Assembly: GCF_000381745.1 (NCBI RefSeq) | Contig: NZ_KB906967.1 | Coordinates: 62,001-126,000, forward strand | Direction: 5' to 3' | Length of the DNA: 64,000 nucleotides | Source of the DNA: Psychromonas ossibalaenae ATCC BAA-1528 | GTDB lineage: Bacteria; Pseudomonadota; Gammaproteobacteria; Enterobacterales; Psychromonadaceae | Part shown: one piece after another, positions 1 to 64,000 of the stretch | Position numbering within the stretch: the stretch's first letter is position 1 | Layout: each line of letters opens with the position of its first letter | The notes under the pieces: model-generated | What the model saw: only the letters and a program-made list of their open reading frames with translations | Databases searched by the model: none | Told to the model about the DNA's origin: nothing | Translations under genes and position numbers: made by a program

Positions 1-289
1 CAGGCACTTCACGGCCCCCGCGGATCATATCTAATGCACTTAGAAACAGCACGGTTCCCGCACCAATTTTAAACGCATCTAAGGTAATGCCGAACAGGTT
101 GAATATATATTTACCAAACAGTAAAAAGATCAGACTTGAGATAACAACAGCAATTGACAGCTTAAAAATAACGCTCTTTTTTTCTGGTTTGGTGAGGTTT
201 TTACTCAAACTAAGAAACACAGACAGCACAAAGAACGGAACCATCATAAAAAATAGTTTTAAATACAGGGTAAAAAACTCTTCCAACAT
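1..289 (-). CDS. MarC family integral membrane protein (partial, runs off the left edge)
   Basis: Reading the minus strand from an ATG at 289 gives 96 open codons to the window edge, beginning MLEEFFTLYLKLFFMMVPFF and ending ALDMIRGGREVP. The hydrophobic N-terminus, the VPFFVLSVF helix, the KNLTKPEK loop and the LFLSALDMIRGG stretch match the first half of the MarC/YhgN (UPF0056) family, which are six-helix inner-membrane proteins of unclear transport function. About half of a normal protein of roughly 200 residues is present. The upstream GAGAG stretch is only a modest ribosome site. Family assignment is from recognised sequence pattern; the substrate is unknown. Confidence 0.7.
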   Translation of the reverse strand, partial: MLEEFFTLYLKLFFMMVPFFVLSVFLSLSKNLTKPEKKSVIFKLSIAVVISSLIFLLFGKYIFNLFGITLDAFKIGAGTVLFLSALDMIRGGREVP

Positions 290-405
290 CTCAGCATCAC
301 TCTCAGGTTAATTAAAAACGTGATGCTAACATACTTATTTAAGGTTTAAACAGTAAAAAATCATTAACTTTTAATGCTTTCTAACAAGCGTAAAAATAAA
401 GCCGG

Positions 406-873
406 TCAGAGGCAGAGTTCAACAGCAGATGCATTTAATACACGTATTAAATCCTGCGGATTTAACTGAATATCCAGTCCTCTTTTACCGGCGCTGACAT
501 AAATACTCGGCAGTTCAACAGCGCTAATATCCACCAGCGTGGTCAGACGTTTTTTCTGTCCTAGCGGGCTCACGCCGCCTAGCACATATCCGGTAGAACG
601 CAGGACATCATTTTTATCTGCCATCTGTGCTTTTTTGGCGCCGGCGGCTTTCGCAGCCAGTTTCATATTGAGTTTTTTATCCACAGGTAATAACGCCACA
701 ACCAGCTGCTTGCTGTCTAAACACACCACTAATGTTTTAAATACTACTGAAGCCGGTAAACCGAGCTTTTCAGAAGCCTCTAAACCATATGATTCACTGC
801 TTTTCTGGTGCTCATACTCATGTACCTGATAAGGGATTTTTTGTTTTTTGACAAAATTAACTGCCGGGGTCAT
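406..873 (-). CDS. ybaK: Cys-tRNA(Pro)/Cys-tRNA(Cys) deacylase YbaK
   Basis: This 155-residue protein has the length and pattern of the YbaK/EbsC branch of trans-editing enzymes. These hydrolyse cysteine wrongly attached to tRNA(Pro) by prolyl-tRNA synthetase in the cytoplasm. Visible hallmarks are the VFKTLVV strand, the VVALLPVDKKLNMKLAAKA segment with the conserved lysines, the GYVLGGVSPLGQKK loop and the YVSAGKRGLDIQL segment near the end. An AAAGG stretch lies about nine bases before the ATG. It appears to be a single-gene unit. The family is very recognisable; physiological tRNA preference is taken from the E. coli homologue. Confidence 0.9.
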   Translation of the reverse strand: MTPAVNFVKKQKIPYQVHEYEHQKSSESYGLEASEKLGLPASVVFKTLVVCLDSKQLVVALLPVDKKLNMKLAAKAAGAKKAQMADKNDVLRSTGYVLGGVSPLGQKKRLTTLVDISAVELPSIYVSAGKRGLDIQLNPQDLIRVLNASAVELCL

Positions 874-1000
874 AGAAACTAAACCTTTTAATGGGTATTG
901 AACGATGTATTTAAGTCTGCTGAGAATAACAGACTAAACACCATGAATGAACAGCCTGACCAGTGCAGATACTGGCGGCGTGAATAGTAACTCCCCCGTA

Positions 1001-2203
1001 TTATCCGACAACACAGTTGCGCCCTTTCTGTTTTGCTTTATACAGCAGTTTATCCGCACGCTTAACCAGTTCATTAATACTTTCATGAGCCGTTAACTGC
1101 GCGACACCAATACTGATGGTAATACTGTCTCCTTCAACATTCAGGTTTGACTGAATATGGCCCCTGATACGATCACAGACAAGCAGAGCGGTGGGTAAAT
1201 CTGTTTCAGGTAACAATATAATAAATTCTTCCCCTCCCCAACGATAAATCATATCAATATTACGTGTAATATCTGTAAAAAGGCTGACTAGTGATTTTAA
1301 AACCTGATCCCCTACGTCGTGTCCGAATTTATCATTAACGGCTTTAAAAAGATCGATATCAACAAAAGCAAGACACAGTTTCCGCTGATGGCGAAGGTGA
1401 CGTTCTCGTTCTAAATCTGCATTAGTTTCAAACTTGCGGCGGTTTCCCGCTAGCGTTAAGGGATCATGCAGCGCGGCATCCTCGGCCTCCTGACGTAATA
1501 ACTCAGTTAATGAATTTGCAGCCTGCAGTGCATTAGCCCGCTGCTCAATTTCACTTTCAAAACGACGCTGTAACAACCATAAATATGCAAGAACAAAAGA
1601 AAGTGAATAGGCTAGTAAAATCAGCATAGAGAACTGCTGTAAAAAACCAGTGTAGGCAAAATCAGCACTCACCATACCGGCGGCTGTCACTATTGAGCGA
1701 AGAACCATAAAACCAGTAAACAGCATAATCAAGCCGGCTGTACATCTATTTTCAATCGAGACCGAATTACTGTGTACGGGTTTAACCAGATCATTAACGC
1801 TGAGAATAGAGAAAAATGCAAAATTCAGGGAAATAATAATAATGCGTATATCGGTATCAAAATCGACATAGGTGAAGTAAAGAAATAGACACGCAAACAG
1901 CAGCAGAGCCCCTAAAACTTTCCAGACTGGAAAAACTAACTTCTGAAAGTCACGTATCGCCCGCCACAAAAAAATCACCCATAATATAAATGCACTGTTG
2001 GCAATAATAATAGAAGCAAAGTAGGGAAATGAATCACGAGTTGAAATTAATAATGCACCAATAGACTGGCAGGCAAATGCCAGCGCAATCCAGCCTAAGC
2101 TTGAACTGGATTTTTGTGTACGCCAAATAACAAACATTACCAGGGAAATAATGAATGATACTACGGTATTAATAATAAGCAGCGTATGAATATCCAGGTT
2201 CAT
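1001..2203 (-). CDS. Membrane-bound diguanylate cyclase (GGEEF)
   Basis: This 400-residue protein has about seven hydrophobic helices in roughly residues 5-210, a short coiled linker (about 210-240) and a C-terminal GGDEF domain. The active-site loop reads RWGGEEF, an accepted catalytic variant. An RNID sequence sits exactly five residues before it, matching the RxxD product-inhibition site. The upstream FVDIDLFKAVNDKFGH stretch carries the metal-binding Asp. It should make cyclic di-GMP at the inner membrane in response to a signal sensed by the helical N-terminus, whose ligand cannot be told from sequence. A GAAGG ribosome site lies seven bases before the start. Confidence 0.9.
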   Translation of the reverse strand: MNLDIHTLLIINTVVSFIISLVMFVIWRTQKSSSSLGWIALAFACQSIGALLISTRDSFPYFASIIIANSAFILWVIFLWRAIRDFQKLVFPVWKVLGALLLFACLFLYFTYVDFDTDIRIIIISLNFAFFSILSVNDLVKPVHSNSVSIENRCTAGLIMLFTGFMVLRSIVTAAGMVSADFAYTGFLQQFSMLILLAYSLSFVLAYLWLLQRRFESEIEQRANALQAANSLTELLRQEAEDAALHDPLTLAGNRRKFETNADLERERHLRHQRKLCLAFVDIDLFKAVNDKFGHDVGDQVLKSLVSLFTDITRNIDMIYRWGGEEFIILLPETDLPTALLVCDRIRGHIQSNLNVEGDSITISIGVAQLTAHESINELVKRADKLLYKAKQKGRNCVVG

Positions 2204-2294
2204 GTATCAGCCTTCGTGGTTACAGAAGAAGGATCATCTGAATATGATTATAGCCGTCAAATATAATTAGCACAGGCAGCAGCGGCAGACAATT

Positions 2295-2906
2295 CTATAA
2301 ATCAGCAATTGAGCGGCTTTTAATACCGTCATCTACCTGCTCTATAAACGAGCTGTCCGCACCGGTATTCTCAGCTATTTCCCTGCCGAATGATATTTTC
2401 ATCACCTCCGGCCAGGTATCACTCTGCCATGCCTGACTACGCAGCAGAGCCTTACCACAATGAAAATATGCATTATTCACCGTTACTTCCATCACCAGCA
2501 GTGCACTATGTGACAGTGAGGCCATCTGCTTACAGATAAGTTCACCGCTCAACAGTCGGCAGGTCCCGTGTACTCTTAATGTTTCAGTGGTACCGGGCAG
2601 AATAAAAATCAGCGCCACTTTATTATGTTCAAGAATATTGGTTAATGAAAATGCCAGTTTGTTACCCCGTAATTCAGGAATAAACAGCTTATTATCCTGT
2701 GTCACTTTGACAAAACCGGGTTTATCCCCTTTCGGAGAAATAGTTGGAAAGCCCTGGTCGTCAATAGTAGAGAGCATCACTAACGGCGACTGGCTGATGA
2801 AGTTTTTCATACGCGGATTAAGATGATCATAAATCTTCTTGGCAGCCACAGGGTTCGGTTTGCCGATCATTTCTCTTAATATTTTCCGGCTTTGAATCTG
2901 CTGCAT
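2295..2906 (-). CDS. Pyridoxamine 5'-phosphate oxidase-related FMN-binding protein
   Basis: The 203-residue protein matches the PPOX split-barrel flavoprotein fold, in the branch that carries an N-terminal helix before the barrel. Residues about 45-125 (PLVMLSTIDDQGFPTISPKG, LRGNKLAFSLTNI, VALIFILPGT, LRVHGTC) give the usual strand-and-FMN-contact pattern. The start lies only two bases after the recD stop, so it is probably translated as the last gene of the recCBD transcript. A functional link to recombination is not implied by the family, which usually reduces small molecules or binds flavin or haem. Substrate unknown. Confidence 0.75.
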   Translation of the reverse strand: MQQIQSRKILREMIGKPNPVAAKKIYDHLNPRMKNFISQSPLVMLSTIDDQGFPTISPKGDKPGFVKVTQDNKLFIPELRGNKLAFSLTNILEHNKVALIFILPGTTETLRVHGTCRLLSGELICKQMASLSHSALLVMEVTVNNAYFHCGKALLRSQAWQSDTWPEVMKISFGREIAENTGADSSFIEQVDDGIKSRSIADL

Positions 2907-2908
2907 GG

Positions 2909-4966
2909 TTATTTCTCTTTAACGTTTTGTAAACGCTCAACTAAACGACTAAAGCGCTGGGTTTTACTGCGGATAGCACTGGCTGTTAAGGACAGGTCAG
3001 CAAACAAAGTTAACTCTTTTTTAGCACGGGTGATACCAGTATAAATCAACTCGCGAGTCACAACCGGTACTTGAGTCTCAGGCAGAGACAAAACAGTATG
3101 AGCAAACTCAGAGCCCTGGCTTTTATGCACTGTCATCGCAAACACGGTTTCGTGACTCGGCAGACGGCTTGGCTGAAAATCCGCAACCGAGCCGTCAGCC
3201 ATCTGGAAATACACACGCAGCTGATTTTCATCATCACTCAGGCATAAACCAATATCACCGTTATACAAACCTAAATGGTAATTGTTCTGGGTGATCATTA
3301 TCGGGCGCCCTACATACCAGGTGCTCAGCTCAGCAGCATCCTGATAGGACAAGCTGTTTATCAAACCGGCTTTATACAGGACTTTTTCACAGCGCTGATT
3401 TAACCCGTTAACCCCCCACTCACCTTCTCGAATCGCACATAATATTTTAAACTGATTAAACAGCTTGAGCAGATTTTTTGCATTATCCCGGTTGTCCGCG
3501 CTGATCACACACAAACTTTCTAAATAAGGGCGGTAGCCGTTGAGCATCAGTTTCTCAATAGCCGGCAGTCCCTGCTCATTATTTGCATAATGCTGTAAAT
3601 CAGCATAATCATTACACAGCTTCAGCAGCTGCCTGCTGCCGGCCCTGCCGCTGTTAATCGCTTTGGCTAAGAAACCAATACCAGAGTACTGATCAAAACG
3701 ATAACTCTTACGCAGCAGACACAAATTATCCGCCATCGCGGCACTGCTGTGCTTGTCTTTCAGCAGAGATGAAAACCCCGTAAGCTCAGATAACTGCTGC
3801 GCCTTTTCAGCACTGTATCCGGACTCGATAAAAGAACAGATATCACCTAGTACAGCCCCCGCTTCGACCGAGGCCAGCTGATCTTTATCACCTAATAAAA
3901 TCAGACGTGCATGATCCGGCAGCGCCGCCAGTAATTTAGCCATTAACGGCAAGTCGACCATTGAGGCTTCATCCACCAGAAGCAGATCTAAGTGTAATTT
4001 TTTATGCTGGTTATGACGAAAATGGTTACTGTTCGCTTTCACCCCGAGCAGACGGTGAATAGTACTCGCTTCACTGGGGATTTTATCTTTTAAGGCCGGG
4101 TCAATATTAAGCCCGTTTAGCGCACTGCTGATAGACTCAGTTAAACGCGCGGCAGCTTTACCGGTCGGTGCAGCCATTTTTATCAGCAGGTCGGGCTGTG
4201 CATTTATCAGCAGCGCCAGCAGTTTGGTGACCGTAGTTGTTTTACCGGTGCCCGGACCGCCGGAAATAACACAGCGTGCCGAGCTCAGCGCGAGTGCGGC
4301 ACTCACTTTCTGCCAGTCACAACGACAGGCTTCCGGAATCAAGATATCCAGCGCCTGCAGAACATCACAGCCCTGTGCCTGCTTAAATAACGTTTCAACA
4401 GCCTGCCAGTCAAGCGGAGCAGAATCCACTACATCCAGATATTTCTCACATAACAGAGGCACAGACTGGCTTTTATCGGCACACCATGCCTGCCAGATAT
4501 ATTCATAATTAAGCGCAAATAATGCATCCAGCTGCCCTTTAACATTACCGCTTAGAATAACCTGCGGCTGATGCAGCAGTTTATCAGCTATCAGCTGCTC
4601 AAACTGCGCATAACGAGCAAGATACAAGGCGTTAAATTGTAAATGCAGCGGTGCATTTTCGCCGACACACAGTGATTCACTCAATAGTGCGTGAGCCTGC
4701 TCATTATTCTGCAGCAGACACTCGATATCATGTTTCTGACAGAACTCCGGCAGACTGATCTCCGATGCCAGGCACTTTTCATTAAGATGTACGGCTATCT
4801 GATCAACAGGCAGACAAATATGGCCAAGCCCTAAATATTCACTAGTAAAAGCAGCACATAGCTGGGTTAGCGGATCCGCTCCTAAATCAGCGCTGAATTT
4901 TGCAAAGTGGTAATCAATCGAGCGCAGTAACCCCTGTTCTTTCCACTGTTTAAGCTGCTCTAACAT
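2909..4966 (-). CDS. recD: Exodeoxyribonuclease V alpha subunit RecD
   Basis: RecD is the 5'-3' superfamily 1B helicase of RecBCD, which resects double-strand DNA ends and degrades foreign linear DNA until it meets Chi. The sequence shows the Walker A motif GGPGTGKTTTV, the Walker B region LLLVDEASMVDLPLM, motif III GDKDQLASVEAG and the C-terminal TVHKSQGSEF and YTGITRAKKEL motifs. I place the start at the ATG at 4966 rather than further upstream: an AGGAGT ribosome site precedes it, and it gives 685 residues. It overlaps the end of recB by seven bases, so translation is probably coupled. The length is in the range of proteobacterial RecD proteins. Confidence 0.95.
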   Translation of the reverse strand: MLEQLKQWKEQGLLRSIDYHFAKFSADLGADPLTQLCAAFTSEYLGLGHICLPVDQIAVHLNEKCLASEISLPEFCQKHDIECLLQNNEQAHALLSESLCVGENAPLHLQFNALYLARYAQFEQLIADKLLHQPQVILSGNVKGQLDALFALNYEYIWQAWCADKSQSVPLLCEKYLDVVDSAPLDWQAVETLFKQAQGCDVLQALDILIPEACRCDWQKVSAALALSSARCVISGGPGTGKTTTVTKLLALLINAQPDLLIKMAAPTGKAAARLTESISSALNGLNIDPALKDKIPSEASTIHRLLGVKANSNHFRHNQHKKLHLDLLLVDEASMVDLPLMAKLLAALPDHARLILLGDKDQLASVEAGAVLGDICSFIESGYSAEKAQQLSELTGFSSLLKDKHSSAAMADNLCLLRKSYRFDQYSGIGFLAKAINSGRAGSRQLLKLCNDYADLQHYANNEQGLPAIEKLMLNGYRPYLESLCVISADNRDNAKNLLKLFNQFKILCAIREGEWGVNGLNQRCEKVLYKAGLINSLSYQDAAELSTWYVGRPIMITQNNYHLGLYNGDIGLCLSDDENQLRVYFQMADGSVADFQPSRLPSHETVFAMTVHKSQGSEFAHTVLSLPETQVPVVTRELIYTGITRAKKELTLFADLSLTASAIRSKTQRFSRLVERLQNVKEK

Positions 4967-7900
4967 AGCGACTCCTGTTGTACCTGTGCTGTGCTGTTTT
5001 GTCCGCAAAAGAGCTTATCAAGGCCGTCAATTAAAGCAAAATCTGGTTTATTAAAATACACACCGAATTCATTTTCTCCCTGCATGCCGCGCAGGAAGGT
5101 ATAAAAAACACCGCCGATATGCAGCTCATAATCATAATCAGCTAAACGCGACTTAAGCAGACGGTGCAGTGCTAAGGTGTAGAGTTGATACTGAAAGTCA
5201 TAGCGGTGCTCAATAAGAGCATGCCTGATACTCTCCTGATTATAATCCTGTAAATTATCACCCAGATAATTTGATTTATAATCCAGTACATAATACTTTT
5301 CGTCCACCACAAAAGTCAGATCGATAAAACCTTTTAAGAAGCCCTGCACCGTATGGAACTGCAGTTCTCCGGCAGCCGCCGATAACGGGTCATGCTCCTG
5401 GATCAGTTTATTAACCGCCCCCGCATGTATCGGTGCCATAGGAATAAAGAACTGCATCTCTATTTTTTTCTGTTCAGAGCTTAAATTACGCAGTTTCAAA
5501 TCCTGCCCGGTTAATAAATCATGCGCTAAAATCTGCTCAATCCAGGTTCCTAGCACCGGCGCCCATAACTCCGGCTGCTGGTAATGACGCTTATCTAACT
5601 GCTCAATTAACCACTCATTTAAGGACTCTTTATCAGCAGATTCAAAATCAATCAGCTCAAACAGTTCATGTAAAAATGTCCCGTGTTTCGCGCCCCGCGG
5701 GAAACTAAAGGGGGTCTGCAGCGGTAAACTGGGTATGACAGGCTGGTTTTCAGCGGCCGTAAGTTCAGGCTCTACCTGCGGCTCTAACTGCGGTGCCGGC
5801 GCATGTAAACGCGACAACGAGGAATAACTGCTTATCCACCAGTTCCGTTCAACAGTAGCTACAAACTGTGGCGGCGCCTGCATCGTCTGATCGCCGCGCT
5901 GCACCACATAGGGGATCTCATTTAACAGCGGCGTGCTGCGTACCGAAATATTATTCGATGTTTTACACATTTTTTCGAGATGGCTGTTAAGCTGCTCTGT
6001 ATTACCGGCAAGCAGATCTTTGCCGCCCTGCAGACAGATATAACCGAGCGCACTTTTGGCCAGCGGGCTGTTTTTAACCCGCCCGGTTTTATAGCTGGAA
6101 ATACCGATATAACAACGGTAAACACTGCGGGTCAGACCTACATATAATAAACGCAGATCTTCAGCCAGCTGTTCTTTTGCTGTTAATTCAAAATGACTTT
6201 TACCGCCCTGCAGATCATAAACAAGCTGATTATTCTTAGCCGGATCATGATATAAACACTCACGCGCTTTCTGAAATAATCCGGTAAAAGGCATAAATAC
6301 AATATCGTATTCCAGACCTTTAGATTTATGCAGCGTACTGACCTGCACCAGATCTTTTTCACTTTCTAAACGCTGCTTCTGTTCGCCCGGATCGCCGTCT
6401 GCCTGTTTAAGCTGCTCACTGAACCAGCGTACTAAAGCAAAATCACCGTCATAATCTACGCTGTTTTTCTGCAGTAATTCAGCAAGATGCAGTAAATCAG
6501 TGAGCAGACGTTCACCTTGTATATTCTGCAGTAAATAGCTGCTTATACCCTGTTGGTGGAATAATTTATGCAGCATTGCCAAAATACCACTTTTTGCCCA
6601 CAGAGCACGATATTCAATAAACTGCCCTATTTTTTCTTCCCATAAACGCGTATCCAGCAGCAGCTGGTGAATCTGGTAAGGGCTTAAAGCAAACAGCCTG
6701 CAGGCGATCGCCCCGCGTAATAAACGTTCATTTTCAGGATGCAGGCAGGCCTGCAGAATGCGCAGCAGATCCTGTGCAAGCGGCGTCGCATAGACACTTT
6801 CTTTGAGTGATAAATAAACACTGTTAATATTTTCTTCAAACAGCGCTTTACGGATCAGCTGCGCTTCTTTACCGGTGCGTACCAGCACCGCAATATCATT
6901 AGCACGGACCGCAGTCTGCCCGCCGTCTTGATCAACCAGATACGCTTTACCCTGCTGTGCAAGCAGTAGAATATTTTTTATTTCATTGACGCAGCCCCGG
7001 GTGATTGAATCTTTAAAGCCCTGGGAATTTTCACCGCCGACCGGATGAATAAACTGCAGTGCGGTCTGCGCAGTATCATCACAATTAGCAATCACCAGCT
7101 TCTTACGTTTAATATTCGGTGCCTTTACCGCAGTAAAGGGAATATCATCGTCATAAACAAAAGGCGCCGGACAAAACTCAAAAAAAGCATTGGCGGCATT
7201 TATCATTTCCGGCGAGGAGCGGTAGTTATAGTCCAGACTGTAGTGCGCAGTCACATTCTTACGTGCCTGCATATAAGTAAATATATCTGCACCACGAAAA
7301 CTGTAAATAGCCTGCTTAGGATCACCAATCATAAACAGACCGGCACTTTTATCTAACTCAGTCTGCTCTTCCGCCTGTTCGCCCTGCTGATAAATGCTCT
7401 GGAAAATACGGTACTGTACCGGATCGGTATCTTGAAACTCATCAATCAGGGCAATCGGATAAGCAGCTTTAATCTGCTCTGCGAGATGATTATCCGGCGA
7501 GTTCTGCAGGGCATCATCTAAGCGCGTAAGCAGATCATCAAAGCCTAACAGCATATGCATTTTTTTACTCTTCTGCAGATGCGCCCGGATCCAGTTTGTC
7601 GCTTTAATCAAAATGGTATTCTGCAGCGATAAATCCTGCTCAAGTATTCTCTCAATGGCAGTAAATACCGGATGGCTTGGAATCGCCCCCTTCGGTGTCT
7701 TTTCATCTAAAGTCTTCTGCGAAAACTTCAGCAGGTTTTTAGGCAGGTCTAAGGAATGACCGGACTGATGTGCCCACTGATTAATTTCAGTTAACCAGTT
7801 AGGCAGATTCTTCTTGGTATAGCTGCGTTTTGATACATCGGAGTGACTGATAATATCAAAATAATCATCGCTATCTTTCAGCCACATCTCTTTTAAATTT

Positions 7901-8643
7901 TCAATTTCCTGCAGGCTGTGTTCATATTTAGCTTTAAAATCAAAATCAGTAATCTCTGGAATAAATACCAGATCATTACGTGATAACCAGCCGCGCAGCT
8001 CATTCTTTAATTGTTCAGGACTCTGCCAGTAGCTGAAAATAAGCTCAGTCAGCGGCGTGGATAAATCATAGAAAAAAGTACGCCAGAAATCATTACAGGC
8101 CTGCAGTAGAAGATGGGCATCATTCTCCAGCAGTGTCTGCTGAAAAAGGCTGCCCGATTCAAATGCATTCTGCATCAGCATACGCTGACAGAATCCGTGA
8201 ATAGTATAAACAGCGGCTTCATCCATCTGCAGTTCAGCAAAACGTAATAAGCGGATAACACTCTGGTGATCATCACTTTGATTAATCAGGGTCTGAGTAA
8301 AAGGATCGCAGCTGATTCCCTGCAGAAAGTCTAAACGTACCATCTGAATACGTTCTCTAATCCGCGATCGCAGCTCTGCAGTGGCCGCTTCAGTGAAGGT
8401 CACCACCAGAATTTTATCCACGGTTAACGGCTGCTGATGGGCATTATTACAGGCATCATGTTCGCCGTTAGCCAAGCGGTCACCATGACCTAACAACAGA
8501 CGAATAAATAAACTGGCAATGGTATAAGTCTTACCGGTTCCGGCAGATGCTTCAATCAGGCGCTGCCCGTATAAAGGAAAGGTTAATGCATCCAGCGGCT
8601 CTACCGCGATGCTGTTCTGAGTGTTTGTGTTTAATTGTTCCAT
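4960..8643 (-). CDS. recB: Exodeoxyribonuclease V beta subunit RecB
   Basis: RecB (1,227 residues) is the 3'-5' UvrD-type helicase and the nuclease of RecBCD. The Walker A motif EASAGTGKTYTI is at about residues 31-42, followed by VVTFTEAATAELRSRI, the DEFQDTDPVQYRIF motif, GDPKQAIYSFRGAD and STLHKSKGLEYDIVF. The C-terminal nuclease domain keeps its metal ligands, seen in GFIDLTF and VLDYKSNYLG, equivalent to the catalytic Asp-Asp-Lys of the E. coli enzyme. Its ATG shares one base with the recC stop codon (TAATG), and its end overlaps recD. In E. coli ptrA separates recC and recB; here it is absent. Confidence 0.97.
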   Translation of the reverse strand: MEQLNTNTQNSIAVEPLDALTFPLYGQRLIEASAGTGKTYTIASLFIRLLLGHGDRLANGEHDACNNAHQQPLTVDKILVVTFTEAATAELRSRIRERIQMVRLDFLQGISCDPFTQTLINQSDDHQSVIRLLRFAELQMDEAAVYTIHGFCQRMLMQNAFESGSLFQQTLLENDAHLLLQACNDFWRTFFYDLSTPLTELIFSYWQSPEQLKNELRGWLSRNDLVFIPEITDFDFKAKYEHSLQEIENLKEMWLKDSDDYFDIISHSDVSKRSYTKKNLPNWLTEINQWAHQSGHSLDLPKNLLKFSQKTLDEKTPKGAIPSHPVFTAIERILEQDLSLQNTILIKATNWIRAHLQKSKKMHMLLGFDDLLTRLDDALQNSPDNHLAEQIKAAYPIALIDEFQDTDPVQYRIFQSIYQQGEQAEEQTELDKSAGLFMIGDPKQAIYSFRGADIFTYMQARKNVTAHYSLDYNYRSSPEMINAANAFFEFCPAPFVYDDDIPFTAVKAPNIKRKKLVIANCDDTAQTALQFIHPVGGENSQGFKDSITRGCVNEIKNILLLAQQGKAYLVDQDGGQTAVRANDIAVLVRTGKEAQLIRKALFEENINSVYLSLKESVYATPLAQDLLRILQACLHPENERLLRGAIACRLFALSPYQIHQLLLDTRLWEEKIGQFIEYRALWAKSGILAMLHKLFHQQGISSYLLQNIQGERLLTDLLHLAELLQKNSVDYDGDFALVRWFSEQLKQADGDPGEQKQRLESEKDLVQVSTLHKSKGLEYDIVFMPFTGLFQKARECLYHDPAKNNQLVYDLQGGKSHFELTAKEQLAEDLRLLYVGLTRSVYRCYIGISSYKTGRVKNSPLAKSALGYICLQGGKDLLAGNTEQLNSHLEKMCKTSNNISVRSTPLLNEIPYVVQRGDQTMQAPPQFVATVERNWWISSYSSLSRLHAPAPQLEPQVEPELTAAENQPVIPSLPLQTPFSFPRGAKHGTFLHELFELIDFESADKESLNEWLIEQLDKRHYQQPELWAPVLGTWIEQILAHDLLTGQDLKLRNLSSEQKKIEMQFFIPMAPIHAGAVNKLIQEHDPLSAAAGELQFHTVQGFLKGFIDLTFVVDEKYYVLDYKSNYLGDNLQDYNQESIRHALIEHRYDFQYQLYTLALHRLLKSRLADYDYELHIGGVFYTFLRGMQGENEFGVYFNKPDFALIDGLDKLFCGQNSTAQVQQESLC

Positions 8644-11600
8644 TATGCTTCACCATCCCATTCGCTGTATTCGATGGTTGATATATTGCTTAACACCGGT
8701 TTAAAAATCTGCATAGCCAGCGTTTCAAAGACTAACCAGTGGTCTTCAAGGTTTTCATAAATACGAGTGATATAGGGATCCTTGCCTTCGGCATAGCTGC
8801 GTTCATTAGCAAAAATATCCACAGCGGCTTTCTGCGCCTCAGCGCGTGTATCAAAGTCTAAATCCTCAAGCACAAAACACTCAGGCTGCTGATAATGGGC
8901 GATGGTGCTCCATGCAAAAGCACTTTGGATAAAGAAAGGTAAAGGAAACTGCAGTCCCTGTTCGTATAAAGCAATTAACTCTGCAATTGTCCGATACGCA
9001 AAATCAGCAGGCACCTCTTCAAAAAAGATGCCGTTTTCCTGGCCGAATAAACTGGAGTTTAAATTCTGCCCGTGGGCAATACAGTAACAAAGGTGCTCTA
9101 ACCATAAAGATAAAATATCCTTACCTTTAATACCGCCGGTTTTAACCCGCACTAAGCCGTTTTCACAGTGATCGCTTAGCTCACCTGTTAAACGCTTTTC
9201 GGCAAATTTAATATCAACACTGATGGTTTCAATTTCACCTATAAAATAACTCGCGGTTAAATCCGCCAGATCTTCCATCGCCTGCAGATCTTTATTAAAG
9301 ATCAGAGGTGCAAACTCACCAAGAGGCAGTTCACCGGCGGCTTTAATTTCAGTAAACAGCTCATCCAGTGATTTCCCCTCTAAGGCATATTCAAACTGCT
9401 GACTTTTAAGGTGGTAATGCTGCAGATTGTCCAGTGAAAACGGCTCATCGTTATCTTGTTCGCTGTCGTCAATTTCAAAATAAACATCTAAACGCTGATT
9501 AAAGAAAGCTTTACAGGGGTGCTTAAGAAACTGTTTAAGCTGACTTAACTGTACTTCCAGCAAAGGTTCATCAAGCGGCACAAGAGAACTGCTGTCGGAC
9601 TGAACGGTTTCACGGTTATTTAACGCCAGCCACCAGTTGCGGTTGTAGGTTTGAACCGCCTCCAGATAATAAGAGTCACTGAAACTCTGCATCGGATAAC
9701 TGCGTTTAATAAAGTCCAGCAGCGCTTTTTCAGCCGCATCACTTGAGTCTTCGCGGTTCTTTTCTAAGACAAAACTCTGCTGACAGTAATTAAGCAGTTC
9801 CGAGACTAATACCGAGGCGGTTTTTTCACTGTTATCATTAATATCCCGGCCGATATAACTGATATAGAGATTATCCTGTGCAGAGAGCAGTGCTTCTAAA
9901 AACAGGTAGCGGTCTTCTTCTCGGCGGGAACGGTCGCCGCGATGACGGTGTCCTACCATCAGATCAAACCCCATGGGCACAATGCTGCGCGGATACTGAC
10001 CGTCGTTCATGCCTAATAAGCACACCACTTTAAATGGAATCGAACGCATCGGCATCAGGGTGCAGAAGTTAACCTGCCCGGCTAAAAAGCGCTGACTGTT
10101 AGACTGTGCAGAGAGGTGATTCTGCAGATGTTCAATCAGTACAAACAGTGACAGTTCCTGATCAAATTCAGCCTGCTGCGTATGCTCTAAGAGGATATCC
10201 AGCTGTTCGCGAATCATGCTTAAAACCGCAGTATTATCATCACCTTCAAGATAAAAGTCATCAACTAACTGGTAAATGAATGCCTGCCACTGAGCCGCAT
10301 TGTAGGATTCTTTCAGCTGTGTTTCCAGCTCGATTAAGGCATCGATGAAATCAATAAAACGTCCCAGCAGATCGCCCTGCAGCCCCTGCACTTCATCGTA
10401 GGGAGAAATACCGGCAAACATGCTGTCACCCATTGCATACCCCAGGAGCATACGTTTTAAACCGAATAACCAGCTGTTCTGTGACAAATCCGGCAGATCC
10501 CACTGAGCAGCACTTTTCTCATGCAGTCCCCAGCGGATACCGCTTTCATTAATCCACTTCTGAAGTACAACAAAATCGTCCTGATCCAGTTTAAAACGCT
10601 GCAGAATAGCCGGTACTTCTAAGAGGGCAAGAATATCTTCACGGGTATAACGACTCTGATTTAAGTTCAGCAGCTGCATAAAACTCACCAGAATCGGATT
10701 TTCCTGCTGCGCGCTGACATCGGAAATACTGAACGGAATATAACGGCTGCTTTCTACACTGGCGAAAACCGCCTGCACATAGGGGGCGTACTGGTCAATA
10801 TTCGGCACCATCACGATAATATCTTTAGGTGTTAATCCCGGATCCGCTTCAAACATGGCTAACAGATTATCGTGCAGAATTTCCACTTCACGCATCACAC
10901 TATGCGCCAGATGCACGCTTAATGACTGATCATCAAGATCAATAACAATACGCTGCGCGGCATCTAAACTGATTACCTGACTGCTGTCCTTCAGATCTAA
11001 GATATCCGCCTGAATATTATGCAGCAGACTGTCGCGGTTAATATCAACAAAGGCATCCACCTCCTGCTGCTCTAAAGAATACAGCTGATACAAAAAGTCA
11101 CGCCCCATTTTACCCATGGAAGCTAACAAAGGATTACCCACTTCACTGTCAACGTCCTCACTGACAGCCCACTTAAGGTGCTGTTCATCTTTCTGCCAGC
11201 TGGAGTCCGCCAGGTTTTTCACCTGACCTTTTTCTACGGCGAGTTTCGGGCGGCTCTGCGCAAAACGTTTGGCCAGCAGTTTAGGATCAACAATATCTCC
11301 CCAGTAAAAACGACAGGGATTGGTCAATAAAAAATGCACATCACAATGTTTAGCTAAACCTAATAACGCCTGTAGATAAGATTCAGGAAGCGCGGAGATA
11401 CCGAACACAAAAATACGTTTAGGCAGATGGCTTAGACTTTCCTGGGTGCTGAGTTTTTCCAGAAAATCTTTATATAAACCGGCACGATGATAAGCTTTGC
11501 CATGCTCAGCAAAACTCTGCTCAATCGCTTCCGTCAGTTTTTTCCACAGTTTGGCCTGCCAGCGCTGCTCATCAATCCATTGCGGTACGGACTGGCTGTT

Positions 11601-12095
11601 TTCACTGTTCCAGGAGCTGATCTCCTGCTGATCGGCATTCTGCCAGGCTTCAACCCAGTCTGGGCGGTAAACTAAATACTGATCAAAAATATCGGCTATT
11701 TTCTGGCTGAGCTGAAAGCGTTTACGTAAATCGGCATCATCTTCAAGATAGTGTAATAACGATGCAAAATCAGGATCTTCCAGACAGGAAGGCAGAAGCT
11801 TCATTATCTGCCAGGTCATGGACATTTTGTTAAACGGGCTTTTATCCGGCACATCCTGCAGAACATGTTTAAACTGCTGCCAGATAAAACTGGCCGGCAG
11901 CGGGAAATCAATATTGGCACTGATCCCGGTTGACTGTGCAATCTGCAGCTGCAGCCACTGCGCCATTCCCGGACTCTGCACAAGAATGGTTTCATTCTCA
12001 AAGGGATTTTCCAGCTTAGCGCCCTGCATTAGTGCCGTTAAAAGATCTTTTAAAAGCTCAAGCTGATTAGAATGATATACCTGAAACACAAGCAT
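8643..12095 (-). CDS. recC: Exodeoxyribonuclease V gamma subunit RecC
   Basis: RecC (1,150 residues) is the non-catalytic subunit that splits the duplex and recognises Chi. It begins MLVFQVYHSNQLELLKDLL and contains family-typical stretches such as VQSPGMAQWLQLQIA, RIFVFGISALPESYLQAL, DIIVMVPNIDQYAPYVQAVF, and the middle segment with GQVNFCTLMPMRSIPF, VCLLGMNDGQYPR and RRGDRSRREEDRYLFLEALL-like residues. It is the first gene of the recC-recB-recD cluster, so the promoter should lie in 12096-12288. Length matches E. coli RecC (about 1,120). No helicase motifs are expected and none are seen. Confidence 0.95.
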   Translation of the reverse strand: MLVFQVYHSNQLELLKDLLTALMQGAKLENPFENETILVQSPGMAQWLQLQIAQSTGISANIDFPLPASFIWQQFKHVLQDVPDKSPFNKMSMTWQIMKLLPSCLEDPDFASLLHYLEDDADLRKRFQLSQKIADIFDQYLVYRPDWVEAWQNADQQEISSWNSENSQSVPQWIDEQRWQAKLWKKLTEAIEQSFAEHGKAYHRAGLYKDFLEKLSTQESLSHLPKRIFVFGISALPESYLQALLGLAKHCDVHFLLTNPCRFYWGDIVDPKLLAKRFAQSRPKLAVEKGQVKNLADSSWQKDEQHLKWAVSEDVDSEVGNPLLASMGKMGRDFLYQLYSLEQQEVDAFVDINRDSLLHNIQADILDLKDSSQVISLDAAQRIVIDLDDQSLSVHLAHSVMREVEILHDNLLAMFEADPGLTPKDIIVMVPNIDQYAPYVQAVFASVESSRYIPFSISDVSAQQENPILVSFMQLLNLNQSRYTREDILALLEVPAILQRFKLDQDDFVVLQKWINESGIRWGLHEKSAAQWDLPDLSQNSWLFGLKRMLLGYAMGDSMFAGISPYDEVQGLQGDLLGRFIDFIDALIELETQLKESYNAAQWQAFIYQLVDDFYLEGDDNTAVLSMIREQLDILLEHTQQAEFDQELSLFVLIEHLQNHLSAQSNSQRFLAGQVNFCTLMPMRSIPFKVVCLLGMNDGQYPRSIVPMGFDLMVGHRHRGDRSRREEDRYLFLEALLSAQDNLYISYIGRDINDNSEKTASVLVSELLNYCQQSFVLEKNREDSSDAAEKALLDFIKRSYPMQSFSDSYYLEAVQTYNRNWWLALNNRETVQSDSSSLVPLDEPLLEVQLSQLKQFLKHPCKAFFNQRLDVYFEIDDSEQDNDEPFSLDNLQHYHLKSQQFEYALEGKSLDELFTEIKAAGELPLGEFAPLIFNKDLQAMEDLADLTASYFIGEIETISVDIKFAEKRLTGELSDHCENGLVRVKTGGIKGKDILSLWLEHLCYCIAHGQNLNSSLFGQENGIFFEEVPADFAYRTIAELIALYEQGLQFPLPFFIQSAFAWSTIAHYQQPECFVLEDLDFDTRAEAQKAAVDIFANERSYAEGKDPYITRIYENLEDHWLVFETLAMQIFKPVLSNISTIEYSEWDGEA

Positions 12096-12288
12096 CTACC
12101 TTTTTTTATAATTTTATATACACAGCGGCAGGATGACTTTTCACTGCCGTATTGCTTTTATTTTGCTTAATTTATAATAGTATACCGCTACTTACGGCTT
12201 TTATTTACCAGTCATTTCACAAAATGGTTTTTATAAAACCAGTATAATCAAGCATCTGATTTATTAGCAAATTCAAAAGGAGGTGACG

Positions 12289-13161
12289 ATGCTGCAGAGA
12301 TTCATTTATATTTTACAAATTTTTCTATTACTCATCAGTGCCCCGTTTTCATTTGCCGAATACAGTCTTTATGAAAGTTTTAAGGTAGTTGTTGCCAGAG
12401 ATGTAAGAGATGACTATTTTCGTTTTATTGCCGGACGAGATCCGCTTTCTGTAACCGATTTTTCAGGGGCTTTCAGCCGCCGTGATGTGGTTGAACTGGT
12501 ACTGCTGCAGCAGGCACTGCATTTAGGCGGTAACAAATATCCCTACCAGTTAATCTCAGTTGACTCAGACCACACCACCATTGATTACCTTAACAAAGGC
12601 GCCGTCTTATTAACCGGTACCTCGGTATGGCAGTCCATGTTTACCATGCAGAATGAGATCTATTTTTCCATTCCAATTATTAAAAACGGTCAGTTTGAAG
12701 CGGGACTGTATACCCGGCCCGACAATACAGAGATGCTTAAGGTTAAAAACAAACAGCAGGTGCGTAATTTCAGCGCTATATCAAATAGAATATGGACAGC
12801 GGACTGGTTAACGCTGCAGTCATTAAAAATCAGCGATGTTAAACACAGCGATAAATGGGGATCAATGGTCGATCTGGTACACAGCGGCCATATCGACTTT
12901 TTATTAGCACCTTTCCAATCAACAGAGGATCTTTCACTCACCTATAACGGTGTCAGACTGATCCCGGTGCCTAACCTGAAAGTCGCACTGCACGGTACCC
13001 GCCATTTTGCCATATTTAAAAAATCCAAGCATTCCAAACGTATTCTGCAGCAGTTAAACAGCGGCCTCACACAGCTGCAGGCTAGAGGTATTATAGATAA
13101 AGCCTATCGCGAATCCGGCTTTTTTAATGACCAGGTTAAAAACTGGAAACGTCTCAACTAA
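12289..13161 (+). CDS. Periplasmic substrate-binding-like protein (SBP family 3 type)
   Basis: A textbook AGGAGG lies five bases before the ATG at 12289, which decides this start over the GTG two codons earlier and gives 290 residues. A signal peptide (IYILQIFLLLISAPFSFA) ends near residue 24. The rest looks like the bilobal fold of extracellular solute-binding proteins: VVVARDVRDDYFRF near the start, DYLNKGAVLLTGTSVW in the middle, HSGHIDFLLAPFQS as the hinge segment, and QLNSGLTQLQARGIIDKAYRESGFF at the end. No permease or ATPase gene is adjacent, so it may be an orphan binding protein or a sensor partner. Ligand unknown. Confidence 0.6.
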   Translation: MLQRFIYILQIFLLLISAPFSFAEYSLYESFKVVVARDVRDDYFRFIAGRDPLSVTDFSGAFSRRDVVELVLLQQALHLGGNKYPYQLISVDSDHTTIDYLNKGAVLLTGTSVWQSMFTMQNEIYFSIPIIKNGQFEAGLYTRPDNTEMLKVKNKQQVRNFSAISNRIWTADWLTLQSLKISDVKHSDKWGSMVDLVHSGHIDFLLAPFQSTEDLSLTYNGVRLIPVPNLKVALHGTRHFAIFKKSKHSKRILQQLNSGLTQLQARGIIDKAYRESGFFNDQVKNWKRLN

Positions 13162-13184
13162 TCGCACTGATCAGCCCTGCTCCT

Positions 13185-15428
13185 TTACAGACCTTTCTGA
13201 TACTGACTGTTAGTTGTCTGCCCAAGCATATTATGCAGCTGCCCGGCAGCATCTGGGCTTCCGTCAATAAGATCGATAAAGCCTCTTATAATCGAAGTTT
13301 TATCTTTTTCACGCTGCTCCGTTATACCAATATCAGTTAAATCGATAAAGAAAGCGCTGAACTGCCCCGGAGCATCATTAACAATATCCGTGTTAAGAAA
13401 GTGCTCATTACTATACATATTTGCATAATCGCCCTTTTGTTTATTAATCGCAAAAGAGGTGCCTTTAAGGTTAATAATTGAGGCCGACTTTTCACATTTA
13501 TCCAGACATTTGGCATCCATAGCGGCTTTTTTACAGCCGACCGTCTGATGAAACAGGCACTGCCTGCTGCTGAGCAGTAAAAGCGGATGATAAATACTGT
13601 AATACAACTGAAAATTTTCTGGACTGGATACGGCTTTTATCTGCTTTTTATTAATCTCATTAGAGATAAATGCGCCGCTGCAGTTAAACTTCTGTTTCAG
13701 GCAGGCCAGACTGAAAGAGTTAGTTGTATTTAAGTACGGGCCGGCAGTCCAGTCAATACCCAGTTGATAAGCCAGATAAGCGATACCGGTATTATTAGTA
13801 ACAATTTTTTCCGGGGAGACCTGTTTAAGCAGCTGTGCAGCAGCCTCATAATCAGCACCGATCAGCACCGAAGGGAACCAGGGGATCAGTCCTTTATTCT
13901 TTAGAAACAGCTCCACATATTTTGCGCAGCCCTTTCTGAAACTGTCCGGCAGTTTATAATAAACATCGATTCCATCTACACAACACAGAGAAATATCCTG
14001 TTCACTGGAAATCAGCACAGCTAACTTAGCTTTGGCTGTGAGCGGCCCCGCATAGCTTAAGGCAGGAAGTTCAACGGGCGTGACTGCATCTTTTGAGCCG
14101 TTTAACAAAAATAATATTGTGTTTTTTATAACGGTAAGCTCTTTAAAGGGAATAAACAGACCTTCATCCAGACAGCGCATGCAGATAGACTCGATGCAGG
14201 TCAGTGCATTATTCAGCCCTTTCCATCTTTTATCTAGCGCACTTTGATTAATCGAAGCATTTTCGGTATGAATAAGCTTACTTTTCGAGCGCACCATAAA
14301 TATACTCTCAGGCGTGCTTACCGACACGTATAAAAGCTCACCGGGCTGGCCTGAAAGTGTGATTGTTAAAGGTGTTTTATCCGTATCTAACAGCTTAATT
14401 TTATCTGCAACCTCTGTCGCCATTGCAGTTTTCTGATCATAAAGGTCCTGTTTGGCCTGCTGAATCTGCAGCTCACTTAAACCTGCATTGCTCTGCTCAA
14501 CGTGTTTGAGCGTATTATCTCGCGGGTTATCAATAAACATCAGTTTATTAATGGTGCCTTTTAAGTAAGCGTTTGAAAAATCGCGGTTAAACACTTTATA
14601 GAGCGCAGAATTATCAGTCAGTAATTTTCCCTGCCCAGAAAAACTCTGCAGCTGCTTTTTCCAGCTGCTCACCACAGTATGAACGTAACTCGATCCTTTT
14701 ATCCGCCCTTCTATCTTTAACGAATAAACACCGGCATCAATCAGTGCTTCAAGATCAAAAAATGCCGAATTATCTTTAAGGTTAAGCGGATACTCTTTAC
14801 CGGCAGCTGTCGGTACATATTTATCTCTGCAGGGCTGGCTGCATCGACCACGATTACCTGAGTTGCCGCCGTGAGCAGAGCTTATATAACACAGACCGGA
14901 AAAACCGATACAGTATGAGCCGTGCACAAAAACTTCTGATAAGACATTATACTCAAGCCCGAACTGAGTTAAGGATTTTATCTCCTTGATGCTTAACTCA
15001 CGCGATAAATTAACCCGGGAAGCACCGAGTTTATTTAAAAACAGAATCTGCCCTTCATTATGGGTAGTAACTTGGGTAGAGGCGTGGATATCAAGAGTTG
15101 GAAAGTGTTCTGATAACAGATAAAAAAGCCCTAAATCCTGGACAATCACTCCGTCAACAGCAGTGTTGACCAGTTTATTGAGTAAAGTCAGCAGCGGTTT
15201 TAACTCATTTTCTAATATGATGATATTAAGTGTCAGAAAAACTTCACAGTTATGCTGATGTGCCAGTTTTATCACCCGGTTTAAATCATCAAAACTTAAA
15301 TTAACCGCACGTTTACGGGCATTAAAACTGTCCAGCCCGCAATAAACAGCATCCGCACCGGCAGCAATCGCCGCCTTAATAGAGTCAAGATCACCGCCGG
15401 GTGCCAGTAATTCAATTTTTTTGTTCAT
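13185..15428 (-). CDS. U32 peptidase family protein (RlhA/YhbU-like)
   Basis: This 747-residue protein starts IELLAPGGDLDSIKAAIAAG and ADAVYCGLDSFNAR, the TIM-barrel N-terminus of the U32 family. It carries the signature region EVFVHGSYCIGFSGLCYIS followed by SGNRGRCSQPCRDKY, whose cysteines probably bind an iron-sulfur cluster. The long C-terminal part has further cysteines (CIESICMRCL, CLFHQTVGCKK, AKCLDKCEK). Known relatives act in hydroxylation of 23S rRNA (RlhA), tRNA uridine (TrhP) or ubiquinone (UbiU/V), so 'peptidase' may be a historical misnomer. The length is closest to the RlhA-type two-part proteins, but I cannot decide the substrate. It is convergent with the gene before it. Confidence 0.7.
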   Translation of the reverse strand: MNKKIELLAPGGDLDSIKAAIAAGADAVYCGLDSFNARKRAVNLSFDDLNRVIKLAHQHNCEVFLTLNIIILENELKPLLTLLNKLVNTAVDGVIVQDLGLFYLLSEHFPTLDIHASTQVTTHNEGQILFLNKLGASRVNLSRELSIKEIKSLTQFGLEYNVLSEVFVHGSYCIGFSGLCYISSAHGGNSGNRGRCSQPCRDKYVPTAAGKEYPLNLKDNSAFFDLEALIDAGVYSLKIEGRIKGSSYVHTVVSSWKKQLQSFSGQGKLLTDNSALYKVFNRDFSNAYLKGTINKLMFIDNPRDNTLKHVEQSNAGLSELQIQQAKQDLYDQKTAMATEVADKIKLLDTDKTPLTITLSGQPGELLYVSVSTPESIFMVRSKSKLIHTENASINQSALDKRWKGLNNALTCIESICMRCLDEGLFIPFKELTVIKNTILFLLNGSKDAVTPVELPALSYAGPLTAKAKLAVLISSEQDISLCCVDGIDVYYKLPDSFRKGCAKYVELFLKNKGLIPWFPSVLIGADYEAAAQLLKQVSPEKIVTNNTGIAYLAYQLGIDWTAGPYLNTTNSFSLACLKQKFNCSGAFISNEINKKQIKAVSSPENFQLYYSIYHPLLLLSSRQCLFHQTVGCKKAAMDAKCLDKCEKSASIINLKGTSFAINKQKGDYANMYSNEHFLNTDIVNDAPGQFSAFFIDLTDIGITEQREKDKTSIIRGFIDLIDGSPDAAGQLHNMLGQTTNSQYQKGL

Positions 15429-15685
15429 AATCTGTTTATCAGTTTTAGTTTTTAATGGCCGGATTTTAACGGCCTTTTAGTAAGAGCCTATTGACTAAGG
15501 ACAGGATATCTAAATCCAGATCACATTTGCGAAAACGAGCGTTCAACAACTGACCTGAAATGAAGCAGCAGTTGTTTATGTGTTTAATGCATATATTAAA
15601 TGAATAAGTTTCACTATTGTCATATCCAATTAAGCACTACACTGCTGTTACTAAAATATTCCTATATACCTCTCGGAGACTCTTT

Positions 15686-16666
15686 ATGTTTAAAGCACTT
15701 ATTCTGGATCAGCAGGACAAAAAAACAACTGCAGAAATTCGTCAAATCGATGAATCACAGCTGCCTGAAGGTGAAGTATTAGTTGCTGTTGATTACTCTT
15801 CTTTAAACTATAAAGACGGTTTAGCAATTACCGGTAAAGGCCGTATTGTACGCCAGTTTCCTATGGTTCCCGGTATTGATTTAGCGGGCAGCGTTATTGA
15901 ATCAACAGACTCGCGTTACCAGGCTGGTGACAATGTGGTATTAACCGGCTGGGGAGTCGGTGAAGGCCACTGGGGCGGCATGGCAGAAAAAGCCCGTCTA
16001 AAAGCTGACTGGCTGGTTCCACAGCCGCAGGGGATCAGCAGCAAACAGACAATGATGGTCGGCACAGCCGGCTTAACAGCGATGTTATGTGTGCAGGCAT
16101 TAATCGATGCCGGTGTTAAACCGAAAGACGGGGAAATATTAGTAACCGGCGCAAGCGGCGGTGTCGGCTCGGTGGCAGTTACTTTATTAGCACAGCTTGG
16201 TTATAAAGTCGTGGCAGTAACAGGCCGTACAGCAGAAAACGGTCCGTTATTAAAAGCCCTGGGTGCACAGTCTATTATTGAGCGCAGTGAATTTGAACAG
16301 CCTGCGCGTGCTTTAGAAAAACAATTATGGGCCGGTGCAGTTGATACTGTCGGCAGCAAAGTACTGGCAAAAGTATTAGCACAGATGGATTACAACGGCG
16401 CTGTGGCTGCTTGTGGTTTAGCAGGCGGTTTTGATCTGCCGACTACTGTTATGCCGTTTATTTTACGCGGCGTTAAATTATTAGGTATCGATTCAGTTTC
16501 ATGTCCTTATCAGAAACGTGTTGACGCATGGGATCGTTTAGTTGAACTGCTGCCGCAGAGTTTTTATCAGCAGGCCTGCCGCGAAGTAGGTTTAGAGCAG
16601 GCAGCAGAATGCGCTGAAGCGATTACCCTAGGTCAGATTACCGGCCGTACCGTTATTAAATTATAA
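15686..16666 (+). CDS. acuI: Acrylyl-CoA reductase / YhdH-type quinone oxidoreductase
   Basis: The 326-residue protein is a zinc-less medium-chain reductase of the AcuI/YhdH group, which reduces acrylyl-CoA to propionyl-CoA with NADPH and so detoxifies acrylate from DMSP breakdown. Landmarks are the N-terminal GroES-like part (DYSSLNYKDGLAITG, VPGIDLAGSV), the GWGVGEGHWGGMAEKA loop and the nucleotide-binding TGASGGVGSVAVTLLA. I start at the ATG at 15686, eight bases after a CGGAG stretch; the longer frame from 15617 has no family counterpart. It is a stand-alone gene with its own terminator. AcuI versus general YhdH function is not fully separable by sequence. Confidence 0.85.
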   Translation: MFKALILDQQDKKTTAEIRQIDESQLPEGEVLVAVDYSSLNYKDGLAITGKGRIVRQFPMVPGIDLAGSVIESTDSRYQAGDNVVLTGWGVGEGHWGGMAEKARLKADWLVPQPQGISSKQTMMVGTAGLTAMLCVQALIDAGVKPKDGEILVTGASGGVGSVAVTLLAQLGYKVVAVTGRTAENGPLLKALGAQSIIERSEFEQPARALEKQLWAGAVDTVGSKVLAKVLAQMDYNGAVAACGLAGGFDLPTTVMPFILRGVKLLGIDSVSCPYQKRVDAWDRLVELLPQSFYQQACREVGLEQAAECAEAITLGQITGRTVIKL

Positions 16667-16678
16667 GCACTTATAAAC

Positions 16679-16708
16679 AAAGCAGCCGTCCCCCGGCTGC
16701 TTTTTTAA
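16679..16708 (+). terminator. Rho-independent terminator of acuI
   Basis: A perfect stem AGCAGCCG / CGGCTGCT (16681-16688 and 16694-16701) with a five-base C-rich loop is followed directly by a run of T residues. It begins 14 bases after the acuI stop codon. Confidence 0.9.
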
Positions 16709-17167
16709 TATTAACGCTTTTCTTCTACCCTGCAGACTCAATTCACTGTAATTTTCTAGCACTTTTTCCGCTATTTTCTAAGCAAAAGTAATTTTCCCAC
16801 ACGCCGACAGTACAAAATACCAGCATGAACTGCAGTATTTCTGACGCATACGCCGAACTTCCAAACAGCTAAAATTGATCATTGCTTGATTTTTATTTAG
16901 TTACAAATCAACCGATTAGAGCAATTATTAAACATATATCACACCGGATGTTGAGGCATTCAAAAAAACGTGATTATTAAGGCATTAAAAACTCACAACG
17001 TGATCCAGATCACCTGCAAAGTTTCGCTTTATTGACTTTTAATCGTCAAAATTCAGGCCAACTTATTTCTCTAGCTCACAGGATGGTGAGTCTTATAATT
17101 TTCATTGTTAATTTATGCACACATAGTATTGCGCGCATTTTAAATATAATAATAAAGAAGCAGCATT
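16709..17167. other. Regulatory region upstream of the MFS transporter gene
   Basis: About 460 bases without a gene. Most is A+T-rich. The only clear element is the CRP-like palindrome at 16999-17014, about 155 bases before the transporter start. Short open frames near 17032 lack a plausible ribosome site and run into the transporter gene in the wrong frame. Confidence 0.5.
16999..17014. promoter_or_regulatory. CRP-like binding site
   Basis: CGTGA-TCCAGA-TCACC matches the TGTGA-N6-TCACA palindrome at four of five positions in each half. It lies in the long leader of a putative sugar transporter gene, where control by cAMP-CRP would make sense. No experimental support; it could be a chance palindrome. 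Confidence 0.5.
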
Positions 17168-18523
17168 ATGAAAAAACAAAAACCACAACTCAGTTTTTGG
17201 CAGATCTGGAATATGAGTGTCGGCTTTATGGGCATCCAGTTCGGCTTTGGACTACAAAATGCCAACGTCAGTCGTATCTTTGAAACACTAGGCGCAAGCA
17301 TAGAGCAGATTCCAATATTATGGTTAGCCGCACCGGTAACCGGTTTACTGGTACAGCCGATTGTCGGTTATATGAGTGACCGCACCTGGAATTTCCTCGG
17401 CCGTCGTCGTCCCTACTTTCTGATCGGAGCGCTTCTTTCGTCAGTTGCACTGATTGTTATGCCTAACTCGCCTTATTTATGGGTAGCTGCCGGCATGTTA
17501 TGGATGCTTGATGCCTCAATCAATATTTCCATGGAACCGTTCCGCGCGCTAGTAGCCGATAATCTGCCTTCACAGCAGCGCACTCAGGGGTTTGCCGTAC
17601 AGACCTTCTTTATCGGTATCGGCTCGGTTGTTGCCTCATCAATGCCCTACATATTGACCAACTGGTTTGATATCGCTAATACCGCACCTGAAGGCATCGT
17701 TCCACCTTCAGTTAAAATCTCCTTTTATGCCGGAGGTGCAGTATTCTTAGGCGCAGTATTGTGGACTATTTTTAAAACCCGCGAATACAGCCCGCAGGAA
17801 CTGCACGAATTTGACGGTACTCAAGAGGAAACAAAAGAGCAGGCTGCTCGAAGCGGTCTGCAGACGATGCTCAATGATCTCAAACTGATGCCTAAAACCA
17901 TGAAACAACTGGCATTTGTGCAGTTCTTCTCCTGGTTTGCACTATTTGCCATGTGGATATATACCACTTCAGCGGTAACCAGCCATATCTACGGTTCGGG
18001 TGATACATCATCAGCACTGTATAATGAAGGCGCAGACTGGGTTGGTTTGTGTTTTGCCATGTATAACGGCATCAGTGCACTGGCAGCCTTTGCCCTGCCC
18101 TGGGTAGCCGCGCGCACCAGCCGCAAATTTGTCCATGCTGTCTGCCTGACTATTGGTGGAATAAGCCTGGCGGGTATGGCATTAGTTGAAGATCCGGCTT
18201 TATTAATGGTTAATATGGTCGGTATCGGTTTTGCCTGGGCAAGCATCTTATGCATGCCTTATTCAATCCTTGCGGGCTCGCTGCCGAGCAGCAAAATGGG
18301 CTTCTTTATGGGAGTATTCAACTTCTCTATCGTGGTCCCGCAGATTCTAGCAGCCGGTATTTTAGGTTACATTACCCATACTTTCTTCGCCGGTAATGCC
18401 ATGATGGCCCTGGTACTCGGCGGCGGGTCTATGGTTATCGCGGCAGTATTAACTCTCTTTGTTACGGATCAGGATGATCCTCAGGAAAGTACAAATCCAC
18501 AAGCAGGTTTGGCAGAAGCTTAA
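17168..18523 (+). CDS. MFS sugar transporter (SLC45/GPH-like)
   Basis: This is a 451-residue protein with about twelve hydrophobic helices. After the first helix comes GFGLQNANVSRIFETLGA; the loop VGYMSDRTWNFLGRRRPYF after the second helix is the signature of the plant sucrose-transporter/SLC45 and bacterial maltose/glycoside transporters. It therefore probably imports a disaccharide or glycoside across the inner membrane with cations. GAAG lies a few bases before the ATG. The CRP-like site upstream fits a catabolite-controlled carbohydrate gene. No glycosidase gene is adjacent, so the sugar cannot be deduced here. Confidence 0.75.
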   Translation: MKKQKPQLSFWQIWNMSVGFMGIQFGFGLQNANVSRIFETLGASIEQIPILWLAAPVTGLLVQPIVGYMSDRTWNFLGRRRPYFLIGALLSSVALIVMPNSPYLWVAAGMLWMLDASINISMEPFRALVADNLPSQQRTQGFAVQTFFIGIGSVVASSMPYILTNWFDIANTAPEGIVPPSVKISFYAGGAVFLGAVLWTIFKTREYSPQELHEFDGTQEETKEQAARSGLQTMLNDLKLMPKTMKQLAFVQFFSWFALFAMWIYTTSAVTSHIYGSGDTSSALYNEGADWVGLCFAMYNGISALAAFALPWVAARTSRKFVHAVCLTIGGISLAGMALVEDPALLMVNMVGIGFAWASILCMPYSILAGSLPSSKMGFFMGVFNFSIVVPQILAAGILGYITHTFFAGNAMMALVLGGGSMVIAAVLTLFVTDQDDPQESTNPQAGLAEA

Positions 18524-18545
18524 GGCTTGATCATAAACAACACGA

Positions 18546-18569
18546 CTGGTGCCTCTCTGCAGGCACCAG
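18546..18569. terminator. Hairpin between convergent MFS and LysR genes
   Basis: CTGGTGCCT (18546-18554) and AGGCACCAG (18561-18569) form a perfect nine-base-pair stem with a six-base loop. The following CTTTAAAC is only weakly T-rich. It sits in the 60-base gap between two converging genes, so it probably ends both transcripts. Confidence 0.6.
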
Positions 18570-18583
18570 CTTTAAACTTAGAC

Positions 18584-19525
18584 TTAAACCAATCCCATAT
18601 CCTGTACCCGTTTATCAATCAGTCTGCCGCACTGCTCTTTTAATAAATTACGCAGCCAGTTATGCGGCGCAGAATGCTGACAGCGCGCATGCCAGATCAA
18701 TGAATACTCAAAAGGTTTAAATTCAAACGGTAAAGGTTTAACAATCAGATTGTGCTTTTCAGCCACCAAATATGCTAAATCGGCAGGTACGGTAATAATC
18801 AGCGGCATTTTATCAACAATCGCTAAGGCGGCTTCTAGATGGTATGCCCGAAGCACAGTTTTAGGTGCAGGATGACCGCTAAGGGCATCATCAATCAGCG
18901 CTTTAACACCGTCACTAATCGCAATTAATGCATGCGGATAAGCAAGATAATCCTCCAGGGTTATCTCTTTATCGGCCAGCGGATGAGATTTTGACAGCAT
19001 GCAGAACACACTGACTAAACCGAGCTTTTCCTGCTGCAGCGGTTCAACCTGCTGAGTTGGACGACAGATAGCCATATCACAGCCTTCAATACTCAACTGC
19101 TTAAACATCTGTTCATGCTGAAGCGGTGGAAACTCCAGAGAGATATTCGGCGCTTCTTCGTAAATACGCGGCAGCGCATAGGGAAGAATGGTCTGCATAG
19201 CATAATCCGTAGTAGCAATGGAAAAATGCTGTTTGCATAATTTCGGATCAAAATTAGTCGGTGAAAGCAGGATACGCAGCGACTCCAGGGGATCATTAAG
19301 CGCCATACTTATTTCAATGGCGCGCTGTGTCGGCTGCAGGTTCTGTCCCTGGCGAATAAACAGGGGATCATCGAGCAGTTCTCTTAATCTTCCCAATACG
19401 CGGCTCATCGCTGACTGACTTAAATTAAGCCGAACAGCACTGCGGCTGACACTGCCCTCTTCTATTAATACCTGAAGCGCCACAAACAGGTTTAAATCGC
19501 GACGGTAAACCTCTTCCAGTTCCAT
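18584..19525 (-). CDS. LysR family transcriptional regulator
   Basis: The N-terminal winged helix-turn-helix is clear: YRRDLNLFVALQVLIEEGSV, SRSAVRLNLSQSAMSRVLGR and LRELLDDPLFIRQGQ. An effector-binding domain of about 220 residues follows. The layout of the first 20 residues resembles the LeuO/NodD-type branch. I start at the ATG at 19525 (313 residues); a GTG four codons upstream is also possible and neither has a strong ribosome site. It is divergent from gbpA, 361 bases away, and convergent with the MFS gene. Either could be a target, but the sequence does not decide. Confidence 0.85.
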   Translation of the reverse strand: MELEEVYRRDLNLFVALQVLIEEGSVSRSAVRLNLSQSAMSRVLGRLRELLDDPLFIRQGQNLQPTQRAIEISMALNDPLESLRILLSPTNFDPKLCKQHFSIATTDYAMQTILPYALPRIYEEAPNISLEFPPLQHEQMFKQLSIEGCDMAICRPTQQVEPLQQEKLGLVSVFCMLSKSHPLADKEITLEDYLAYPHALIAISDGVKALIDDALSGHPAPKTVLRAYHLEAALAIVDKMPLIITVPADLAYLVAEKHNLIVKPLPFEFKPFEYSLIWHARCQHSAPHNWLRNLLKEQCGRLIDKRVQDMGLV

Positions 19526-19886
19526 ATTCGAATCCACAGTATAAACAGTGAGTTATTATGACCAACAACGGACAGCACATCCAGATCTATTAGCACAGAG
19601 TAAATATTAGCAGCATACTGCCTGATCATTATCACTGCGTGAACTTACCCCCGGATTGTTAAATACAAGTTAACATCACGATTTTTAAGAATAATTCACA
19701 TCTTTTCACTTCCCAATCTCTGTCTGATTCGTGATCATGTAACATATATTTAACAATCACCTTGAACCAGTAGTTAACTGTTTCAGGCGCCGCTAAGTCC
19801 TTTGTCCTTTTGATTTTTTCAAAGCAAGGACTCAACAACCAGTAAATGCGTTTTACTAATATTTTCCCAACAGGAGTTTATCATAA
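19526..19886. other. Divergent LysR-gbpA intergenic region
   Basis: About 360 bases without a gene. Arms AGTCCTT and AAGGACT at roughly 19796-19831 could fold into an imperfect hairpin in the gbpA leader, followed by an AGGAG ribosome site just before the gbpA start. No clear promoter boxes stand out. Confidence 0.4.
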
Positions 19887-21380
19887 ATGAAATATTCCAA
19901 AAAAGTACCTCTTAGCCAGTACCACAGAGTAACTTCTCTAGGGCTTTGTAAACTAGGGCCTGTATTATTACTCGTTTCCAGCGCAGGTGTCTCAGCTCAT
20001 GGATTCATCGACGGTACAGAAAACGGTTCCGGTTTACAGTCTCGCGCTGATTTATGTGCAGGTTGGGATAATCCTCCGAACGGCAATTGTGGTGCTATTC
20101 GGGACGAACCGCAAAGTTTAGAAGCTATCGATGGTTTTCCTAACGGCGGGCCGGTCGATGGTCAAATAGCCAGTGCCAATCAAGTACGGGGCGGTGAATT
20201 AGACGTGCAGACAGCTGACCGCTGGGTAAAAAATCCAATTACTGCGGGACAAAACAGCTTTGAATGGAAGAAAACAGCCGCGCACACAACAGCTGAGTGG
20301 CGTTATTATATTACCAATCAGGACTGGAATGTGAATGAAGCGTTAAGCAGAGATTCATTTGACCTGACACCTTTCTGTACTGTTGACGGCGGCATGGTAC
20401 AGCCTCCTACAAGAGTAGTTCACGACTGTGGAGTCCCGCAGCGTACAGGTTATCAGGTAATACTGGCGGTATGGGAGGTTGGTGATACAGTGAACAGTTT
20501 CTACAATGTGATTGATGTGCAGTTTGAAGATTCTCCCGCTCCGCCAGTTCCAGGCATAACAGATGCCGGCACCATCTACCCGTCGAAAAACTTAGACACA
20601 GGCGACAAGGTGATGACCCGTGTATTTGATAGTGAAGGCGAACTTCCGGCACTGCAGACAGTACTCACGATTGCTAATAAAGCACAGGGCGTTGCTGAAG
20701 TATGGAGTCATGATCTTGCTGAAAAAATCAACAGCGAGCAGCCGGATATTAAAGCAGGTCAGGCAAAAATGTCAGGAGACACAGCTTCATTTTCTCCGGT
20801 TTTCGGTACTAACCCTGTCTATACCAAAACAGCCAGCGGCTTAGTCCGCGTTGAAATTGATTTTGACGAAGTACCGGAACCGATTGTGGACGGAATTGAA
20901 GTAACGGGGCTTGAGGCACAATATTCGCTTAATGGTGATAATGAAGTAGCAATTGATTTTGATGTCACTGCAACTGGCGAACTGCTGGTCAGTAATACAA
21001 TTTACGACAGCAATAATAAAGCTAAAGGCTATGCACAGGCAGAGATTCACAACAGCACTGAAACTTTCTCAATGCTGTTAGAAGATATGACACCTGGAAT
21101 TCATACACTGGTTACTATTGCCGATGATAAAAATGGTAATTTAATACAGGAAAACAACCAGTTCACAGTCGTAGAAACACCTGAACATGACTATGTATTC
21201 CCTGATGGTCTGAGTTCATACACAGAAGGAACCAAAGTACTGCAGAGTAAAGATGGAAGTATTTACCAGTGTAAGCCCTGGCCGAACACTGGCTATTGTC
21301 AGCAGTGGACCGAGACAACAACGCAGTATGAACCTGGTGTAGGCAGCCACTGGCAGGATGCATGGGATAAAGTACAGTAA
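19887..21380 (+). CDS. gbpA: GbpA-like chitin-binding lytic polysaccharide monooxygenase
   Basis: This is a secreted 497-residue protein with the domain order of Vibrio GbpA. A long signal peptide ends in VSA, leaving His38 as the first mature residue. His38 and His133 (AAHTTAEWRYY) form the copper histidine brace of AA10 LPMOs, which cleave crystalline chitin by oxidation. Residues about 230-435 are two GbpA2/GbpA3-like modules used by Vibrio for binding to cells. The last 60 residues (YTEGTKVLQSKDGSIYQCKP, WPNTGYCQQW) form a small CBM73/CBM5-type chitin-binding domain with two cysteines. An AGGAG lies upstream. V. cholerae GbpA is about 485 residues. Confidence 0.9.
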   Translation: MKYSKKVPLSQYHRVTSLGLCKLGPVLLLVSSAGVSAHGFIDGTENGSGLQSRADLCAGWDNPPNGNCGAIRDEPQSLEAIDGFPNGGPVDGQIASANQVRGGELDVQTADRWVKNPITAGQNSFEWKKTAAHTTAEWRYYITNQDWNVNEALSRDSFDLTPFCTVDGGMVQPPTRVVHDCGVPQRTGYQVILAVWEVGDTVNSFYNVIDVQFEDSPAPPVPGITDAGTIYPSKNLDTGDKVMTRVFDSEGELPALQTVLTIANKAQGVAEVWSHDLAEKINSEQPDIKAGQAKMSGDTASFSPVFGTNPVYTKTASGLVRVEIDFDEVPEPIVDGIEVTGLEAQYSLNGDNEVAIDFDVTATGELLVSNTIYDSNNKAKGYAQAEIHNSTETFSMLLEDMTPGIHTLVTIADDKNGNLIQENNQFTVVETPEHDYVFPDGLSSYTEGTKVLQSKDGSIYQCKPWPNTGYCQQWTETTTQYEPGVGSHWQDAWDKVQ

Positions 21381-21417
21381 TACACTTCACTTTTTCGCGC
21401 ATCGAAGTTGATAAAAC

Positions 21418-21448
21418 TTAACCTGCTAGGCAATGCTTAGCAGGTTAA
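21418..21448. terminator. Hairpin between convergent gbpA and tetR-family gene
   Basis: TTAACCTGCTA (21418-21428) pairs perfectly with TAGCAGGTTAA (21438-21448) around a nine-base loop. No strong T-run follows on the plus strand; on the minus strand the downstream bases read GTTTTATC. It lies between two converging genes. Confidence 0.65.
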
Positions 21449-21465
21449 AACTGTACAAAATTATT

Positions 21466-22074
21466 TCAAGTATATTGTTTTAAAATCATCTCTACTGCAG
21501 TTTGTGCAATCAATGCGCTTTTCTGCTCATTCGGAAATTCCTCTCCCTGCACCAGCTGCGGCCAGAAACAAAAGCCTTTAATCACAGCAATAAACTGGGT
21601 CACCACTATCTCCGGATCCGCACATTTAAGTGCACCGGCTTCACAAGCTTCATTAAACCAGACGGTTAAAGGAGACTCCTGTTTATTAAAGGTCTGCATA
21701 ACATTCGTCATCAGCTCAGGAGAGTGCATTAATTCGCCAAGAATTACTTTCGCCGTCGGTAAAAAACCATCGCCTTTAAGCAGAGAAATTTCGTTATCAA
21801 CTAAACTGCGCAGCTGCAGTTCAAGCGGGACAGTGAGTGAAAAAGGAACCTGCTCAAAAGCAGACAACATAGTCAGCATCTCTTCTAAAATTGCTTCAAA
21901 CAGCAGCTCTTTGCTGGCAAAGTGATTATAAACCGTACGCTTCGAAACCTCAGCGCGTTTAGCAATATCATCCATACTGGCGACTTTAAAGCCTTTTTCC
22001 TGAAACTCCAACGTAGCAGCCTGAATTATTGATGCATGTTTGAACTGCGAGCGAGTTAGTTTTTTCTCTTTCAT
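21466..22074 (-). CDS. TetR family transcriptional repressor
   Basis: The N-terminal domain reads HASIIQAATLEFQEKGFK, then MDDIAKRAEVSKRTVYNHF and ASKELLFEAIL, a standard TetR helix-turn-helix. The C-terminal ligand domain resembles the AefR-type group (GDGFLPTAKVILGELMHSPE). I start at the ATG at 22074 (202 residues), because the longer frame to 22188 adds a hydrophobic, non-family N-terminus and would cover the operators. It is divergent from a metallo-beta-lactamase-fold gene, and the intervening region carries two matching palindromes, so it probably represses that gene and itself. Inducer unknown. Confidence 0.85.
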   Translation of the reverse strand: MKEKKLTRSQFKHASIIQAATLEFQEKGFKVASMDDIAKRAEVSKRTVYNHFASKELLFEAILEEMLTMLSAFEQVPFSLTVPLELQLRSLVDNEISLLKGDGFLPTAKVILGELMHSPELMTNVMQTFNKQESPLTVWFNEACEAGALKCADPEIVVTQFIAVIKGFCFWPQLVQGEEFPNEQKSALIAQTAVEMILKQYT

Positions 22075-22140
22075 TTTCAATTTCTTATATATATAGGAGC
22101 GGAAAACATCAACGCCATAACAAATAACACTTAGAAAAAG

Positions 22141-22156
22141 TACACTAATGAGTTTA
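22141..22156. promoter_or_regulatory. Candidate TetR operator 1
   Basis: TACACT-AATG-AGTTTA is a near-perfect inverted repeat (TAmACT-N4-AGTkTA). The same 19-base block, apart from the central four bases, recurs 39 bases downstream. It lies between the divergent tetR-family and metallo-beta-lactamase-fold genes. Confidence 0.65.
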
Positions 22157-22179
22157 CTTTTAACAAAAGCGGCATAAAC

Positions 22180-22195
22180 TACACTCACAAGTTTA
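22180..22195. promoter_or_regulatory. Candidate TetR operator 2
   Basis: TACACT-CACA-AGTTTA repeats operator 1 with a different centre. It ends 17 bases before the metallo-beta-lactamase-fold start codon, so bound repressor would block initiation. The 39-base centre-to-centre spacing is close to four helical turns. Confidence 0.65.
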
Positions 22196-22212
22196 CTTCA
22201 AGGTTAGTAACA

Positions 22213-23337
22213 ATGAAACGAATTATCACAATATTAATACTACTGCTCGGAGGCACAATGCTGTTAATGAAAACACCAGATGTACAGTCACCCACTGCAC
22301 CAGAAAATAAATTACAAAATCATCACAAAAGCGGCGGGGGCTTTGTTAATACAGCGCCGGATTTTACTAATGACACGGCACTGTTAGGACTGCTCACCCG
22401 TTATATCAGCGAATCACGCACGGATGCATCTCCTGTGGATGCCATTCCAATGACTCCGCTCAGCAGCGCAGACCTGAATAATCTAGCCGCAGACAAAGAT
22501 GTGGTGATCCGCCTGGGGCACTCTAGCATTTTTATGCAGGTAAACGGCCAGAAATGGCTTATCGATCCGGTTTTTAGTGAACGCGCCTCACCATTCAGCT
22601 TTGCCGGACCGAAAAGATTCCATCAGCCCCCTATTACTCTGCAGTCATTACCTGATATCGACGGCGTATTAATTTCGCATGATCATTACGATCATCTGGA
22701 TAAAAACAGCATTAAGTATCTAGCAGATAAAGTGACTCATTTTGTGGTGCCCTTAGGTGTTGAGCAGTATCTGCTGGACTGGAAAGTGGCACCTGAAAAA
22801 GTTCACAGTCTAGACTGGTGGCAGTCTGTCAATATCGACGGTCTAAACTTAACAGCAACACCCGCACAGCATTTTTCAGGACGCGGTTTATTCGACAGAG
22901 ATGAGACTTTGTGGGTTTCTTATGTGATTGAATCGACTGACAGTAAGCTGTTTTTCAGCGGTGATTCCGGTTATTTTGAAGGTTTTAAAGCGATAGGTGA
23001 ACGCTTTGGTCCTTTTGATTTAACCCTGATTGAAACCGGTGCCTATGACCGTGACTGGCCGACGATTCATATGACACCGGAACAAAGTCTGCAGGCGCAC
23101 CTGGATCTGAAAGGCAAGCAGATGATGCCGATTCACAACGGTACTTTCGACCTGGCATTTCACAGCTGGTATGAACCACTGCAGCGGATCAGTGAATTAG
23201 CGCAGCAGTCACAGGTTGCTCTGATCACGCCGGTAATGGGGCAAATCATCACTCTCGACAATATACCCGCTACCTATTCCTGGTGGAAAAACGAACAGCA
23301 GTTAGAAAATGACCAGCAGGCTGTTGCTGCATTATAG
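22213..23337 (+). CDS. Metallo-beta-lactamase-fold hydrolase (NAPE-PLD/RomA-like)
   Basis: The 374-residue protein has an N-terminal membrane anchor or signal (IITILILLLGGTMLLM). The hydrolase domain includes IRLGHSSIFMQVNGQKWLID, the metal site HDHYDHLD, HFSGRGLFDRDETLWVSYV, FSGDSGYFEGF and the final histidine in MPIHNGTFDL. This pattern belongs to the NAPE-hydrolysing phospholipase D/RomA/UlaG-like branch, so a phospholipid-like or phosphodiester substrate is plausible but unproven. The protein probably faces the periplasm. It is divergent from the TetR gene and preceded by its candidate operators. Confidence 0.8.
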   Translation: MKRIITILILLLGGTMLLMKTPDVQSPTAPENKLQNHHKSGGGFVNTAPDFTNDTALLGLLTRYISESRTDASPVDAIPMTPLSSADLNNLAADKDVVIRLGHSSIFMQVNGQKWLIDPVFSERASPFSFAGPKRFHQPPITLQSLPDIDGVLISHDHYDHLDKNSIKYLADKVTHFVVPLGVEQYLLDWKVAPEKVHSLDWWQSVNIDGLNLTATPAQHFSGRGLFDRDETLWVSYVIESTDSKLFFSGDSGYFEGFKAIGERFGPFDLTLIETGAYDRDWPTIHMTPEQSLQAHLDLKGKQMMPIHNGTFDLAFHSWYEPLQRISELAQQSQVALITPVMGQIITLDNIPATYSWWKNEQQLENDQQAVAAL

Positions 23338-23472
23338 ATAAAACTCGGCAGTAAAAGACGATGGCTGTCGGAAAATATTTTTCTTGTTCCAGAAGACTGG
23401 CGCAGGTAAAAATTGAGCTATATCAATTTTTACCTTAAGCTTGTTAACAATATATTCAACTTAGGGGCGGCA

Positions 23473-24525
23473 ATGGAATTTTCAATATTAGGCAGCAGCG
23501 GCATTGAAGTATCACGAGTCTGTTTAGGCAGCATGACCTGGGGAGTGCAGAATAATCAAAATGATGCAGACCAGCAGATAGAGTATGCACTTAAACAGAG
23601 CATTAATTTTATCGATACCGCGGAGATGTATGCCGTGCCGCCTTCAGCCGAAACCTATGGCAAAACAGAAACTATTATCGGCAACTGGCTGGGCAGGAAT
23701 GAAACAGTGCGTAAAGATATAATTCTCGCAAGTAAAATTGCCGGAGGCGGTTTACCCTGGGTACGCGGCGGCAGTCCAATCAGCGGCGAAACAGTTGTAC
23801 AGGCGGTAGATGCTTCTCTTAAACGTCTGCACACTGATTATATTGACCTGTTCCAGCTGCACTGGCCGAATCGTACCTCACCGCATTTTAGTAAACACTG
23901 GCCTAATCACTTTAAATTCAGTGAATCTGATGCGGCACTGCAAAGTGCGCAGATGCTGGATATCCTGCAGGGACTCGACCGCTGTGTAAAAGCAGGAAAA
24001 ATTCGTTACTGCGGCCTGTCAGATGATACTCCCTGGGGTATTAATACCTATCTTAAATTAAGTGAGCAGCATAACCTGCCGCGCATGGTTTCTATTCAGA
24101 ATGAATTCAGCCTGCTGCACGCTAAAGACTGGCCTTATCTAATTGAAAACTGTATTCACGAAGATATTGCTTATTTACCCTGGTCACCGCTGGCCGGCGG
24201 TATGTTAAGCGGTAAATACCAAAATGGTGCCCGCCCGCAGGGCAGCCGCTGGACTTTAGCACAGCGTAACGGCTTATTCAGAGATACCGAAGCAGGACAC
24301 AAAGCAGTCAGCGCCTATGCGCAGATAGCTGCTGATAACGGTTTTACTGCGGCGCAGCTGGCCTTAGCCTGGTGTGATCAGGTTGACGGAGTCACCTCTA
24401 CGATTATTGGTGCCACCAATATGAAGCAGTTAAAAGAAGATATCAACGCATTTTCTCTGCCGTTGAGTGAACAAATGCTAAGTGATATCAACTCAGTATT
24501 TAAACAATATCCAGTGCCCTTTTAA
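23473..24525 (+). CDS. tas: Aldo/keto reductase, Tas-like
   Basis: The 350-residue protein is a close match to the Tas group of NADP(H)-dependent aldo/keto reductases. Landmarks are VSRVCLGSMTWGVQN, the catalytic region NFIDTAEMYAVPP, SLKRLHTDYIDLFQLHWPNR, and the cofactor-binding tail STIIGATNMKQLKEDI. The ATG at 23473 follows a GGGGCGG stretch; an upstream in-frame start at 23413 adds 20 residues with no family counterpart. Physiological substrate is unknown; in E. coli Tas partly substitutes for prephenate dehydrogenase in a tyrosine auxotroph. Confidence 0.85.
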   Translation: MEFSILGSSGIEVSRVCLGSMTWGVQNNQNDADQQIEYALKQSINFIDTAEMYAVPPSAETYGKTETIIGNWLGRNETVRKDIILASKIAGGGLPWVRGGSPISGETVVQAVDASLKRLHTDYIDLFQLHWPNRTSPHFSKHWPNHFKFSESDAALQSAQMLDILQGLDRCVKAGKIRYCGLSDDTPWGINTYLKLSEQHNLPRMVSIQNEFSLLHAKDWPYLIENCIHEDIAYLPWSPLAGGMLSGKYQNGARPQGSRWTLAQRNGLFRDTEAGHKAVSAYAQIAADNGFTAAQLALAWCDQVDGVTSTIIGATNMKQLKEDINAFSLPLSEQMLSDINSVFKQYPVPF

Positions 24526-24541
24526 GTGCCGCTTATTATCC

Positions 24542-24572
24542 GCTAGTTCCCATGTTAGATGCGGGAGCTAGC
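24542..24572. repeat. Dispersed hairpin repeat, copy 1
   Basis: GCTAGTTCCC (24542-24551) and GGGAGCTAGC (24563-24572) form a hairpin that ends exactly where the TVP38 stop codon begins, between two convergent genes. Its TTCCC...GGGA arms relate it loosely to copies at 49942, 51492 and 61421. Confidence 0.6.
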
Positions 24573-25259
24573 TCAAACTTCAACCCTCAACGCCTTAGAA
24601 GCTATTTTCCCCAATCCCAAAATAGAAATGATAACCAGTAGTAAAATAAACCACTGCTGCCAGCCGGAGAAAGGATTTTCTAATAAACGCGATAAATGAT
24701 TAGACTGAATACCGACATAAATCACCAGTATAGTGCGCGGCAGCATGCCGAGGGCAGCTCCGATAAAGAACAGTTTAAGCCGCGCGCCGGCCATGGCTAA
24801 TAAAATATTGCTGACAGCAAAAGGCAGAATAGGGCTTAACTTGCTGAGCATCACCAAACTCAACTCCTGCTCTTTTAAGCGCTTAATAATCAGCATCGCC
24901 TGAGAATGCCCCTGCAGACTAAGCATGAATTTCCCTGAGTCGAGAAATCTAGCGGCAAAGTAGCACAACACCGAAGCGAGAAGATAAGCGGGAACAATAA
25001 AAACTAACGCCTGCCAGCCGAGAAAATAACCACTGCTCAGAGCTATCAGGGTTGTCGGGGTTAATGCAAATGCCATGGTAAAAACACTGACAGAAAACAG
25101 CAGCAGCCACTGCTGCGTATCAAAACTTCTTAACAGCGGCTCATACTCCAGAGCCAGATAACTCATGCCGCCGCTGAACAGTAAAGGCAGCGAAGTCAGG
25201 AAAACAGCAAATCCGAGAGAAGTACCGTTAGCCCGTAAAATATTGAAAAAAGCATTCAT
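24573..25259 (-). CDS. TVP38/TMEM64 family membrane protein
   Basis: The 228-residue protein has about six hydrophobic helices. The family core is visible as FALTPTTLIALSSGYFLGW, a long amphipathic central segment (SLQGHSQAMLIIKRLKEQEL), LVMLSKLSPILPFAVSNILL and GMLPRTILVIYVGIQ. These are SNARE-associated/DedA-like (VTT) inner-membrane proteins, related to lipid scramblases and undecaprenyl-phosphate flippases. The particular lipid moved here cannot be told. It is convergent with the aldo/keto reductase gene. Confidence 0.8.
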   Translation of the reverse strand: MNAFFNILRANGTSLGFAVFLTSLPLLFSGGMSYLALEYEPLLRSFDTQQWLLLFSVSVFTMAFALTPTTLIALSSGYFLGWQALVFIVPAYLLASVLCYFAARFLDSGKFMLSLQGHSQAMLIIKRLKEQELSLVMLSKLSPILPFAVSNILLAMAGARLKLFFIGAALGMLPRTILVIYVGIQSNHLSRLLENPFSGWQQWFILLLVIISILGLGKIASKALRVEV

Positions 25260-25732
25260 AAATCAACCGAGTATATAATTAAAGCTCTTCTTAAAAAGGA
25301 TATAAGAGCAGTTATTTCTGTATAGAAAACGCACTTTACCTGTAATGTGATACTTTGCTAGTAAAAAATAATTTTATCCGCCTGGATCACATTTTTACGA
25401 TTAATTATTCGCGAATTATCTACCCTGAAAACAAACCTTAACTACTTTAAAAACAATACGCTTAAAAACAAAATATCAACCATCTTTATTTAAAAAAAGA
25501 AACGACAGGCACCTAGCACCTTCAAGGCAGAAAAAACACAAAGATAAGATCAATTACAAGACAACAACCCAGTTGAAAGCACAAAAAACAATCGATCGAA
25601 CAACCACAAGCTTTCGAACAATCATATTGTAACAGTTATGCAACAAACACAAACTATACTACCGCCATCACATTTCATTCGCGCATTGTTATGTATCATT
25701 TGTTCATCAACTCATTCAATTAAAGGTAAATA
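25260..25732. other. A+T-rich region upstream of ugpQ
   Basis: About 470 bases without a gene. A GGATCACATTT half-site (near 25384) resembles one arm of a CRP site but lacks the other arm. Two TCGAACAA motifs near 25595 and 25614 resemble GlpR half-sites; given the glycerophosphodiesterase gene downstream this is suggestive only. Confidence 0.3.
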
Positions 25733-26473
25733 ATGAAAAAAACATTAATTGCTCACCGTGGAATGTCATCACTCGCACCGGAAAATACTTTAGCAGCCTT
25801 CTCTTTATGTAAAGAGCACGGCGTAAAGTGGTTCGAGTGTGATGTCGATATTCTTCAGGACGGTACCGTTATCATCTCTCATGATGACACCTTAGACCGC
25901 TGTACGGATAAAAGCGGGCGATTATGTGATATTACCCGCGATGACCTTAGCAATATTGATGCGGGAAGCTGGTTCGGTGATATTTTCACAGGGGAAAGAA
26001 TACCCACACTGCAGCAGATGATCTGCTTAGCAAATGACAAACAGCTCAACCTCAATATTGAAATAAAATCATGCGCGGCCAGTGCGAAATTAAGCCGCCT
26101 GTTAATTGATAACTTAATTACCGCTCTCAAAGATCTCAATCCTGAACGTGAGCTGATTATTTCCAGTTTCAACCATTTAGTACTGTCGGAGTTTAAGCAG
26201 CTCAGCCCGCAGACTCCCGTAGCCTGTTTATTTGAAAGCCATAACCTGCTGGATGACTGGAACGCCACTATTGAGTGGTGTCAGGCTGATTATATTCACC
26301 CGGAAGATAAGGGGTTAACACGAGAAATGGTGAACAAATTTAAGGACGCCGGCATCAAAGTGAATGTCTGGACGGTAAACGATCTGGCGCGGGCAAATGA
26401 GTTATTTAACTGGGGGGTTGATGGAATTTGTACGGATATCGCCCACCAATTCCCGTCAAAGTACCGATTATAA
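25733..26473 (+). CDS. ugpQ: Glycerophosphodiester phosphodiesterase
   Basis: The 246-residue cytoplasmic protein hydrolyses glycerophosphodiesters from phospholipid breakdown to sn-glycerol 3-phosphate and an alcohol. Hallmarks are the N-terminal AHRGMSSLAPENTLAAF with the catalytic His-Arg, the metal-binding WFECDVDILQDGTVIISHDD, LNIEIK, and the C-terminal VNVWTVND and GVDGICTD motifs. There is no signal peptide, matching UgpQ rather than periplasmic GlpQ. It is followed after 13 bases by an MFS gene, so the two probably form an operon for uptake and use of these compounds. Confidence 0.9.
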   Translation: MKKTLIAHRGMSSLAPENTLAAFSLCKEHGVKWFECDVDILQDGTVIISHDDTLDRCTDKSGRLCDITRDDLSNIDAGSWFGDIFTGERIPTLQQMICLANDKQLNLNIEIKSCAASAKLSRLLIDNLITALKDLNPERELIISSFNHLVLSEFKQLSPQTPVACLFESHNLLDDWNATIEWCQADYIHPEDKGLTREMVNKFKDAGIKVNVWTVNDLARANELFNWGVDGICTDIAHQFPSKYRL

Positions 26474-26486
26474 AAAGAGCCCTATT

Positions 26487-27803
26487 ATGAGTTTATTAAA
26501 AAAGATTGGTTTTAGTTCAAAAAAGCAGTGTTACGGTTTCTTTTCTGTTGTGATGTCCGGACAGATTATTTATTCCGCCTTTGAAGCTTTCAAAGGTACC
26601 TTTTACAACTTACTACTGGAAGTATTAAGCATTGATAATACCCAGATGGGGATTTTATTTACTTTGATCGGCTCGGCTATGTTTTTTTACATTCCGGCAG
26701 GCTGGGTAAATAACCGTTTTTCGGTTAAATCCATTTTAATGACTGGATTGTTTGTGCGTTTTATCAGCATGATGTTTATTATTATTTTTGCCCCCGGATT
26801 TATGGTGCTGGCTGTTATTGCCGGCCTCTGGGGCTTAGTGGATGCCATTTTCTGGCCCGCCGTAGTAAACGGCGTCAACCTGATGTCCGGCGACAAGAAT
26901 AAAGGCATGGCATTTGGATTACTGGAGTCAACCAGACGAGCCGCGGAAATGAGCATGAATGCGGTCATTGTCGGTATTATGGCGCTGGTAGCCGGTTCTA
27001 TTTTGGTTTTCCAGGGGGCAATTGTTTTCTATACCCTGCTGATTTTACCAATGATCTTTTGTGTGTGGAAGTTTGTTCCAGACAATACGCTGCAGGTAAA
27101 ACAGGGTGAAAGTAAAAATAAAATCGCTTTTCAAGGTTTGATTCATGTCTTAAAAATGCCGACTGTCTGGCTGGCGGCCATTACCTCTCTGACGGTATAC
27201 TGGACCTACATAACCCTTATTTACACGGTTCCTTATCTGCAGGCAGTATTTGGATTAACAACCGCACAGGCGGCGGTATTCGGCATTATTAATACCGGTG
27301 CAATGGGCATAGTCGCAGGCCTGATTGCCGGGTTCATTTCCGACTACATCTTTAAATCTTCGATTAAAATGATGTTTTTTGCACTGGGACTAACCGTATT
27401 ATGCCTGGGCATTACCATTATACTTCCTAAATCAGCTGATATGCTGATGATCAATATTGCCCTGCTAATGTGTTTTTCATTCAGTATCTTTTTGGCGAAA
27501 GGCATCATTCTTGCGCCCATCGCCGAGGCTGGTGTACCAAGAAAGTTCAGCGGGGCAGCCATGAGTGTTGGTTCGTTTGCAGCTTATGCTTCGGTATTCT
27601 GGGCATACGCATTAAACGGCTGGATCATTGACAGTTACAGCGCGGTTAAAGCTTATCAGCTGATTTTCGGTATTGGACTGGCGGTATCAGCTTTCGGCAT
27701 GATCTGCGCCTTAATGCTGCTGTGGCTGAAGAAAAAACAAGGACACCTGTCCACTGAAGAAGATTCAGCTGAGGCACAAGGAACTGAAGCACCGGCATCA
27801 TAA
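26487..27803 (+). CDS. MFS transporter, partner of ugpQ
   Basis: The 438-residue protein has about twelve hydrophobic helices. I start at the ATG at 26487, 13 bases after ugpQ, because an earlier frame would begin inside ugpQ. Recognisable parts include FFSVVMSGQIIYSAFEAFKG, IPAGWVNNRFSVKSIL after helix 2, and GLWGLVDAIFWPAVVNGVN. It does not show clear GlpT signatures, so the substrate is not established. Operon position suggests glycerophosphodiesters or their headgroup product. The C-terminus is a short polar tail rich in Glu and Ala. A strong terminator follows. Confidence 0.75.
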   Translation: MSLLKKIGFSSKKQCYGFFSVVMSGQIIYSAFEAFKGTFYNLLLEVLSIDNTQMGILFTLIGSAMFFYIPAGWVNNRFSVKSILMTGLFVRFISMMFIIIFAPGFMVLAVIAGLWGLVDAIFWPAVVNGVNLMSGDKNKGMAFGLLESTRRAAEMSMNAVIVGIMALVAGSILVFQGAIVFYTLLILPMIFCVWKFVPDNTLQVKQGESKNKIAFQGLIHVLKMPTVWLAAITSLTVYWTYITLIYTVPYLQAVFGLTTAQAAVFGIINTGAMGIVAGLIAGFISDYIFKSSIKMMFFALGLTVLCLGITIILPKSADMLMINIALLMCFSFSIFLAKGIILAPIAEAGVPRKFSGAAMSVGSFAAYASVFWAYALNGWIIDSYSAVKAYQLIFGIGLAVSAFGMICALMLLWLKKKQGHLSTEEDSAEAQGTEAPAS

Positions 27804-27825
27804 CGGTGACGGTTTAATTTAAAGT

Positions 27826-27861
27826 AAAAAAGGCTGTTCATTTTCATGAACAGCCTTTTTT
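27826..27861. terminator. Bidirectional rho-independent terminator
   Basis: AGGCTGTTCA (27831-27840) and TGAACAGCCT (27847-27856) form a perfect stem. An A-run precedes it and a T-run follows it, so it can stop both the MFS transcript and the converging cvfB transcript. Confidence 0.9.
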
Positions 27862-27875
27862 ATAATCTGCGGGTA

Positions 27876-28709
27876 TTATTCTTTTAAACGAATACCGGCA
27901 TCTTCAATATCGATAAGGCTTTTTTTGTATAACTGACCAATCGCTTTTTTAAAGTTACCTTTACTCATCTTCAGAATTTTTGCGATTTTATCCGGCGAGC
28001 TTTTATCTGAAAGCTGCAGGTAACCCTGATGCTGATTCAGCGCCTGCATAACACGATCTGCCATGCCGTCAATTTTACTGTAACCCACTTCGGTCATGCT
28101 TAAATCGATTTTACCGTCTTCACGGACACGGCGGATGTAGCCTTTACATTTTTTGCCGATACCCATTTCACCAAACACTTCACTGGTAAACAATACGCCC
28201 CAGTGTTTGTCATTAACGATAGCTTTAAAGCCAAGATCCGTACGGTCGGCAATCAGCAGATCAACCTTTTCACCGGCACGGTAAGCTGCAGGTTCACGGT
28301 CTAAGAAACGATCCAGTTTTGAAGAAGCCACCAAACGCTCGCTGATATCGTCCTGATAAACATAAACAACATAACCGTAACCTTCTTTCATTGGAATTTT
28401 CTGCTGGTTAAACGGTACCAGAAGATCTTTTGGTAAACCCCAGTCTAAAAATGCACCTGCACGGTTAGTATCAATCACTTTTAATGAAGCAAATTTTCCG
28501 GCTTCTGCTTTCGCTTTTTGTGTAGTGGCAATCAGTCTGTCTTCTGAATCAAAGTACAGAAATACTGTTACAGTATCTCCGACTTTCATATCATCTGTAA
28601 CATAGCGGCGAGGCAACAGTATTTCGCCTTCTTCGATACCGTCAAGGTACATGCCGAAGTCAACTTGTTTGATGATAGTCAGCTCATTATAAGCACCAAT
28701 TTTAATCAT
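27876..28709 (-). CDS. cvfB: S1-domain RNA-binding protein, CvfB/YitL family
   Basis: This is a 277-residue protein of the CvfB type: three S1-like OB folds followed by a winged-helix domain. Visible parts are VDFGMYLDGIEEGEILLPRRY near the start, AGAFLDWGLPKDLLVPFNQQ in the second fold, LGFKAIVNDKHWGVLFTSEV, GYIRRVREDGKIDLSM, and the C-terminal DKIAKILKMSKGNFKKAIGQ. The Staphylococcus aureus homologue binds RNA and affects virulence-factor expression; the role in proteobacteria is not defined. A terminator shared with the preceding operon lies 20 bases past its stop. Confidence 0.85.
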   Translation of the reverse strand: MIKIGAYNELTIIKQVDFGMYLDGIEEGEILLPRRYVTDDMKVGDTVTVFLYFDSEDRLIATTQKAKAEAGKFASLKVIDTNRAGAFLDWGLPKDLLVPFNQQKIPMKEGYGYVVYVYQDDISERLVASSKLDRFLDREPAAYRAGEKVDLLIADRTDLGFKAIVNDKHWGVLFTSEVFGEMGIGKKCKGYIRRVREDGKIDLSMTEVGYSKIDGMADRVMQALNQHQGYLQLSDKSSPDKIAKILKMSKGNFKKAIGQLYKKSLIDIEDAGIRLKE

Positions 28710-28756
28710 ATTTGTTTCTCTTTATTTTTTATCTGTTGTTTAAATAGACTTTTATC

Positions 28757-29185
28757 TCAGTCTTTTGGTCGATTAATAACGGCTACAGTCAGTCTTGATG
28801 TACAGACCAGCTGCTGCCGTTCATTTTTAATTTCTATCTGCCAGATCTGGGTGCTGTAACCGATATGAACAGCCGTAGCCGTTCCGGTTACCAGACCTTT
28901 TTTCACACTGCGGATATGGTTGGCATTCACTTCCAGACCAACACAGACTCTGTCCTGCGGTACGGCTAAATTAGCAGCCACACTGCCGAGCGTTTCAGCC
29001 AGAACAACCGATGCGCCGCCATGGAGCAGACCATGAGGCTGATGCGTACGCGCATCAACCGGCATCGTAGCCTCAATAAAATCATCGCCGATCTGCGTAT
29101 ATTCAATACCCAGAAGCGAGATAATCGTATTCTCACTGGTGGCATTGATACGCGCCAGATCAGTATTCTTTTTCCACACTACCAT
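28757..29185 (-). CDS. menI: 1,4-dihydroxy-2-naphthoyl-CoA hydrolase (hotdog thioesterase)
   Basis: The 142-residue protein aligns by eye over its whole length with E. coli YdiI/MenI. Shared parts include VVWKKNTDLARINA, GDDFIEATMPVDARTHQPHG, the active-site stretch LLHGGASVVLAETLGSVAA and VGLEVNANHIRSV. It releases DHNA from its CoA ester in menaquinone synthesis, with broad acyl-CoA activity in vitro. Its ATG directly abuts the ydiJ stop codon (no gap), so it is translated from the same message, as in enterobacteria. Confidence 0.9.
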   Translation of the reverse strand: MVVWKKNTDLARINATSENTIISLLGIEYTQIGDDFIEATMPVDARTHQPHGLLHGGASVVLAETLGSVAANLAVPQDRVCVGLEVNANHIRSVKKGLVTGTATAVHIGYSTQIWQIEIKNERQQLVCTSRLTVAVINRPKD

Positions 29186-32100
29186 TTATAAAATCTCTAA
29201 CAGAGCCTGCACTGGATGTTTCAGCGTCTGTCCTTCAATACGTTTAACCTGACTGCGGCAAGAATAACCCGTTGCCAGGCAGCTGGCACGTTCGCGTTTT
29301 GCTATCTCAGCTTCCCAGCTTAGGCTATAAATCGCTTTTGAGTCAGCCAGTTTTCCAGCGTCATGACCGAAAGTGCCCGCCATACCGCAGCAGCCGACTG
29401 CCACATCACTCAGCTGACCGCCGAAATGAGTAAATATTTTCGCCCAGTCACCACTTGATGTCGGCTCAGCGGTTTTTTCAGTACAGTGGCCGAACAGGAA
29501 GAACTGTTTATCTTTCGACGCTTTAGCTTTCCCTTTTAGACGCGGCAATAACCACTCCTGAAACTGCAGTACATTAAAGTCACCACGCTGCTCACCTAAG
29601 GCATGCTTATATTCGTCACGGTAACAAAGCACCATCGCCGGATCCGCACCTAACATGGGAATATTAAGCTCGGACATCTTATTCAAAAACTCAGCAGTAT
29701 TTTTAGTTGTTTTAGCAAACTTATCTAAGAAGCCTTTAATATGCTGCGGTTTACCATTTGGCTTAAAGGGTAAAATCACCGGTTTATAACCCAGCTTTTT
29801 AATCGTTAATACCAGATCACGTACCACATCGGCATCGTAATAAGTGGTAAACGGATCCTGCACAATCAGCACATAAGATTCACGTTCAATCATAGGCAGC
29901 GCCTGCAGCTTAGCTAAATCAAACTCAGTGATATCCTGTTTGTGCAGTGATGTTTTTAACGTCGGGCTGGAAAGCAGCGGAATATCCACCATGCCGACAT
30001 ACTTTTCAGTCAGTGACGCCGTTAATTTCATCTTCATAAAGAAGTTAAAGAAATCCGGCATTTTGCCCATCAGCGGCGCGTACTGCTCTACGTAAGCGAC
30101 AAAATAATCTTTAACCGGGCGCAGATAACGACCGTGATAAAGGTGCATGAAACGTGCGCGGAAAGTCGGTACATCAACCTGAATAGGACACTGGCTAGTA
30201 CAGGCTTTACAGGCTAGACAGCCCTGCATCGCTTCCATCACTTCATGGGAGAAATCATATTCTCCCTTGCGTTTAGCTAATGTATTAGCAAACTTTTTAA
30301 ATACACCGGCGTTTTTACCGGCAAACAGATCACTTTCCAGCTGCAGCACATCAATATCGTTATTGGCTAACTGACGCAGCCATTCACGCATTAAACCGGC
30401 ACGGCCCTTCGGCGAATGCACGCGGTCACTGGTTAACTTCACCGACGGACACATAGGCGAGGTGGTATCGTAGTTAAAGCATAACCCGTTACCATTACAG
30501 TCTAAGGCTTCACTAAAACTTTCACGTACTTTAACCGGAATCTGTCGGTCATAGAAACCACGTTTCACCGCATCAACACTGACCAGCTGCTCATTTGATT
30601 CAATCGGCGTACAGATTTTACCCGGGTTAACCCGGTTATTCGGATCAAAAGCCGCTTTGATTTTACGCAGCTCAGTAAATAACTCTTCACCGAAAAATTC
30701 CGGACCGTATTCACTGCGGAAACCTTTGCCGTGTTCGCCCCACATCAGGCCTTTATATTTAGCAGTTAATGCCACCACTTTGTCGGAAATACGGCGCATC
30801 ATTTTTTCCTGCTCCGGATCGCACATATCCAGCGCCGGGCGCACATGCAGAACACCCGCATCAACGTGACCGAACATGCCGTAATGCAGGTAGTGATCAT
30901 CTAATAACTGACGGAATTCAATAATATAAGCGGCTAAGTTTTCCGGCGGTACACAGGTATCTTCAGCAAAAGCGATCGGTTTAGCAGAACCGGCAGTATT
31001 ACCTAATAAACCCACCGCTTTTTTACGCATGCCGTAAATACGGTTGATATCAGCAAGATCATCACAAATCTGATAAGCAATCACACCGGCTTTTTTATCG
31101 GCAATCAAAGCATCTAACTGGGCTGCTAAAGCGGCGACTTTTTCAGCCTGAATATCGGCATCTTCTTCAACAAACTCAACGATATTTAAACCGTCAACCA
31201 CTCTGCCTGGGACATCAGTGATCAGACTGCTGACGCTGTGCCAGACAATATCCTGTTTAGCCAGATTGAGTACTTTCGAATCAATGGTTTCTACTGATAA
31301 TGCATTAGCTTTAACCAGGAAAGGTGCATTCTGCAGAGCAGACTGGAAGCTGTCGTACTTAACATTAAACAGCGTCCGGTAAGTCGGGATTTTCTGAATA
31401 TGCAGTTTAGCTTCTGTGATAAACGCTAAAGAGCCTTCCGCGCCGCAAAGAAGTCGGGTTAAATCCACAGTACCGGTCTGGGCATCATAAACATGTTTTA
31501 AGTCGTAACCGGTTAAGAAGCGGTTTAACTTTGGAAAACCGTCTTCAATCTGCTGCTGCTTGCTGTCACAGGTTTCAATAACCTGACGGTAAATAGCGCC
31601 GATGCTGTCCTGACGTTCAACCTGTTCAATTAAATCCACCGCCGTTAGCGGCTGACTGTCTAACACCGAGCCGTCAACTAAAACCGACTGCAGCCCTAAA
31701 ACATGATCACTGGTTTTACCGTAAACTAAAGAGCCCTGTCCTGATGCATCACAGCTGATCATGCCGCCGATAGTGGCACGGTTACTGGTCGATAGTTCCG
31801 GCGAAAAAAACAATCCGTAGGGACGCAGATAATCGTTTAACTGATCTTTAACCACACCGGTCTGTACACGCACCCAGCCTTCAGCTTCATTAAGCTCAAG
31901 AATGTTGTTCATAAAACGAGACAGATCCAAAACAATATCGTTAGTTAACGACTGACCGTTAGTGCCCGTACCGCCGCCGCGCGGCGAGAAACGAATAGCG
32001 CTAAACTCTTCAAGCTGTGCCAGTTTACAAATTCTAACAATGTCCTGGGTCGATTTAGGGAAAATCACCGCCTGCGGTAAACACTGATAAACACTGTTGT

Positions 32101-32230
32101 CGGTAGCGACAGCCAGACGGCTGGCATAACTTTTTGCAATTTCACCTGAATAATCACTTTCATTTAACGCTTTGAGAAATGCGAAGGTATCTTGTTTGAT
32201 ATTCTCTTGGTGGCTTAAAATTGGGATCAT
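29186..32230 (-). CDS. ydiJ: FAD/Fe-S D-2-hydroxyglutarate dehydrogenase YdiJ
   Basis: The 1,014-residue protein has an FAD-binding PCMH domain (about residues 45-270, with FSPRGGGTGTNGQSL and ATIGGMISCDASGQGS), an FAD-oxidase C-terminal domain containing HVDAGVLHVRP and GEHGKG, and then an iron-sulfur part. The cluster motif CLACKACTSQCPIQVDVP is near residue 675, and a CCG-type region (GCCGMAGTFGHD) is near the end. YdiJ oxidises D-2-hydroxyglutarate made as a side product of SerA. The length is almost equal to E. coli YdiJ (1,018). It forms an operon with menI downstream. Confidence 0.9.
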   Translation of the reverse strand: MIPILSHQENIKQDTFAFLKALNESDYSGEIAKSYASRLAVATDNSVYQCLPQAVIFPKSTQDIVRICKLAQLEEFSAIRFSPRGGGTGTNGQSLTNDIVLDLSRFMNNILELNEAEGWVRVQTGVVKDQLNDYLRPYGLFFSPELSTSNRATIGGMISCDASGQGSLVYGKTSDHVLGLQSVLVDGSVLDSQPLTAVDLIEQVERQDSIGAIYRQVIETCDSKQQQIEDGFPKLNRFLTGYDLKHVYDAQTGTVDLTRLLCGAEGSLAFITEAKLHIQKIPTYRTLFNVKYDSFQSALQNAPFLVKANALSVETIDSKVLNLAKQDIVWHSVSSLITDVPGRVVDGLNIVEFVEEDADIQAEKVAALAAQLDALIADKKAGVIAYQICDDLADINRIYGMRKKAVGLLGNTAGSAKPIAFAEDTCVPPENLAAYIIEFRQLLDDHYLHYGMFGHVDAGVLHVRPALDMCDPEQEKMMRRISDKVVALTAKYKGLMWGEHGKGFRSEYGPEFFGEELFTELRKIKAAFDPNNRVNPGKICTPIESNEQLVSVDAVKRGFYDRQIPVKVRESFSEALDCNGNGLCFNYDTTSPMCPSVKLTSDRVHSPKGRAGLMREWLRQLANNDIDVLQLESDLFAGKNAGVFKKFANTLAKRKGEYDFSHEVMEAMQGCLACKACTSQCPIQVDVPTFRARFMHLYHGRYLRPVKDYFVAYVEQYAPLMGKMPDFFNFFMKMKLTASLTEKYVGMVDIPLLSSPTLKTSLHKQDITEFDLAKLQALPMIERESYVLIVQDPFTTYYDADVVRDLVLTIKKLGYKPVILPFKPNGKPQHIKGFLDKFAKTTKNTAEFLNKMSELNIPMLGADPAMVLCYRDEYKHALGEQRGDFNVLQFQEWLLPRLKGKAKASKDKQFFLFGHCTEKTAEPTSSGDWAKIFTHFGGQLSDVAVGCCGMAGTFGHDAGKLADSKAIYSLSWEAEIAKRERASCLATGYSCRSQVKRIEGQTLKHPVQALLEIL

Positions 32231-32405
32231 GTTTAAAACGCCCTAGTCCATTATTGAATTTGTAAGTTTCGACATAAAAATAGTTGTGGATAATATCACA
32301 AATTTTAAGCGGTTTGGCGAGAAAAATTAACCATGATTGAGCAGGTAAATATTGGATTTTAAAAGCTTGTTAATTCCTGTTAGAGGATGTTAAAAAAGCT
32401 TTGTA

Positions 32406-32441
32406 TTTTTAAAGATATGATGAATGTATGTCCCCAACTTT
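32406..32441. repeat. Island border repeat, copy A
   Basis: TTTTTAAAGATATGAT followed by GAATGTATGTCCCCAACTTT. The same 16 bases plus a similar tail recur in the same orientation at 35792-35826, and a degenerate relative of the GTCC...CTTTTCCTT tail lies near 34629. The copies bracket the defence-like genes. Confidence 0.7.
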
Positions 32442-32539
32442 CCTTAAAAAGCCTCAGATTTGTTTAACTATTTTTATTGCGGTCATTATGTGGTTTTGTT
32501 TATTGCGTTGCTTAGGGGCGGTTTAGGGGATGGCTTGAT

Positions 32540-32560
32540 GCCAATACATAATGCATTGGC
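32540..32560 (-). terminator. Hairpin downstream of the HNH nuclease gene
   Basis: GCCAATACA and TGCATTGGC form an eight-of-nine-pair stem ten bases past the HNH gene stop. There is no T-run, so it may act as a stability element rather than a terminator. Confidence 0.3.
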
Positions 32561-32569
32561 GATTGAAAA

Positions 32570-33235
32570 TTAAAAACCGTTTTCTAATTCAGGGTAAGCC
32601 TGATTCAAAAAACTATCATGTAGATATTGCCATCTCCAAAACGCACTAAATGGATGCTTAACATCAAGCATTGCTTCAATTACTTCTTTAGCTCCGTTCT
32701 TTATAGTTTTACCTGTCGATGGTTTCTTTAGCAAAGATCTTGCAGTAACAAATGTGACCATATAATCATACATTTGTTCAATCAATGACTCTCTACTGAC
32801 TCCACGTAATGCTGTATTTGTACTGTTGTAACACAATTTCAATAGGTTTACAGTCCTAGACGTTTCAGCACTAGGATTCGGATTATTAGCCTCAACGATA
32901 ACATCATCATCAATAGCAGGAGACATTCTTAAAGTGATTTCTCTGAATACATTAATAGAATTATCTGTGCAGTTTAATAAACCGACATGTGTTGAACTTT
33001 TTATACTATTACAGCGACTGCAAGAGTAAAAAAGGTTGTCCCAATCAAATTTATCGGCCTCAATAGACATATGAGGCTTAAAGTGTTCAACCTCTACATC
33101 TTGAATTTCATCTCTTTCACATAGATAACATTTTCCATGAAACATCGGTTTTAATATATTCACAACATCTGCATGATTATATATTTTTCTTGCTAGTGAT
33201 GCAGGCACCGCTTCTGGGCGAGTAACATTAAACAT
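32570..33235 (-). CDS. ptuB: HNH endonuclease, PtuB-like (Septu-type system)
   Basis: The 221-residue protein has a treble-clef HNH core: CYLC at residues 36-39, the catalytic EHFKPH at 50-55, WDNLFYSCSRCNSIKS at 65-80 with the second zinc pair, and a helical C-terminus. The arrangement matches the TIGR02646/PtuB type nuclease found with ABC-type ATPases in Septu defence systems and some retrons. Its start lies three bases after the ATPase stop codon, so the two are co-translated. The expected role is nucleolytic attack on phage or host nucleic acid on infection. No reverse transcriptase is nearby, which argues against a retron. Confidence 0.75.
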   Translation of the reverse strand: MFNVTRPEAVPASLARKIYNHADVVNILKPMFHGKCYLCERDEIQDVEVEHFKPHMSIEADKFDWDNLFYSCSRCNSIKSSTHVGLLNCTDNSINVFREITLRMSPAIDDDVIVEANNPNPSAETSRTVNLLKLCYNSTNTALRGVSRESLIEQMYDYMVTFVTARSLLKKPSTGKTIKNGAKEVIEAMLDVKHPFSAFWRWQYLHDSFLNQAYPELENGF

Positions 33236-33238
33236 TAC

Positions 33239-34486
33239 TTATTCTCCCTTTAAGTCGCTATCTAATATCGCCTGCTTACCCATGAGTAAAACTACCTTAG
33301 AGCGAGAATCTAATTCACTTTCATTTGTACTTAGCATAGCAACCAAGCTTTCTATTCTTGCTTTATTAGACTCAATTTCAGGAGTCAATTTAGATAGTTC
33401 TGATACAAGATCATCCAGAGAGTTTGATGTTGTTTTTACACCAAGTAAGCCTTTTGTTATCGCTTCATAAGAATACATTGAGAGATCTTCTAATTGCTCT
33501 AATCTACTTAGATCATAAATCACAGCATTATCTACAGACTGAATAACAAAAGGTGAGTGTGTTGATACTATAAATTGAACATTGGGGTACGCATTATCAA
33601 GAAAAGACAATATTTTCTTTTGCAGAGATACGTGTAAATGAGCATCTATTTCATCAATAATGGCAATGCCCGATAACTCTTTGGCTGTTATTCCTCTTAA
33701 TTCAACTTTCATTAACAGATCTGCATAAATGTTTAATATTGATGAATAACCTGATGATAATTGAGAAAATGTAAAGGGTGTTTTCCCTTTTTGATTTACG
33801 TAAAAAATCTTTTCTTTTTCTTTGTACTCAAGTACGAGAGTTTCGTCTTCAAATAGATAGCGTAGATCTGAAGTTATAACTTCTAACCAAGCATCTACTT
33901 TATTTTTCTCTTCTTCATCTTTACGCAACACATAAGCCATATACCCAGCATTCAAATAGGTTACAAGATATGATTCAAATGTAATAGATGAGTCTTGCAA
34001 CAAATCTTGATTTTGAGCTGTTTGCTGCATAGATAGGACTGTTTCATTTTGATTATTTCTGGCAAGGCCCCCATATTGACGAGTAGCGGTATATAAACGT
34101 AAAAGTAGTTTTTTTTGAAGTACCTTTTCTGTTACGTCATCCATATCATTGAGTTCAATGTGACAGTCATTATGATGTAAATGTCTATTGATTTGAACAA
34201 GCAGATTGTCAATATTAGTTTGGTAGTTCTTTTCTTGTAAGGAATTAAGATTTGGTGTATTTAAGGCGTTTTGATTTTTCAGTACCTGTGATAATTGATT
34301 CTTATATTGCTGCTGCTGATTAGAATTTAACCTTACCTTTAAATGAGAGAATATTTGATTAAGGAATTGAGTTTTTCCACAACCATTACCACCAGTAATT
34401 ATTAGGTTCTTACCTTGAAGATCAATTGATACTTTTTTTTCTGTATTGACTAAAATAGCATCTATCTTAGTAATGTATTTTTTCAT
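33239..34486 (-). CDS. ptuA: ABC-type ATPase, PtuA-like (Septu-type system)
   Basis: The start is set at the ATG at 34486 behind AGGAG, giving 415 residues. The SMC/Rad50-like ATPase parts are in order: Walker A GGNGCGKTQF near residue 30, a helical insertion with many Gln and Asn (about 45-200), the signature SQLSSGYSSIL, Walker B IAIIDEIDAHLHVSLQKKIL, and the switch histidine VSTHSPFVIQ. A C-terminal helical segment follows. Together with the HNH gene this is the two-gene Septu layout; PtuA oligomers hold PtuB and gate its nuclease. The pair sits in an A+T-rich island with border repeats, consistent with horizontal gain. Confidence 0.75.
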   Translation of the reverse strand: MKKYITKIDAILVNTEKKVSIDLQGKNLIITGGNGCGKTQFLNQIFSHLKVRLNSNQQQQYKNQLSQVLKNQNALNTPNLNSLQEKNYQTNIDNLLVQINRHLHHNDCHIELNDMDDVTEKVLQKKLLLRLYTATRQYGGLARNNQNETVLSMQQTAQNQDLLQDSSITFESYLVTYLNAGYMAYVLRKDEEEKNKVDAWLEVITSDLRYLFEDETLVLEYKEKEKIFYVNQKGKTPFTFSQLSSGYSSILNIYADLLMKVELRGITAKELSGIAIIDEIDAHLHVSLQKKILSFLDNAYPNVQFIVSTHSPFVIQSVDNAVIYDLSRLEQLEDLSMYSYEAITKGLLGVKTTSNSLDDLVSELSKLTPEIESNKARIESLVAMLSTNESELDSRSKVVLLMGKQAILDSDLKGE

Positions 34487-34549
34487 TATTGCTCCTAAAA
34501 ATATCACTTGTGTTAAAGTAACATTTTATTAAATAAATTTATTGCATAG

Positions 34550-34648
34550 TTAATAATTAAATAAAAAGGCAAGGCAACCATATGTTACATCTTTAAAAAT
34601 CATAAAGTTATGACCAAAAAGATTGGGATGTCCTGTCTTTTCCTTCAT
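34550..34648 (-). CDS. Short hypothetical peptide frame
   Basis: An ATG at 34648 follows AGGAG with a six-base gap and opens a 32-codon frame starting MKEKTGHPNLFGHNF and ending in a hydrophobic AFLFNY tail. It lies between the attC-like site and the ATPase gene, and begins inside a degenerate copy of the island repeat. I recognise no family. It may be a repeat-derived frame that is not expressed. Confidence 0.3.
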   Translation of the reverse strand: MKEKTGHPNLFGHNFMIFKDVTYGCLAFLFNY

Positions 34649-34663
34649 GTAGACTCCTGTAAA

Positions 34664-34774
34664 CCAACACTGTGTAAGGCGTGAGTAACGTAATACCGAA
34701 GCTTCTTAAACACGAAACTCTACGCAAACTAAAAATGCCACGCGTTACGAATCGCTCTTAAACGTTTTGTTATA
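34664..34774 (-). repeat. attC-like integron recombination site (VCR type)
   Basis: Read on the minus strand, the site begins TATAACAAAACG directly after the stop codon of the gene at 34775, contains AACGCGTGGC and GTATTACGTTACTCACGCC, and ends ACAGTGTTGG. The outer arms (AACAAAACGTTTAAGAG and CTTACACAGTGTTGG) are imperfectly complementary. The order and several blocks match the Vibrio cholerae repeat as I remember it, and the length of about 111 bases fits. No integrase gene is in the window. Evidence is pattern memory and self-complementarity, not a covariance-model search. Confidence 0.6.
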
Positions 34775-35752
34775 TTATTTTTCGTGTTCGGAATCGCTTG
34801 ATGATGAAGAATATTTGCTTTTAGTTCTTATGAAATCATTTATTAGCACAGTAGTATAAGAATTTGCCTCTTTTAGCAAAGATACATTTTTACTTCTTCT
34901 CGTCACAACAACTAGATAGATAAACCCTGTTAACATCATAAATGGAGACAGGTAAGCAAATGAAAAAAAGTTGGTAAGAAATTTTGCTAGCCCCAGAACT
35001 TCCCAGTTGATCTCAACTATTGAACCGCCATGTATTATACCTGCGCATATTATGGCAATAGAAAATAGGTACTCAATACCTCTAGAAACAAATGTAAAAT
35101 CAAGTTTCTTGTTAAGCCTGTCAATTTTCTTAACCTCATATAGCAAGCTTGAATCTAAACGACTTATATTATGTTTATATGTTGAGATGATATCTCTAAT
35201 AGATCTTAACTCTCTCGAATCAAAACCATTTTCGTATCTTTGTGCCGAGTTTATCTTTTTATCCTTATATACAAAATAACCACCGAGCTTTTGCACATCA
35301 AGCATACTCTCCGTGGTGATAAGCTGTCTTCCATAACGACTAAACAATGCAATTGGGAATATTATATTAACCTCTAGAGAATTAACCACTTCTTTCATTT
35401 CATGGATGCCAGTTGGAGAGTGATCTACTTCGAGAAGAGTCCTTGCATACTGTCGATACTTTTGTGTATTCAACAATGCTTGTTCTTGTAGAACCTTCAG
35501 GTTAGAAGTATCTGCCATATACACTTGCTTTAACTTAGATATAACTTTATTGTTCTTACTAGATTCAAGTTCTTGCCCCTTGGAATACAAATCAAACAAC
35601 ACAATATCTGGCGTAGCCTGATTTATAGCATCAATTAATTCTTTTCTATTGTTAAAAACAACAGTTTTCACTTTGCTAGTCACATTACCTGATGAGGTGA
35701 AATTTAAGCATCCTTTTCGATAGTCCAAGTCTAGGACATAGATTAATTCCAT
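34775..35752 (-). CDS. Receiver-like domain protein with two C-terminal membrane helices
   Basis: I do not recognise a named family. The ATG at 35752 behind GGAG gives 325 residues. The first 165 look like a response-regulator receiver fold: acidic pair at D8/D10, candidate phospho-acceptor D54 in IVLFDLYSKG, Ser138 in IALFSRYG, and Lys163 in GYFVYKDK. A helical insertion of about 65 residues lies between the D54 and Ser138 strands. A coiled stretch (about 180-215) leads to two membrane helices at roughly 226-243 and 266-284, then a Ser-rich acidic tail. Its stop codon runs straight into an attC-like site, so it has the form of an integron cassette. A membrane effector or sensor role is inference. 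Confidence 0.6.
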   Translation of the reverse strand: MELIYVLDLDYRKGCLNFTSSGNVTSKVKTVVFNNRKELIDAINQATPDIVLFDLYSKGQELESSKNNKVISKLKQVYMADTSNLKVLQEQALLNTQKYRQYARTLLEVDHSPTGIHEMKEVVNSLEVNIIFPIALFSRYGRQLITTESMLDVQKLGGYFVYKDKKINSAQRYENGFDSRELRSIRDIISTYKHNISRLDSSLLYEVKKIDRLNKKLDFTFVSRGIEYLFSIAIICAGIIHGGSIVEINWEVLGLAKFLTNFFSFAYLSPFMMLTGFIYLVVVTRRSKNVSLLKEANSYTTVLINDFIRTKSKYSSSSSDSEHEK

Positions 35753-35791
35753 TATGTACTCCAATCGCTAGTCGCATCTGCTTGAGATGAT

Positions 35792-35826
35792 TTTTTAAAG
35801 ATATGATAAATAGATGTCCCGACTTT
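35792..35826. repeat. Island border repeat, copy B
   Basis: TTTTTAAAGATATGAT followed by AAATAGATGTCCCGACTTT. It is a direct repeat of 32406-32441 with about 31 of 36 aligned positions equal, and lies just outside the receiver-like gene next to the gad terminator. Confidence 0.7.
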
Positions 35827-35828
35827 GA

Positions 35829-35860
35829 GGAAAAGAGGCAGCCAGGCTTCCGGTGCCTCT
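35829..35860 (-). terminator. Terminator of the glutamate decarboxylase gene
   Basis: On the minus strand AGAGGCA and TGCCTCT (35854-35860 and 35834-35840) form a stem with a 13-base loop, followed by TTTTCC. It starts about 20 bases after the gad stop codon. Confidence 0.6.
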
Positions 35861-35880
35861 AAAATATGAATCACCTCTAT

Positions 35881-37275
35881 TTATCCGTGATTGAACCCGG
35901 AAGACTCTTCTGAGTTACTGCCATGGACAACCGGGTTCCTGGCAAAAAAGGCGATACAGCGCTGCAGGTCATTAACCAGCAGATCGGCTTGATCGCGGCT
36001 GAAGCCGTGACGTACCAGAATACGCATAATAACCAGATCTTCCCGTTTGGGCGGCATTGCATAAGCGGCTATCTGCCAGCCGCGAGAACGAATTCGGTCT
36101 GACAAATCAAACAGGTTGAAACCCGGCTCAACACCTTCCTTCAAAGACCAGCTCATGGCCGGAATACCGCCGTGTCCGTCGTAGATGATATCGAACATAC
36201 CTAATTTTTCGATTTCAGCAGAAAGATAATGCGCAGTTTCGTAACAGGCATTATGAATCTTGCGGTAGCCTTCTTTACCTAAACGTAAAAAGTTATAGTA
36301 CTGCGCAACAATCTGCCCGCCGGGTCGAGAGAAATTCAGCGCAAAGCAGGGCATGTCTCCCCCCAGGTAATTAACGTGGAAGACCAGATCTTCGTGCAGC
36401 GCCGATGCATCACGCCATACTATCCAGCCGACACCTAATGGCGCCAGTCCGAATTTATGACCCGATGCATTAATAGACTTAACACGAGGCAGTCGAAAAT
36501 CCCATTCCAGTTCCGGCTCACAAAACGGGGCTAAAAATGCACCACTAGCGCCGTCTACGTGCATAGGAATATCTAAACCGGTATCTTTGTGCAGTTGATC
36601 CAGCGCCTCGTGAACCGCCTTAACCGGTTCATACTGGCAAGTAAAGGTAACACCCAGGGTGGGAATAACACCTATGGTGTTCTCATCACAACGCTTGATC
36701 ACTTCTTCGGCAGTCATAATTAAGCGGTCACCTTCCATAGGGATCTCACGTAACTCTATATCCCAATATCTTGCAAACTTATGCCAGCATACCTGTACAG
36801 GACCGCAGATCATGTTAGGTTTATCGGTTGGCTTACCCAGCGCTTTCATCTTTTCGCGCCAAGCCCACTTTAATGCCATGCCGCCGAGCATGGCGGCCTC
36901 ACTAGATCCGGTTGTAGAGCAGCCTAAGGTATTTTCTGCATCAGGTGAGTTCCAAAGATCTGCAAGCATATGGGTGCAGCGTGCTTCAATTTCAGCAGTT
37001 TGCGGATACTCATCTTTATCGATCATATTCTTGTCGATACACTCATCCATCAGTTTGTGAACTTCATCCTCTATCCATGTCTGGCAGAACGTCGCCATAT
37101 TCTGACGTGAATTACCGTCCATCATTAACTCATCATGAACCACTTGATAAGCATGACGAGGGTCATGTTCATTTTCCGGCATTTTATACTTGGGCATTGA
37201 TAAAGAAAGGTCGTGTGATGAATAGACATCATCAAGCAGGTCATCTCTAACTGAGTCTTTTGCATGAAGCGGCAT
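35881..37275 (-). CDS. gad: Glutamate decarboxylase
   Basis: The enzyme turns glutamate into GABA while consuming a proton, using PLP. I start at the ATG at 37275, which has AGGAG nearby and gives 464 residues, almost equal to E. coli GadA/B (466). Visible parts are [20 protein letters not shown], the cofactor-contact region [13 protein letters not shown], and the PLP-lysine stretch [17 protein letters not shown]. The C-terminal tail keeps a histidine, important in E. coli for acid-dependent closure. No glutamate/GABA antiporter gene (gadC) is adjacent, so an acid-resistance role is not shown by context; GABA metabolism is also possible. Confidence 0.92.
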
Positions 37276-37589
37276 TGAGTTTACTCCTGTGAATTTACGG
37301 TAATAACGTATAGCGATTGTTATTAATATCAACGATAAAAAAATAGAACATAAAAATTAACTCTACTCTTTTTCTTTATAAATTCATTGAGTATGTCCAC
37401 AAATGCAGCAATATATTAGACGCCACAGCCAATTAGTCAAAATAAAATCAACCAAAATAGTCAACCTGCATATATTAACCGTCTGGGCCTTCAGTTTGGA
37501 GTTTTCAGAAAAACATTAAGATTAAAAAGCAGTCCCGGACGGAACTGCATTAAGGTATGATCCGGCTTTTTCTACTACAGGCAGTATTT
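37276..37589. other. Upstream region of gad
   Basis: Some 310 bases without a gene. The gad ribosome site is at its left end. A small hairpin with GCAGT...ACTGC arms lies at 37529-37548. No clear promoter or operator is recognised. Confidence 0.35.
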
Positions 37590-37750
37590 ATACCAATCGC
37601 ACTAATTATCCAACCTATTATGCTGGTTAAAGTAGGCGCTACCTTCGTTATTGATTTTGTAATTAGAATAACTAATTACGGCAATCAATGCCTCGTGATC
37701 ACCAATTTTTACTACACCTAAACAGGCCATCTATTTAGTGTGATTGGTAT
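37590..37750. mobile_element. MITE-like inverted-repeat element
   Basis: ATACCAATCGCACTAA (37590-37605) and TTAGTGTGATTGGTAT (37735-37750) are terminal inverted repeats with 15 of 16 positions matching, enclosing 129 bases with no coding capacity. The right end supplies the last base of the GGDEF-EAL stop codon. ATACCAATC-ended elements of this size are common in marine gammaproteobacteria as I recall; the copy number here is unknown. Confidence 0.65.
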
Positions 37751-39531
37751 TAACCGTTACTCACTTCATAGAGCACAAACTTCCGGGGAGAAGCACTATT
37801 GTACGATGCTAAGTAATTATCCATTTCATCAAACGGGATTGGTTTACTGAAAAAATAACCCTGGGCATAATCACAATCGAGATTTTCTAAGTACTCAAGC
37901 TGCTTTTCTGTTTCTACACCTTCAGCTATTACTTTTAAATTCAGCCCGTGCGCCATCGCTACCGTTGCTTTTATCAATGTCTGATCAGATGGAGAAGTTG
38001 TTATGTCGTCAACAAAGCTTTTATCAATTTTCAGCACATTAAATGGAAATTTTCGTAAATAGCTAAGTGAAGAATAACCCGTACCAAAATCGTCCATCGC
38101 AATATTTACATCTAGTTCACTTAACCTTTTAAGCGCATCCTCAATATGCTGCCCGCCCATCAAGACACCTTCTGTGATCTCTAATTCCAAGCATCCCCCT
38201 GAAGAAAAATGCTTTTTAATAGTATTTTCAATATAGTTTATTAGATTTGGATCTCTAAACTGACGCGGTGACAAGTTGACCGCGACAGTTAAGTCCGGAT
38301 CATATTTCTGCTGCCATTTTGCTGTATCGCGCATCGCTTCGTTTAAAACAAACTCCCCTAACGGCACAATTAAACTATTCTGCTCGGCGATGGGGATAAA
38401 TTCAGCAGGAGAAACATTACCTAATACAGGATTACACCAGCGCAGGAGAGCCTCTGTTCCGGTAAATTTATTATTACTAATATTAATTTTGGGCTGGTAG
38501 TAGACAGTAAATTCATTTCGCTCAAGGGCGCCGTGTATTTCGTTTTCCAAATTTAGCCTACGCGATATCTCTGCATTCATTTTATCTGTAAAATAAGAAT
38601 AGGTATTTCGTCCAACTTCTTTAGATTGATACATAGCAGAATCAGATTTACAAAGCAGTGTCGTCCCAATTTCACCATCATCAGGAAACATCGATACACC
38701 AATGCTGACCGTCAAGGTTAATTCGCGACTGTCAATAATGTATGGGACTCTAAATTGACGGATCAATTTTTCAGCTATCATGCTTACAGCCGAAACTTCA
38801 AAAATACCGCCTAAAACAACAACAAACTCATCCCCTCCAAGCCTGGCTACTGTATCATAGCTGCGAATTTCGGAAGATATCCGCTTTGCCATCTGACATA
38901 AAATGTTATCACCGGCTTCATGGCCAAGGGTATCATTTACTTTTTTAAAGTAATCTATGTCAATAAACAGAATAGCAACTTTATTATTTTTACGTTTAGC
39001 CTCATCAATAAGCTGAGTTAAACGTTCCAACATTAAAATTCGATTAGGCAAACCAGTTAACCCGTCAAATAATGCCTGCTTTTTAAGTTTATTCTCTGAA
39101 ACTTTGCGCTTGCCAATTTCATAGCGTAAACGTTCATTGATATTTTCCAGCTGCTTGGTGCGCTTCTGCACACGCGTATCAAGCTGAGCATTTAAGGATT
39201 TGAGTTCTTTGTCTGTTTGTTCAAGTTTTATGACACTCGGCAGCCATCGGTAAAAACCAATTGCCACGAATAACAGGCCGAATAACGTTCCAACCACTTT
39301 CTCTAGAAACGCTTCAATTTCAGTATCACCAATAATTACAAAATGATTCAATTGCGGGAAATTATCCGTAATATCGATCAACATACCGAAAAAAAGCAGG
39401 AAAAAGCCAACTAGAATATATTTAGATCCCGGCAGCTGAAGGGCACGTTTAATCCCCATGTTATAGGTTAATACCCATAAGATGATGCCGGCAAATACGG
39501 CACCAAAAGATTCCATTATAATATCACTCAC
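37750..39531 (-). CDS. Membrane GGDEF-EAL cyclic di-GMP protein
   Basis: The 593-residue protein has three or so N-terminal helices (about residues 8-110), a coiled segment, a GGDEF domain and an EAL domain. The cyclase motif is intact (ARLGGDEFVV) with RSYD five residues before it as inhibition site. The phosphodiesterase motif TEALLRW and later AVNLSPRQFRDP, LEITEGVLM, MDDFGTGYSSLSYLRKFP and VIAEGVET are also intact, so both activities are possible. The start is a GTG at 39531 behind a G-rich ribosome site; the next in-frame ATG is five codons on. The stop codon abuts a MITE-like element. Confidence 0.9.
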   Translation of the reverse strand: MSDIIMESFGAVFAGIILWVLTYNMGIKRALQLPGSKYILVGFFLLFFGMLIDITDNFPQLNHFVIIGDTEIEAFLEKVVGTLFGLLFVAIGFYRWLPSVIKLEQTDKELKSLNAQLDTRVQKRTKQLENINERLRYEIGKRKVSENKLKKQALFDGLTGLPNRILMLERLTQLIDEAKRKNNKVAILFIDIDYFKKVNDTLGHEAGDNILCQMAKRISSEIRSYDTVARLGGDEFVVVLGGIFEVSAVSMIAEKLIRQFRVPYIIDSRELTLTVSIGVSMFPDDGEIGTTLLCKSDSAMYQSKEVGRNTYSYFTDKMNAEISRRLNLENEIHGALERNEFTVYYQPKINISNNKFTGTEALLRWCNPVLGNVSPAEFIPIAEQNSLIVPLGEFVLNEAMRDTAKWQQKYDPDLTVAVNLSPRQFRDPNLINYIENTIKKHFSSGGCLELEITEGVLMGGQHIEDALKRLSELDVNIAMDDFGTGYSSLSYLRKFPFNVLKIDKSFVDDITTSPSDQTLIKATVAMAHGLNLKVIAEGVETEKQLEYLENLDCDYAQGYFFSKPIPFDEMDNYLASYNSASPRKFVLYEVSNG

Positions 39532-40074
39532 AACTCACCCCCTTAGTAGGAATGTAAGTAAGACGGCAGGACAGCCGAACCTTTAAAGAAAAAAATACTG
39601 ATACCTTCTTTACATATTAGGTTCACTCCTAAATATAACTATTACCTTCTATTACACCACTCTGTATTTAGTATAGTTATTTCCCTGCTTTACCTCCTGC
39701 CACCTCAACGAATACGTTATGCCTTACTCTGCATTCTGCATTCTGCGTATAACAAGAGCAGATTCTGCTTCCATAACAAGTGACCTCTATTGATTTTACC
39801 GTTATCGGCAGTTTGGTACCGGGCTGGATTAATGTCCGGCCAACGGCAGCTTTCGGCAATGATTCCGTTGGCAGGGACTACGAGGGATTACAGAGCGAAC
39901 AGCTCATTATCATCAAGCTGGCAGTGAGTATCATTAGAATTTTGAGTTTGAATTGGAAGGATCACGCCTGAATAACACTTATTGCGGATAATGAATTGAA
40001 AAAACTGAACACCCAAACCATTTTTATCATACCGCCATGATTAAAATAGGTTTCTCAGCTTATCTTTAACGGTA
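39532..40074. other. Long region without a confident gene
   Basis: About 540 bases. A plus-strand frame of 63 codons (39780-39971) opposes a minus-strand frame of 60 codons (39677-39859), neither with a good ribosome site or known family. A heptamer CATTCTG-like tandem lies near 39731. The segment from 39780 to 39960 is less A+T-rich than its surroundings and may be gene debris, but nothing can be named. Confidence 0.3.
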
Positions 40075-40959
40075 TTACGCGGCACTTCCTTTGGGCGTCA
40101 TATTAAAATGACGCTTGAATTCCCGGCTGAATTGAGAGGTACTGCTGTAACCTACTGAATGAGCGGCCTCATTCACGCGCAGCCCTTCCAGTTGAATCAA
40201 CTCTTTGGCTTTATTTAAGCGCACTTTTTTTAAATACTGCAGTGGCGACTCTAAGGTTACTTTACGAAAAGCTGAATGAAATGCAGATATGCTCATATTC
40301 GCTTCTTCGGCCAGATGCTGAACCGTTAATCCATCAGCATAAGAACGGTGCATTTTATTCAACGCTTTGGCCACTCTTGCGTATTGTCCATCATGGTGTG
40401 CTAAATTAAATAATACATGCCCTTCAGAGCCGGTAAGTACTCGATAGACAATCTCATTTATTAAAGATTCCCCTAACATTTTTGTATCCAGATCACTGTG
40501 CAGTGCAAGCATTAATCGTTTACAACTATCAAGCATATCATCGGCCATTTTTACCGACGTTAACCCAAATCCATCCTGGTTTGCGCTGCGTGGCACTTGA
40601 AAATCTGCAGCTTCAAGTTCATTCACTAAGCGATGAAGTAAAGTGGAATCAACATTAATAGTTAAACCCAGTAATGGTTCATTATCTTCAGGAAAGGCTT
40701 CGCACTCTAACGGCATGGGGACACCAACGACCAGATAATCATCCGGCCCATAATTCACTGGTTGATTACCAATATGAATTTGCTTATGCCCTTGCCCCAA
40801 TACAATAATGCCCGACTGATAAACAAAAGGCTGACGCTGATTGCCTTTGCTGCTGCGGTAAAAGTATACGCCGGAAACCGCCGTTTCTTTTATACCCTCA
40901 AGCTCGTTGAGATTGTAACGATCCGCATAGATCTGCATCAAATCACCAAGTGAATTCAT
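40075..40959 (-). CDS. yqhC: AraC family regulator, YqhC-like
   Basis: The 294-residue protein has an AraC-type N-terminal cupin domain (GVYFYRSSKGNQRQPFVYQS, GIIVLGQGHKQIHIG, YLVVGVPMPLECEA) and a C-terminal double helix-turn-helix (LTVQHLAEEANMSISAFHSA, VNEAAHSVGYSSTSQFSREF). Similarity and divergent placement next to yqhD match E. coli YqhC, which activates yqhD in response to aldehydes such as glyoxal. The inter-gene region of about 200 bases should hold its site. Confidence 0.85.
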   Translation of the reverse strand: MNSLGDLMQIYADRYNLNELEGIKETAVSGVYFYRSSKGNQRQPFVYQSGIIVLGQGHKQIHIGNQPVNYGPDDYLVVGVPMPLECEAFPEDNEPLLGLTINVDSTLLHRLVNELEAADFQVPRSANQDGFGLTSVKMADDMLDSCKRLMLALHSDLDTKMLGESLINEIVYRVLTGSEGHVLFNLAHHDGQYARVAKALNKMHRSYADGLTVQHLAEEANMSISAFHSAFRKVTLESPLQYLKKVRLNKAKELIQLEGLRVNEAAHSVGYSSTSQFSREFKRHFNMTPKGSAA

Positions 40960-41092
40960 TTTTTATTCCTTTTGTACTCAGATCACATCTGTTTAACTCT
41001 GCTTTCAAAAATACAGACAATTGTAGAAATAGGCAACAAAAATAGATTAATCAACCTTTTTAACTGCACACAACAAGACTAATATGCACTTA

Positions 41093-41119
41093 TTGAAATT
41101 ACAGACTCTAACATATAAT
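41093..41119 (+). promoter_or_regulatory. Candidate yqhD promoter
   Basis: TTGAAA (41093-41098) and TATAAT (41114-41119) are good sigma-70 boxes but only 15 bases apart, shorter than ideal. Such a poor spacer would suit an activator-dependent promoter. The yqhD start follows 38 bases later. Confidence 0.4.
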
Positions 41120-41157
41120 CAGGGTTTATCTCCTTTACAAAGAAATGAGGCCAAACA

Positions 41158-42306
41158 ATGAAATTCTCTTACGTTAATCCTACACAAATCCATTTTGGCC
41201 AAGGTCAAATCGCAGCAATCACTGCATCTATTCCAAAAAGCCAAAAAGTTTTGATGATTTACGGCGGTGGTTCAATCAAAAAAAATGGAGTTTATGATCA
41301 AGCTGCAGCTGCATTGGCGGATCATTCCTGGATTGAGTTCTCAGGTGTTGAACCAAACCCAACGGTTGAGACATTAGATAAAGCCGTCGCTATCGCAAAA
41401 GCTGAGAACATAGGTTACATTCTTGCTGTTGGCGGCGGATCTGTGATTGACGGTTCAAAATATGTGGCGGCAGCTGCAAAGTACGATGGTAACGGCTGGG
41501 ATATTCTGCTTGGTAAACATACTGTAACAGAAGCTATCCCGCTCGGTGCAATTTTAACCCTGCCGGCAACAGGCTCAGAATCAAACTCTGGTGCAGTGAT
41601 CACCCAAAAAGCAACACAGACAAAATTACCGTTCATGACGCCGATGGTACAGCCAAAGTTTGCAGTGCTTGATCCTGACTCAATGAAAACATTACCTGAA
41701 CGCCAGCTGATTAACGGCTTAGTTGATGCTTGGGTACATACCTGTGAGCAGTACCTGACAACACCTGCTGGTGCAATGGTACAGGACGGCTACGCTGAAA
41801 CCCTGCTTCGTAACTTGCTGACGCTTGGCGCTCAATATAACAATCGTGATAATAATGAGTGGCGTTCAAACCTGATGTGGACAGCAAATCAAGCCTTAAA
41901 CGGTTTAATTGGTACAGGTGTTCCTCAAGACTGGGCCACACACATGATAGGCCATGAATTGACCGCGCTTTACCATGTTGATCACGCTCGCTCTCTGTCT
42001 ATTATTCAGCCGTCACTGCTTCGAAACCAGATTGAAGTAAAACGTGCAAAACTGGAACAATTAGGTAAAAACGTATTTGCTTTAGAAGCATCTGATGATT
42101 TAGCAGAGCGCACTATTACTGAAATAGAAAGCTTCTACCACAGCTTAAACTCACCAACTCAGTTAACAGAACATGGTGATGACAAACAATCAGCGATTAA
42201 CGACGTTATTAAACAGCTTGAAGCACACGGTATGGTGGCACTAGGTGAAAATCAGGCAATTACGCTTGAGGTATCACGTCAGATTCTTGAAGATGCCGTT
42301 AAGTAA
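41158..42306 (+). CDS. yqhD: NADPH-dependent aldehyde/alcohol dehydrogenase YqhD
   Basis: The 382-residue protein is an iron-containing-type alcohol dehydrogenase aligning by eye along its length with E. coli YqhD. The nucleotide site GGGSIKKNGVYDQ, AVGGGSVIDGSKY, the LPATGSESNSGAVI loop, metal ligands in GLVDAWVHTCEQY and GHELTALYHVDHARSLSI are all present. It reduces short-chain and toxic aldehydes with NADPH in the cytoplasm. A GAGG ribosome site lies seven bases before the ATG. Divergent from its presumed activator gene yqhC. Confidence 0.93.
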   Translation: MKFSYVNPTQIHFGQGQIAAITASIPKSQKVLMIYGGGSIKKNGVYDQAAAALADHSWIEFSGVEPNPTVETLDKAVAIAKAENIGYILAVGGGSVIDGSKYVAAAAKYDGNGWDILLGKHTVTEAIPLGAILTLPATGSESNSGAVITQKATQTKLPFMTPMVQPKFAVLDPDSMKTLPERQLINGLVDAWVHTCEQYLTTPAGAMVQDGYAETLLRNLLTLGAQYNNRDNNEWRSNLMWTANQALNGLIGTGVPQDWATHMIGHELTALYHVDHARSLSIIQPSLLRNQIEVKRAKLEQLGKNVFALEASDDLAERTITEIESFYHSLNSPTQLTEHGDDKQSAINDVIKQLEAHGMVALGENQAITLEVSRQILEDAVK

Positions 42307-42613
42307 CAGCATTAAGCTTAATTAGAAAAATCAGCAAGGAACTACCCGTATAATTAGTTTGCCGGGTCTTTTCCTGCTGATAGTCATTCTTAATCATCAT
42401 GGTTTCCAAATTGCTGCACCACTGCATCCATACCTTTTTATCATAGCGTTATGATTTTTAAATGTGTAACGAGCCCCTGCCTTTACAAGATTAAAAATAC
42501 AGAGCTAGAGCGCAATAATTAATTAAATACCCAATAGTTACCCAGCAATATTTGCCATAGCAGCAGGTTATATGTAAATCTGCAGCTGCTTAGAATCAAA
42601 CAGGTATTTAGCT
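42307..42613. other. Region between yqhD and the AraC-CBM21 gene
   Basis: About 300 bases without a gene. Apart from the hairpin at 42331-42380 it is A+T-rich and featureless. No clear promoter for the downstream gene is recognised. Confidence 0.4.
42331..42380 (+). terminator. Long imperfect hairpin downstream of yqhD
   Basis: TCAGCAAGGAACTACCCG (42331-42348) pairs imperfectly with CGGGTCTTTTCCTGCTGA (42363-42380). No T-run follows. It starts 24 bases after yqhD and probably ends or protects its transcript. Confidence 0.5.
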
Positions 42614-44074
42614 TTGAGTGACAATAAAGAATTCAGCGCCCTACTCGCACAGCATTTAGGCAGTACGCATTTTCTAATCGGTAATCAGCGCTGGCATATT
42701 AAAGAGCTGCTCAGCGTGCAGAACATATTGTTATGCAATGCCTCCTCATTAAATGAAGGCCTGTTATGGTGGAGTAAATCCCTGTCTTTATTTGATCGAA
42801 CTCTGTATGTTGAAAGCAAAAACGGCAGTGGTTTTTTATCTCTGACTTTCCGTACTCACGGCAATATTTCGCTACCTGCTCTGGCTTATTCTAGTGCGCA
42901 GAACCTGCTTACACTGCTTGGCCGCTTTACGGAGTTTCACCATAGCTGGATCCAGACTAAATCACATAATTTCCCTCAGCTAAGAAACGAATTCGGCAGC
43001 GGTTTAAAGATTCACTTTGACCTGCGGGAGGTTAATGTTAAAGCGTTACCTGAGCAGAATATGTTCAAGCTTGCCAGGCAGGTATTTGTTATGCTCCAGA
43101 AGCAGAGCATTGAAAAAGAAGACCTGAGTTACCGGCTAAAAAAGCATATCCGTGATCATATCGATTCACCGTTACGTTTACCTGATCTAGCCAGAAGCAT
43201 GGGATTATCGGCAAGAACCCTGCAGCGAAGACTGCAGGATAAACAGTTAAATTTTTCTACTTTGATTGAGAATGAAAAAAAGACCGTTGCCCTGCGCCTG
43301 CTCGCTGATACTGATTTAAATACCAGCTCAATTGCGGCCCAGCTTGGTTATGATGACTCATCTAATTTTCATCGTGCCTTTCGTAAATGGTATGCATTTA
43401 CGCCGCAAAATTATCGCGAACAGTGTATCAATAACCGCACTCTGCAGAAAAATAATCCCATCCGTTTACATTACGCCACTTGGAATGACCATAATCAGCA
43501 CAAAAAACAGGGGCAAGTCTGGCTTGAAGTAGACAATATTGCATTTGAGAAAAGCGTCAGCGTGGAATGTCTCGACCGAGACGGGGTATGGCGCCATTAC
43601 CCGGCTTTCTTTGAATACTTTTTAAGTAAAGGAACAGAGCTGTGGTCTACAGCAAACCTGCCTGTTGCAGGCCCGCTTAGATTCAAATTATATTATGAAA
43701 TCAACGGCAGTAAGTTCATAAATGATAACCACCAGCATAATTATGTAGTAAACGAAGGTATTTTAATCGGACAGCCTTTAATCGTACTTCCGACCATGAT
43801 TATTGTTCATGAAGGCGGTGGATTTCGGATTGTCATCGAACTTGTGTGTAAGAGAGCTGATATAGATAAAATCGACTGTATTATTGATCATCACAACAGC
43901 AGCGGTATAAAAATGCACAAAACCAGTGAAAAAAATAATTATGTTTCCTGGTCGCTGTCGACTCATTTAGACAGTCTTCCAAAACGCTGTTTCTTCAAAT
44001 TACACACCTTAGATCAACAGGAACTGTACTGTGATAACTACCAGAACGGTTACATTTTCACGCTTCCTAGATAG
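42614..44074 (+). CDS. AraC-type regulator with CBM21-like carbohydrate-binding domain
   Basis: The 486-residue protein starts at TTG (no better in-frame start exists). Residues 1-165 are an unassigned N-terminal domain. Residues about 175-268 are an AraC double helix-turn-helix (LRLPDLARSMGLSARTLQRR, NTSSIAAQLGYDDSSNFHRA, KWYAFTPQNYRE). Residues 283-380 look like a CBM21 starch/glycogen-binding module: GQVWLEVDNIAFEKSVSVE, a WRHY strand, LRFKLYYEINGSKF and DNHQHNYVV. The last 100 residues may be a second, decayed copy (FFKLHTLDQQELYCDNYQNG). The adjacent alpha-amylase gene supports regulation by, or binding to, alpha-glucan. Such a fusion is unusual. Confidence 0.75.
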   Translation: MSDNKEFSALLAQHLGSTHFLIGNQRWHIKELLSVQNILLCNASSLNEGLLWWSKSLSLFDRTLYVESKNGSGFLSLTFRTHGNISLPALAYSSAQNLLTLLGRFTEFHHSWIQTKSHNFPQLRNEFGSGLKIHFDLREVNVKALPEQNMFKLARQVFVMLQKQSIEKEDLSYRLKKHIRDHIDSPLRLPDLARSMGLSARTLQRRLQDKQLNFSTLIENEKKTVALRLLADTDLNTSSIAAQLGYDDSSNFHRAFRKWYAFTPQNYREQCINNRTLQKNNPIRLHYATWNDHNQHKKQGQVWLEVDNIAFEKSVSVECLDRDGVWRHYPAFFEYFLSKGTELWSTANLPVAGPLRFKLYYEINGSKFINDNHQHNYVVNEGILIGQPLIVLPTMIIVHEGGGFRIVIELVCKRADIDKIDCIIDHHNSSGIKMHKTSEKNNYVSWSLSTHLDSLPKRCFFKLHTLDQQELYCDNYQNGYIFTLPR

Positions 44075-44206
44075 TACAAATGCTGTACAGCTCAAACTAA
44101 ATCAAGACTGACACCATCTGACCATTAATATGGCGTAAAGTGACACTCAAATTTTTGATTATCTCCTCTATTGTCTAGCCCACACATATTCATGGAGAGA
44201 GTAAAA

Positions 44207-46936
44207 ATGCTGAACAACTCGTCTAACAAGCTTAAAATATTATCATTATCCATCGCTCTGGTCCTTTCAGGCTGTAACTCAGGAGACAACAGCAGCAGTA
44301 CTGCCGGTGTCAACGATGATGCCGATAATAACAACAGCATCAATGACAACAGTAATAGCAACAATAGCGGCAGCAATACCGATAACGGCACTCATGTGGC
44401 GTCGCCTGACTGGCAGGATCAGATCATCTATTTCTTAATGATTGACCGCTTTAACGACGGCAACAGCCAGTTAAATGATCAAGGCCAGGATGAATACGAT
44501 CCAAGCTCAGATAAAAAATTCAGCGGCGGTGATCTGCTCGGAGTTAATGAGCAGTTAAGCTATATTCAAAATTTAGGCGCAACATCGGTCTGGATCACGC
44601 CCCCAGTTGCTAACCAGTGGTGGGATTCACAGCAGAATTACGGCGGCTATCATGGTTACTGGGCTCGTGACTTTCAGCAGATAGATGAACACTTTGGGGA
44701 TATACAAAGCTACCAGTCCTTAGCTAGAGAGCTGCACAGCCGCAATATGTTCCTTATTCAGGATATTGTCACCAACCATGTCGGCAACTTTTTTACTTAC
44801 GATAAACCCTATGAATATGATCTACAAAAGCCTTGTATCGGTTTTAGAGTCATTCCGGACGCACTGCCAGCAGGACAAGCTCTGCCTTACCCGCTTAACC
44901 AGCTTGAATGCCGAAGCGACGGCAGCGGGACTTACCACTGGACTCCTAGCATTACCGATCACAATGATCCCCTTCAAGAGAAAACACGGCAGCTGTCTGA
45001 CCTTGATGACCTCAATACTTCAGACCCCGAAGTACGCGCTTATTTAAAAGAAAGTTACCGTAAGTGGATCCGCGAAGTCGGTGTCGACGCATTTAGAATC
45101 GATACCGTTAAATTTGTCGAACATGATTTCTGGAATGATTTTCTACACAGTGAAGACGGCATTTTAGCCCAGGCTAAACAGACCGGCAGACAGGATTTTC
45201 TTACCTTTGGCGAAGTATTTGAAACCTCGACACCTTATAACACTGAAGGTGAAGAAAAAATGCTCACTTACATAGGTGAAAATGGTACACCGGCTCAGCT
45301 TACCGCTGTCCTTAACTTCCCGCTGCAGGCGACGATGACACGCGTATTTGCTTCAGGTCAGCCTACGGATTACCTTCGTTACAGGCTTGAACGCATGATG
45401 GAGGTATTCCCTAACCCGTACATTATGCCTAACTTTATCGATAATCATGATATGCCGCGTTTCTTATCGCAGGGCAGTCAGCAGGATATGCAGCAGGCGC
45501 TGATCACCATGATGACAGTTCCAGGCATTCCAGTCATTTATCAAGGCACCGAACAAGCGATGGCCGCCAGCCGCGATGCTATGTTTGCCGGCGGCTATCG
45601 CGAAGACGGTCAATCAGTGGATTCTTTTGACAGCAGCAGCGATATGTATCAATTCATCCAGGCGTTAGCCAAACTGCGTACTGAAAACCGCGTATTAACT
45701 CACGGTGAACTGCAAGTACTCAGCAGCGACAAAGCCGGAGCAGGTATATTCAGTTTCATGCGCAGATTAGATGATCAGGAGGTTCTGGTGGTAATGAACA
45801 CATCATCTTCACCTATGCTGCTTAATCAACTTAATGTGATGCAGGCGGCAGGCACTGTTTTCGAAAATAAAATCCAGTCAAACTGGGATCAAGCACCGCA
45901 AAACCTCAGCGTAAACAGTCAGGGAGAAATCAGCCTGGAGATGGCGCCGAAATCAGCAGTTGTCTACTTCAAAACAAACCAGACGGGTGATTTCGACCAG
46001 GCAGGTACAGAAGTTGAGTTAGACGGAAACTGGGATAATATCACTATCACCCAAGATACTGTAATTACGGGTAATAGTGTACCGGACAGCACCTTAAAAC
46101 TGGTTGTTGACGGCAACTTAGAAACCGCGAAAGAAATTCAAGTGGATGACGCTGGAAACTGGTCAACTTCACTTTCAATCCGTCACTTTACTATAGGTAA
46201 ACAACAGCACAGATTCGCTGTCTACTCAGCAGAAAAGAAAACCGGCAGTGAAGATATTATTTTCACTTCTGATTTATCCTGGGCGGATACTGCAGATCAA
46301 GTCATTGATGATTCCGGCGATGCTCAAGATGGTGCAGGCGGCCTGAACGGTTCATATTCCCTGCCGACGGATCCAACCTTTGATAAAACCAGCAGCCAGC
46401 TGGCTATTGATAAAGCGGAACTGTTCTCAGTCGGCAGCAATGTCCGTCTAAAGCTGACCATGAACAATATAACCAACAGCTGGCTGCCGCCGAACGGCTT
46501 CGACCACGTTGGCTTTTCAATCTTTATCGGCCTGCCGGGTGAAGCTTCACAGGGGTTAACGACACTGCCCAAAATCAATGCGCTGATGCCGAGCGGTAGA
46601 TGGAATAGAAATGCAGTCGTATTCGGCTGGCAAAGTTCGATTTACAATACCCAGGGAGCCGATGCGCAGACGTGGGGAGAAAGTGTCGCACCGGCACCAG
46701 TGGTCACCGTAGATAAAGGCGGCAATGCAGTCTATCTAGACTTTGCCAGCGATGCACTTGGCCGTCCAGATACGCTGAACGGAATTAGTTTCTACATCAC
46801 GACCTGGGACTTAGACGGACTGTCTGCGGCCTATCGTCCCCTTCAAGCTGAAAAAGGCCCATGGAGTTTCTCCGGCGGAGATAGCGATGAAGCGAAAATC
46901 TGGGATGATTTACCTGTGATCACACTAAGCGAATAA
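44207..46936 (+). CDS. Alpha-amylase family (GH13) lipoprotein
   Basis: The ATG at 44207 follows GGAGAG and gives 909 residues. A lipobox (ALVLSGC) marks lipid anchoring. An Asn/Ser/Asp-rich linker (about 25-70) leads to the GH13 barrel (about 75-500) with the catalytic residues in DAFRIDTVKF, LTFGEVFE and FIDNHDMPRF; DIVTNHVGN carries the calcium-site residues. A beta domain, an Ig-like module (about 615-690) and a C-terminal module resembling the glucodextranase C-terminal binding domain (GLNGSYSLPTDPTF, PPNGFDHVGFSIF) follow. It probably cuts starch-like glucans at the cell surface. The neighbour encodes a regulator with a CBM21-like domain. Confidence 0.88.
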   Translation: MLNNSSNKLKILSLSIALVLSGCNSGDNSSSTAGVNDDADNNNSINDNSNSNNSGSNTDNGTHVASPDWQDQIIYFLMIDRFNDGNSQLNDQGQDEYDPSSDKKFSGGDLLGVNEQLSYIQNLGATSVWITPPVANQWWDSQQNYGGYHGYWARDFQQIDEHFGDIQSYQSLARELHSRNMFLIQDIVTNHVGNFFTYDKPYEYDLQKPCIGFRVIPDALPAGQALPYPLNQLECRSDGSGTYHWTPSITDHNDPLQEKTRQLSDLDDLNTSDPEVRAYLKESYRKWIREVGVDAFRIDTVKFVEHDFWNDFLHSEDGILAQAKQTGRQDFLTFGEVFETSTPYNTEGEEKMLTYIGENGTPAQLTAVLNFPLQATMTRVFASGQPTDYLRYRLERMMEVFPNPYIMPNFIDNHDMPRFLSQGSQQDMQQALITMMTVPGIPVIYQGTEQAMAASRDAMFAGGYREDGQSVDSFDSSSDMYQFIQALAKLRTENRVLTHGELQVLSSDKAGAGIFSFMRRLDDQEVLVVMNTSSSPMLLNQLNVMQAAGTVFENKIQSNWDQAPQNLSVNSQGEISLEMAPKSAVVYFKTNQTGDFDQAGTEVELDGNWDNITITQDTVITGNSVPDSTLKLVVDGNLETAKEIQVDDAGNWSTSLSIRHFTIGKQQHRFAVYSAEKKTGSEDIIFTSDLSWADTADQVIDDSGDAQDGAGGLNGSYSLPTDPTFDKTSSQLAIDKAELFSVGSNVRLKLTMNNITNSWLPPNGFDHVGFSIFIGLPGEASQGLTTLPKINALMPSGRWNRNAVVFGWQSSIYNTQGADAQTWGESVAPAPVVTVDKGGNAVYLDFASDALGRPDTLNGISFYITTWDLDGLSAAYRPLQAEKGPWSFSGGDSDEAKIWDDLPVITLSE

Positions 46937-47244
46937 CAGGAGTTTAAAAATATGGAAGGTGGAAAGCTGAACTAAACCGCTAAAGCATTATATCTTTCTC
47001 AGCAGAGATTTAATGCTCCCCTTCCAGTTCATAGATAAAAAAATACGAAGGTCTATATCTGTTTTTCTGCAGACTCTCCCCCAGAGGTTCAACGTGAGGC
47101 TGCGGCGGGCAGGTCACCTCAAACACCCGCATCTATTATCCTTCACGCTGTTTTACCGGACTTTGTGTTTGAAATTATATAGAGAGAAACTCGGTCTTGT
47201 ATTATATCTCCGTTACTATCAACGGGATAAAAAGGAGAGGTAAA
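46937..47244. other. Region downstream of the amylase gene
   Basis: About 300 bases without a supported gene. An apparent plus-strand frame at 47013-47243 is basic and lacks a ribosome site. The right end carries the AGGAGAGG ribosome site of the small secreted peptide. Confidence 0.35.
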
Positions 47245-47415
47245 ATGAAAAAATTAATCTCAATGACAGCAGCTGTGATTATTTCCATGTCAGTGTTTAT
47301 ATCACCCGTTTCAGCACTGCAGCAGCACCAAACTCTAGATCAGCAGGCTGTGTATAATGGAAATGATATGCAGGAATTTTTACTAAAACGCTGCACACAA
47401 GGCTGCGCACATTAA
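47245..47415 (+). CDS. Small secreted peptide
   Basis: An AGGAGAGG lies four bases before the ATG and opens a 56-residue frame. Residues 1-24 are a clean signal peptide (MKKLISMTAAVIISM, then VFISPVSA). The mature part of about 32 residues is Gln-rich and ends FLLKRCTQGCAH, with two cysteines spaced CxxxC. I know no matching family. The two cysteines could form a disulfide or bind a metal or haem (CTQGC is not a CxxCH motif). Expression is supported by the strong ribosome site and signal peptide only. Confidence 0.6.
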   Translation: MKKLISMTAAVIISMSVFISPVSALQQHQTLDQQAVYNGNDMQEFLLKRCTQGCAH

Positions 47416-47659
47416 TTGTCTATTTTGTTTGGTTATTTTTTATAACACGACAATTTTCGAAACTGGGCACAGTTACCCATGATACTTCAAGGTGCAAAGT
47501 CAGCAGGGTAAAAGGCAGGATATCTATATATTGAGTTGTTTTAAATCATTGCATTATGACTTGAAACTATTGGGTGCTCGTTTTTTATTAAACGGATATG
47601 AAATAAGACAACGCACCCAAATCACTTGCCAGAGACTAGAAAAATTCGGAGATAACATT

Positions 47660-48586
47660 ATGAGAAAACTTGTACTGCTGATCCTGCCGTTGTTATTTGC
47701 CTTTTCATTTATACAGCCGGCTGAAGAATTTGATGCTCATTTCAAAACGAATTTCTCAAAAAATACAATTGATTTAAAAAAAGTATTATCAGGAGGACCT
47801 GGAAAAGATGGAATTCCTGCCATTGATAATCCTAAATTTATTCATATTAAATATGCTGATATACGCGATGATGCTCTAGGTGTGCTGCTTAAAATTGAAA
47901 ATGAGACGCGGTTTTACCCTTTTAATATATTAGTCTGGCACGAGATCATAAATGATCAGATTGGAGACAAATATATTGCAGTTACATTTTGTCCTCTATG
48001 TGGATCTGCAATAGCCTTTAATAAAAAATTTGCAGGCAGAATACATCGTTTTGGAGTAACTGGTTATCTATATGAGTCCAACTTACTTATGTACGATAGT
48101 GTAACAGAAAGCTTCTGGTCACAGTCTTTAGGGCAGGCTGTTATTGGCGATTACAGTGGAAGGAAACTAGAAGTCATGGATGTCAGTTTATTACAGCTCA
48201 AAGACGTCAAGAAAAAATACCCGAATTCATTAATGTTAAGCACCGACACCGGATTCAATCGGAATTATAATCATTATCCATATGAAGATTATGAAACATC
48301 AGATGCAATTTATTTTCCTATCAGTAAGGTTAATGCTAAGTATCATGCAAAAGAAATCATGTATGTGTTTAGATATAAAAATACCTCATTCGCATTTCCA
48401 TTAAGAACGTTTCTATCTGGTAAATTCACCCATAAATATTCTGACACCGTTATAAATATCATTAATGAACAAGGAGAAATAAAGATACTAATCGATGGAG
48501 AAGAATTTCCTGGATATTATGAAATGTGGTTTAGCTGGGTAATACATAACTCTGACACTGGTGTCGTTTTAGACAAGGTTAAGTAG
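47660..48586 (+). CDS. DUF3179 domain protein, exported
   Basis: The ATG at 47660 follows CGGAGA and gives 308 residues; the signal peptide is LVLLILPLLFAFSFIQPA. The body matches the DUF3179 family: SGGPGKDGIPAIDNPKF, NETRFYPFNILVWHEIIND, the cysteine motif VTFCPLCGSAIAF, SNLLMYDSVTESFWSQ and the later PLRTFL segment. The CPLC pair could be redox-active or bind a metal. Function of the family is not established. It appears to be transcribed alone. Confidence 0.75.
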   Translation: MRKLVLLILPLLFAFSFIQPAEEFDAHFKTNFSKNTIDLKKVLSGGPGKDGIPAIDNPKFIHIKYADIRDDALGVLLKIENETRFYPFNILVWHEIINDQIGDKYIAVTFCPLCGSAIAFNKKFAGRIHRFGVTGYLYESNLLMYDSVTESFWSQSLGQAVIGDYSGRKLEVMDVSLLQLKDVKKKYPNSLMLSTDTGFNRNYNHYPYEDYETSDAIYFPISKVNAKYHAKEIMYVFRYKNTSFAFPLRTFLSGKFTHKYSDTVINIINEQGEIKILIDGEEFPGYYEMWFSWVIHNSDTGVVLDKVK

Positions 48587-48742
48587 CGGTGCCCGTTCCC
48601 GCACAGAAAGAATCATTTGATAAACCTCACCCAGATATGTAAAGTGCATTTCAAATACAAATAATTGACAAGCCAATTGTGAAGGAACACGGCGTTTTTC
48701 TATCACACAGAGGGTTATATTTTACAGGAGATATGTTTTTAA

Positions 48743-49228
48743 ATGGTTTTATCGGAAAATGAACAACAGAACTTGAAAACCATGGTCAGAATAAAATGGT
48801 ATTTACATTTAGCTTTCTTTTTGACACCGATTGTCACTTTTATATTTTTAAACGAATCTGAAGGTTATATTTCTGTAAAAAATAAACTGTTTGAGCAATT
48901 CAATTTTTATATGTGGCCGTTTACCATTATTACCCTGCTTTTACTCTGCCTCTCTATCTATCAAATTATTTTTATCAATCGTAATGCGGCTCGCATTGCC
49001 CCCTGTTTAGAAGAGGAAATGAATGAAGAGCTAAAAACTGAGTTAAAGGGACTTTATCTATCGTTAATAAAGTTTATTAGAATCAATAGTTTTATCGGTT
49101 TTCTATTACCCTTAGCTTACATTGCAGGTCTGGAGCTGTTTTATGCGATAACACTGACAATTATTGGTGCTTTAACACATATCGGTTATTACAAAATATC
49201 ACCGATATGGCTTTATGATAAGCTTTAA
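48743..49228 (+). CDS. Hypothetical four-helix membrane protein
   Basis: The 161-residue protein has hydrophobic helices at roughly residues 18-36, 55-77, 112-130 and 132-150, with an acidic loop (EEEMNEELKTELKGL) between the second and third. I recognise no family. An AGGAG occurs about 12 bases before the ATG, rather far for a ribosome site; an out-of-frame ATG between them ends after nine codons. It stands alone between DUF3179 and GST genes. Confidence 0.55.
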   Translation: MVLSENEQQNLKTMVRIKWYLHLAFFLTPIVTFIFLNESEGYISVKNKLFEQFNFYMWPFTIITLLLLCLSIYQIIFINRNAARIAPCLEEEMNEELKTELKGLYLSLIKFIRINSFIGFLLPLAYIAGLELFYAITLTIIGALTHIGYYKISPIWLYDKL

Positions 49229-49335
49229 AATTATACTCATAACCGTCGGTAGACTTTCATTCCACAGCATATTTAGTGCCTATTCAGAATATGGGAACGA
49301 GTTAACTTAATAAAGTAAAAACAAAAGGAAAACCC

Positions 49336-49932
49336 ATGAAAATATACGGCGATATACAGTCAGGCAATTGTTACAAAGTAAAATTATTGTGCTCGTTCCT
49401 GGAGATAGAACATGAATGGGTTCATATTGATATTCTGGCCGGTGATACAGAAGATTCGGATTTTCTAGCAAAAAATCCCAACGGCAAAATCCCAATGCTT
49501 GAACTGGCCGATGGGCGTTGTCTTTGTGAATCCAATGCCATTTTAAATTACCTGGCTTCAGGCAGTAAGTTATTACCCACAGACACTTTCGAGTTAGCGA
49601 AAGTTCAACAGTGGCAGTTTTTTGAACAGTATAGTCATGAGCCGTTTATAGCCGTGGCCCGCTTTATTGCCAAATATCTTGATTTACCGGAAGATCGTTT
49701 AGCTGATTATGAATCCAGGCAGGAAGGCGGCCGCAAAGCACTGGCAGTGATGGAAGCTCAGCTGCAAAATACGCCATACTTAGTTGGTGAGCAGCTGACG
49801 ACCGCAGATATTACCCTTTACGGCTATACCCACGTTGCCCACGAAGGCGGTTTTGACCTTTGTTCTTATCCAGCAATACAAGCATGGATAGACAGAATAG
49901 CTTCTTTAACAAAATATATCGGCATGGCGTAA
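49336..49932 (+). CDS. Glutathione S-transferase family protein
   Basis: The 198-residue protein has an N-terminal thioredoxin-like domain (MKIYGDIQSGNCYKVKLLCS, the cis-proline segment NGKIPMLEL and CLCESNAILNYLA) and an all-helical C-terminal domain (YLVGEQLTTADITLYGYTHV). This is the standard cytosolic GST layout. The catalytic residue is probably Ser or Cys of SGNCYKV. AAAGGAAAA lies close before the ATG. Substrate unknown. Confidence 0.85.
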   Translation: MKIYGDIQSGNCYKVKLLCSFLEIEHEWVHIDILAGDTEDSDFLAKNPNGKIPMLELADGRCLCESNAILNYLASGSKLLPTDTFELAKVQQWQFFEQYSHEPFIAVARFIAKYLDLPEDRLADYESRQEGGRKALAVMEAQLQNTPYLVGEQLTTADITLYGYTHVAHEGGFDLCSYPAIQAWIDRIASLTKYIGMA

Positions 49933-49941
49933 AGCCTTGAC

Positions 49942-49970
49942 CTCGTTCCCGTGCAAAGCATGGGAACGAG
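49942..49970. repeat. Dispersed hairpin repeat, copy 2
   Basis: CTCGTTCCC and GGGAACGAG flank an 11-base centre (GTGCAAAGCAT). It lies between the converging GST and REC-REC-GGDEF genes and could act as a terminator. An apparently decayed copy ends ATGGGAACGAG near 49290-49302. Confidence 0.75.
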
Positions 49971-50003
49971 TAATTTAAACCAGCATAAAAGGCTGAGCTT
50001 TTA

Positions 50004-51254
50004 TTATTCTTCATTAATAACCAGCTGAGCCCCTCCCTGTTTTTTAGCTTGAATAAGTGCTTGATCTGCTCCTTTAAGTAAGTTTTCTAACGTTTTTTCG
50101 CCATTTACCAGCTTTCCTCCCAAACTAATGGTTATATCAATTTTGTTTTTTGAAAACTCAATGGGATGCTGACTAATATACTGCTGTAATGAGGTGAGTG
50201 CTAACTTCATAACTTCCAGTTCATTATCTTTAATAAAAATGGCAAACTCTGCACCGTTAAGTCGTGCAGTTACATCGTTTGAAAACTGAATTTTTAAAAT
50301 ATTGGCAATTTCAATGAGTAGTTTGTTACCTAATTTATAACCATATTTATCATTTAACTCCTTGAATTTATCAATATGCAGAATGGCCAGTAACTGTACC
50401 GGGGGATGCTCATAATCTCTTTTGAGCATCAATTTAGTCTGATCAATAAAGCTGCGTCGATTAGGTAAAGCTGTTAATTCATCGGTACTGGCTAATTTTT
50501 CTATCTCTTCTATATAACTTAACCTTTCGATGTTCTGCATAATACGACAGTAAAACTCCTCAGAAGAGAAAGGTTTTTTTAAATAATCATCAGCTCCGTT
50601 TTTAATAAAACGTTCTGCCTGAAAGTTATGACTGCCGTTAGTTAAGCCCATAACAATGAGTTCGTTGGCGGCGTATTTACGGCGAATTTTCTGTACTAAC
50701 TGCACCCCGTTTATAATCGGCATCTCCTGCTCTGTGATAACCATCTTAATATCTCGACGCTGATCTAAAACGGTGAGCGCTTCAGAAGCGTTCGCTGCAC
50801 AGTAAACGCTGAAATTACGGCGCTTTAATAAAAGCGATAATTGATTTCTGGATGTAGAGGAATTATCCACCAGCAGTATGCCTATTTTATGATTGGTTAA
50901 CTGGCCGCTTAATATTCGTAACAGATAATGATATGCCTGTGCATTTTCTTTAATTATGTAATCAATAACCGGCAGGTTTAACACCTGGCGGTGCATCTTT
51001 TCATCCATTCTGCCGGTCATAATGATACTCGGTACCCCGTGCTCGATTACGTAGGGGATAACTTCGCCGTTAGGCGCATCGGGCAGATTAATATCCACTG
51101 TTGCAGCAAAAAAATTCTGCTCCTGAGCTAAAAGACTTTTAACTTTAGCGAAAGATTCAGCGATAGTAACCTGGTAGCCAACTGAATCACCAAGATGTTT
51201 AATAACCGAAGCAATCGACTTATTATCTTCAATAACAAGCAGCTGTTTGGACAT
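50004..51254 (-). CDS. Tandem receiver protein with degenerate GGDEF domain
   Basis: The ATG at 51254 follows GAGG and gives 416 residues. Receiver 1 (about 4-120) keeps the phospho-acceptor (TVDINLPDA) and the lysine (DYIIKENA). Receiver 2 (about 130-250) has Glu where the phospho-Asp should be (MVITEQEMPII) but keeps its Lys (YLKKPFS). The last 165 residues are a GGDEF fold whose active-site loop reads NGAEF and whose first metal Asp is His (LHIDKFKELND), so cyclase activity is unlikely. It may be a c-di-GMP- or GTP-binding response protein. No sensor kinase gene is adjacent. Confidence 0.88.
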   Translation of the reverse strand: MSKQLLVIEDNKSIASVIKHLGDSVGYQVTIAESFAKVKSLLAQEQNFFAATVDINLPDAPNGEVIPYVIEHGVPSIIMTGRMDEKMHRQVLNLPVIDYIIKENAQAYHYLLRILSGQLTNHKIGILLVDNSSTSRNQLSLLLKRRNFSVYCAANASEALTVLDQRRDIKMVITEQEMPIINGVQLVQKIRRKYAANELIVMGLTNGSHNFQAERFIKNGADDYLKKPFSSEEFYCRIMQNIERLSYIEEIEKLASTDELTALPNRRSFIDQTKLMLKRDYEHPPVQLLAILHIDKFKELNDKYGYKLGNKLLIEIANILKIQFSNDVTARLNGAEFAIFIKDNELEVMKLALTSLQQYISQHPIEFSKNKIDITISLGGKLVNGEKTLENLLKGADQALIQAKKQGGAQLVINEE

Positions 51255-51491
51255 ATATGCCTCATAAAATTGAATTATTTTAAAATGTAATTCTTTGATA
51301 AACAGCATAAAATTTAGTACAGCAATGGGAATAAGGACAGCGGCAGGTAAACAATATCTGCATATTGAGAGCTGCATTAAAGATTAAATTCCCCCCAGTC
51401 AGTAAATGTAAGTGGAAAATCTAACTCCATCTGCTCGTACACAATAAAACGTTAACGTATAGCTCTATTAGCGATACTGCATCTGATGGTC

Positions 51492-51520
51492 TGAATTCCC
51501 ACATAGAGCATGGGAATTCA
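51492..51520. repeat. Dispersed hairpin repeat, copy 3
   Basis: TGAATTCCCA and TGGGAATTCA flank CATAGAGCA. It lies 28 bases past the stop of the isochorismatase fusion gene. Confidence 0.75.
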
Positions 51521-51548
51521 TTAAAGTGGGAATAGCCGATGACTTTAA

Positions 51549-52490
51549 TTAACAGTTGTCTGCCAGCCAGGCTTGAGTAGTCTGGATCTCAGCGCCTGCA
51601 AATGAAAGAGATAACAGGTTGGCGGCAACAATTTGCTTTCCTGTAAAACTATGATCCTGATACTGCAGCACGGGAGCGGCAATCGCATCTTCAATCACGG
51701 TGCATGGATAGCCCTTATTAACCGCACTGCGGCAAATTGTCTGTACGCAGGCCTGTGCCATTGCCCCTGTAATAACCAGCTTTTCGATACCTAATTCCAC
51801 CAAAGTCTGCTCAAGCGCAGTATTGATAAAGCTGTCTATCTGATGTTTAACGATCACCGTTTCCCCTGTAGCAGGCGCCATTCGGCTTTCTATTTCCACA
51901 CCCTCGCTGCCGGCGGCAAAGAACGGCGCATCAGCATCTTCAAAAATATGCTGAATGTGAATAACCGGCAGCTGCTGCTCTCTGAAATGGTCAAGCAGTA
52001 TTTTTGCCTGATCGGCAGCTTGTGCGGTTTCCTGCAGTTCAAAACGTCCACCAGAAAAATAATCATTCTGCAGATCAACCAGCACTAGTGCAGTACGTTG
52101 AGCATCCGGCAGCGGCGTCGACAGCTGAGTTAATACGCTAAAGTCATCTTCCTGCAGATACCACTGACCGTCATCTGCTAGTGTCCATAATTCTTTACTG
52201 ATAAAACCGCTGCAGATATTCATCGACCAGTTAGCCGACAAAACCGCCTGCTTTTCATCAAGCACCTTAATCTGCACATTGCGATAAACCAGATTTCCCG
52301 GCTTACTCTGTGCAAACTGCAGCCAGAACTCCCCTATTGCTTTGCGTCCTGCAAAAGACCCGAAAGGCGACACCTGCATGCTGGCATCCGGAAGGTAACG
52401 ATCGATACAGGCTTGTGTATCACCTTCATTAAATAGTGCAATCCATTGACGACTGGCCTGCATAACTGCATTACGAATTAATTGACTCAT
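51549..52490 (-). CDS. NTF2-like domain fused to isochorismatase-family hydrolase
   Basis: The 313-residue protein joins two folds. Residues 1-125 look like a SnoaL/NTF2-like domain (RQWIALFNEGDTQACIDRYL, PFGSFAGRKAIGEFWLQF, VLSANWSMNICSGF). Residues about 130-310 are a cysteine hydrolase: catalytic Asp in ALVLVDLQNDYFSGG, Lys in VIVKHQIDSF and Cys in ITGAMAQACVQTICRSAVNKG. The second part may hydrolyse an amide or enol ether; substrate unknown. AAGGAG precedes the ATG. It is divergent from a LysR gene that probably controls it. Confidence 0.85.
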   Translation of the reverse strand: MSQLIRNAVMQASRQWIALFNEGDTQACIDRYLPDASMQVSPFGSFAGRKAIGEFWLQFAQSKPGNLVYRNVQIKVLDEKQAVLSANWSMNICSGFISKELWTLADDGQWYLQEDDFSVLTQLSTPLPDAQRTALVLVDLQNDYFSGGRFELQETAQAADQAKILLDHFREQQLPVIHIQHIFEDADAPFFAAGSEGVEIESRMAPATGETVIVKHQIDSFINTALEQTLVELGIEKLVITGAMAQACVQTICRSAVNKGYPCTVIEDAIAAPVLQYQDHSFTGKQIVAANLLSLSFAGAEIQTTQAWLADNC

Positions 52491-52568
52491 GGTTTATCTC
52501 CTTGTTATTTGATGCAGTGAAGTTTATTCTCATTCAAACCAATAACAATTGCTAAAATAGTGAAAACA

Positions 52569-53483
52569 ATGTTCATAAAAAACGAACAAAAGAGATTAGC
52601 CTATCAAATGCTGGTATTTGACGAGGTAGTGCAGAAAGGCTCTTTTACCGCAGCAGCAAAGTCACTGGGGCATACAAAGTCGGCAGTCAGTCACTACATA
52701 AGTCAACTGGAGGATGGAGTAGGAGTGCGTTTACTCAACCGCAGTACACGCAAACTTAATCTGACGGTTATAGGACAGCAGTTTGCCGAGCGCAGTCAGC
52801 AGCTGCTCGAGCTGTTAACAGAGACACTGGAAGATATACAGGAACATCAGCAGGCTCCCTCTGGGCGTATCGCTATTACCGCGCCGCATGCATTCGACGG
52901 CGCTTTGGTAACCCCCATTATTGCCCAGCTGTGCAGTGAATATCCGAATCTGCAGCCTGAACTGCTGTTCAGCGATCAACGTCTGGATTTACTGGAGAAC
53001 AAACTAGATCTTGCTGTCTCAGTAGGCCCGCAGAAAGACAGTGCCTATCGGGCAGTCGCTATCGGCAGGCTCGACAGTATCCTGGTTGCATCACCGCAGT
53101 ATCTGGCCCAGACCAGTGTGGTGACGGCAGATAATTTAGGTGAAAAAAAAATCGTGCAGCTTCCCTGGCAGGAGCAGAGCCTGCTGCAGGATAAACAGGG
53201 AAAATCAATTACTTTCAGCAGCAAACAACTATTAAAAGTGAACACTTCAATCAGCGCAGTAAACAGTGTGAAATGTGCGCTGGGAATCGGCTTAATGCCG
53301 ACTATTTTTGTACAGAGCGATCTTGACAGCGGGCAGTTACAGCGAGTATTACCAGCATTCCAGGGGGAAGTCCGGGATGTATATGCCCTGCACTCCTATC
53401 AGCAGCAGCTTCCCCCGCTTTTGAGGCGTTTTATCAACAAATTAAAAAGCACATTTGCACAAGTGAACAACAGAAAATACTAA
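52569..53483 (+). CDS. LysR family transcriptional regulator
   Basis: The 304-residue protein has the N-terminal helix-turn-helix YQMLVFDEVVQKGSFTAAAK, SLGHTKSAVSHYISQLED and GVGVRLLNRSTRKLNLT. The effector domain is of the CrgA/DsdC-like aldehyde/acid-responsive branch. I prefer the ATG at 52569; a GTG three codons upstream is equally possible, as no strong ribosome site is seen. It is divergent from the isochorismatase fusion with a gap of about 78 bases, the usual target arrangement. Confidence 0.85.
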   Translation: MFIKNEQKRLAYQMLVFDEVVQKGSFTAAAKSLGHTKSAVSHYISQLEDGVGVRLLNRSTRKLNLTVIGQQFAERSQQLLELLTETLEDIQEHQQAPSGRIAITAPHAFDGALVTPIIAQLCSEYPNLQPELLFSDQRLDLLENKLDLAVSVGPQKDSAYRAVAIGRLDSILVASPQYLAQTSVVTADNLGEKKIVQLPWQEQSLLQDKQGKSITFSSKQLLKVNTSISAVNSVKCALGIGLMPTIFVQSDLDSGQLQRVLPAFQGEVRDVYALHSYQQQLPPLLRRFINKLKSTFAQVNNRKY

Positions 53484-53558
53484 ATACCTTACTAGAGTGA
53501 AAATAAAAGCAGCTGCGCAGTAACGCAAAGGCGCGAAACTAGTTGAACAACCGTCATT

Positions 53559-53577
53559 GATAATGATTATCATAATC
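53559..53577. promoter_or_regulatory. Fur box upstream of nhaA
   Basis: GATAATGATTATCATAATC matches the 19-base Fur consensus at 17 of 19 positions. It ends 44 bases before the nhaA start and overlaps the likely promoter (a TTGATA box begins at 53557). Confidence 0.75.
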
Positions 53578-53621
53578 TTGAATATAGCTCCTATTGGTCC
53601 ATACTGGAAGCAGGAGTATCT

Positions 53622-54821
53622 ATGTTTGAATCTATTCGCCGCTTTGTAAAAAATGAGGCTTCCAGCGGCCTTATATTAATGGCGGCCGCAGTACTGGCTT
53701 TAATTGCAGCTAACTCTCCCTGGCAGCATATCTACGAGGTGCTTATTAATTTAAAGCTCACCGTTGCCGTTGAACAGTTAGCCATTTCTAAGCCCCTGTT
53801 GTTGTGGATAAACGACGGCTTAATGGCGGTATTTTTCCTGCTGGTCGGCCTTGAATTAAAACGCGAAGCCATTGAGGGGGAGTTGAATACGCCTAAAAAA
53901 GTCATACTGCCCGCTCTAGGTGCACTGGGAGGCATGGTATTCCCAGCCCTAATTTATACCAGTATGAACATTCAAGATGATATAGCCATTCAAGGCTGGG
54001 CTATCCCCACAGCCACCGACATTGCCTTTTCTCTGGGTATTTTAATTTTATTAGGTAAGTATGTGCCTAGTTCATTAAAGATATTTTTAGTCAGCCTGGC
54101 ACTTTTTGATGATTTGGGCGCGATCATTATTATCGCTTTATTTTATACAGAGCACCTGTCCCTGGGAGCTCTTCTTATCTCATCCGCCTGCATTGTGCTT
54201 TTATGGGCAATGAACAAAGGTCAGGTGGTAAGCAAAGCTGCCTATCTGATGGTGGGCGTGGTGATGTGGGGTTCTTTATTACAATCCGGTGTGCATGCTA
54301 CTTTAGCCGGAGTTATATTAGCCCTGTTTATTCCTATGCGGGGAGTAGACTGGGACGCTAATAAAATGCAGCCCCTGCACGAATTAGAGCAGGATCTTCA
54401 TGCACCTGTAGGACTTATTGTCCTGCCTTTGTTTGCCTTTGTTAATGCCGGCTTGTCTTTTTCACAATTAAACCTCAGCGATGTTTTTCAGAATATTCCT
54501 CTCGGCATTATTCTCGGCTTGTTTGTCGGAAAACAGGCAGGTGTCATGCTGACAGTCTGGCTGGGCATTAAACTTAATTTAGGGGCCATGCCGAAAAATG
54601 TAGGCTGGTCACATATGTACGGTATTGCAGTGTTGTGCGGTGTAGGTTTTACCATGAGTCTATTTATCGGCGGCCTGGCGTTTGAGCAGTCTGGAGACGA
54701 TCGCGTAATGCAGCATCGCCTGGGAATTTTATTAGGTTCATTGTTATCCGCGGTGTGGGCCGTTATATGGCTGCGCTATTTCTGCAGCCGGGATAATAAA
54801 AATGAAGAGGATGAAATCTAA
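53622..54821 (+). CDS. nhaA: Na+/H+ antiporter NhaA
   Basis: The 399-residue protein has about twelve helices and the NhaA signatures: NDGLMAVFFLLVGLELKREA near the start, ATDIAFSLGILILLG, and the ion-site aspartates in SLALFDDLGAIIIIALFY. A lysine in the later LFVGKQAGVM helix corresponds to Lys300. NhaA exports sodium in exchange for two protons at alkaline pH. AGGAG precedes the ATG. A Fur box upstream suggests iron-dependent control, which is unusual for nhaA. A second, distinct nhaA occurs at 58826. Confidence 0.93.
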   Translation: MFESIRRFVKNEASSGLILMAAAVLALIAANSPWQHIYEVLINLKLTVAVEQLAISKPLLLWINDGLMAVFFLLVGLELKREAIEGELNTPKKVILPALGALGGMVFPALIYTSMNIQDDIAIQGWAIPTATDIAFSLGILILLGKYVPSSLKIFLVSLALFDDLGAIIIIALFYTEHLSLGALLISSACIVLLWAMNKGQVVSKAAYLMVGVVMWGSLLQSGVHATLAGVILALFIPMRGVDWDANKMQPLHELEQDLHAPVGLIVLPLFAFVNAGLSFSQLNLSDVFQNIPLGIILGLFVGKQAGVMLTVWLGIKLNLGAMPKNVGWSHMYGIAVLCGVGFTMSLFIGGLAFEQSGDDRVMQHRLGILLGSLLSAVWAVIWLRYFCSRDNKNEEDEI

Positions 54822-54848
54822 GCAGATAACTTTTTCCATCTTAAATCA

Positions 54849-54891
54849 TGCCCCTCACCAACTGTTTTTATATTTTAGCTGATAAGGGGCA
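54849..54891. terminator. Possible hairpin between nhaA and zntA
   Basis: TGCCCCT (54849-54855) and AGGGGCA (54885-54891) are complementary but separated by 29 bases. Both genes converge on it. Weak support as a terminator. Confidence 0.35.
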
Positions 54892-54896
54892 AAGAA

Positions 54897-57245
54897 TTAC
54901 TCCTGCTTCGATTTAAACTTTAACAAGCGCAGCGCATTAAGGGTGACCAGAGCGGTAGCACCACTGTCAGCCAGCACAGCCATCCACAGGCCGGTGATAC
55001 CAAATAACGTGGTCACTAGAAATACACTTTTTAACCCGAGTGCTAGAAAAATATTCTGACGGATATTATTCAACGTTGCTCTGGAAAGCTCAATTACCAT
55101 AGGCAGTTCTGCAATCCGGTTATGGGTTAAGGCAGCATCCGCTGTTTCCAGCGCGACATCCGTACCACCGCCCATGGCGATGCCTACTGAAGCTGACTTC
55201 ATTGCCGGCGCATCGTTAATGCCGTCACCAACCATAGCCACATGACCTTTAGTATTAGCAAGCTCCACTTCTTTAACCTTGTCTTCCGGCAGCAGACCCG
55301 CACGGTAATCCATATTCAATTCGCCGGCAATTGCTTTTGCCGCCCTGTCATTGTCTCCGGTAAGCATTAAACTGCTGACTCCCAGCTTAGATAAAGCACT
55401 CACAGCCGCCTTCGCATCTTCACGCAGGTTATCCCGCCACGCTAACATGCCGACAGGGACCTCGTCATAAAGCACCACCACTAGAGTCTTACCCTGCTCC
55501 TGCAGAGCGATGGTCTGTTCAGTCTGGCTGCTGGTAAGCTGGATATGCGCGGGCAGACGATCTGCAGCACAAAGCAGCACGGTGACATTATCGACTTCAC
55601 CCTGCACACCCTTGCCGACTATCGCCTCACGATGGTCAGCTTCAACAACCTTTATGCCCTGCTGCTCTGCTTCCGTTACCACCGCTTTAGCCAGCGGGTG
55701 AGCTGAGCCCACCTCAACCGCGGCACTTCGCCCCAGCAGCTGCTGCTTATTAACATGCCAGGCGACAACATCAGTCAATACCGGTTTACCCTCGGTAAGC
55801 GTCCCGGTCTTATCAAACGCAACCTGTTGAATATTACCCAGCTGCTCCAGTGCAGCGCCGCCTTTGATCAAAGCGCCGCGTTTTGCAGCGGCCGCCAGAC
55901 CAGAGGTAATAGCGGCCGGAGTAGAAATTACCAGAGCGCATGGGCAGGCGATTAACAGCAGCGTCAGGCCTCGGTATACCCAGGTGTCCCAAGGCTGCGC
56001 AAAAAATAGAGGAGGAACAACAATAACCGCGGCTGCCAGCACCATCATTGCGGGAGTGTACCAGCGGCTGAAGCGGTCTAAAAAACGTTCCAGTGGCGCC
56101 TTGCGTGATTCGGCCTCTTCAATCAGGTGCAGGATCCGGTCAATGGCATTAGCACCCGGTTCAGAGGTTATTTCAATTTGAACCACACGGTCCGCAGACA
56201 AAGAGCCCGCCATTACCTTTTCATTGTGTAAACGTTCAACAGGAACGGACTCACCGGTTAACGCACTTTCATCGAAACTGGTGGCCCGGGTCAGTAATAT
56301 CCCGTCGGCAGGCAGACGGCCGCCTGGTGCAACTTCAATAATATCACCGGGTTTCAGCTGTTCAGCAGAAACAGACTGGCGCTGCCCGTCTACTATCAGG
56401 GTCGCTTCTTCAGGTACCAGAGCCATTAATGACTTGATACCGCTGCGTGCTCGTCCCGATGCATAAGCCTCTAGTCGCTCCCCGAGCATAAACAGCAGCA
56501 GCACCATAGCAGCTTCGGCTGTTTCACCCAGGTATAATGCACCAACCGCCGCCACACTCATTAGAGTTTCAATAGCAAAAGGAGTACCGTTTTGGGCCAG
56601 ATTAATAGATTTACGTACTATGGGGATCAGCCCCCAGAGAGCAGCCAGAGTGAATGCGGCCTGCCCGTATGTTTCAGAAAAACGGCTGACAGCAAAAGCA
56701 GCGGCCATCAACAGGGTAAGAATAATCAGGCTGGCATTTTGTTTAAGCAGAGATGCTTCGGCTTGTTGTGAATTGGATTTACGGCCCTTGCTGGTCAAAG
56801 TGAATCCAGTTTTTTCCGCGACCTGCTCAACCGTCTCCAGCAGTTCCGGCCCGGCAAATTCAACCACTAATTTTTCGGTAGCAAACAAAACCTTAACTTG
56901 TTTAATACCGCTAATAGCCTTTACTGCTTTTTCTATTTTTTGAGCGCAGCTTGGGCAGTCCATCCCCTGGATTTTCCAGCTATAGGAATTTTTAAAGAGA
57001 ATATCATCAGCGGCCGCTTTTTCGCTGCTGTGCCCACTGGAGTAGCAGCTGCTTTTCTTATGACAAGAGGCAGAGGGTGGACTGTCGGGCTCCGAGCCGG
57101 GATCATCGTCCTGCTGTTCTGCAGTGCAGCAGGATTCACCCGCAGCAGTATCTAGTGAAGAAGATACCTGACCTTTTACATTTGGAAGCGCAGTTTGATG
57201 GCTTGGTTCTTTACATACATGACCATTACAGCAGTGACTAGACAT
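54897..57245 (-). CDS. zntA: Zn/Cd/Pb-exporting P1B-type ATPase ZntA
   Basis: The 782-residue protein has a Cys/His-rich extension (SSHCCNGHVCKEPSH, SCCTAEQQ, SCHKKSSCYSSGH), then a heavy-metal-associated domain with GMDCPSC at residues 94-100, eight helices including the CPCAL metal site, the phosphorylation loop FDKTGTLTEGKP and VGDGINDAPAM. The CPC motif with the ZntA-type last helix points to divalent zinc, cadmium or lead. AAGGAG precedes the ATG. The extension probably adds metal-binding capacity. Upstream lies a MerR-type promoter; the regulator gene is not in the window. Confidence 0.93.
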   Translation of the reverse strand: MSSHCCNGHVCKEPSHQTALPNVKGQVSSSLDTAAGESCCTAEQQDDDPGSEPDSPPSASCHKKSSCYSSGHSSEKAAADDILFKNSYSWKIQGMDCPSCAQKIEKAVKAISGIKQVKVLFATEKLVVEFAGPELLETVEQVAEKTGFTLTSKGRKSNSQQAEASLLKQNASLIILTLLMAAAFAVSRFSETYGQAAFTLAALWGLIPIVRKSINLAQNGTPFAIETLMSVAAVGALYLGETAEAAMVLLLFMLGERLEAYASGRARSGIKSLMALVPEEATLIVDGQRQSVSAEQLKPGDIIEVAPGGRLPADGILLTRATSFDESALTGESVPVERLHNEKVMAGSLSADRVVQIEITSEPGANAIDRILHLIEEAESRKAPLERFLDRFSRWYTPAMMVLAAAVIVVPPLFFAQPWDTWVYRGLTLLLIACPCALVISTPAAITSGLAAAAKRGALIKGGAALEQLGNIQQVAFDKTGTLTEGKPVLTDVVAWHVNKQQLLGRSAAVEVGSAHPLAKAVVTEAEQQGIKVVEADHREAIVGKGVQGEVDNVTVLLCAADRLPAHIQLTSSQTEQTIALQEQGKTLVVVLYDEVPVGMLAWRDNLREDAKAAVSALSKLGVSSLMLTGDNDRAAKAIAGELNMDYRAGLLPEDKVKEVELANTKGHVAMVGDGINDAPAMKSASVGIAMGGGTDVALETADAALTHNRIAELPMVIELSRATLNNIRQNIFLALGLKSVFLVTTLFGITGLWMAVLADSGATALVTLNALRLLKFKSKQE

Positions 57246-57294
57246 AAAAACTCCTTAATACAAATAATATGTGACAAATAAAGACAATATGGAA

Positions 57295-57326
57295 ATTATA
57301 AACCTTGGACTAACATCCAAGGTCAA
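57295..57326 (-). promoter_or_regulatory. MerR-type (ZntR-like) promoter and operator of zntA
   Basis: On the minus strand a TTGACC box (57326-57321) and a TATAAT box (57300-57295) are separated by exactly 20 bases. A perfect 8-6-8 palindrome (ACCTTGGA-N6-TCCAAGGT, 57302-57323) fills the spacer. The overlong spacer with an operator inside is diagnostic of MerR-family metal regulators that untwist DNA. Confidence 0.85.
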
Positions 57327-57370
57327 GCTTTTATTTGTAGTTATAGTAAGGTTTTGCTGCTGATGACTGG

Positions 57371-57425
57371 CAATAAAGGTTGTGACTACTTTAATGAAGT
57401 TTGTGACCGTAATTAAGATTGTGAC
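57371..57425 (+). repeat. Three transposase-binding-like repeats at the left end
   Basis: CAATAAAGGTTGTGAC (57371-57386), TAATGAAGTTTGTGAC (57392-57407) and TAATTAAGATTGTGAC (57410-57425) lie in direct order, spaced 21 and 18 bases. The tight packing recalls the right end of Tn7. Confidence 0.75.
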
Positions 57426-57446
57426 TCATTAGGTGGCAAAATACAT

Positions 57447-57478
57447 AAAAGGCGAATCAGAAATGGTTCGCTTTTTTT
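57447..57478 (+). terminator. Terminator-like hairpin inside the element
   Basis: GCGAA (57452-57456) and TTCGC (57467-57471) form a stem flanked by A- and T-runs, ending in seven T residues. It could shield the cargo from outside transcription. Confidence 0.6.
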
Positions 57479-57641
57479 ATTAGGTATTAATAAAATATTT
57501 TTCTAAAAGTCTCTTATGTTGCCTGTATAACCACAAAGATAACTTAGCTGTAGCGATTACAATCTGAACTGTACGACCAAAGAAACTCTACTGAGATCTG
57601 ATTTATGGTGTTTATAGACCCCCTTATTCTTCCATTACACC

Positions 57642-57680
57642 AAAAACGCTCGCAAACGGGAATAAGCGAGCGTGTTTTTT
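57642..57680 (+). terminator. Second terminator-like hairpin inside the element
   Basis: ACGCTCGC (57646-57653) and GCGAGCGT (57666-57673) form a perfect eight-base-pair stem followed by GTTTTTT. Confidence 0.7.
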
Positions 57681-57716
57681 ACTAGTTGAGGCGCCTGGGG
57701 GCACAAAAGGAGTTAG

Positions 57717-57929
57717 AGACAAAAAGCAAGAGGTGCCCCTATTCATACTGAAACATCCTTAAATTTAATTAAAGAGCTAAATCTAGAAAAAAGCCCCTCA
57801 ATCATAGGCGTTGGCGGTGGATCTTCAACTCTCGTAGATGATCTTCTTTCCAATGGCTATTCAAAAATTTCTGTTCTAAGCTCAAGTGGCAATGTGGAGA
57901 ATTATTCCAAAGAAAGGATATATCAACTA
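57717..57929 (+). pseudogene. Remnant of a class I SAM-dependent methyltransferase
   Basis: An open frame without its own start follows a TAG at 57714. It reads GAPIHTETSLNLIKELNLEK, then SIIGVGGGSSTLVDDLLSNG and YSKISVL, a clear match to the first part of small methyltransferases whose SAM loop is normally DVGGGxSxLV. The N-terminus is missing, and after about 60 codons the frame continues without a stop into the diguanylate cyclase sequence. It therefore looks like a gene cut at both ends and joined to its neighbour. A rare GTG at 57894 could start a longer cyclase, but this is not needed. Confidence 0.6.
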
Positions 57930-58784
57930 ATGAAAACTATTTTCAGTATATTTGAAAAGCGAGGGGCAAAGACTATCTGGCAACTTTCATGTTTTATGAT
58001 ATTGGTTCTGGCGATTGTGCAGTTTGGAGTAGGTGTAAGTATAAATATTGCCCCTATTTATATATTTCCGCTTTTGTTCAATAGTTGGTATGGCAATAAG
58101 AAAGGTGGTATTTTTTTAGCTGTTTTTTCTGCAATACTTTTGAGCATTGTTGAAGTCGTTCTTTCAAAGAATTCACTCTCCATTTCTGAACTGATATTTT
58201 TTACAACTCCATATCTAATTGCATATCCACTCTTGGTAGTGTTGGTAACTAATTTCAGAACTGTACATCAAGTCGAAATAACCGCAGCGGATACAGATAA
58301 TTTAACTGGAGTTCACAGTGTTCGAAGTTTTTATTGTGAGCTTGCCAATGAGATACTTCGTTCAAAAAGGTACAGTCATGTCTTTTCATTGGCTTATATT
58401 GATATAGATAATTTCAAAAAAATAAATGATTCACTCGGTCACTCAGAAGGCGATAAGCTGTTGATAGAAGTTGCAGATTGTTTGCGAGAATCTCTAAGGG
58501 CTACGGATGTTGTTGCGAGACTGGGTGGTGACGAGTATGTATGTCTGTTACCTGAAACAAGACAAGAAGAGGCTAAGGCTGCCTTTGTTAAAGTCTCCGA
58601 TTTACTGAAAGAAAAAATGAAAAAATATCAATGGGCAGTAAGTTTCAGTGTTGGTGTGGTTTCATTTGAAAACGTTCCTGACGATATCAAAGAGGCGATC
58701 AAAATTGCGGATAAGTTAATGTACTCTGTTAAGAATAATAAAAAAGGCAATATTGCATACCAGGTATACCAAACCAAAGCCTAA
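57930..58784 (+). CDS. Membrane diguanylate cyclase (transposon cargo)
   Basis: The ATG at 57930, behind AAAGGA, gives 284 residues. Four or so helices occupy about residues 14-115 (CFMILVLAIVQFGVGV, IAPIYIFPLLFNSWYG). The GGDEF domain reads ARLGGDEYVCLL with RATD five residues before it as inhibition site, and AYIDIDNFKKINDSLGHSEG as the metal and base site, so it is probably active. It is A+T-rich, unlike the nhaA behind it. A 41-base gap with CCTAAC...GTTAAC follows, perhaps a shortened attC scar. It would bring c-di-GMP input with the transposon. Confidence 0.88.
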   Translation: MKTIFSIFEKRGAKTIWQLSCFMILVLAIVQFGVGVSINIAPIYIFPLLFNSWYGNKKGGIFLAVFSAILLSIVEVVLSKNSLSISELIFFTTPYLIAYPLLVVLVTNFRTVHQVEITAADTDNLTGVHSVRSFYCELANEILRSKRYSHVFSLAYIDIDNFKKINDSLGHSEGDKLLIEVADCLRESLRATDVVARLGGDEYVCLLPETRQEEAKAAFVKVSDLLKEKMKKYQWAVSFSVGVVSFENVPDDIKEAIKIADKLMYSVKNNKKGNIAYQVYQTKA

Positions 58785-58825
58785 CCAAGCGAGACGTTAA
58801 CGCTTGTCAGTCGGAATGACTTTTT

Positions 58826-60175
58826 ATGATTACAGATCAGCAAGGAAATTCAGGAGTCACCAAATTGCCGAAGGAATTTGTTGATCGGCTGACGAGTCCT
58901 TTTGTGCGTTTCTTGCACATTGAGTCAGCTGGCGGGGTTATTCTTCTATTTTTTACTGTTGTCGCGCTGGTTCTATCCAACTCACCGTGGGCTGATTTGT
59001 TCGAACACGCCTGGGAGACACAGGTAGGCCTTCAGGTTGGTTCACTAGAGTTTGCCCGTTCGCTGCGAGAGTGGATCAACGATGCCCTGATGACGCTGTT
59101 TTTCTTTCTTGTTGCATTGGAGCTCAAGCGGGCGTTGGTTCTCGGAGAGTTGAACAAGCCTCGCATGGCTGCGCTATCTATTGCCGGCGCTCTGGGTGGT
59201 ATGATCGTCCCCGCCGCGATATTTCTGGCATTGCAGTCAGGGCAACCCGGCCAGAATGGTTGGGGCACTGTCATGGCAACCGACACGGCGTTTGTTATCG
59301 GCTGCTTGGCACTGCTTGGCTCGCGCATCCCTCAAAGCTTACGGGTGTTTATGCTGTCTTTGGCGATCGTTGACGATATTGGTGCCATACTTGTCGTTGC
59401 CATCGGCTACAGCAGCCATATTGTCTGGTGGCCGTTGGCGGTAGCTGCGCTTGGCCTGGTGATTATACGCGCCATGGCAAAGCTTGGTTTTCGTGGTTTT
59501 TCGCTCTACATGGTGGTGGGTGGGCTCATCTGGCTTGCAGTGGACGCGTCTGGAATCCACGCCACCATCACTGGTGTAATACTCGGCCTGATGACTCCAG
59601 CGCGTCGCTGGGTCAGCGACGCGCGGTTGTACGCGATATTGGATCAGGTTATTGCGCATCCGGCCAGCAGCGAAAGCAGCAGGGGCACAAAGGATCGACA
59701 GACATTGCAGGTGGCCGAAATTGCCGCGCGTGAAACGCTGTCTCCAGTGGAGCGTCTGGAGATAGCGCTGCATCCTTGGGTGGGCTTTGTTATCATGCCC
59801 CTGTTCGCATTTGCCAACGCCGGGCTGCCGCTAACTTTAAACGACCTTGGTGATTCGGTCACCGTGGCAATTTTCTTTGGTTTCGTGCTTGGCAAGCCTA
59901 TTGGTATTCTGTTGTTCAGTTGGCTGGCTATACGTCTGCACATTGCAATTCGCCCCCCGGAACTCACTTGGAGGCTGCTGAGCGGTGGCAGCTTGCTCGC
60001 CGGAATCGGCTTCACCATGGCGCTGTTTATTGCGAGCATGGCTTTCGACAAGAGCCTAATTGACAGCGCTAAGCTGGGCATCTTCCTCGCATCCGTTTTT
60101 TCTGCAGTGGCGGGGCTTGCCCTGTTGATGTGGTCGCCTACCCGTGGAATAACTCCTGAAGTGGGTCACAAATGA
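58826..60175 (+). CDS. nhaA: Na+/H+ antiporter NhaA, second and foreign-looking copy
   Basis: The 449-residue protein carries REWINDALMTLFFFLVALEL, MATDTAFVIGCLALLG and the ion-site SLAIVDDIGAILVVAIGY. Lys in VLGKPIGIL matches the functional lysine. It has a loop of about 45 residues absent from the first copy (HPASSESSRGTKDRQTLQVA) and a longer N-terminus. Its codons are visibly richer in G and C than the rest of the window, and it lies within a transposon upstream of an attC-like site, so it was acquired. The first nhaA is only 4 kb away. It probably adds sodium or alkaline tolerance. Confidence 0.93.
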   Translation: MITDQQGNSGVTKLPKEFVDRLTSPFVRFLHIESAGGVILLFFTVVALVLSNSPWADLFEHAWETQVGLQVGSLEFARSLREWINDALMTLFFFLVALELKRALVLGELNKPRMAALSIAGALGGMIVPAAIFLALQSGQPGQNGWGTVMATDTAFVIGCLALLGSRIPQSLRVFMLSLAIVDDIGAILVVAIGYSSHIVWWPLAVAALGLVIIRAMAKLGFRGFSLYMVVGGLIWLAVDASGIHATITGVILGLMTPARRWVSDARLYAILDQVIAHPASSESSRGTKDRQTLQVAEIAARETLSPVERLEIALHPWVGFVIMPLFAFANAGLPLTLNDLGDSVTVAIFFGFVLGKPIGILLFSWLAIRLHIAIRPPELTWRLLSGGSLLAGIGFTMALFIASMAFDKSLIDSAKLGIFLASVFSAVAGLALLMWSPTRGITPEVGHK

Positions 60176-60235
60176 AGGGCGATTCATGCGAGCATGGAGC
60201 AATGACAATGGGAGGGGCTCGTGTTGCCAAAACTG

Positions 60236-60297
60236 GCGCTAACAAGCCGCTGCACTCGGACTAGATACAGTTGTCGCAGGTGAGATAGGTGTTAATA
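60236..60297 (+). repeat. attC-like site downstream of the acquired nhaA
   Basis: GGCGCTAACAAGCCGCTGCACTCGGAC-like sequence (60236-60261) and CAGGTGAG...GGTGTTAATA (60277-60297) resemble the two sides of a roughly 60-base attC of environmental integrons. Pairing CTGCAC against GTGAG leaves one extra G unpaired on one side, as attC sites do. R' (GTTAATA) departs from GTTRRRY. No integrase is present. Confidence 0.45.
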
Positions 60298-60420
60298 CGA
60301 CTTCTAAAATCTATTTCTAAATCGGTTTGGTGGCGAAAGCGAGCGTAGATTTTTTTAATTAAATAGGACCTAGGAGACTGAACTGTCAGATAGAGTATGG
60401 GCGAGTATACATTAGCTAAA

Positions 60421-60492
60421 GTCACAAACTTAATTACAGTATTTTCTTAAAATTTATTTAAAAATCAATAAGCCTAGTCACAAACTTTATTA
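60421..60492 (-). repeat. Two transposase-binding-like repeats at the right end
   Basis: GTCACAAACTTAATTA (60421-60436) and GTCACAAACTTTATTA (60477-60492) are inverted copies of the left-end motif, 56 bases apart. Wide spacing recalls the left end of Tn7. Confidence 0.75.
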
Positions 60493-60552
60493 CCAGTCAT
60501 CAGCTGCGCTGCCGTTTATCAAGCAGTGAAGTGATCTCTAGAAATATGTGTT

Positions 60553-60780
60553 TAACCTGAACTCGGGATAATGGACTCTGTATTCGATTGATATATATAG
60601 CATTTTTTATACCCTTAATAAGTTTTAAATCTATGGGTCATTAACTGTCCCGGTGACGGAATTTTGGTGATTATCAAGGCGTTTTTACGAATAAGCGGCA
60701 GGCTATTTAGAGTGAAAATAACGCAGATAGGCGACTAAATAACGTTATTGGGCAAAGGCGCTTAACCCGAGTTGAGGTTA
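60553..60780. mobile_element. MITE-like element of 228 bases
   Basis: TAACCTGAACTCGGGATAA (60553-60571) and TTAACCCGAGTTGAGGTTA (60762-60780) are inverted repeats with 17 of 19 positions matching. The interior has no coding capacity. It lies 46 bases past the transposon's target duplication. No transposase or clear target duplication is seen. Confidence 0.6.
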
Positions 60781-60826
60781 TTTATTACAAGGAACAGCTC
60801 ATTACCACACTCTTCGCTGGAACTAG

Positions 60827-61363
60827 TTATTTATGAAATTTCCTTAAAGAACGATTAAGGGCAAAATAATTAAAAAATCCAATAAAGCAGCATATGAATA
60901 TCGAAGTCGCTATAAAGTAATAAATACTATTCCCGGTATATATCGACGCAATAACTAGAACGACTAATAATGCTATAGGCCCTGTTCCTTGTAAAAGGTA
61001 CTCATCAGAAGAAGAACTAAAGTTATGGTTTAATGACGGATATTGAAGAGAAGGATCAATGTGATATTCAAAGTTTAAAGCAGACATTTTATTTTTAATA
61101 AACTTATTCGCTCTGCTTCTAAAAAGAGAGCTGAAAACTTCTTTATTGCCTGGAACTGTTTTAACTGAAAAACTCCAGTTTGCAGGCCTCCCCGCCTCCA
61201 CTTGCTGAAGAGTAAGAGCAACAGGTTTTGGCAGAGCTTCCAGTTTGTAGATACCACTAATAAAACCGCGATTACTCGTGTTGCTCAATATTTTTATTAT
61301 TATATAAATTATTGTGCTGAATAGAAGTAAAGTGAATATTAGAACAAGAATAAGAGTCAGCAT
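60827..61363 (-). CDS. Hypothetical membrane protein
   Basis: The 178-residue protein has an N-terminal helix (LTLILVLIFTLLLFSTIIYI, about 2-25), a soluble middle of some 100 residues (VKTVPGNKEVFSSLFRSRAN) and two further helices (about 126-146 and 149-167), ending NRSLRKFHK. I recognise no family. GGATATT lies just before the ATG. It is downstream of traB-like and hydrolase genes in the same direction, but a hairpin repeat separates it from them. Confidence 0.55.
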   Translation of the reverse strand: MLTLILVLIFTLLLFSTIIYIIIKILSNTSNRGFISGIYKLEALPKPVALTLQQVEAGRPANWSFSVKTVPGNKEVFSSLFRSRANKFIKNKMSALNFEYHIDPSLQYPSLNHNFSSSSDEYLLQGTGPIALLVVLVIASIYTGNSIYYFIATSIFICCFIGFFNYFALNRSLRKFHK

Positions 61364-61420
61364 ATAATATCCATTGTTGATAAAATAACGTTTAAAATAA
61401 ACATTAAGGCGGTCCCATCT

Positions 61421-61447
61421 GAGTTCCCACGCAGAGCATGGGAACTC
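61421..61447. repeat. Dispersed hairpin repeat, copy 4
   Basis: GAGTTCCCA and TGGGAACTC flank CGCAGAGCA. It lies 18 bases past the stop of the TraB/GumN gene. The centre (AGAGCA) is shared with copy 3. Confidence 0.75.
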
Positions 61448-61465
61448 GTAATTACCTGCATTTTG

Positions 61466-62332
61466 CTAAGGCTTAACCTGAGTTACCTTGTAACCTTCTT
61501 TCTCCAGGCGCTGCAGTAAACCGTCTGGCCCTATCAAATGCCCGGCTCCTACTAAGATATAGTCTGTTCCAGGCTGTTTAAACATGCTTTTAATTTTCGG
61601 CAGCCAGTTATTATTACGCTGCACAAGCAGCTGCTCGTAGACTTCCGGGTAATCTTCTTTCATCTCACTAATAAACAATGTCTCCAGTTGTTTTCGGTCG
61701 CCATTACGCCAGGCTAGAACAATCTCTTCATAGATAGATTTAAGTTTATCGAGATCATGCAGTGATGAACGAACAAACTCCTCTTCTTTTCCTTCTCCCA
61801 TTTTAGATAAAAACGACAGCTGCTGCTCAAGGGTTTCAAGCTCACCGACAGACATGCCGTCTTCAACGGCACGTTCATGGAAATAGGCATCGACCCCTTC
61901 TATACTCACACCTAATCGTTTTAACTCTGTCATCTGCAGCACAGTCACTATCATACTGGCTTTAAACGGCATCAGTGAATCGAAGTTCATGCCTCTTTGG
62001 GCAACAGCGTTAGATAATTTTTCCATTGTCTCGGGGCTGAGCAGTTTATCAATACGACTGTCTGGTTCAGCTGTCATCGATTTGACCAGTTTTTCTTGTG
62101 CAGCAGGATCAGATAAAGCGGCAATGTCGGTTTCAAAAAAAATGCGATCACTATTCTTATAGGCGATATCAAACTCAGGCGGCAGCGGAAAATCAGATTG
62201 ACGTAACAGATGGACGGTCCCGCCGATATAAATACTCTCTTCCCCCAAACTCACTTTCCAGACAGAAGTCTCAGCCTGTGCTGTCAGGCTGCAGAGAGTT
62301 AATGCTAAGGTTCTTAATACAAATTTGATCAT
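61466..62332 (-). CDS. TraB/GumN family protein, exported
   Basis: The 288-residue protein has a signal peptide (FVLRTLALTLCSLTAQA). The family landmarks are SIYIGGTVHLLRQSDFPLP near the start (GTVH motif), IFFETDIAALSDP, GVDAYFHERAVEDGMSVGEL, LETLEQQLSF, and the terminal VGAGHLIGPDGLLQRLEKEGY with the GAGH motif. These conserved Glu and His residues suggest a metal-dependent protease fold (ChaN/Tiki-like), but function in bacteria is not settled. Probably periplasmic. Confidence 0.8.
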   Translation of the reverse strand: MIKFVLRTLALTLCSLTAQAETSVWKVSLGEESIYIGGTVHLLRQSDFPLPPEFDIAYKNSDRIFFETDIAALSDPAAQEKLVKSMTAEPDSRIDKLLSPETMEKLSNAVAQRGMNFDSLMPFKASMIVTVLQMTELKRLGVSIEGVDAYFHERAVEDGMSVGELETLEQQLSFLSKMGEGKEEEFVRSSLHDLDKLKSIYEEIVLAWRNGDRKQLETLFISEMKEDYPEVYEQLLVQRNNNWLPKIKSMFKQPGTDYILVGAGHLIGPDGLLQRLEKEGYKVTQVKP

Positions 62333-62382
62333 AAAATTTTTCCATTTCTTTGTTTATGCAAAACCACGACATGGCTCATTTA

Positions 62383-63192
62383 TCAATCGCCGTGATGCAG
62401 CTGGTTTTTAATACACTGTATCTCGTCACTTAAGGCGACACCTATAACTCGCTTAGGCATCGAATTAACATTTTTGATCTCAACCGTTTTCAGCAAAGCC
62501 TCTGAGTTCAACTGTGCTAAAAACTCACCGGTGGGCGAACATATCTGGCTGCAGCCGCAATATTTTCCAATTAGATCCTTAGTTACATCCTCTCCTACCC
62601 TGTTGCAGGTGACAACATACATACTATTTTCAATCGCTCTTACCTTAGAAATATGCAGACTTTGTTCTCCACCGAAATTAGCTGGGTGAAGTAAAACATT
62701 TACACCTGCTTCAGCATAATCACGAATAATTTCAGGAAACCAAAGGTCGAAACATATCACAATACCAAAAACTAAATCATGGTACTGAAACGTTAAAAGA
62801 CTATCACCACGAGTGAAATAACGCTTATCGATATTAGTTTGGCTGATTTTTCTATATTTGTACTGCAGGCCGTTCTTATCGATAACTGCGACACTGTTAT
62901 AAAACTGATCTGCTTCTTTCTCTGCAATACCAGCTACCACTAGCGTATCGTACTGTTCAGCTAATTCGCGAAGCGCTTCAATAGTAGAACTGTTTGTATA
63001 TTGCTCGCATAGCTCGTGCATTTCCTGTGCTGTATCAAAAATATAGCCCGTAGAAAACAACTCAGGCAATATAACCATGTCACCGACGATATCAGCATCA
63101 GCATCAGCATCAGCTAGCAGATTTGCTGCCTGATCAATATTTCTAGATTTACCTTTGTACACAACATCGGTTTGAACAATGGAAATTATCAT
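62383..63192 (-). CDS. Carbon-nitrogen hydrolase (nitrilase superfamily)
   Basis: The ATG at 63192 gives 269 residues beginning MIISIVQTDVVYKGKSRNID; a GTG two codons earlier is an alternative. The catalytic triad is visible as Glu in VILPELFSTGY, Lys in KYRKISQTN and Cys in VICFDLWFPEIIRDY. It probably hydrolyses an amide such as an omega-amidic acid or N-carbamoyl compound. The N-terminal loop contains ADADADAD, encoded by four perfect hexamers; most relatives have a short loop here. Nine GFA and nitrilase gap bases suggest co-transcription with the GFA gene. Confidence 0.82.
   Translation of the reverse strand: MIISIVQTDVVYKGKSRNIDQAANLLADADADADIVGDMVILPELFSTGYIFDTAQEMHELCEQYTNSSTIEALRELAEQYDTLVVAGIAEKEADQFYNSVAVIDKNGLQYKYRKISQTNIDKRYFTRGDSLLTFQYHDLVFGIVICFDLWFPEIIRDYAEAGVNVLLHPANFGGEQSLHISKVRAIENSMYVVTCNRVGEDVTKDLIGKYCGCSQICSPTGEFLAQLNSEALLKTVEIKNVNSMPKRVIGVALSDEIQCIKNQLHHGD
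63091..63114. repeat. Hexanucleotide tandem repeat inside a coding sequence
   Basis: Four perfect ATCAGC units encode Ala-Asp repeats on the minus strand. A change in unit number keeps the reading frame. Confidence 0.9.
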
Positions 63193-63206
63193 AGACACTT
63201 TTTCTG

Positions 63207-63677
63207 TTACTTTATCAAATTCAGCCTTTCATGCCATTGAGCGATGCTTTCTTCCGGGTATTCCAAAAAACACTTGTCATTCGGCTTTGCCTCAACCTCT
63301 ACCCAGTTTGCTTTGCTGCCGAGCATTATATGGCTTTTTTCTGGCGGTATTGGCAAGTCAGAGTCAATTGCTGAGGCAAACAGATAAACAAATTCCGGCC
63401 ACCTTGGATCATATACCCACAGCGCACTCGCACAGTGTTTACAAAAATTACGTTGACCCGGGCTTTTTTTACCCTTTGTTTCAGCATGATAGATACTAAT
63501 ATTCTCCTTCCCCTCTGTTTTTAAGGAATTAGAGTCTGCACTTATATTGATCGCGAAACCGCCGCCGCCGGCAGTTTTACGACATATCGAGCAATAGCAT
63601 AAATTAAACGGATACGGATAAAGTGATTCAGCTTGAAATTTAACTGAGCCGCAGTGACATGAACCTTCTAGTAACAT
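63207..63677 (-). CDS. GFA/CENP-V family zinc protein
   Basis: The 156-residue protein has the GFA fold with three zinc cysteine groups: SCHCGSVKF near residue 6, CYCSICRKTAGGGG near 27, and FCKHCASALWVYD near 82. Members include glutathione-dependent formaldehyde-activating enzymes, though most have no proven reaction. GAGGAC lies before the ATG. The nitrilase-family gene starts about 15 bases after its stop, so the two probably form an operon. Confidence 0.82.
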   Translation of the reverse strand: MLLEGSCHCGSVKFQAESLYPYPFNLCYCSICRKTAGGGGFAINISADSNSLKTEGKENISIYHAETKGKKSPGQRNFCKHCASALWVYDPRWPEFVYLFASAIDSDLPIPPEKSHIMLGSKANWVEVEAKPNDKCFLEYPEESIAQWHERLNLIK

Positions 63678-64000
63678 AATGTCCTCACTTGGTTATTTAA
63701 ATTAACGCCTTATTTAAACACTGAATAACGGCAGGATAGAGTATAAGGTATAAATAAATCTCCCGCTTTTCGTGTGCTAATGCAGGAGCGATACAGAACT
63801 CACGAATTCCCATATCATCATCCACCTAGCCAATTTCTAACTTCATCTCCTCACCATCAGGGGTTAGAACAAAAAATGGATATGAGTACAAAATCAATTC
63901 AATGTATTGAGTGCTGATAAATTTTTCTCTTCAAAATAAATAACCTCAAATAATTTAACTATTTGCATTTTGATGAATGATTTAAAACTTAGTAGTTGTT
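63678..64000. other. Right-edge region without a confident gene
   Basis: About 320 bases, A+T-rich. It contains a GAATTCCCAT half-copy of the dispersed hairpin repeat near 63805 and a start-less minus-strand frame at 63826-63930 (see that entry). Confidence 0.35.
63826..63930 (-). pseudogene. C-terminal gene remnant without a start
   Basis: Between a TGA and a TAG the minus strand reads KFISTQYIELILYSYPFFV then LTPDGEEMKLEIG, which looks like real protein sequence. There is no in-frame start. A neighbouring frame has an ATG and MQIVKLFEVIYFEE, so a frameshift could have split a small gene. No family recognised. Confidence 0.25.

Follow-up and report, generated by a model that had tools for sequence, protein, structure and literature searches.

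The window analysed here, a stretch of 64,000 nucleotides, contains a 3,142-bp segment that is probably a naturally non-autonomous Tn7-like transposon, moved in trans by the TnsABC proteins of a clade of related elements and directed to the ZntR operator. This element and a sister copy in another Psychromonas genome (G018) are equally far from a zinc-responsive promoter, and the promoter may therefore be what the borrowed machinery aims at.

The element spans positions 57361-60502, the same limits given by an earlier, sequence-only reading of this DNA; it starts with TGATGACTGG at 57361, ends with CCAGTCATCA at 60502, and is flanked by GCTGC on both sides. The combination of 10 inverted bases and a 5-bp duplication alone is within chance: such pairs, 1-10 kb apart, occur twice in the real window and 25 times over 40 mononucleotide shuffles. 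We consider the element real because its two termini agree at 26 of 28 positions (17 of 28 for the other real pair in the window), because the AWNWTTGTGACT motif is represented in the window by three copies, all inside the element ends (0.17 expected; three copies in 0 of 100 shuffles), and because the G018 sister combines the same ends with other cargo and another duplication. The sister is 5,325 bp long, with identical termini, a backbone 90-98% identical to that of the window element, a CTTAT duplication, and unrelated cargo that includes an HNH gene and a ferric-reductase-like gene. The letters and this sister copy together confirm the complete element, with its 10-base inverted ends and 5-bp target duplication, that the sequence-only reading had described. 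The termini show the TG...CA form of Tn7-like transposons, here as TGA. That reading took TGA as the mark of a less-known branch, which did not hold: among relatives that share the array, the ends begin with TGA, TGT or TGG (termini positioned by us), and the accessible text of a review documents non-TGT ends in Tn7-like elements (PMC11406308).

Table 1 Features of the element and its insertion site (window coordinates)
Feature	Position	Strand	Basis
zntA, host gene adjoining the insertion	54897..57245	-	NF008262 above cut-off
ZntR-type operator/promoter of zntA (CTTGACCTTGGATGTTAGTCCAAGGTT), proposed target-recognition site	57301..57327	-	letters + neighbours
Target-site duplication GCTGC, right-end side	57356..57360	.	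letters
Right end: terminus and three packed putative TnsB-type sites, offsets 11, 32, 50 (57372-57386, 57393-57407, 57411-57425)	57361..57425	+	letters
Right-end backbone common with G018 element (311/345)	57361..57693	+	alignment
Hairpin with T-run, terminator-like	57451..57480	+	by eye
Apparent gene remnant in cargo, methyltransferase-like letters	57750..57880	+	by eye
GGDEF (diguanylate cyclase) protein, 296 aa	57894..58784	+	PF00990, E 1.3e-38
NhaA Na+/H+ antiporter, 449 aa, GC 54%	58826..60175	+	PF06965, E 3e-134
Left-end backbone common with G018 element (104/116 + 81/83)	60322..60502	-	alignment
Left-end TnsB-type site 2, putative	60421..60435	-	letters
Left-end TnsB-type site 1 (terminal), putative	60477..60491	-	letters
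Target-site duplication GCTGC, left-end side	60503..60507	.	letters

Both ends contain arrays of a repeat (AATnAAGnTTGTGAC), arranged asymmetrically, packed at the right end and spaced at the left (Table 1); these repeats are putative TnsB-binding sites. The left end has one spaced site fewer than that of the G018 element. The right-end offsets are repeated at C13 of the window's own genome (G000), and the same 21/18 site spacing is found in G018 and in five further genomes (G147, G095, G165, G065 and G021). By eye, similar hairpins lie 3' of the right-end array in relatives.

Between the ends, the cargo includes the GGDEF and nhaA genes; the encoded NhaA is 37% identical to the resident NhaA (53622-54821), and the remaining ORFs of at least 80 aa all overlap nhaA, as judged by eye. 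The ORF list and family search detected no tnsA, tnsB or tnsC within the element, which is therefore classed as a non-autonomous derivative and not as an autonomous Tn7-like member; this supports the earlier description, in which both ends and the duplication are intact, only cargo lies between them and no transposase is present. MITEs are likewise non-autonomous, but they are short and do not code for proteins, and the window element, with 3,142 bp and two cargo genes, falls outside that class. Laboratory mini-Tn7 vectors also consist of ends plus cargo, with the helper supplied in trans; the window element differs in being natural and in that each copy carries different natural cargo.

The proposed target is the ZntR-type operator, which in both the window and G018 begins 33 nt outside the right-end terminus and is faced by the packed-site end (2 of 2 intact mini-elements, n = 2), an arrangement that may reflect recognition of the operator itself. 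In register, the two operators are identical at 22 of 27 positions, compared with 7 of 33 before and 15 of 58 after; among 20,000 random pairs, not limited to promoters, none reached 22 matches (maximum 19). The two insertions have different duplications and different neighbours, both of which are zinc genes, zntA and zntR, according to the NCBIfam family search. The end-plus-operator pattern was found, among 394 genomes of the order, in the window genome, G018 and G077 (letters only), and the reversed control was found in two genomes. The empty site that had been proposed as a check is present approximately in G002, where zntA (95.4% amino acid identity) has the same promoter and no insert; the G002 and window flanks match over 89 bp at 95.5% on one side and show only weak similarity over about 30 bp on the other, and the exact junction has diverged. 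The operator spacing does not figure in the sequence-only reading.

With the duplication's midpoint as the reference, the operator occupies about +31 to +57, and, in the accessible text of PMC2918618, TnsD binds attTn7 from +23 to +58. The element further resembles Tn7 (TnsABC plus TnsD, attTn7 at glmS) in the 5-bp duplication, in TnsB sites (here putative) that are packed at the right end and spaced at the left, and in a right end directed toward the sequence that is, or here may be, recognised (PMC2918618, PMC11406308, each in its accessible part), the last of these being described for many Tn7-like elements (PMC11406308). Unlike Tn7, it has no internal tns genes, has TGA ends, and has an operator as its proposed target, where that of Tn7 is the end of a gene. 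The accessible portions of PMC10293859, PMC8649781, PMC2918618, PMC10969869 and PMC11406308, in a literature of which few subscription papers were reachable, yielded neither a case of targeting to a ZntR operator nor a Tn7-like family of cargo-only elements, and no literature linking Tn7-like elements to gcvP was found.

A decayed third copy in the window's own genome adjoins gcvP; since its end is nearly the same, the ends alone do not set the target. In that genome, TGATGACTGG occurs at 35 places, the two ends in the window and 33 others, only one of which (C13) has the array in its flanks. The array is shared with elements in G147, G095, G165, G065 and G021 that, unlike the window element, carry tns genes (tnsA-tnsB-tnsC-tniQ-tnsD) and occupy other target sites, next to gcvP, prs or rpoH; their five TnsB sequences cluster as a single clade, with 100/100 support, in a midpoint-rooted tree of 14 rows. 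The relatives next to gcvP also keep a nearly constant spacing: of 12 loci, 11 have a coding motif at 51-53 nt from the right end (52 nt in 8). The G147 right end is 89% identical to that of the window element over 66 nt; the adjoining genes encode Pfam-recognised TnsA, TniQ and TnsD domains and a TnsB that has no Pfam match, its best solved relative being Tn7 TnsB (E 2.7e-39). Matches were obtained in 4 of the 11 genomes of the G147 genus, with the site array covered in G147 only. In G021, which belongs to the same genus as the window, a complete 31.7-kb element is followed directly by a second right end and, about 6 kb farther along, by a left end, with no tns match between these two ends; the far flank of this second unit, TCTTT, is not a repeat of CTTGT, and one base is missing where the two units join. 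The full element with tns genes and the same right-end array that was to be sought in relatives exists, with both boundaries (the left end with a duplication) found in G021 only among the tns-bearing loci.

The sequence-only reading also placed a partner transposon elsewhere in the genome, which is not borne out, the resident TnsABC belonging to another clade. A search for the rve family gave four matches in this genome, one of them the TnsB at C68, beside guaC. We rejected this TnsABC (TGTCA-type repeats) as the partner: its TnsB falls outside the clade that shares the right-end array, and the contig has a single TTGTGAC, at a great distance from these genes. The TnsC ORF adjoining the C68 TnsB is short, 195 aa vs 341 aa in two relatives. 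When ORFs of at least 80 aa at the other three rve loci were compared with 14 TnsB sequences, none matched at E 1e-3; one of these loci has an internal stop. The G147 TnsB query matched 10 of the 24 genus genomes, but nearly its full length was covered only in G021 (59%), and in G000 the match was confined to C68; no cognate TnsB was detected in the window's own genome or in G018, a genome 85% complete. In G005, TnsABC/TniQ/TnsD are separated by about 10 kb from a TGATGACTGG end, which adjoins a TIGR00275 gene; this system was likewise rejected, its TnsB grouping with four others for which the array is absent from the 20-kb stretches, and the end copy retains one site only, with no left end found.

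We propose that interchangeable cargo is enclosed between two conserved ends, the right one with packed and the left one with spaced TnsB sites, and that the element was mobilised in trans by TnsABC of the clade that also encodes a short TniQ and TnsD. By analogy with TnsD at the glmS end, a TnsD/TniQ-type protein would bind the ZntR operator, and the right end would be placed toward the operator; the helper may since have been lost or may have been located elsewhere, for example, on a visiting plasmid. More tentatively, there might be a Tn7-like family with a second selector for ZntR/MerR-type operators, possibly the short TniQ encoded next to TnsD, the cargo-only elements of the family being parked just upstream of metal-efflux promoters. 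Metal-resistance operons with such operators are common on mobile DNA, so that, if this reading is correct, it would amount to a protein-guided second pathway toward mobile elements. It would also allow exchangeable cargo to be shuttled by a non-resident helper, place cargo at stress-responsive promoters, and, with a transcription-factor operator serving as a fixed-distance target, add a new class to the protein-guided sites; in the accessible literature, the att sites given for Tn7-like elements are genes, namely, glmS, parE, tRNA genes and comM. The family provides natural compact donors with differing cargo, along with a tns-bearing element that is complete and comes from the same genus, and target choice and mobilisation in trans are therefore directly testable.

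Fixed-distance landing could also arise without a transposon-encoded selector if host ZntR bends and untwists the operator DNA and TnsC is recruited to the distortion, an alternative that we regard as unlikely. MerR-family proteins distort their operators. In keeping with this alternative, no autonomous, TnsD-bearing element was found at a ZntR operator among the 394 order genomes, and the 150-bp flanks of 16 other right-end loci contained no operator-like match; in the accessible text of PMC2918618, the distortion that TnsD makes in attTn7 is a key determinant of TnsC recruitment. However, the tns-bearing members of the clade carry a dedicated TniQ and TnsD, and its gcvP insertions keep their distance to the coding sequence. 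Somewhat less probable is the derivation of the element by in-place deletion from an autonomous transposon, leaving a remnant that would never have moved without tns genes. Such deletion is a common origin of non-autonomous elements, and a repeat-to-repeat deletion has already removed one site from the left end, but the backbone common to the two loci extends for about 333 and 180 bp, beyond which they differ, so that two matching deletions would be needed, and G021 contains a complete element in tandem with a tns-less unit. That the insertions fell at random into non-coding DNA near zinc genes, with coincidentally equal spacing, appears quite improbable: there are two cases only and insertions in promoters are tolerated, but the operators match in register at the same offset within dissimilar surroundings, beyond any of the random pairs, both neighbours are zinc genes, and the packed-site end is on the operator side in both. 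Integron-type cargo, that is, attC cassettes (consensus RYYYAAC...GTTRRRY) in a transposon without an integrase, is just as improbable: both the GGDEF gene (58779) and the G018 HNH gene have a stop codon overlapped by a GCCTAAC core, and one weak 55-nt candidate lies about 135 nt past the G018 ferric-reductase-like gene, but the window element has no canonical attC-type pair of 37-170 nt.

Among plasmids, the whole element matched 68 records, the best of the top 20 only over nhaA at about 65% identity; the 893 records matched by G005 TnsB all fell below 60%, and G147 TniQ matched 25, none covering more than 80% of the query. The right end of the window element had no plasmid match at E 0.1, and those of two relatives gave short partial matches in 2 and 32 records. 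Virus contigs contained 14 stretches with the end pattern and 34 with the end-plus-operator pattern; these were of varied lengths, and we took them to be chance occurrences. The scan of genome contigs returned at least 118 stretches, of which 118 were screened by script; one of them, L074, was judged spurious by eye, and the array was found in the two halves of an element of Psychromonas GLG-1.

The segment, inverted ends, duplication and length put forward by the sequence-only reading are all borne out by the window sequence (see table). Because 10 inverted and 5 duplicated bases are common by chance (25 such pairs in 40 shuffles of 64 kb), the real support for the element comes from its termini, identical at 26 of 28 positions, together with the internal TnsB-type repeats (sites) and the other copies. 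The cargo consists of a GGDEF protein and NhaA; the GC content of the nhaA gene, 54%, exceeds the 43% of the window, and the encoded protein shares 37% identity with the resident NhaA. A related genome, G002, retains zntA (95.4% amino-acid identity) and its promoter with no insert, which agrees with the expected empty site, but the exact insertion site has diverged, given that the match (95.5% over 89 bp) is followed past the insertion point by only ~30 bp of weak similarity.

Positions of the window element and of associated loci in this and related genomes
Feature	Position	Size or number	Remarks
Window element	57361-60502	3,142 bp	TGATGACTGG inverted at both ends; GCTGC duplication outside
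Right-end sites	57361 side; offsets 11, 32, 50	3	
Left-end sites	60502 side	2	56 nt apart
Hairpin module CGCTCGCAAACGGGAA..AAGCGAGC	57640-57693		inner edge of right-end backbone
Resident NhaA	53622-54821		
Hairpin module in G002	G002:C67 ~1490-1560 (L220)		
Segment preceding hairpin module, G005	G005:C1 3806363-3807418	2 copies	
Tn7-like locus, G005	G005:C1 3817606-3834862		
Tn7-like locus, own genome	G000:C68 ~11262-15305 (L015, L016)		
Tandem, G021	G021:C12 308959 to ~346715 (L239/L240)		~520 bp upstream of rpoH

A search of 24 genomes of the genus detected the end pattern in the window genome, G005 and G018, the latter containing a sister element of 5,325 bp (G018:C253) with the duplication CTTAT. 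The backbones of the two elements align at the right end (311/345) and the left end (104/116 and 81/83), and the cargo between them, which in G018 encodes an HNH protein, a Y2 transposase fragment, a 336-aa protein without assignment and a ferric-reductase-like protein, does not. G018 keeps three spaced left-end sites, one of which the window element has lost, according to the alignment, via a deletion between repeats. A third, decayed copy in the own genome (C13, L232) has a right end ~93% identical to that of the window over 122 bp, situated 7 nt past the gcvP stop, and a decayed left end ~5.3 kb further. Its cargo encodes an FKBP and proteins of the KamA/AblA and AblB families, which suggest N-acetyl-beta-lysine, an osmolyte; considered along with the NhaA of the window, they give a hint that two copies in the same genome carry cargo related to salt. 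Ends other than TGT, a fixed spacing and Tns proteins acting in trans are already known, and we met no description in the open-licence literature of cargo-only elements that form a family around a shared backbone.

Beyond the genus, the right-end DNA matched 42 of 394 genomes of the order at E 0.001, many at short or inner stretches only; 18 stretches from 17 of these genomes were read, yielding 19 right-end candidates. Their termini, placed by distance to the first site and backed by a duplication in G021 only, are TGA, TGT or TGG; G319 begins with TATAAAC, and G358 and one of two G162 candidates have no clear end by inspection. At 12 loci, the neighbor is of the gcvP type (by family search for C13 and G147, by eye for the rest). 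BLAST identified tnsA-tnsB-tnsC-tniQ-tnsD sets in G147, G095, G165, G065 and G021, with Pfam support for G147 and part of G021; a Pfam scan of two TnsB proteins gave no match. In a midpoint-rooted tree of 14 rows, the five TnsB form one clade (support 100/100) apart from those of G005 and C68 of the own genome. The 3' end of gcvP seems to serve this clade often as a site of attachment, and no paper in the open-licence literature was found to combine "Tn7-like" with "gcvP".

The partner transposon that the sequence-only reading placed elsewhere in the same genome is unsupported, since no TnsB of this clade was seen in the draft assemblies of the own genome or G018. The G147 TnsB matched 10 of the 24 genus genomes, near full length in G021 only (59%), the other matches being 25-30% over parts. 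The own genome does contain a Tn7-like element (C68) that belongs to another clade and looks decayed; it has TnsA, TnsB, a short TnsC ORF and a helicase-like fragment, and adjoins guaC (guaC and helicase by eye).

Outward of the right-end terminus, the window and G018 are identical at only 7 of 33 bases; at offset 33 follows a 27-mer with 22 of 27 identical, CTTGACCTT(G/A)GAT...TCCAAGGTT, past which identity is 15/58. This 27-mer is the zntA promoter in the window and the zntR promoter in G018, where a Cu/Zn efflux gene follows zntR (all NCBIfam above cut-off). When 20,000 pairs of 160-mers were drawn at random, from promoters and other DNA alike, none reached 22/27 in register (maximum 19). 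Because their duplications and far sides differ, the two are taken as separate insertions. An end plus operator with a gap of 28-40 nt occurs in 3 of 394 genomes (vs 2 for the reversed control), with equal spacing in the window genome and G018, the third match, G077, being known from its letters alone; none of 16 other right-end loci has an operator-like match within 150 bp. Counted from the center of the duplication, the operator occupies ~+31 to +57, which falls within the +23 to +58 interval that PMC2918618 gives as bound by TnsD in attTn7. Of the 12 gcvP loci, 11 have a coding motif at a distance of 51-53 nt from the right end (52 nt in eight); in the remaining one, G095, it was not found. 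Near-fixed spacing thus characterizes the family, and the ZntR-type operator looks like one more of its targets, a role for which we met no description in the open-licence literature.

Beyond the structure, copies and spacing, which are observed, we infer as the most likely mechanism that a helper TnsB binds the end arrays and, with TnsA, cuts the segment out, and that a selector of the TniQ/TnsD type, sitting on the ZntR operator, positions TnsC and thereby sets the right end at its distance of 33 nt. The main rival is that the distortion is supplied by host ZntR itself. G021 and G147 each have two selectors, which would allow a division of roles between a site in the chromosome and the operator.

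The G021 tandem starts with a complete Tn7-like element of 31.7 kb, whose duplication is CTTGT; directly after it comes a second right end, with a left end ~6 kb further. This second unit has no tns match and carries an IS-type transposase; two of its proteins match the PADLOC candidate PDC-S31. Where the two units join, one base is missing, and no repeat of the duplication is present in the far flank, both of which speak against a simple reading.

The G005 Tn7-like locus, near a TIGR00275 gene, combines tnsA-tnsB-tnsC-tniQ-tnsD with one TGATGACTGG end and large cargo (protease-, helicase- and CHAT-like, by eye). The segment preceding the hairpin module has two further copies in G005, and the module itself recurs in G002 behind guaC-type-like repeats (by eye); it may be a site of cargo exchange between Tn7-like elements.
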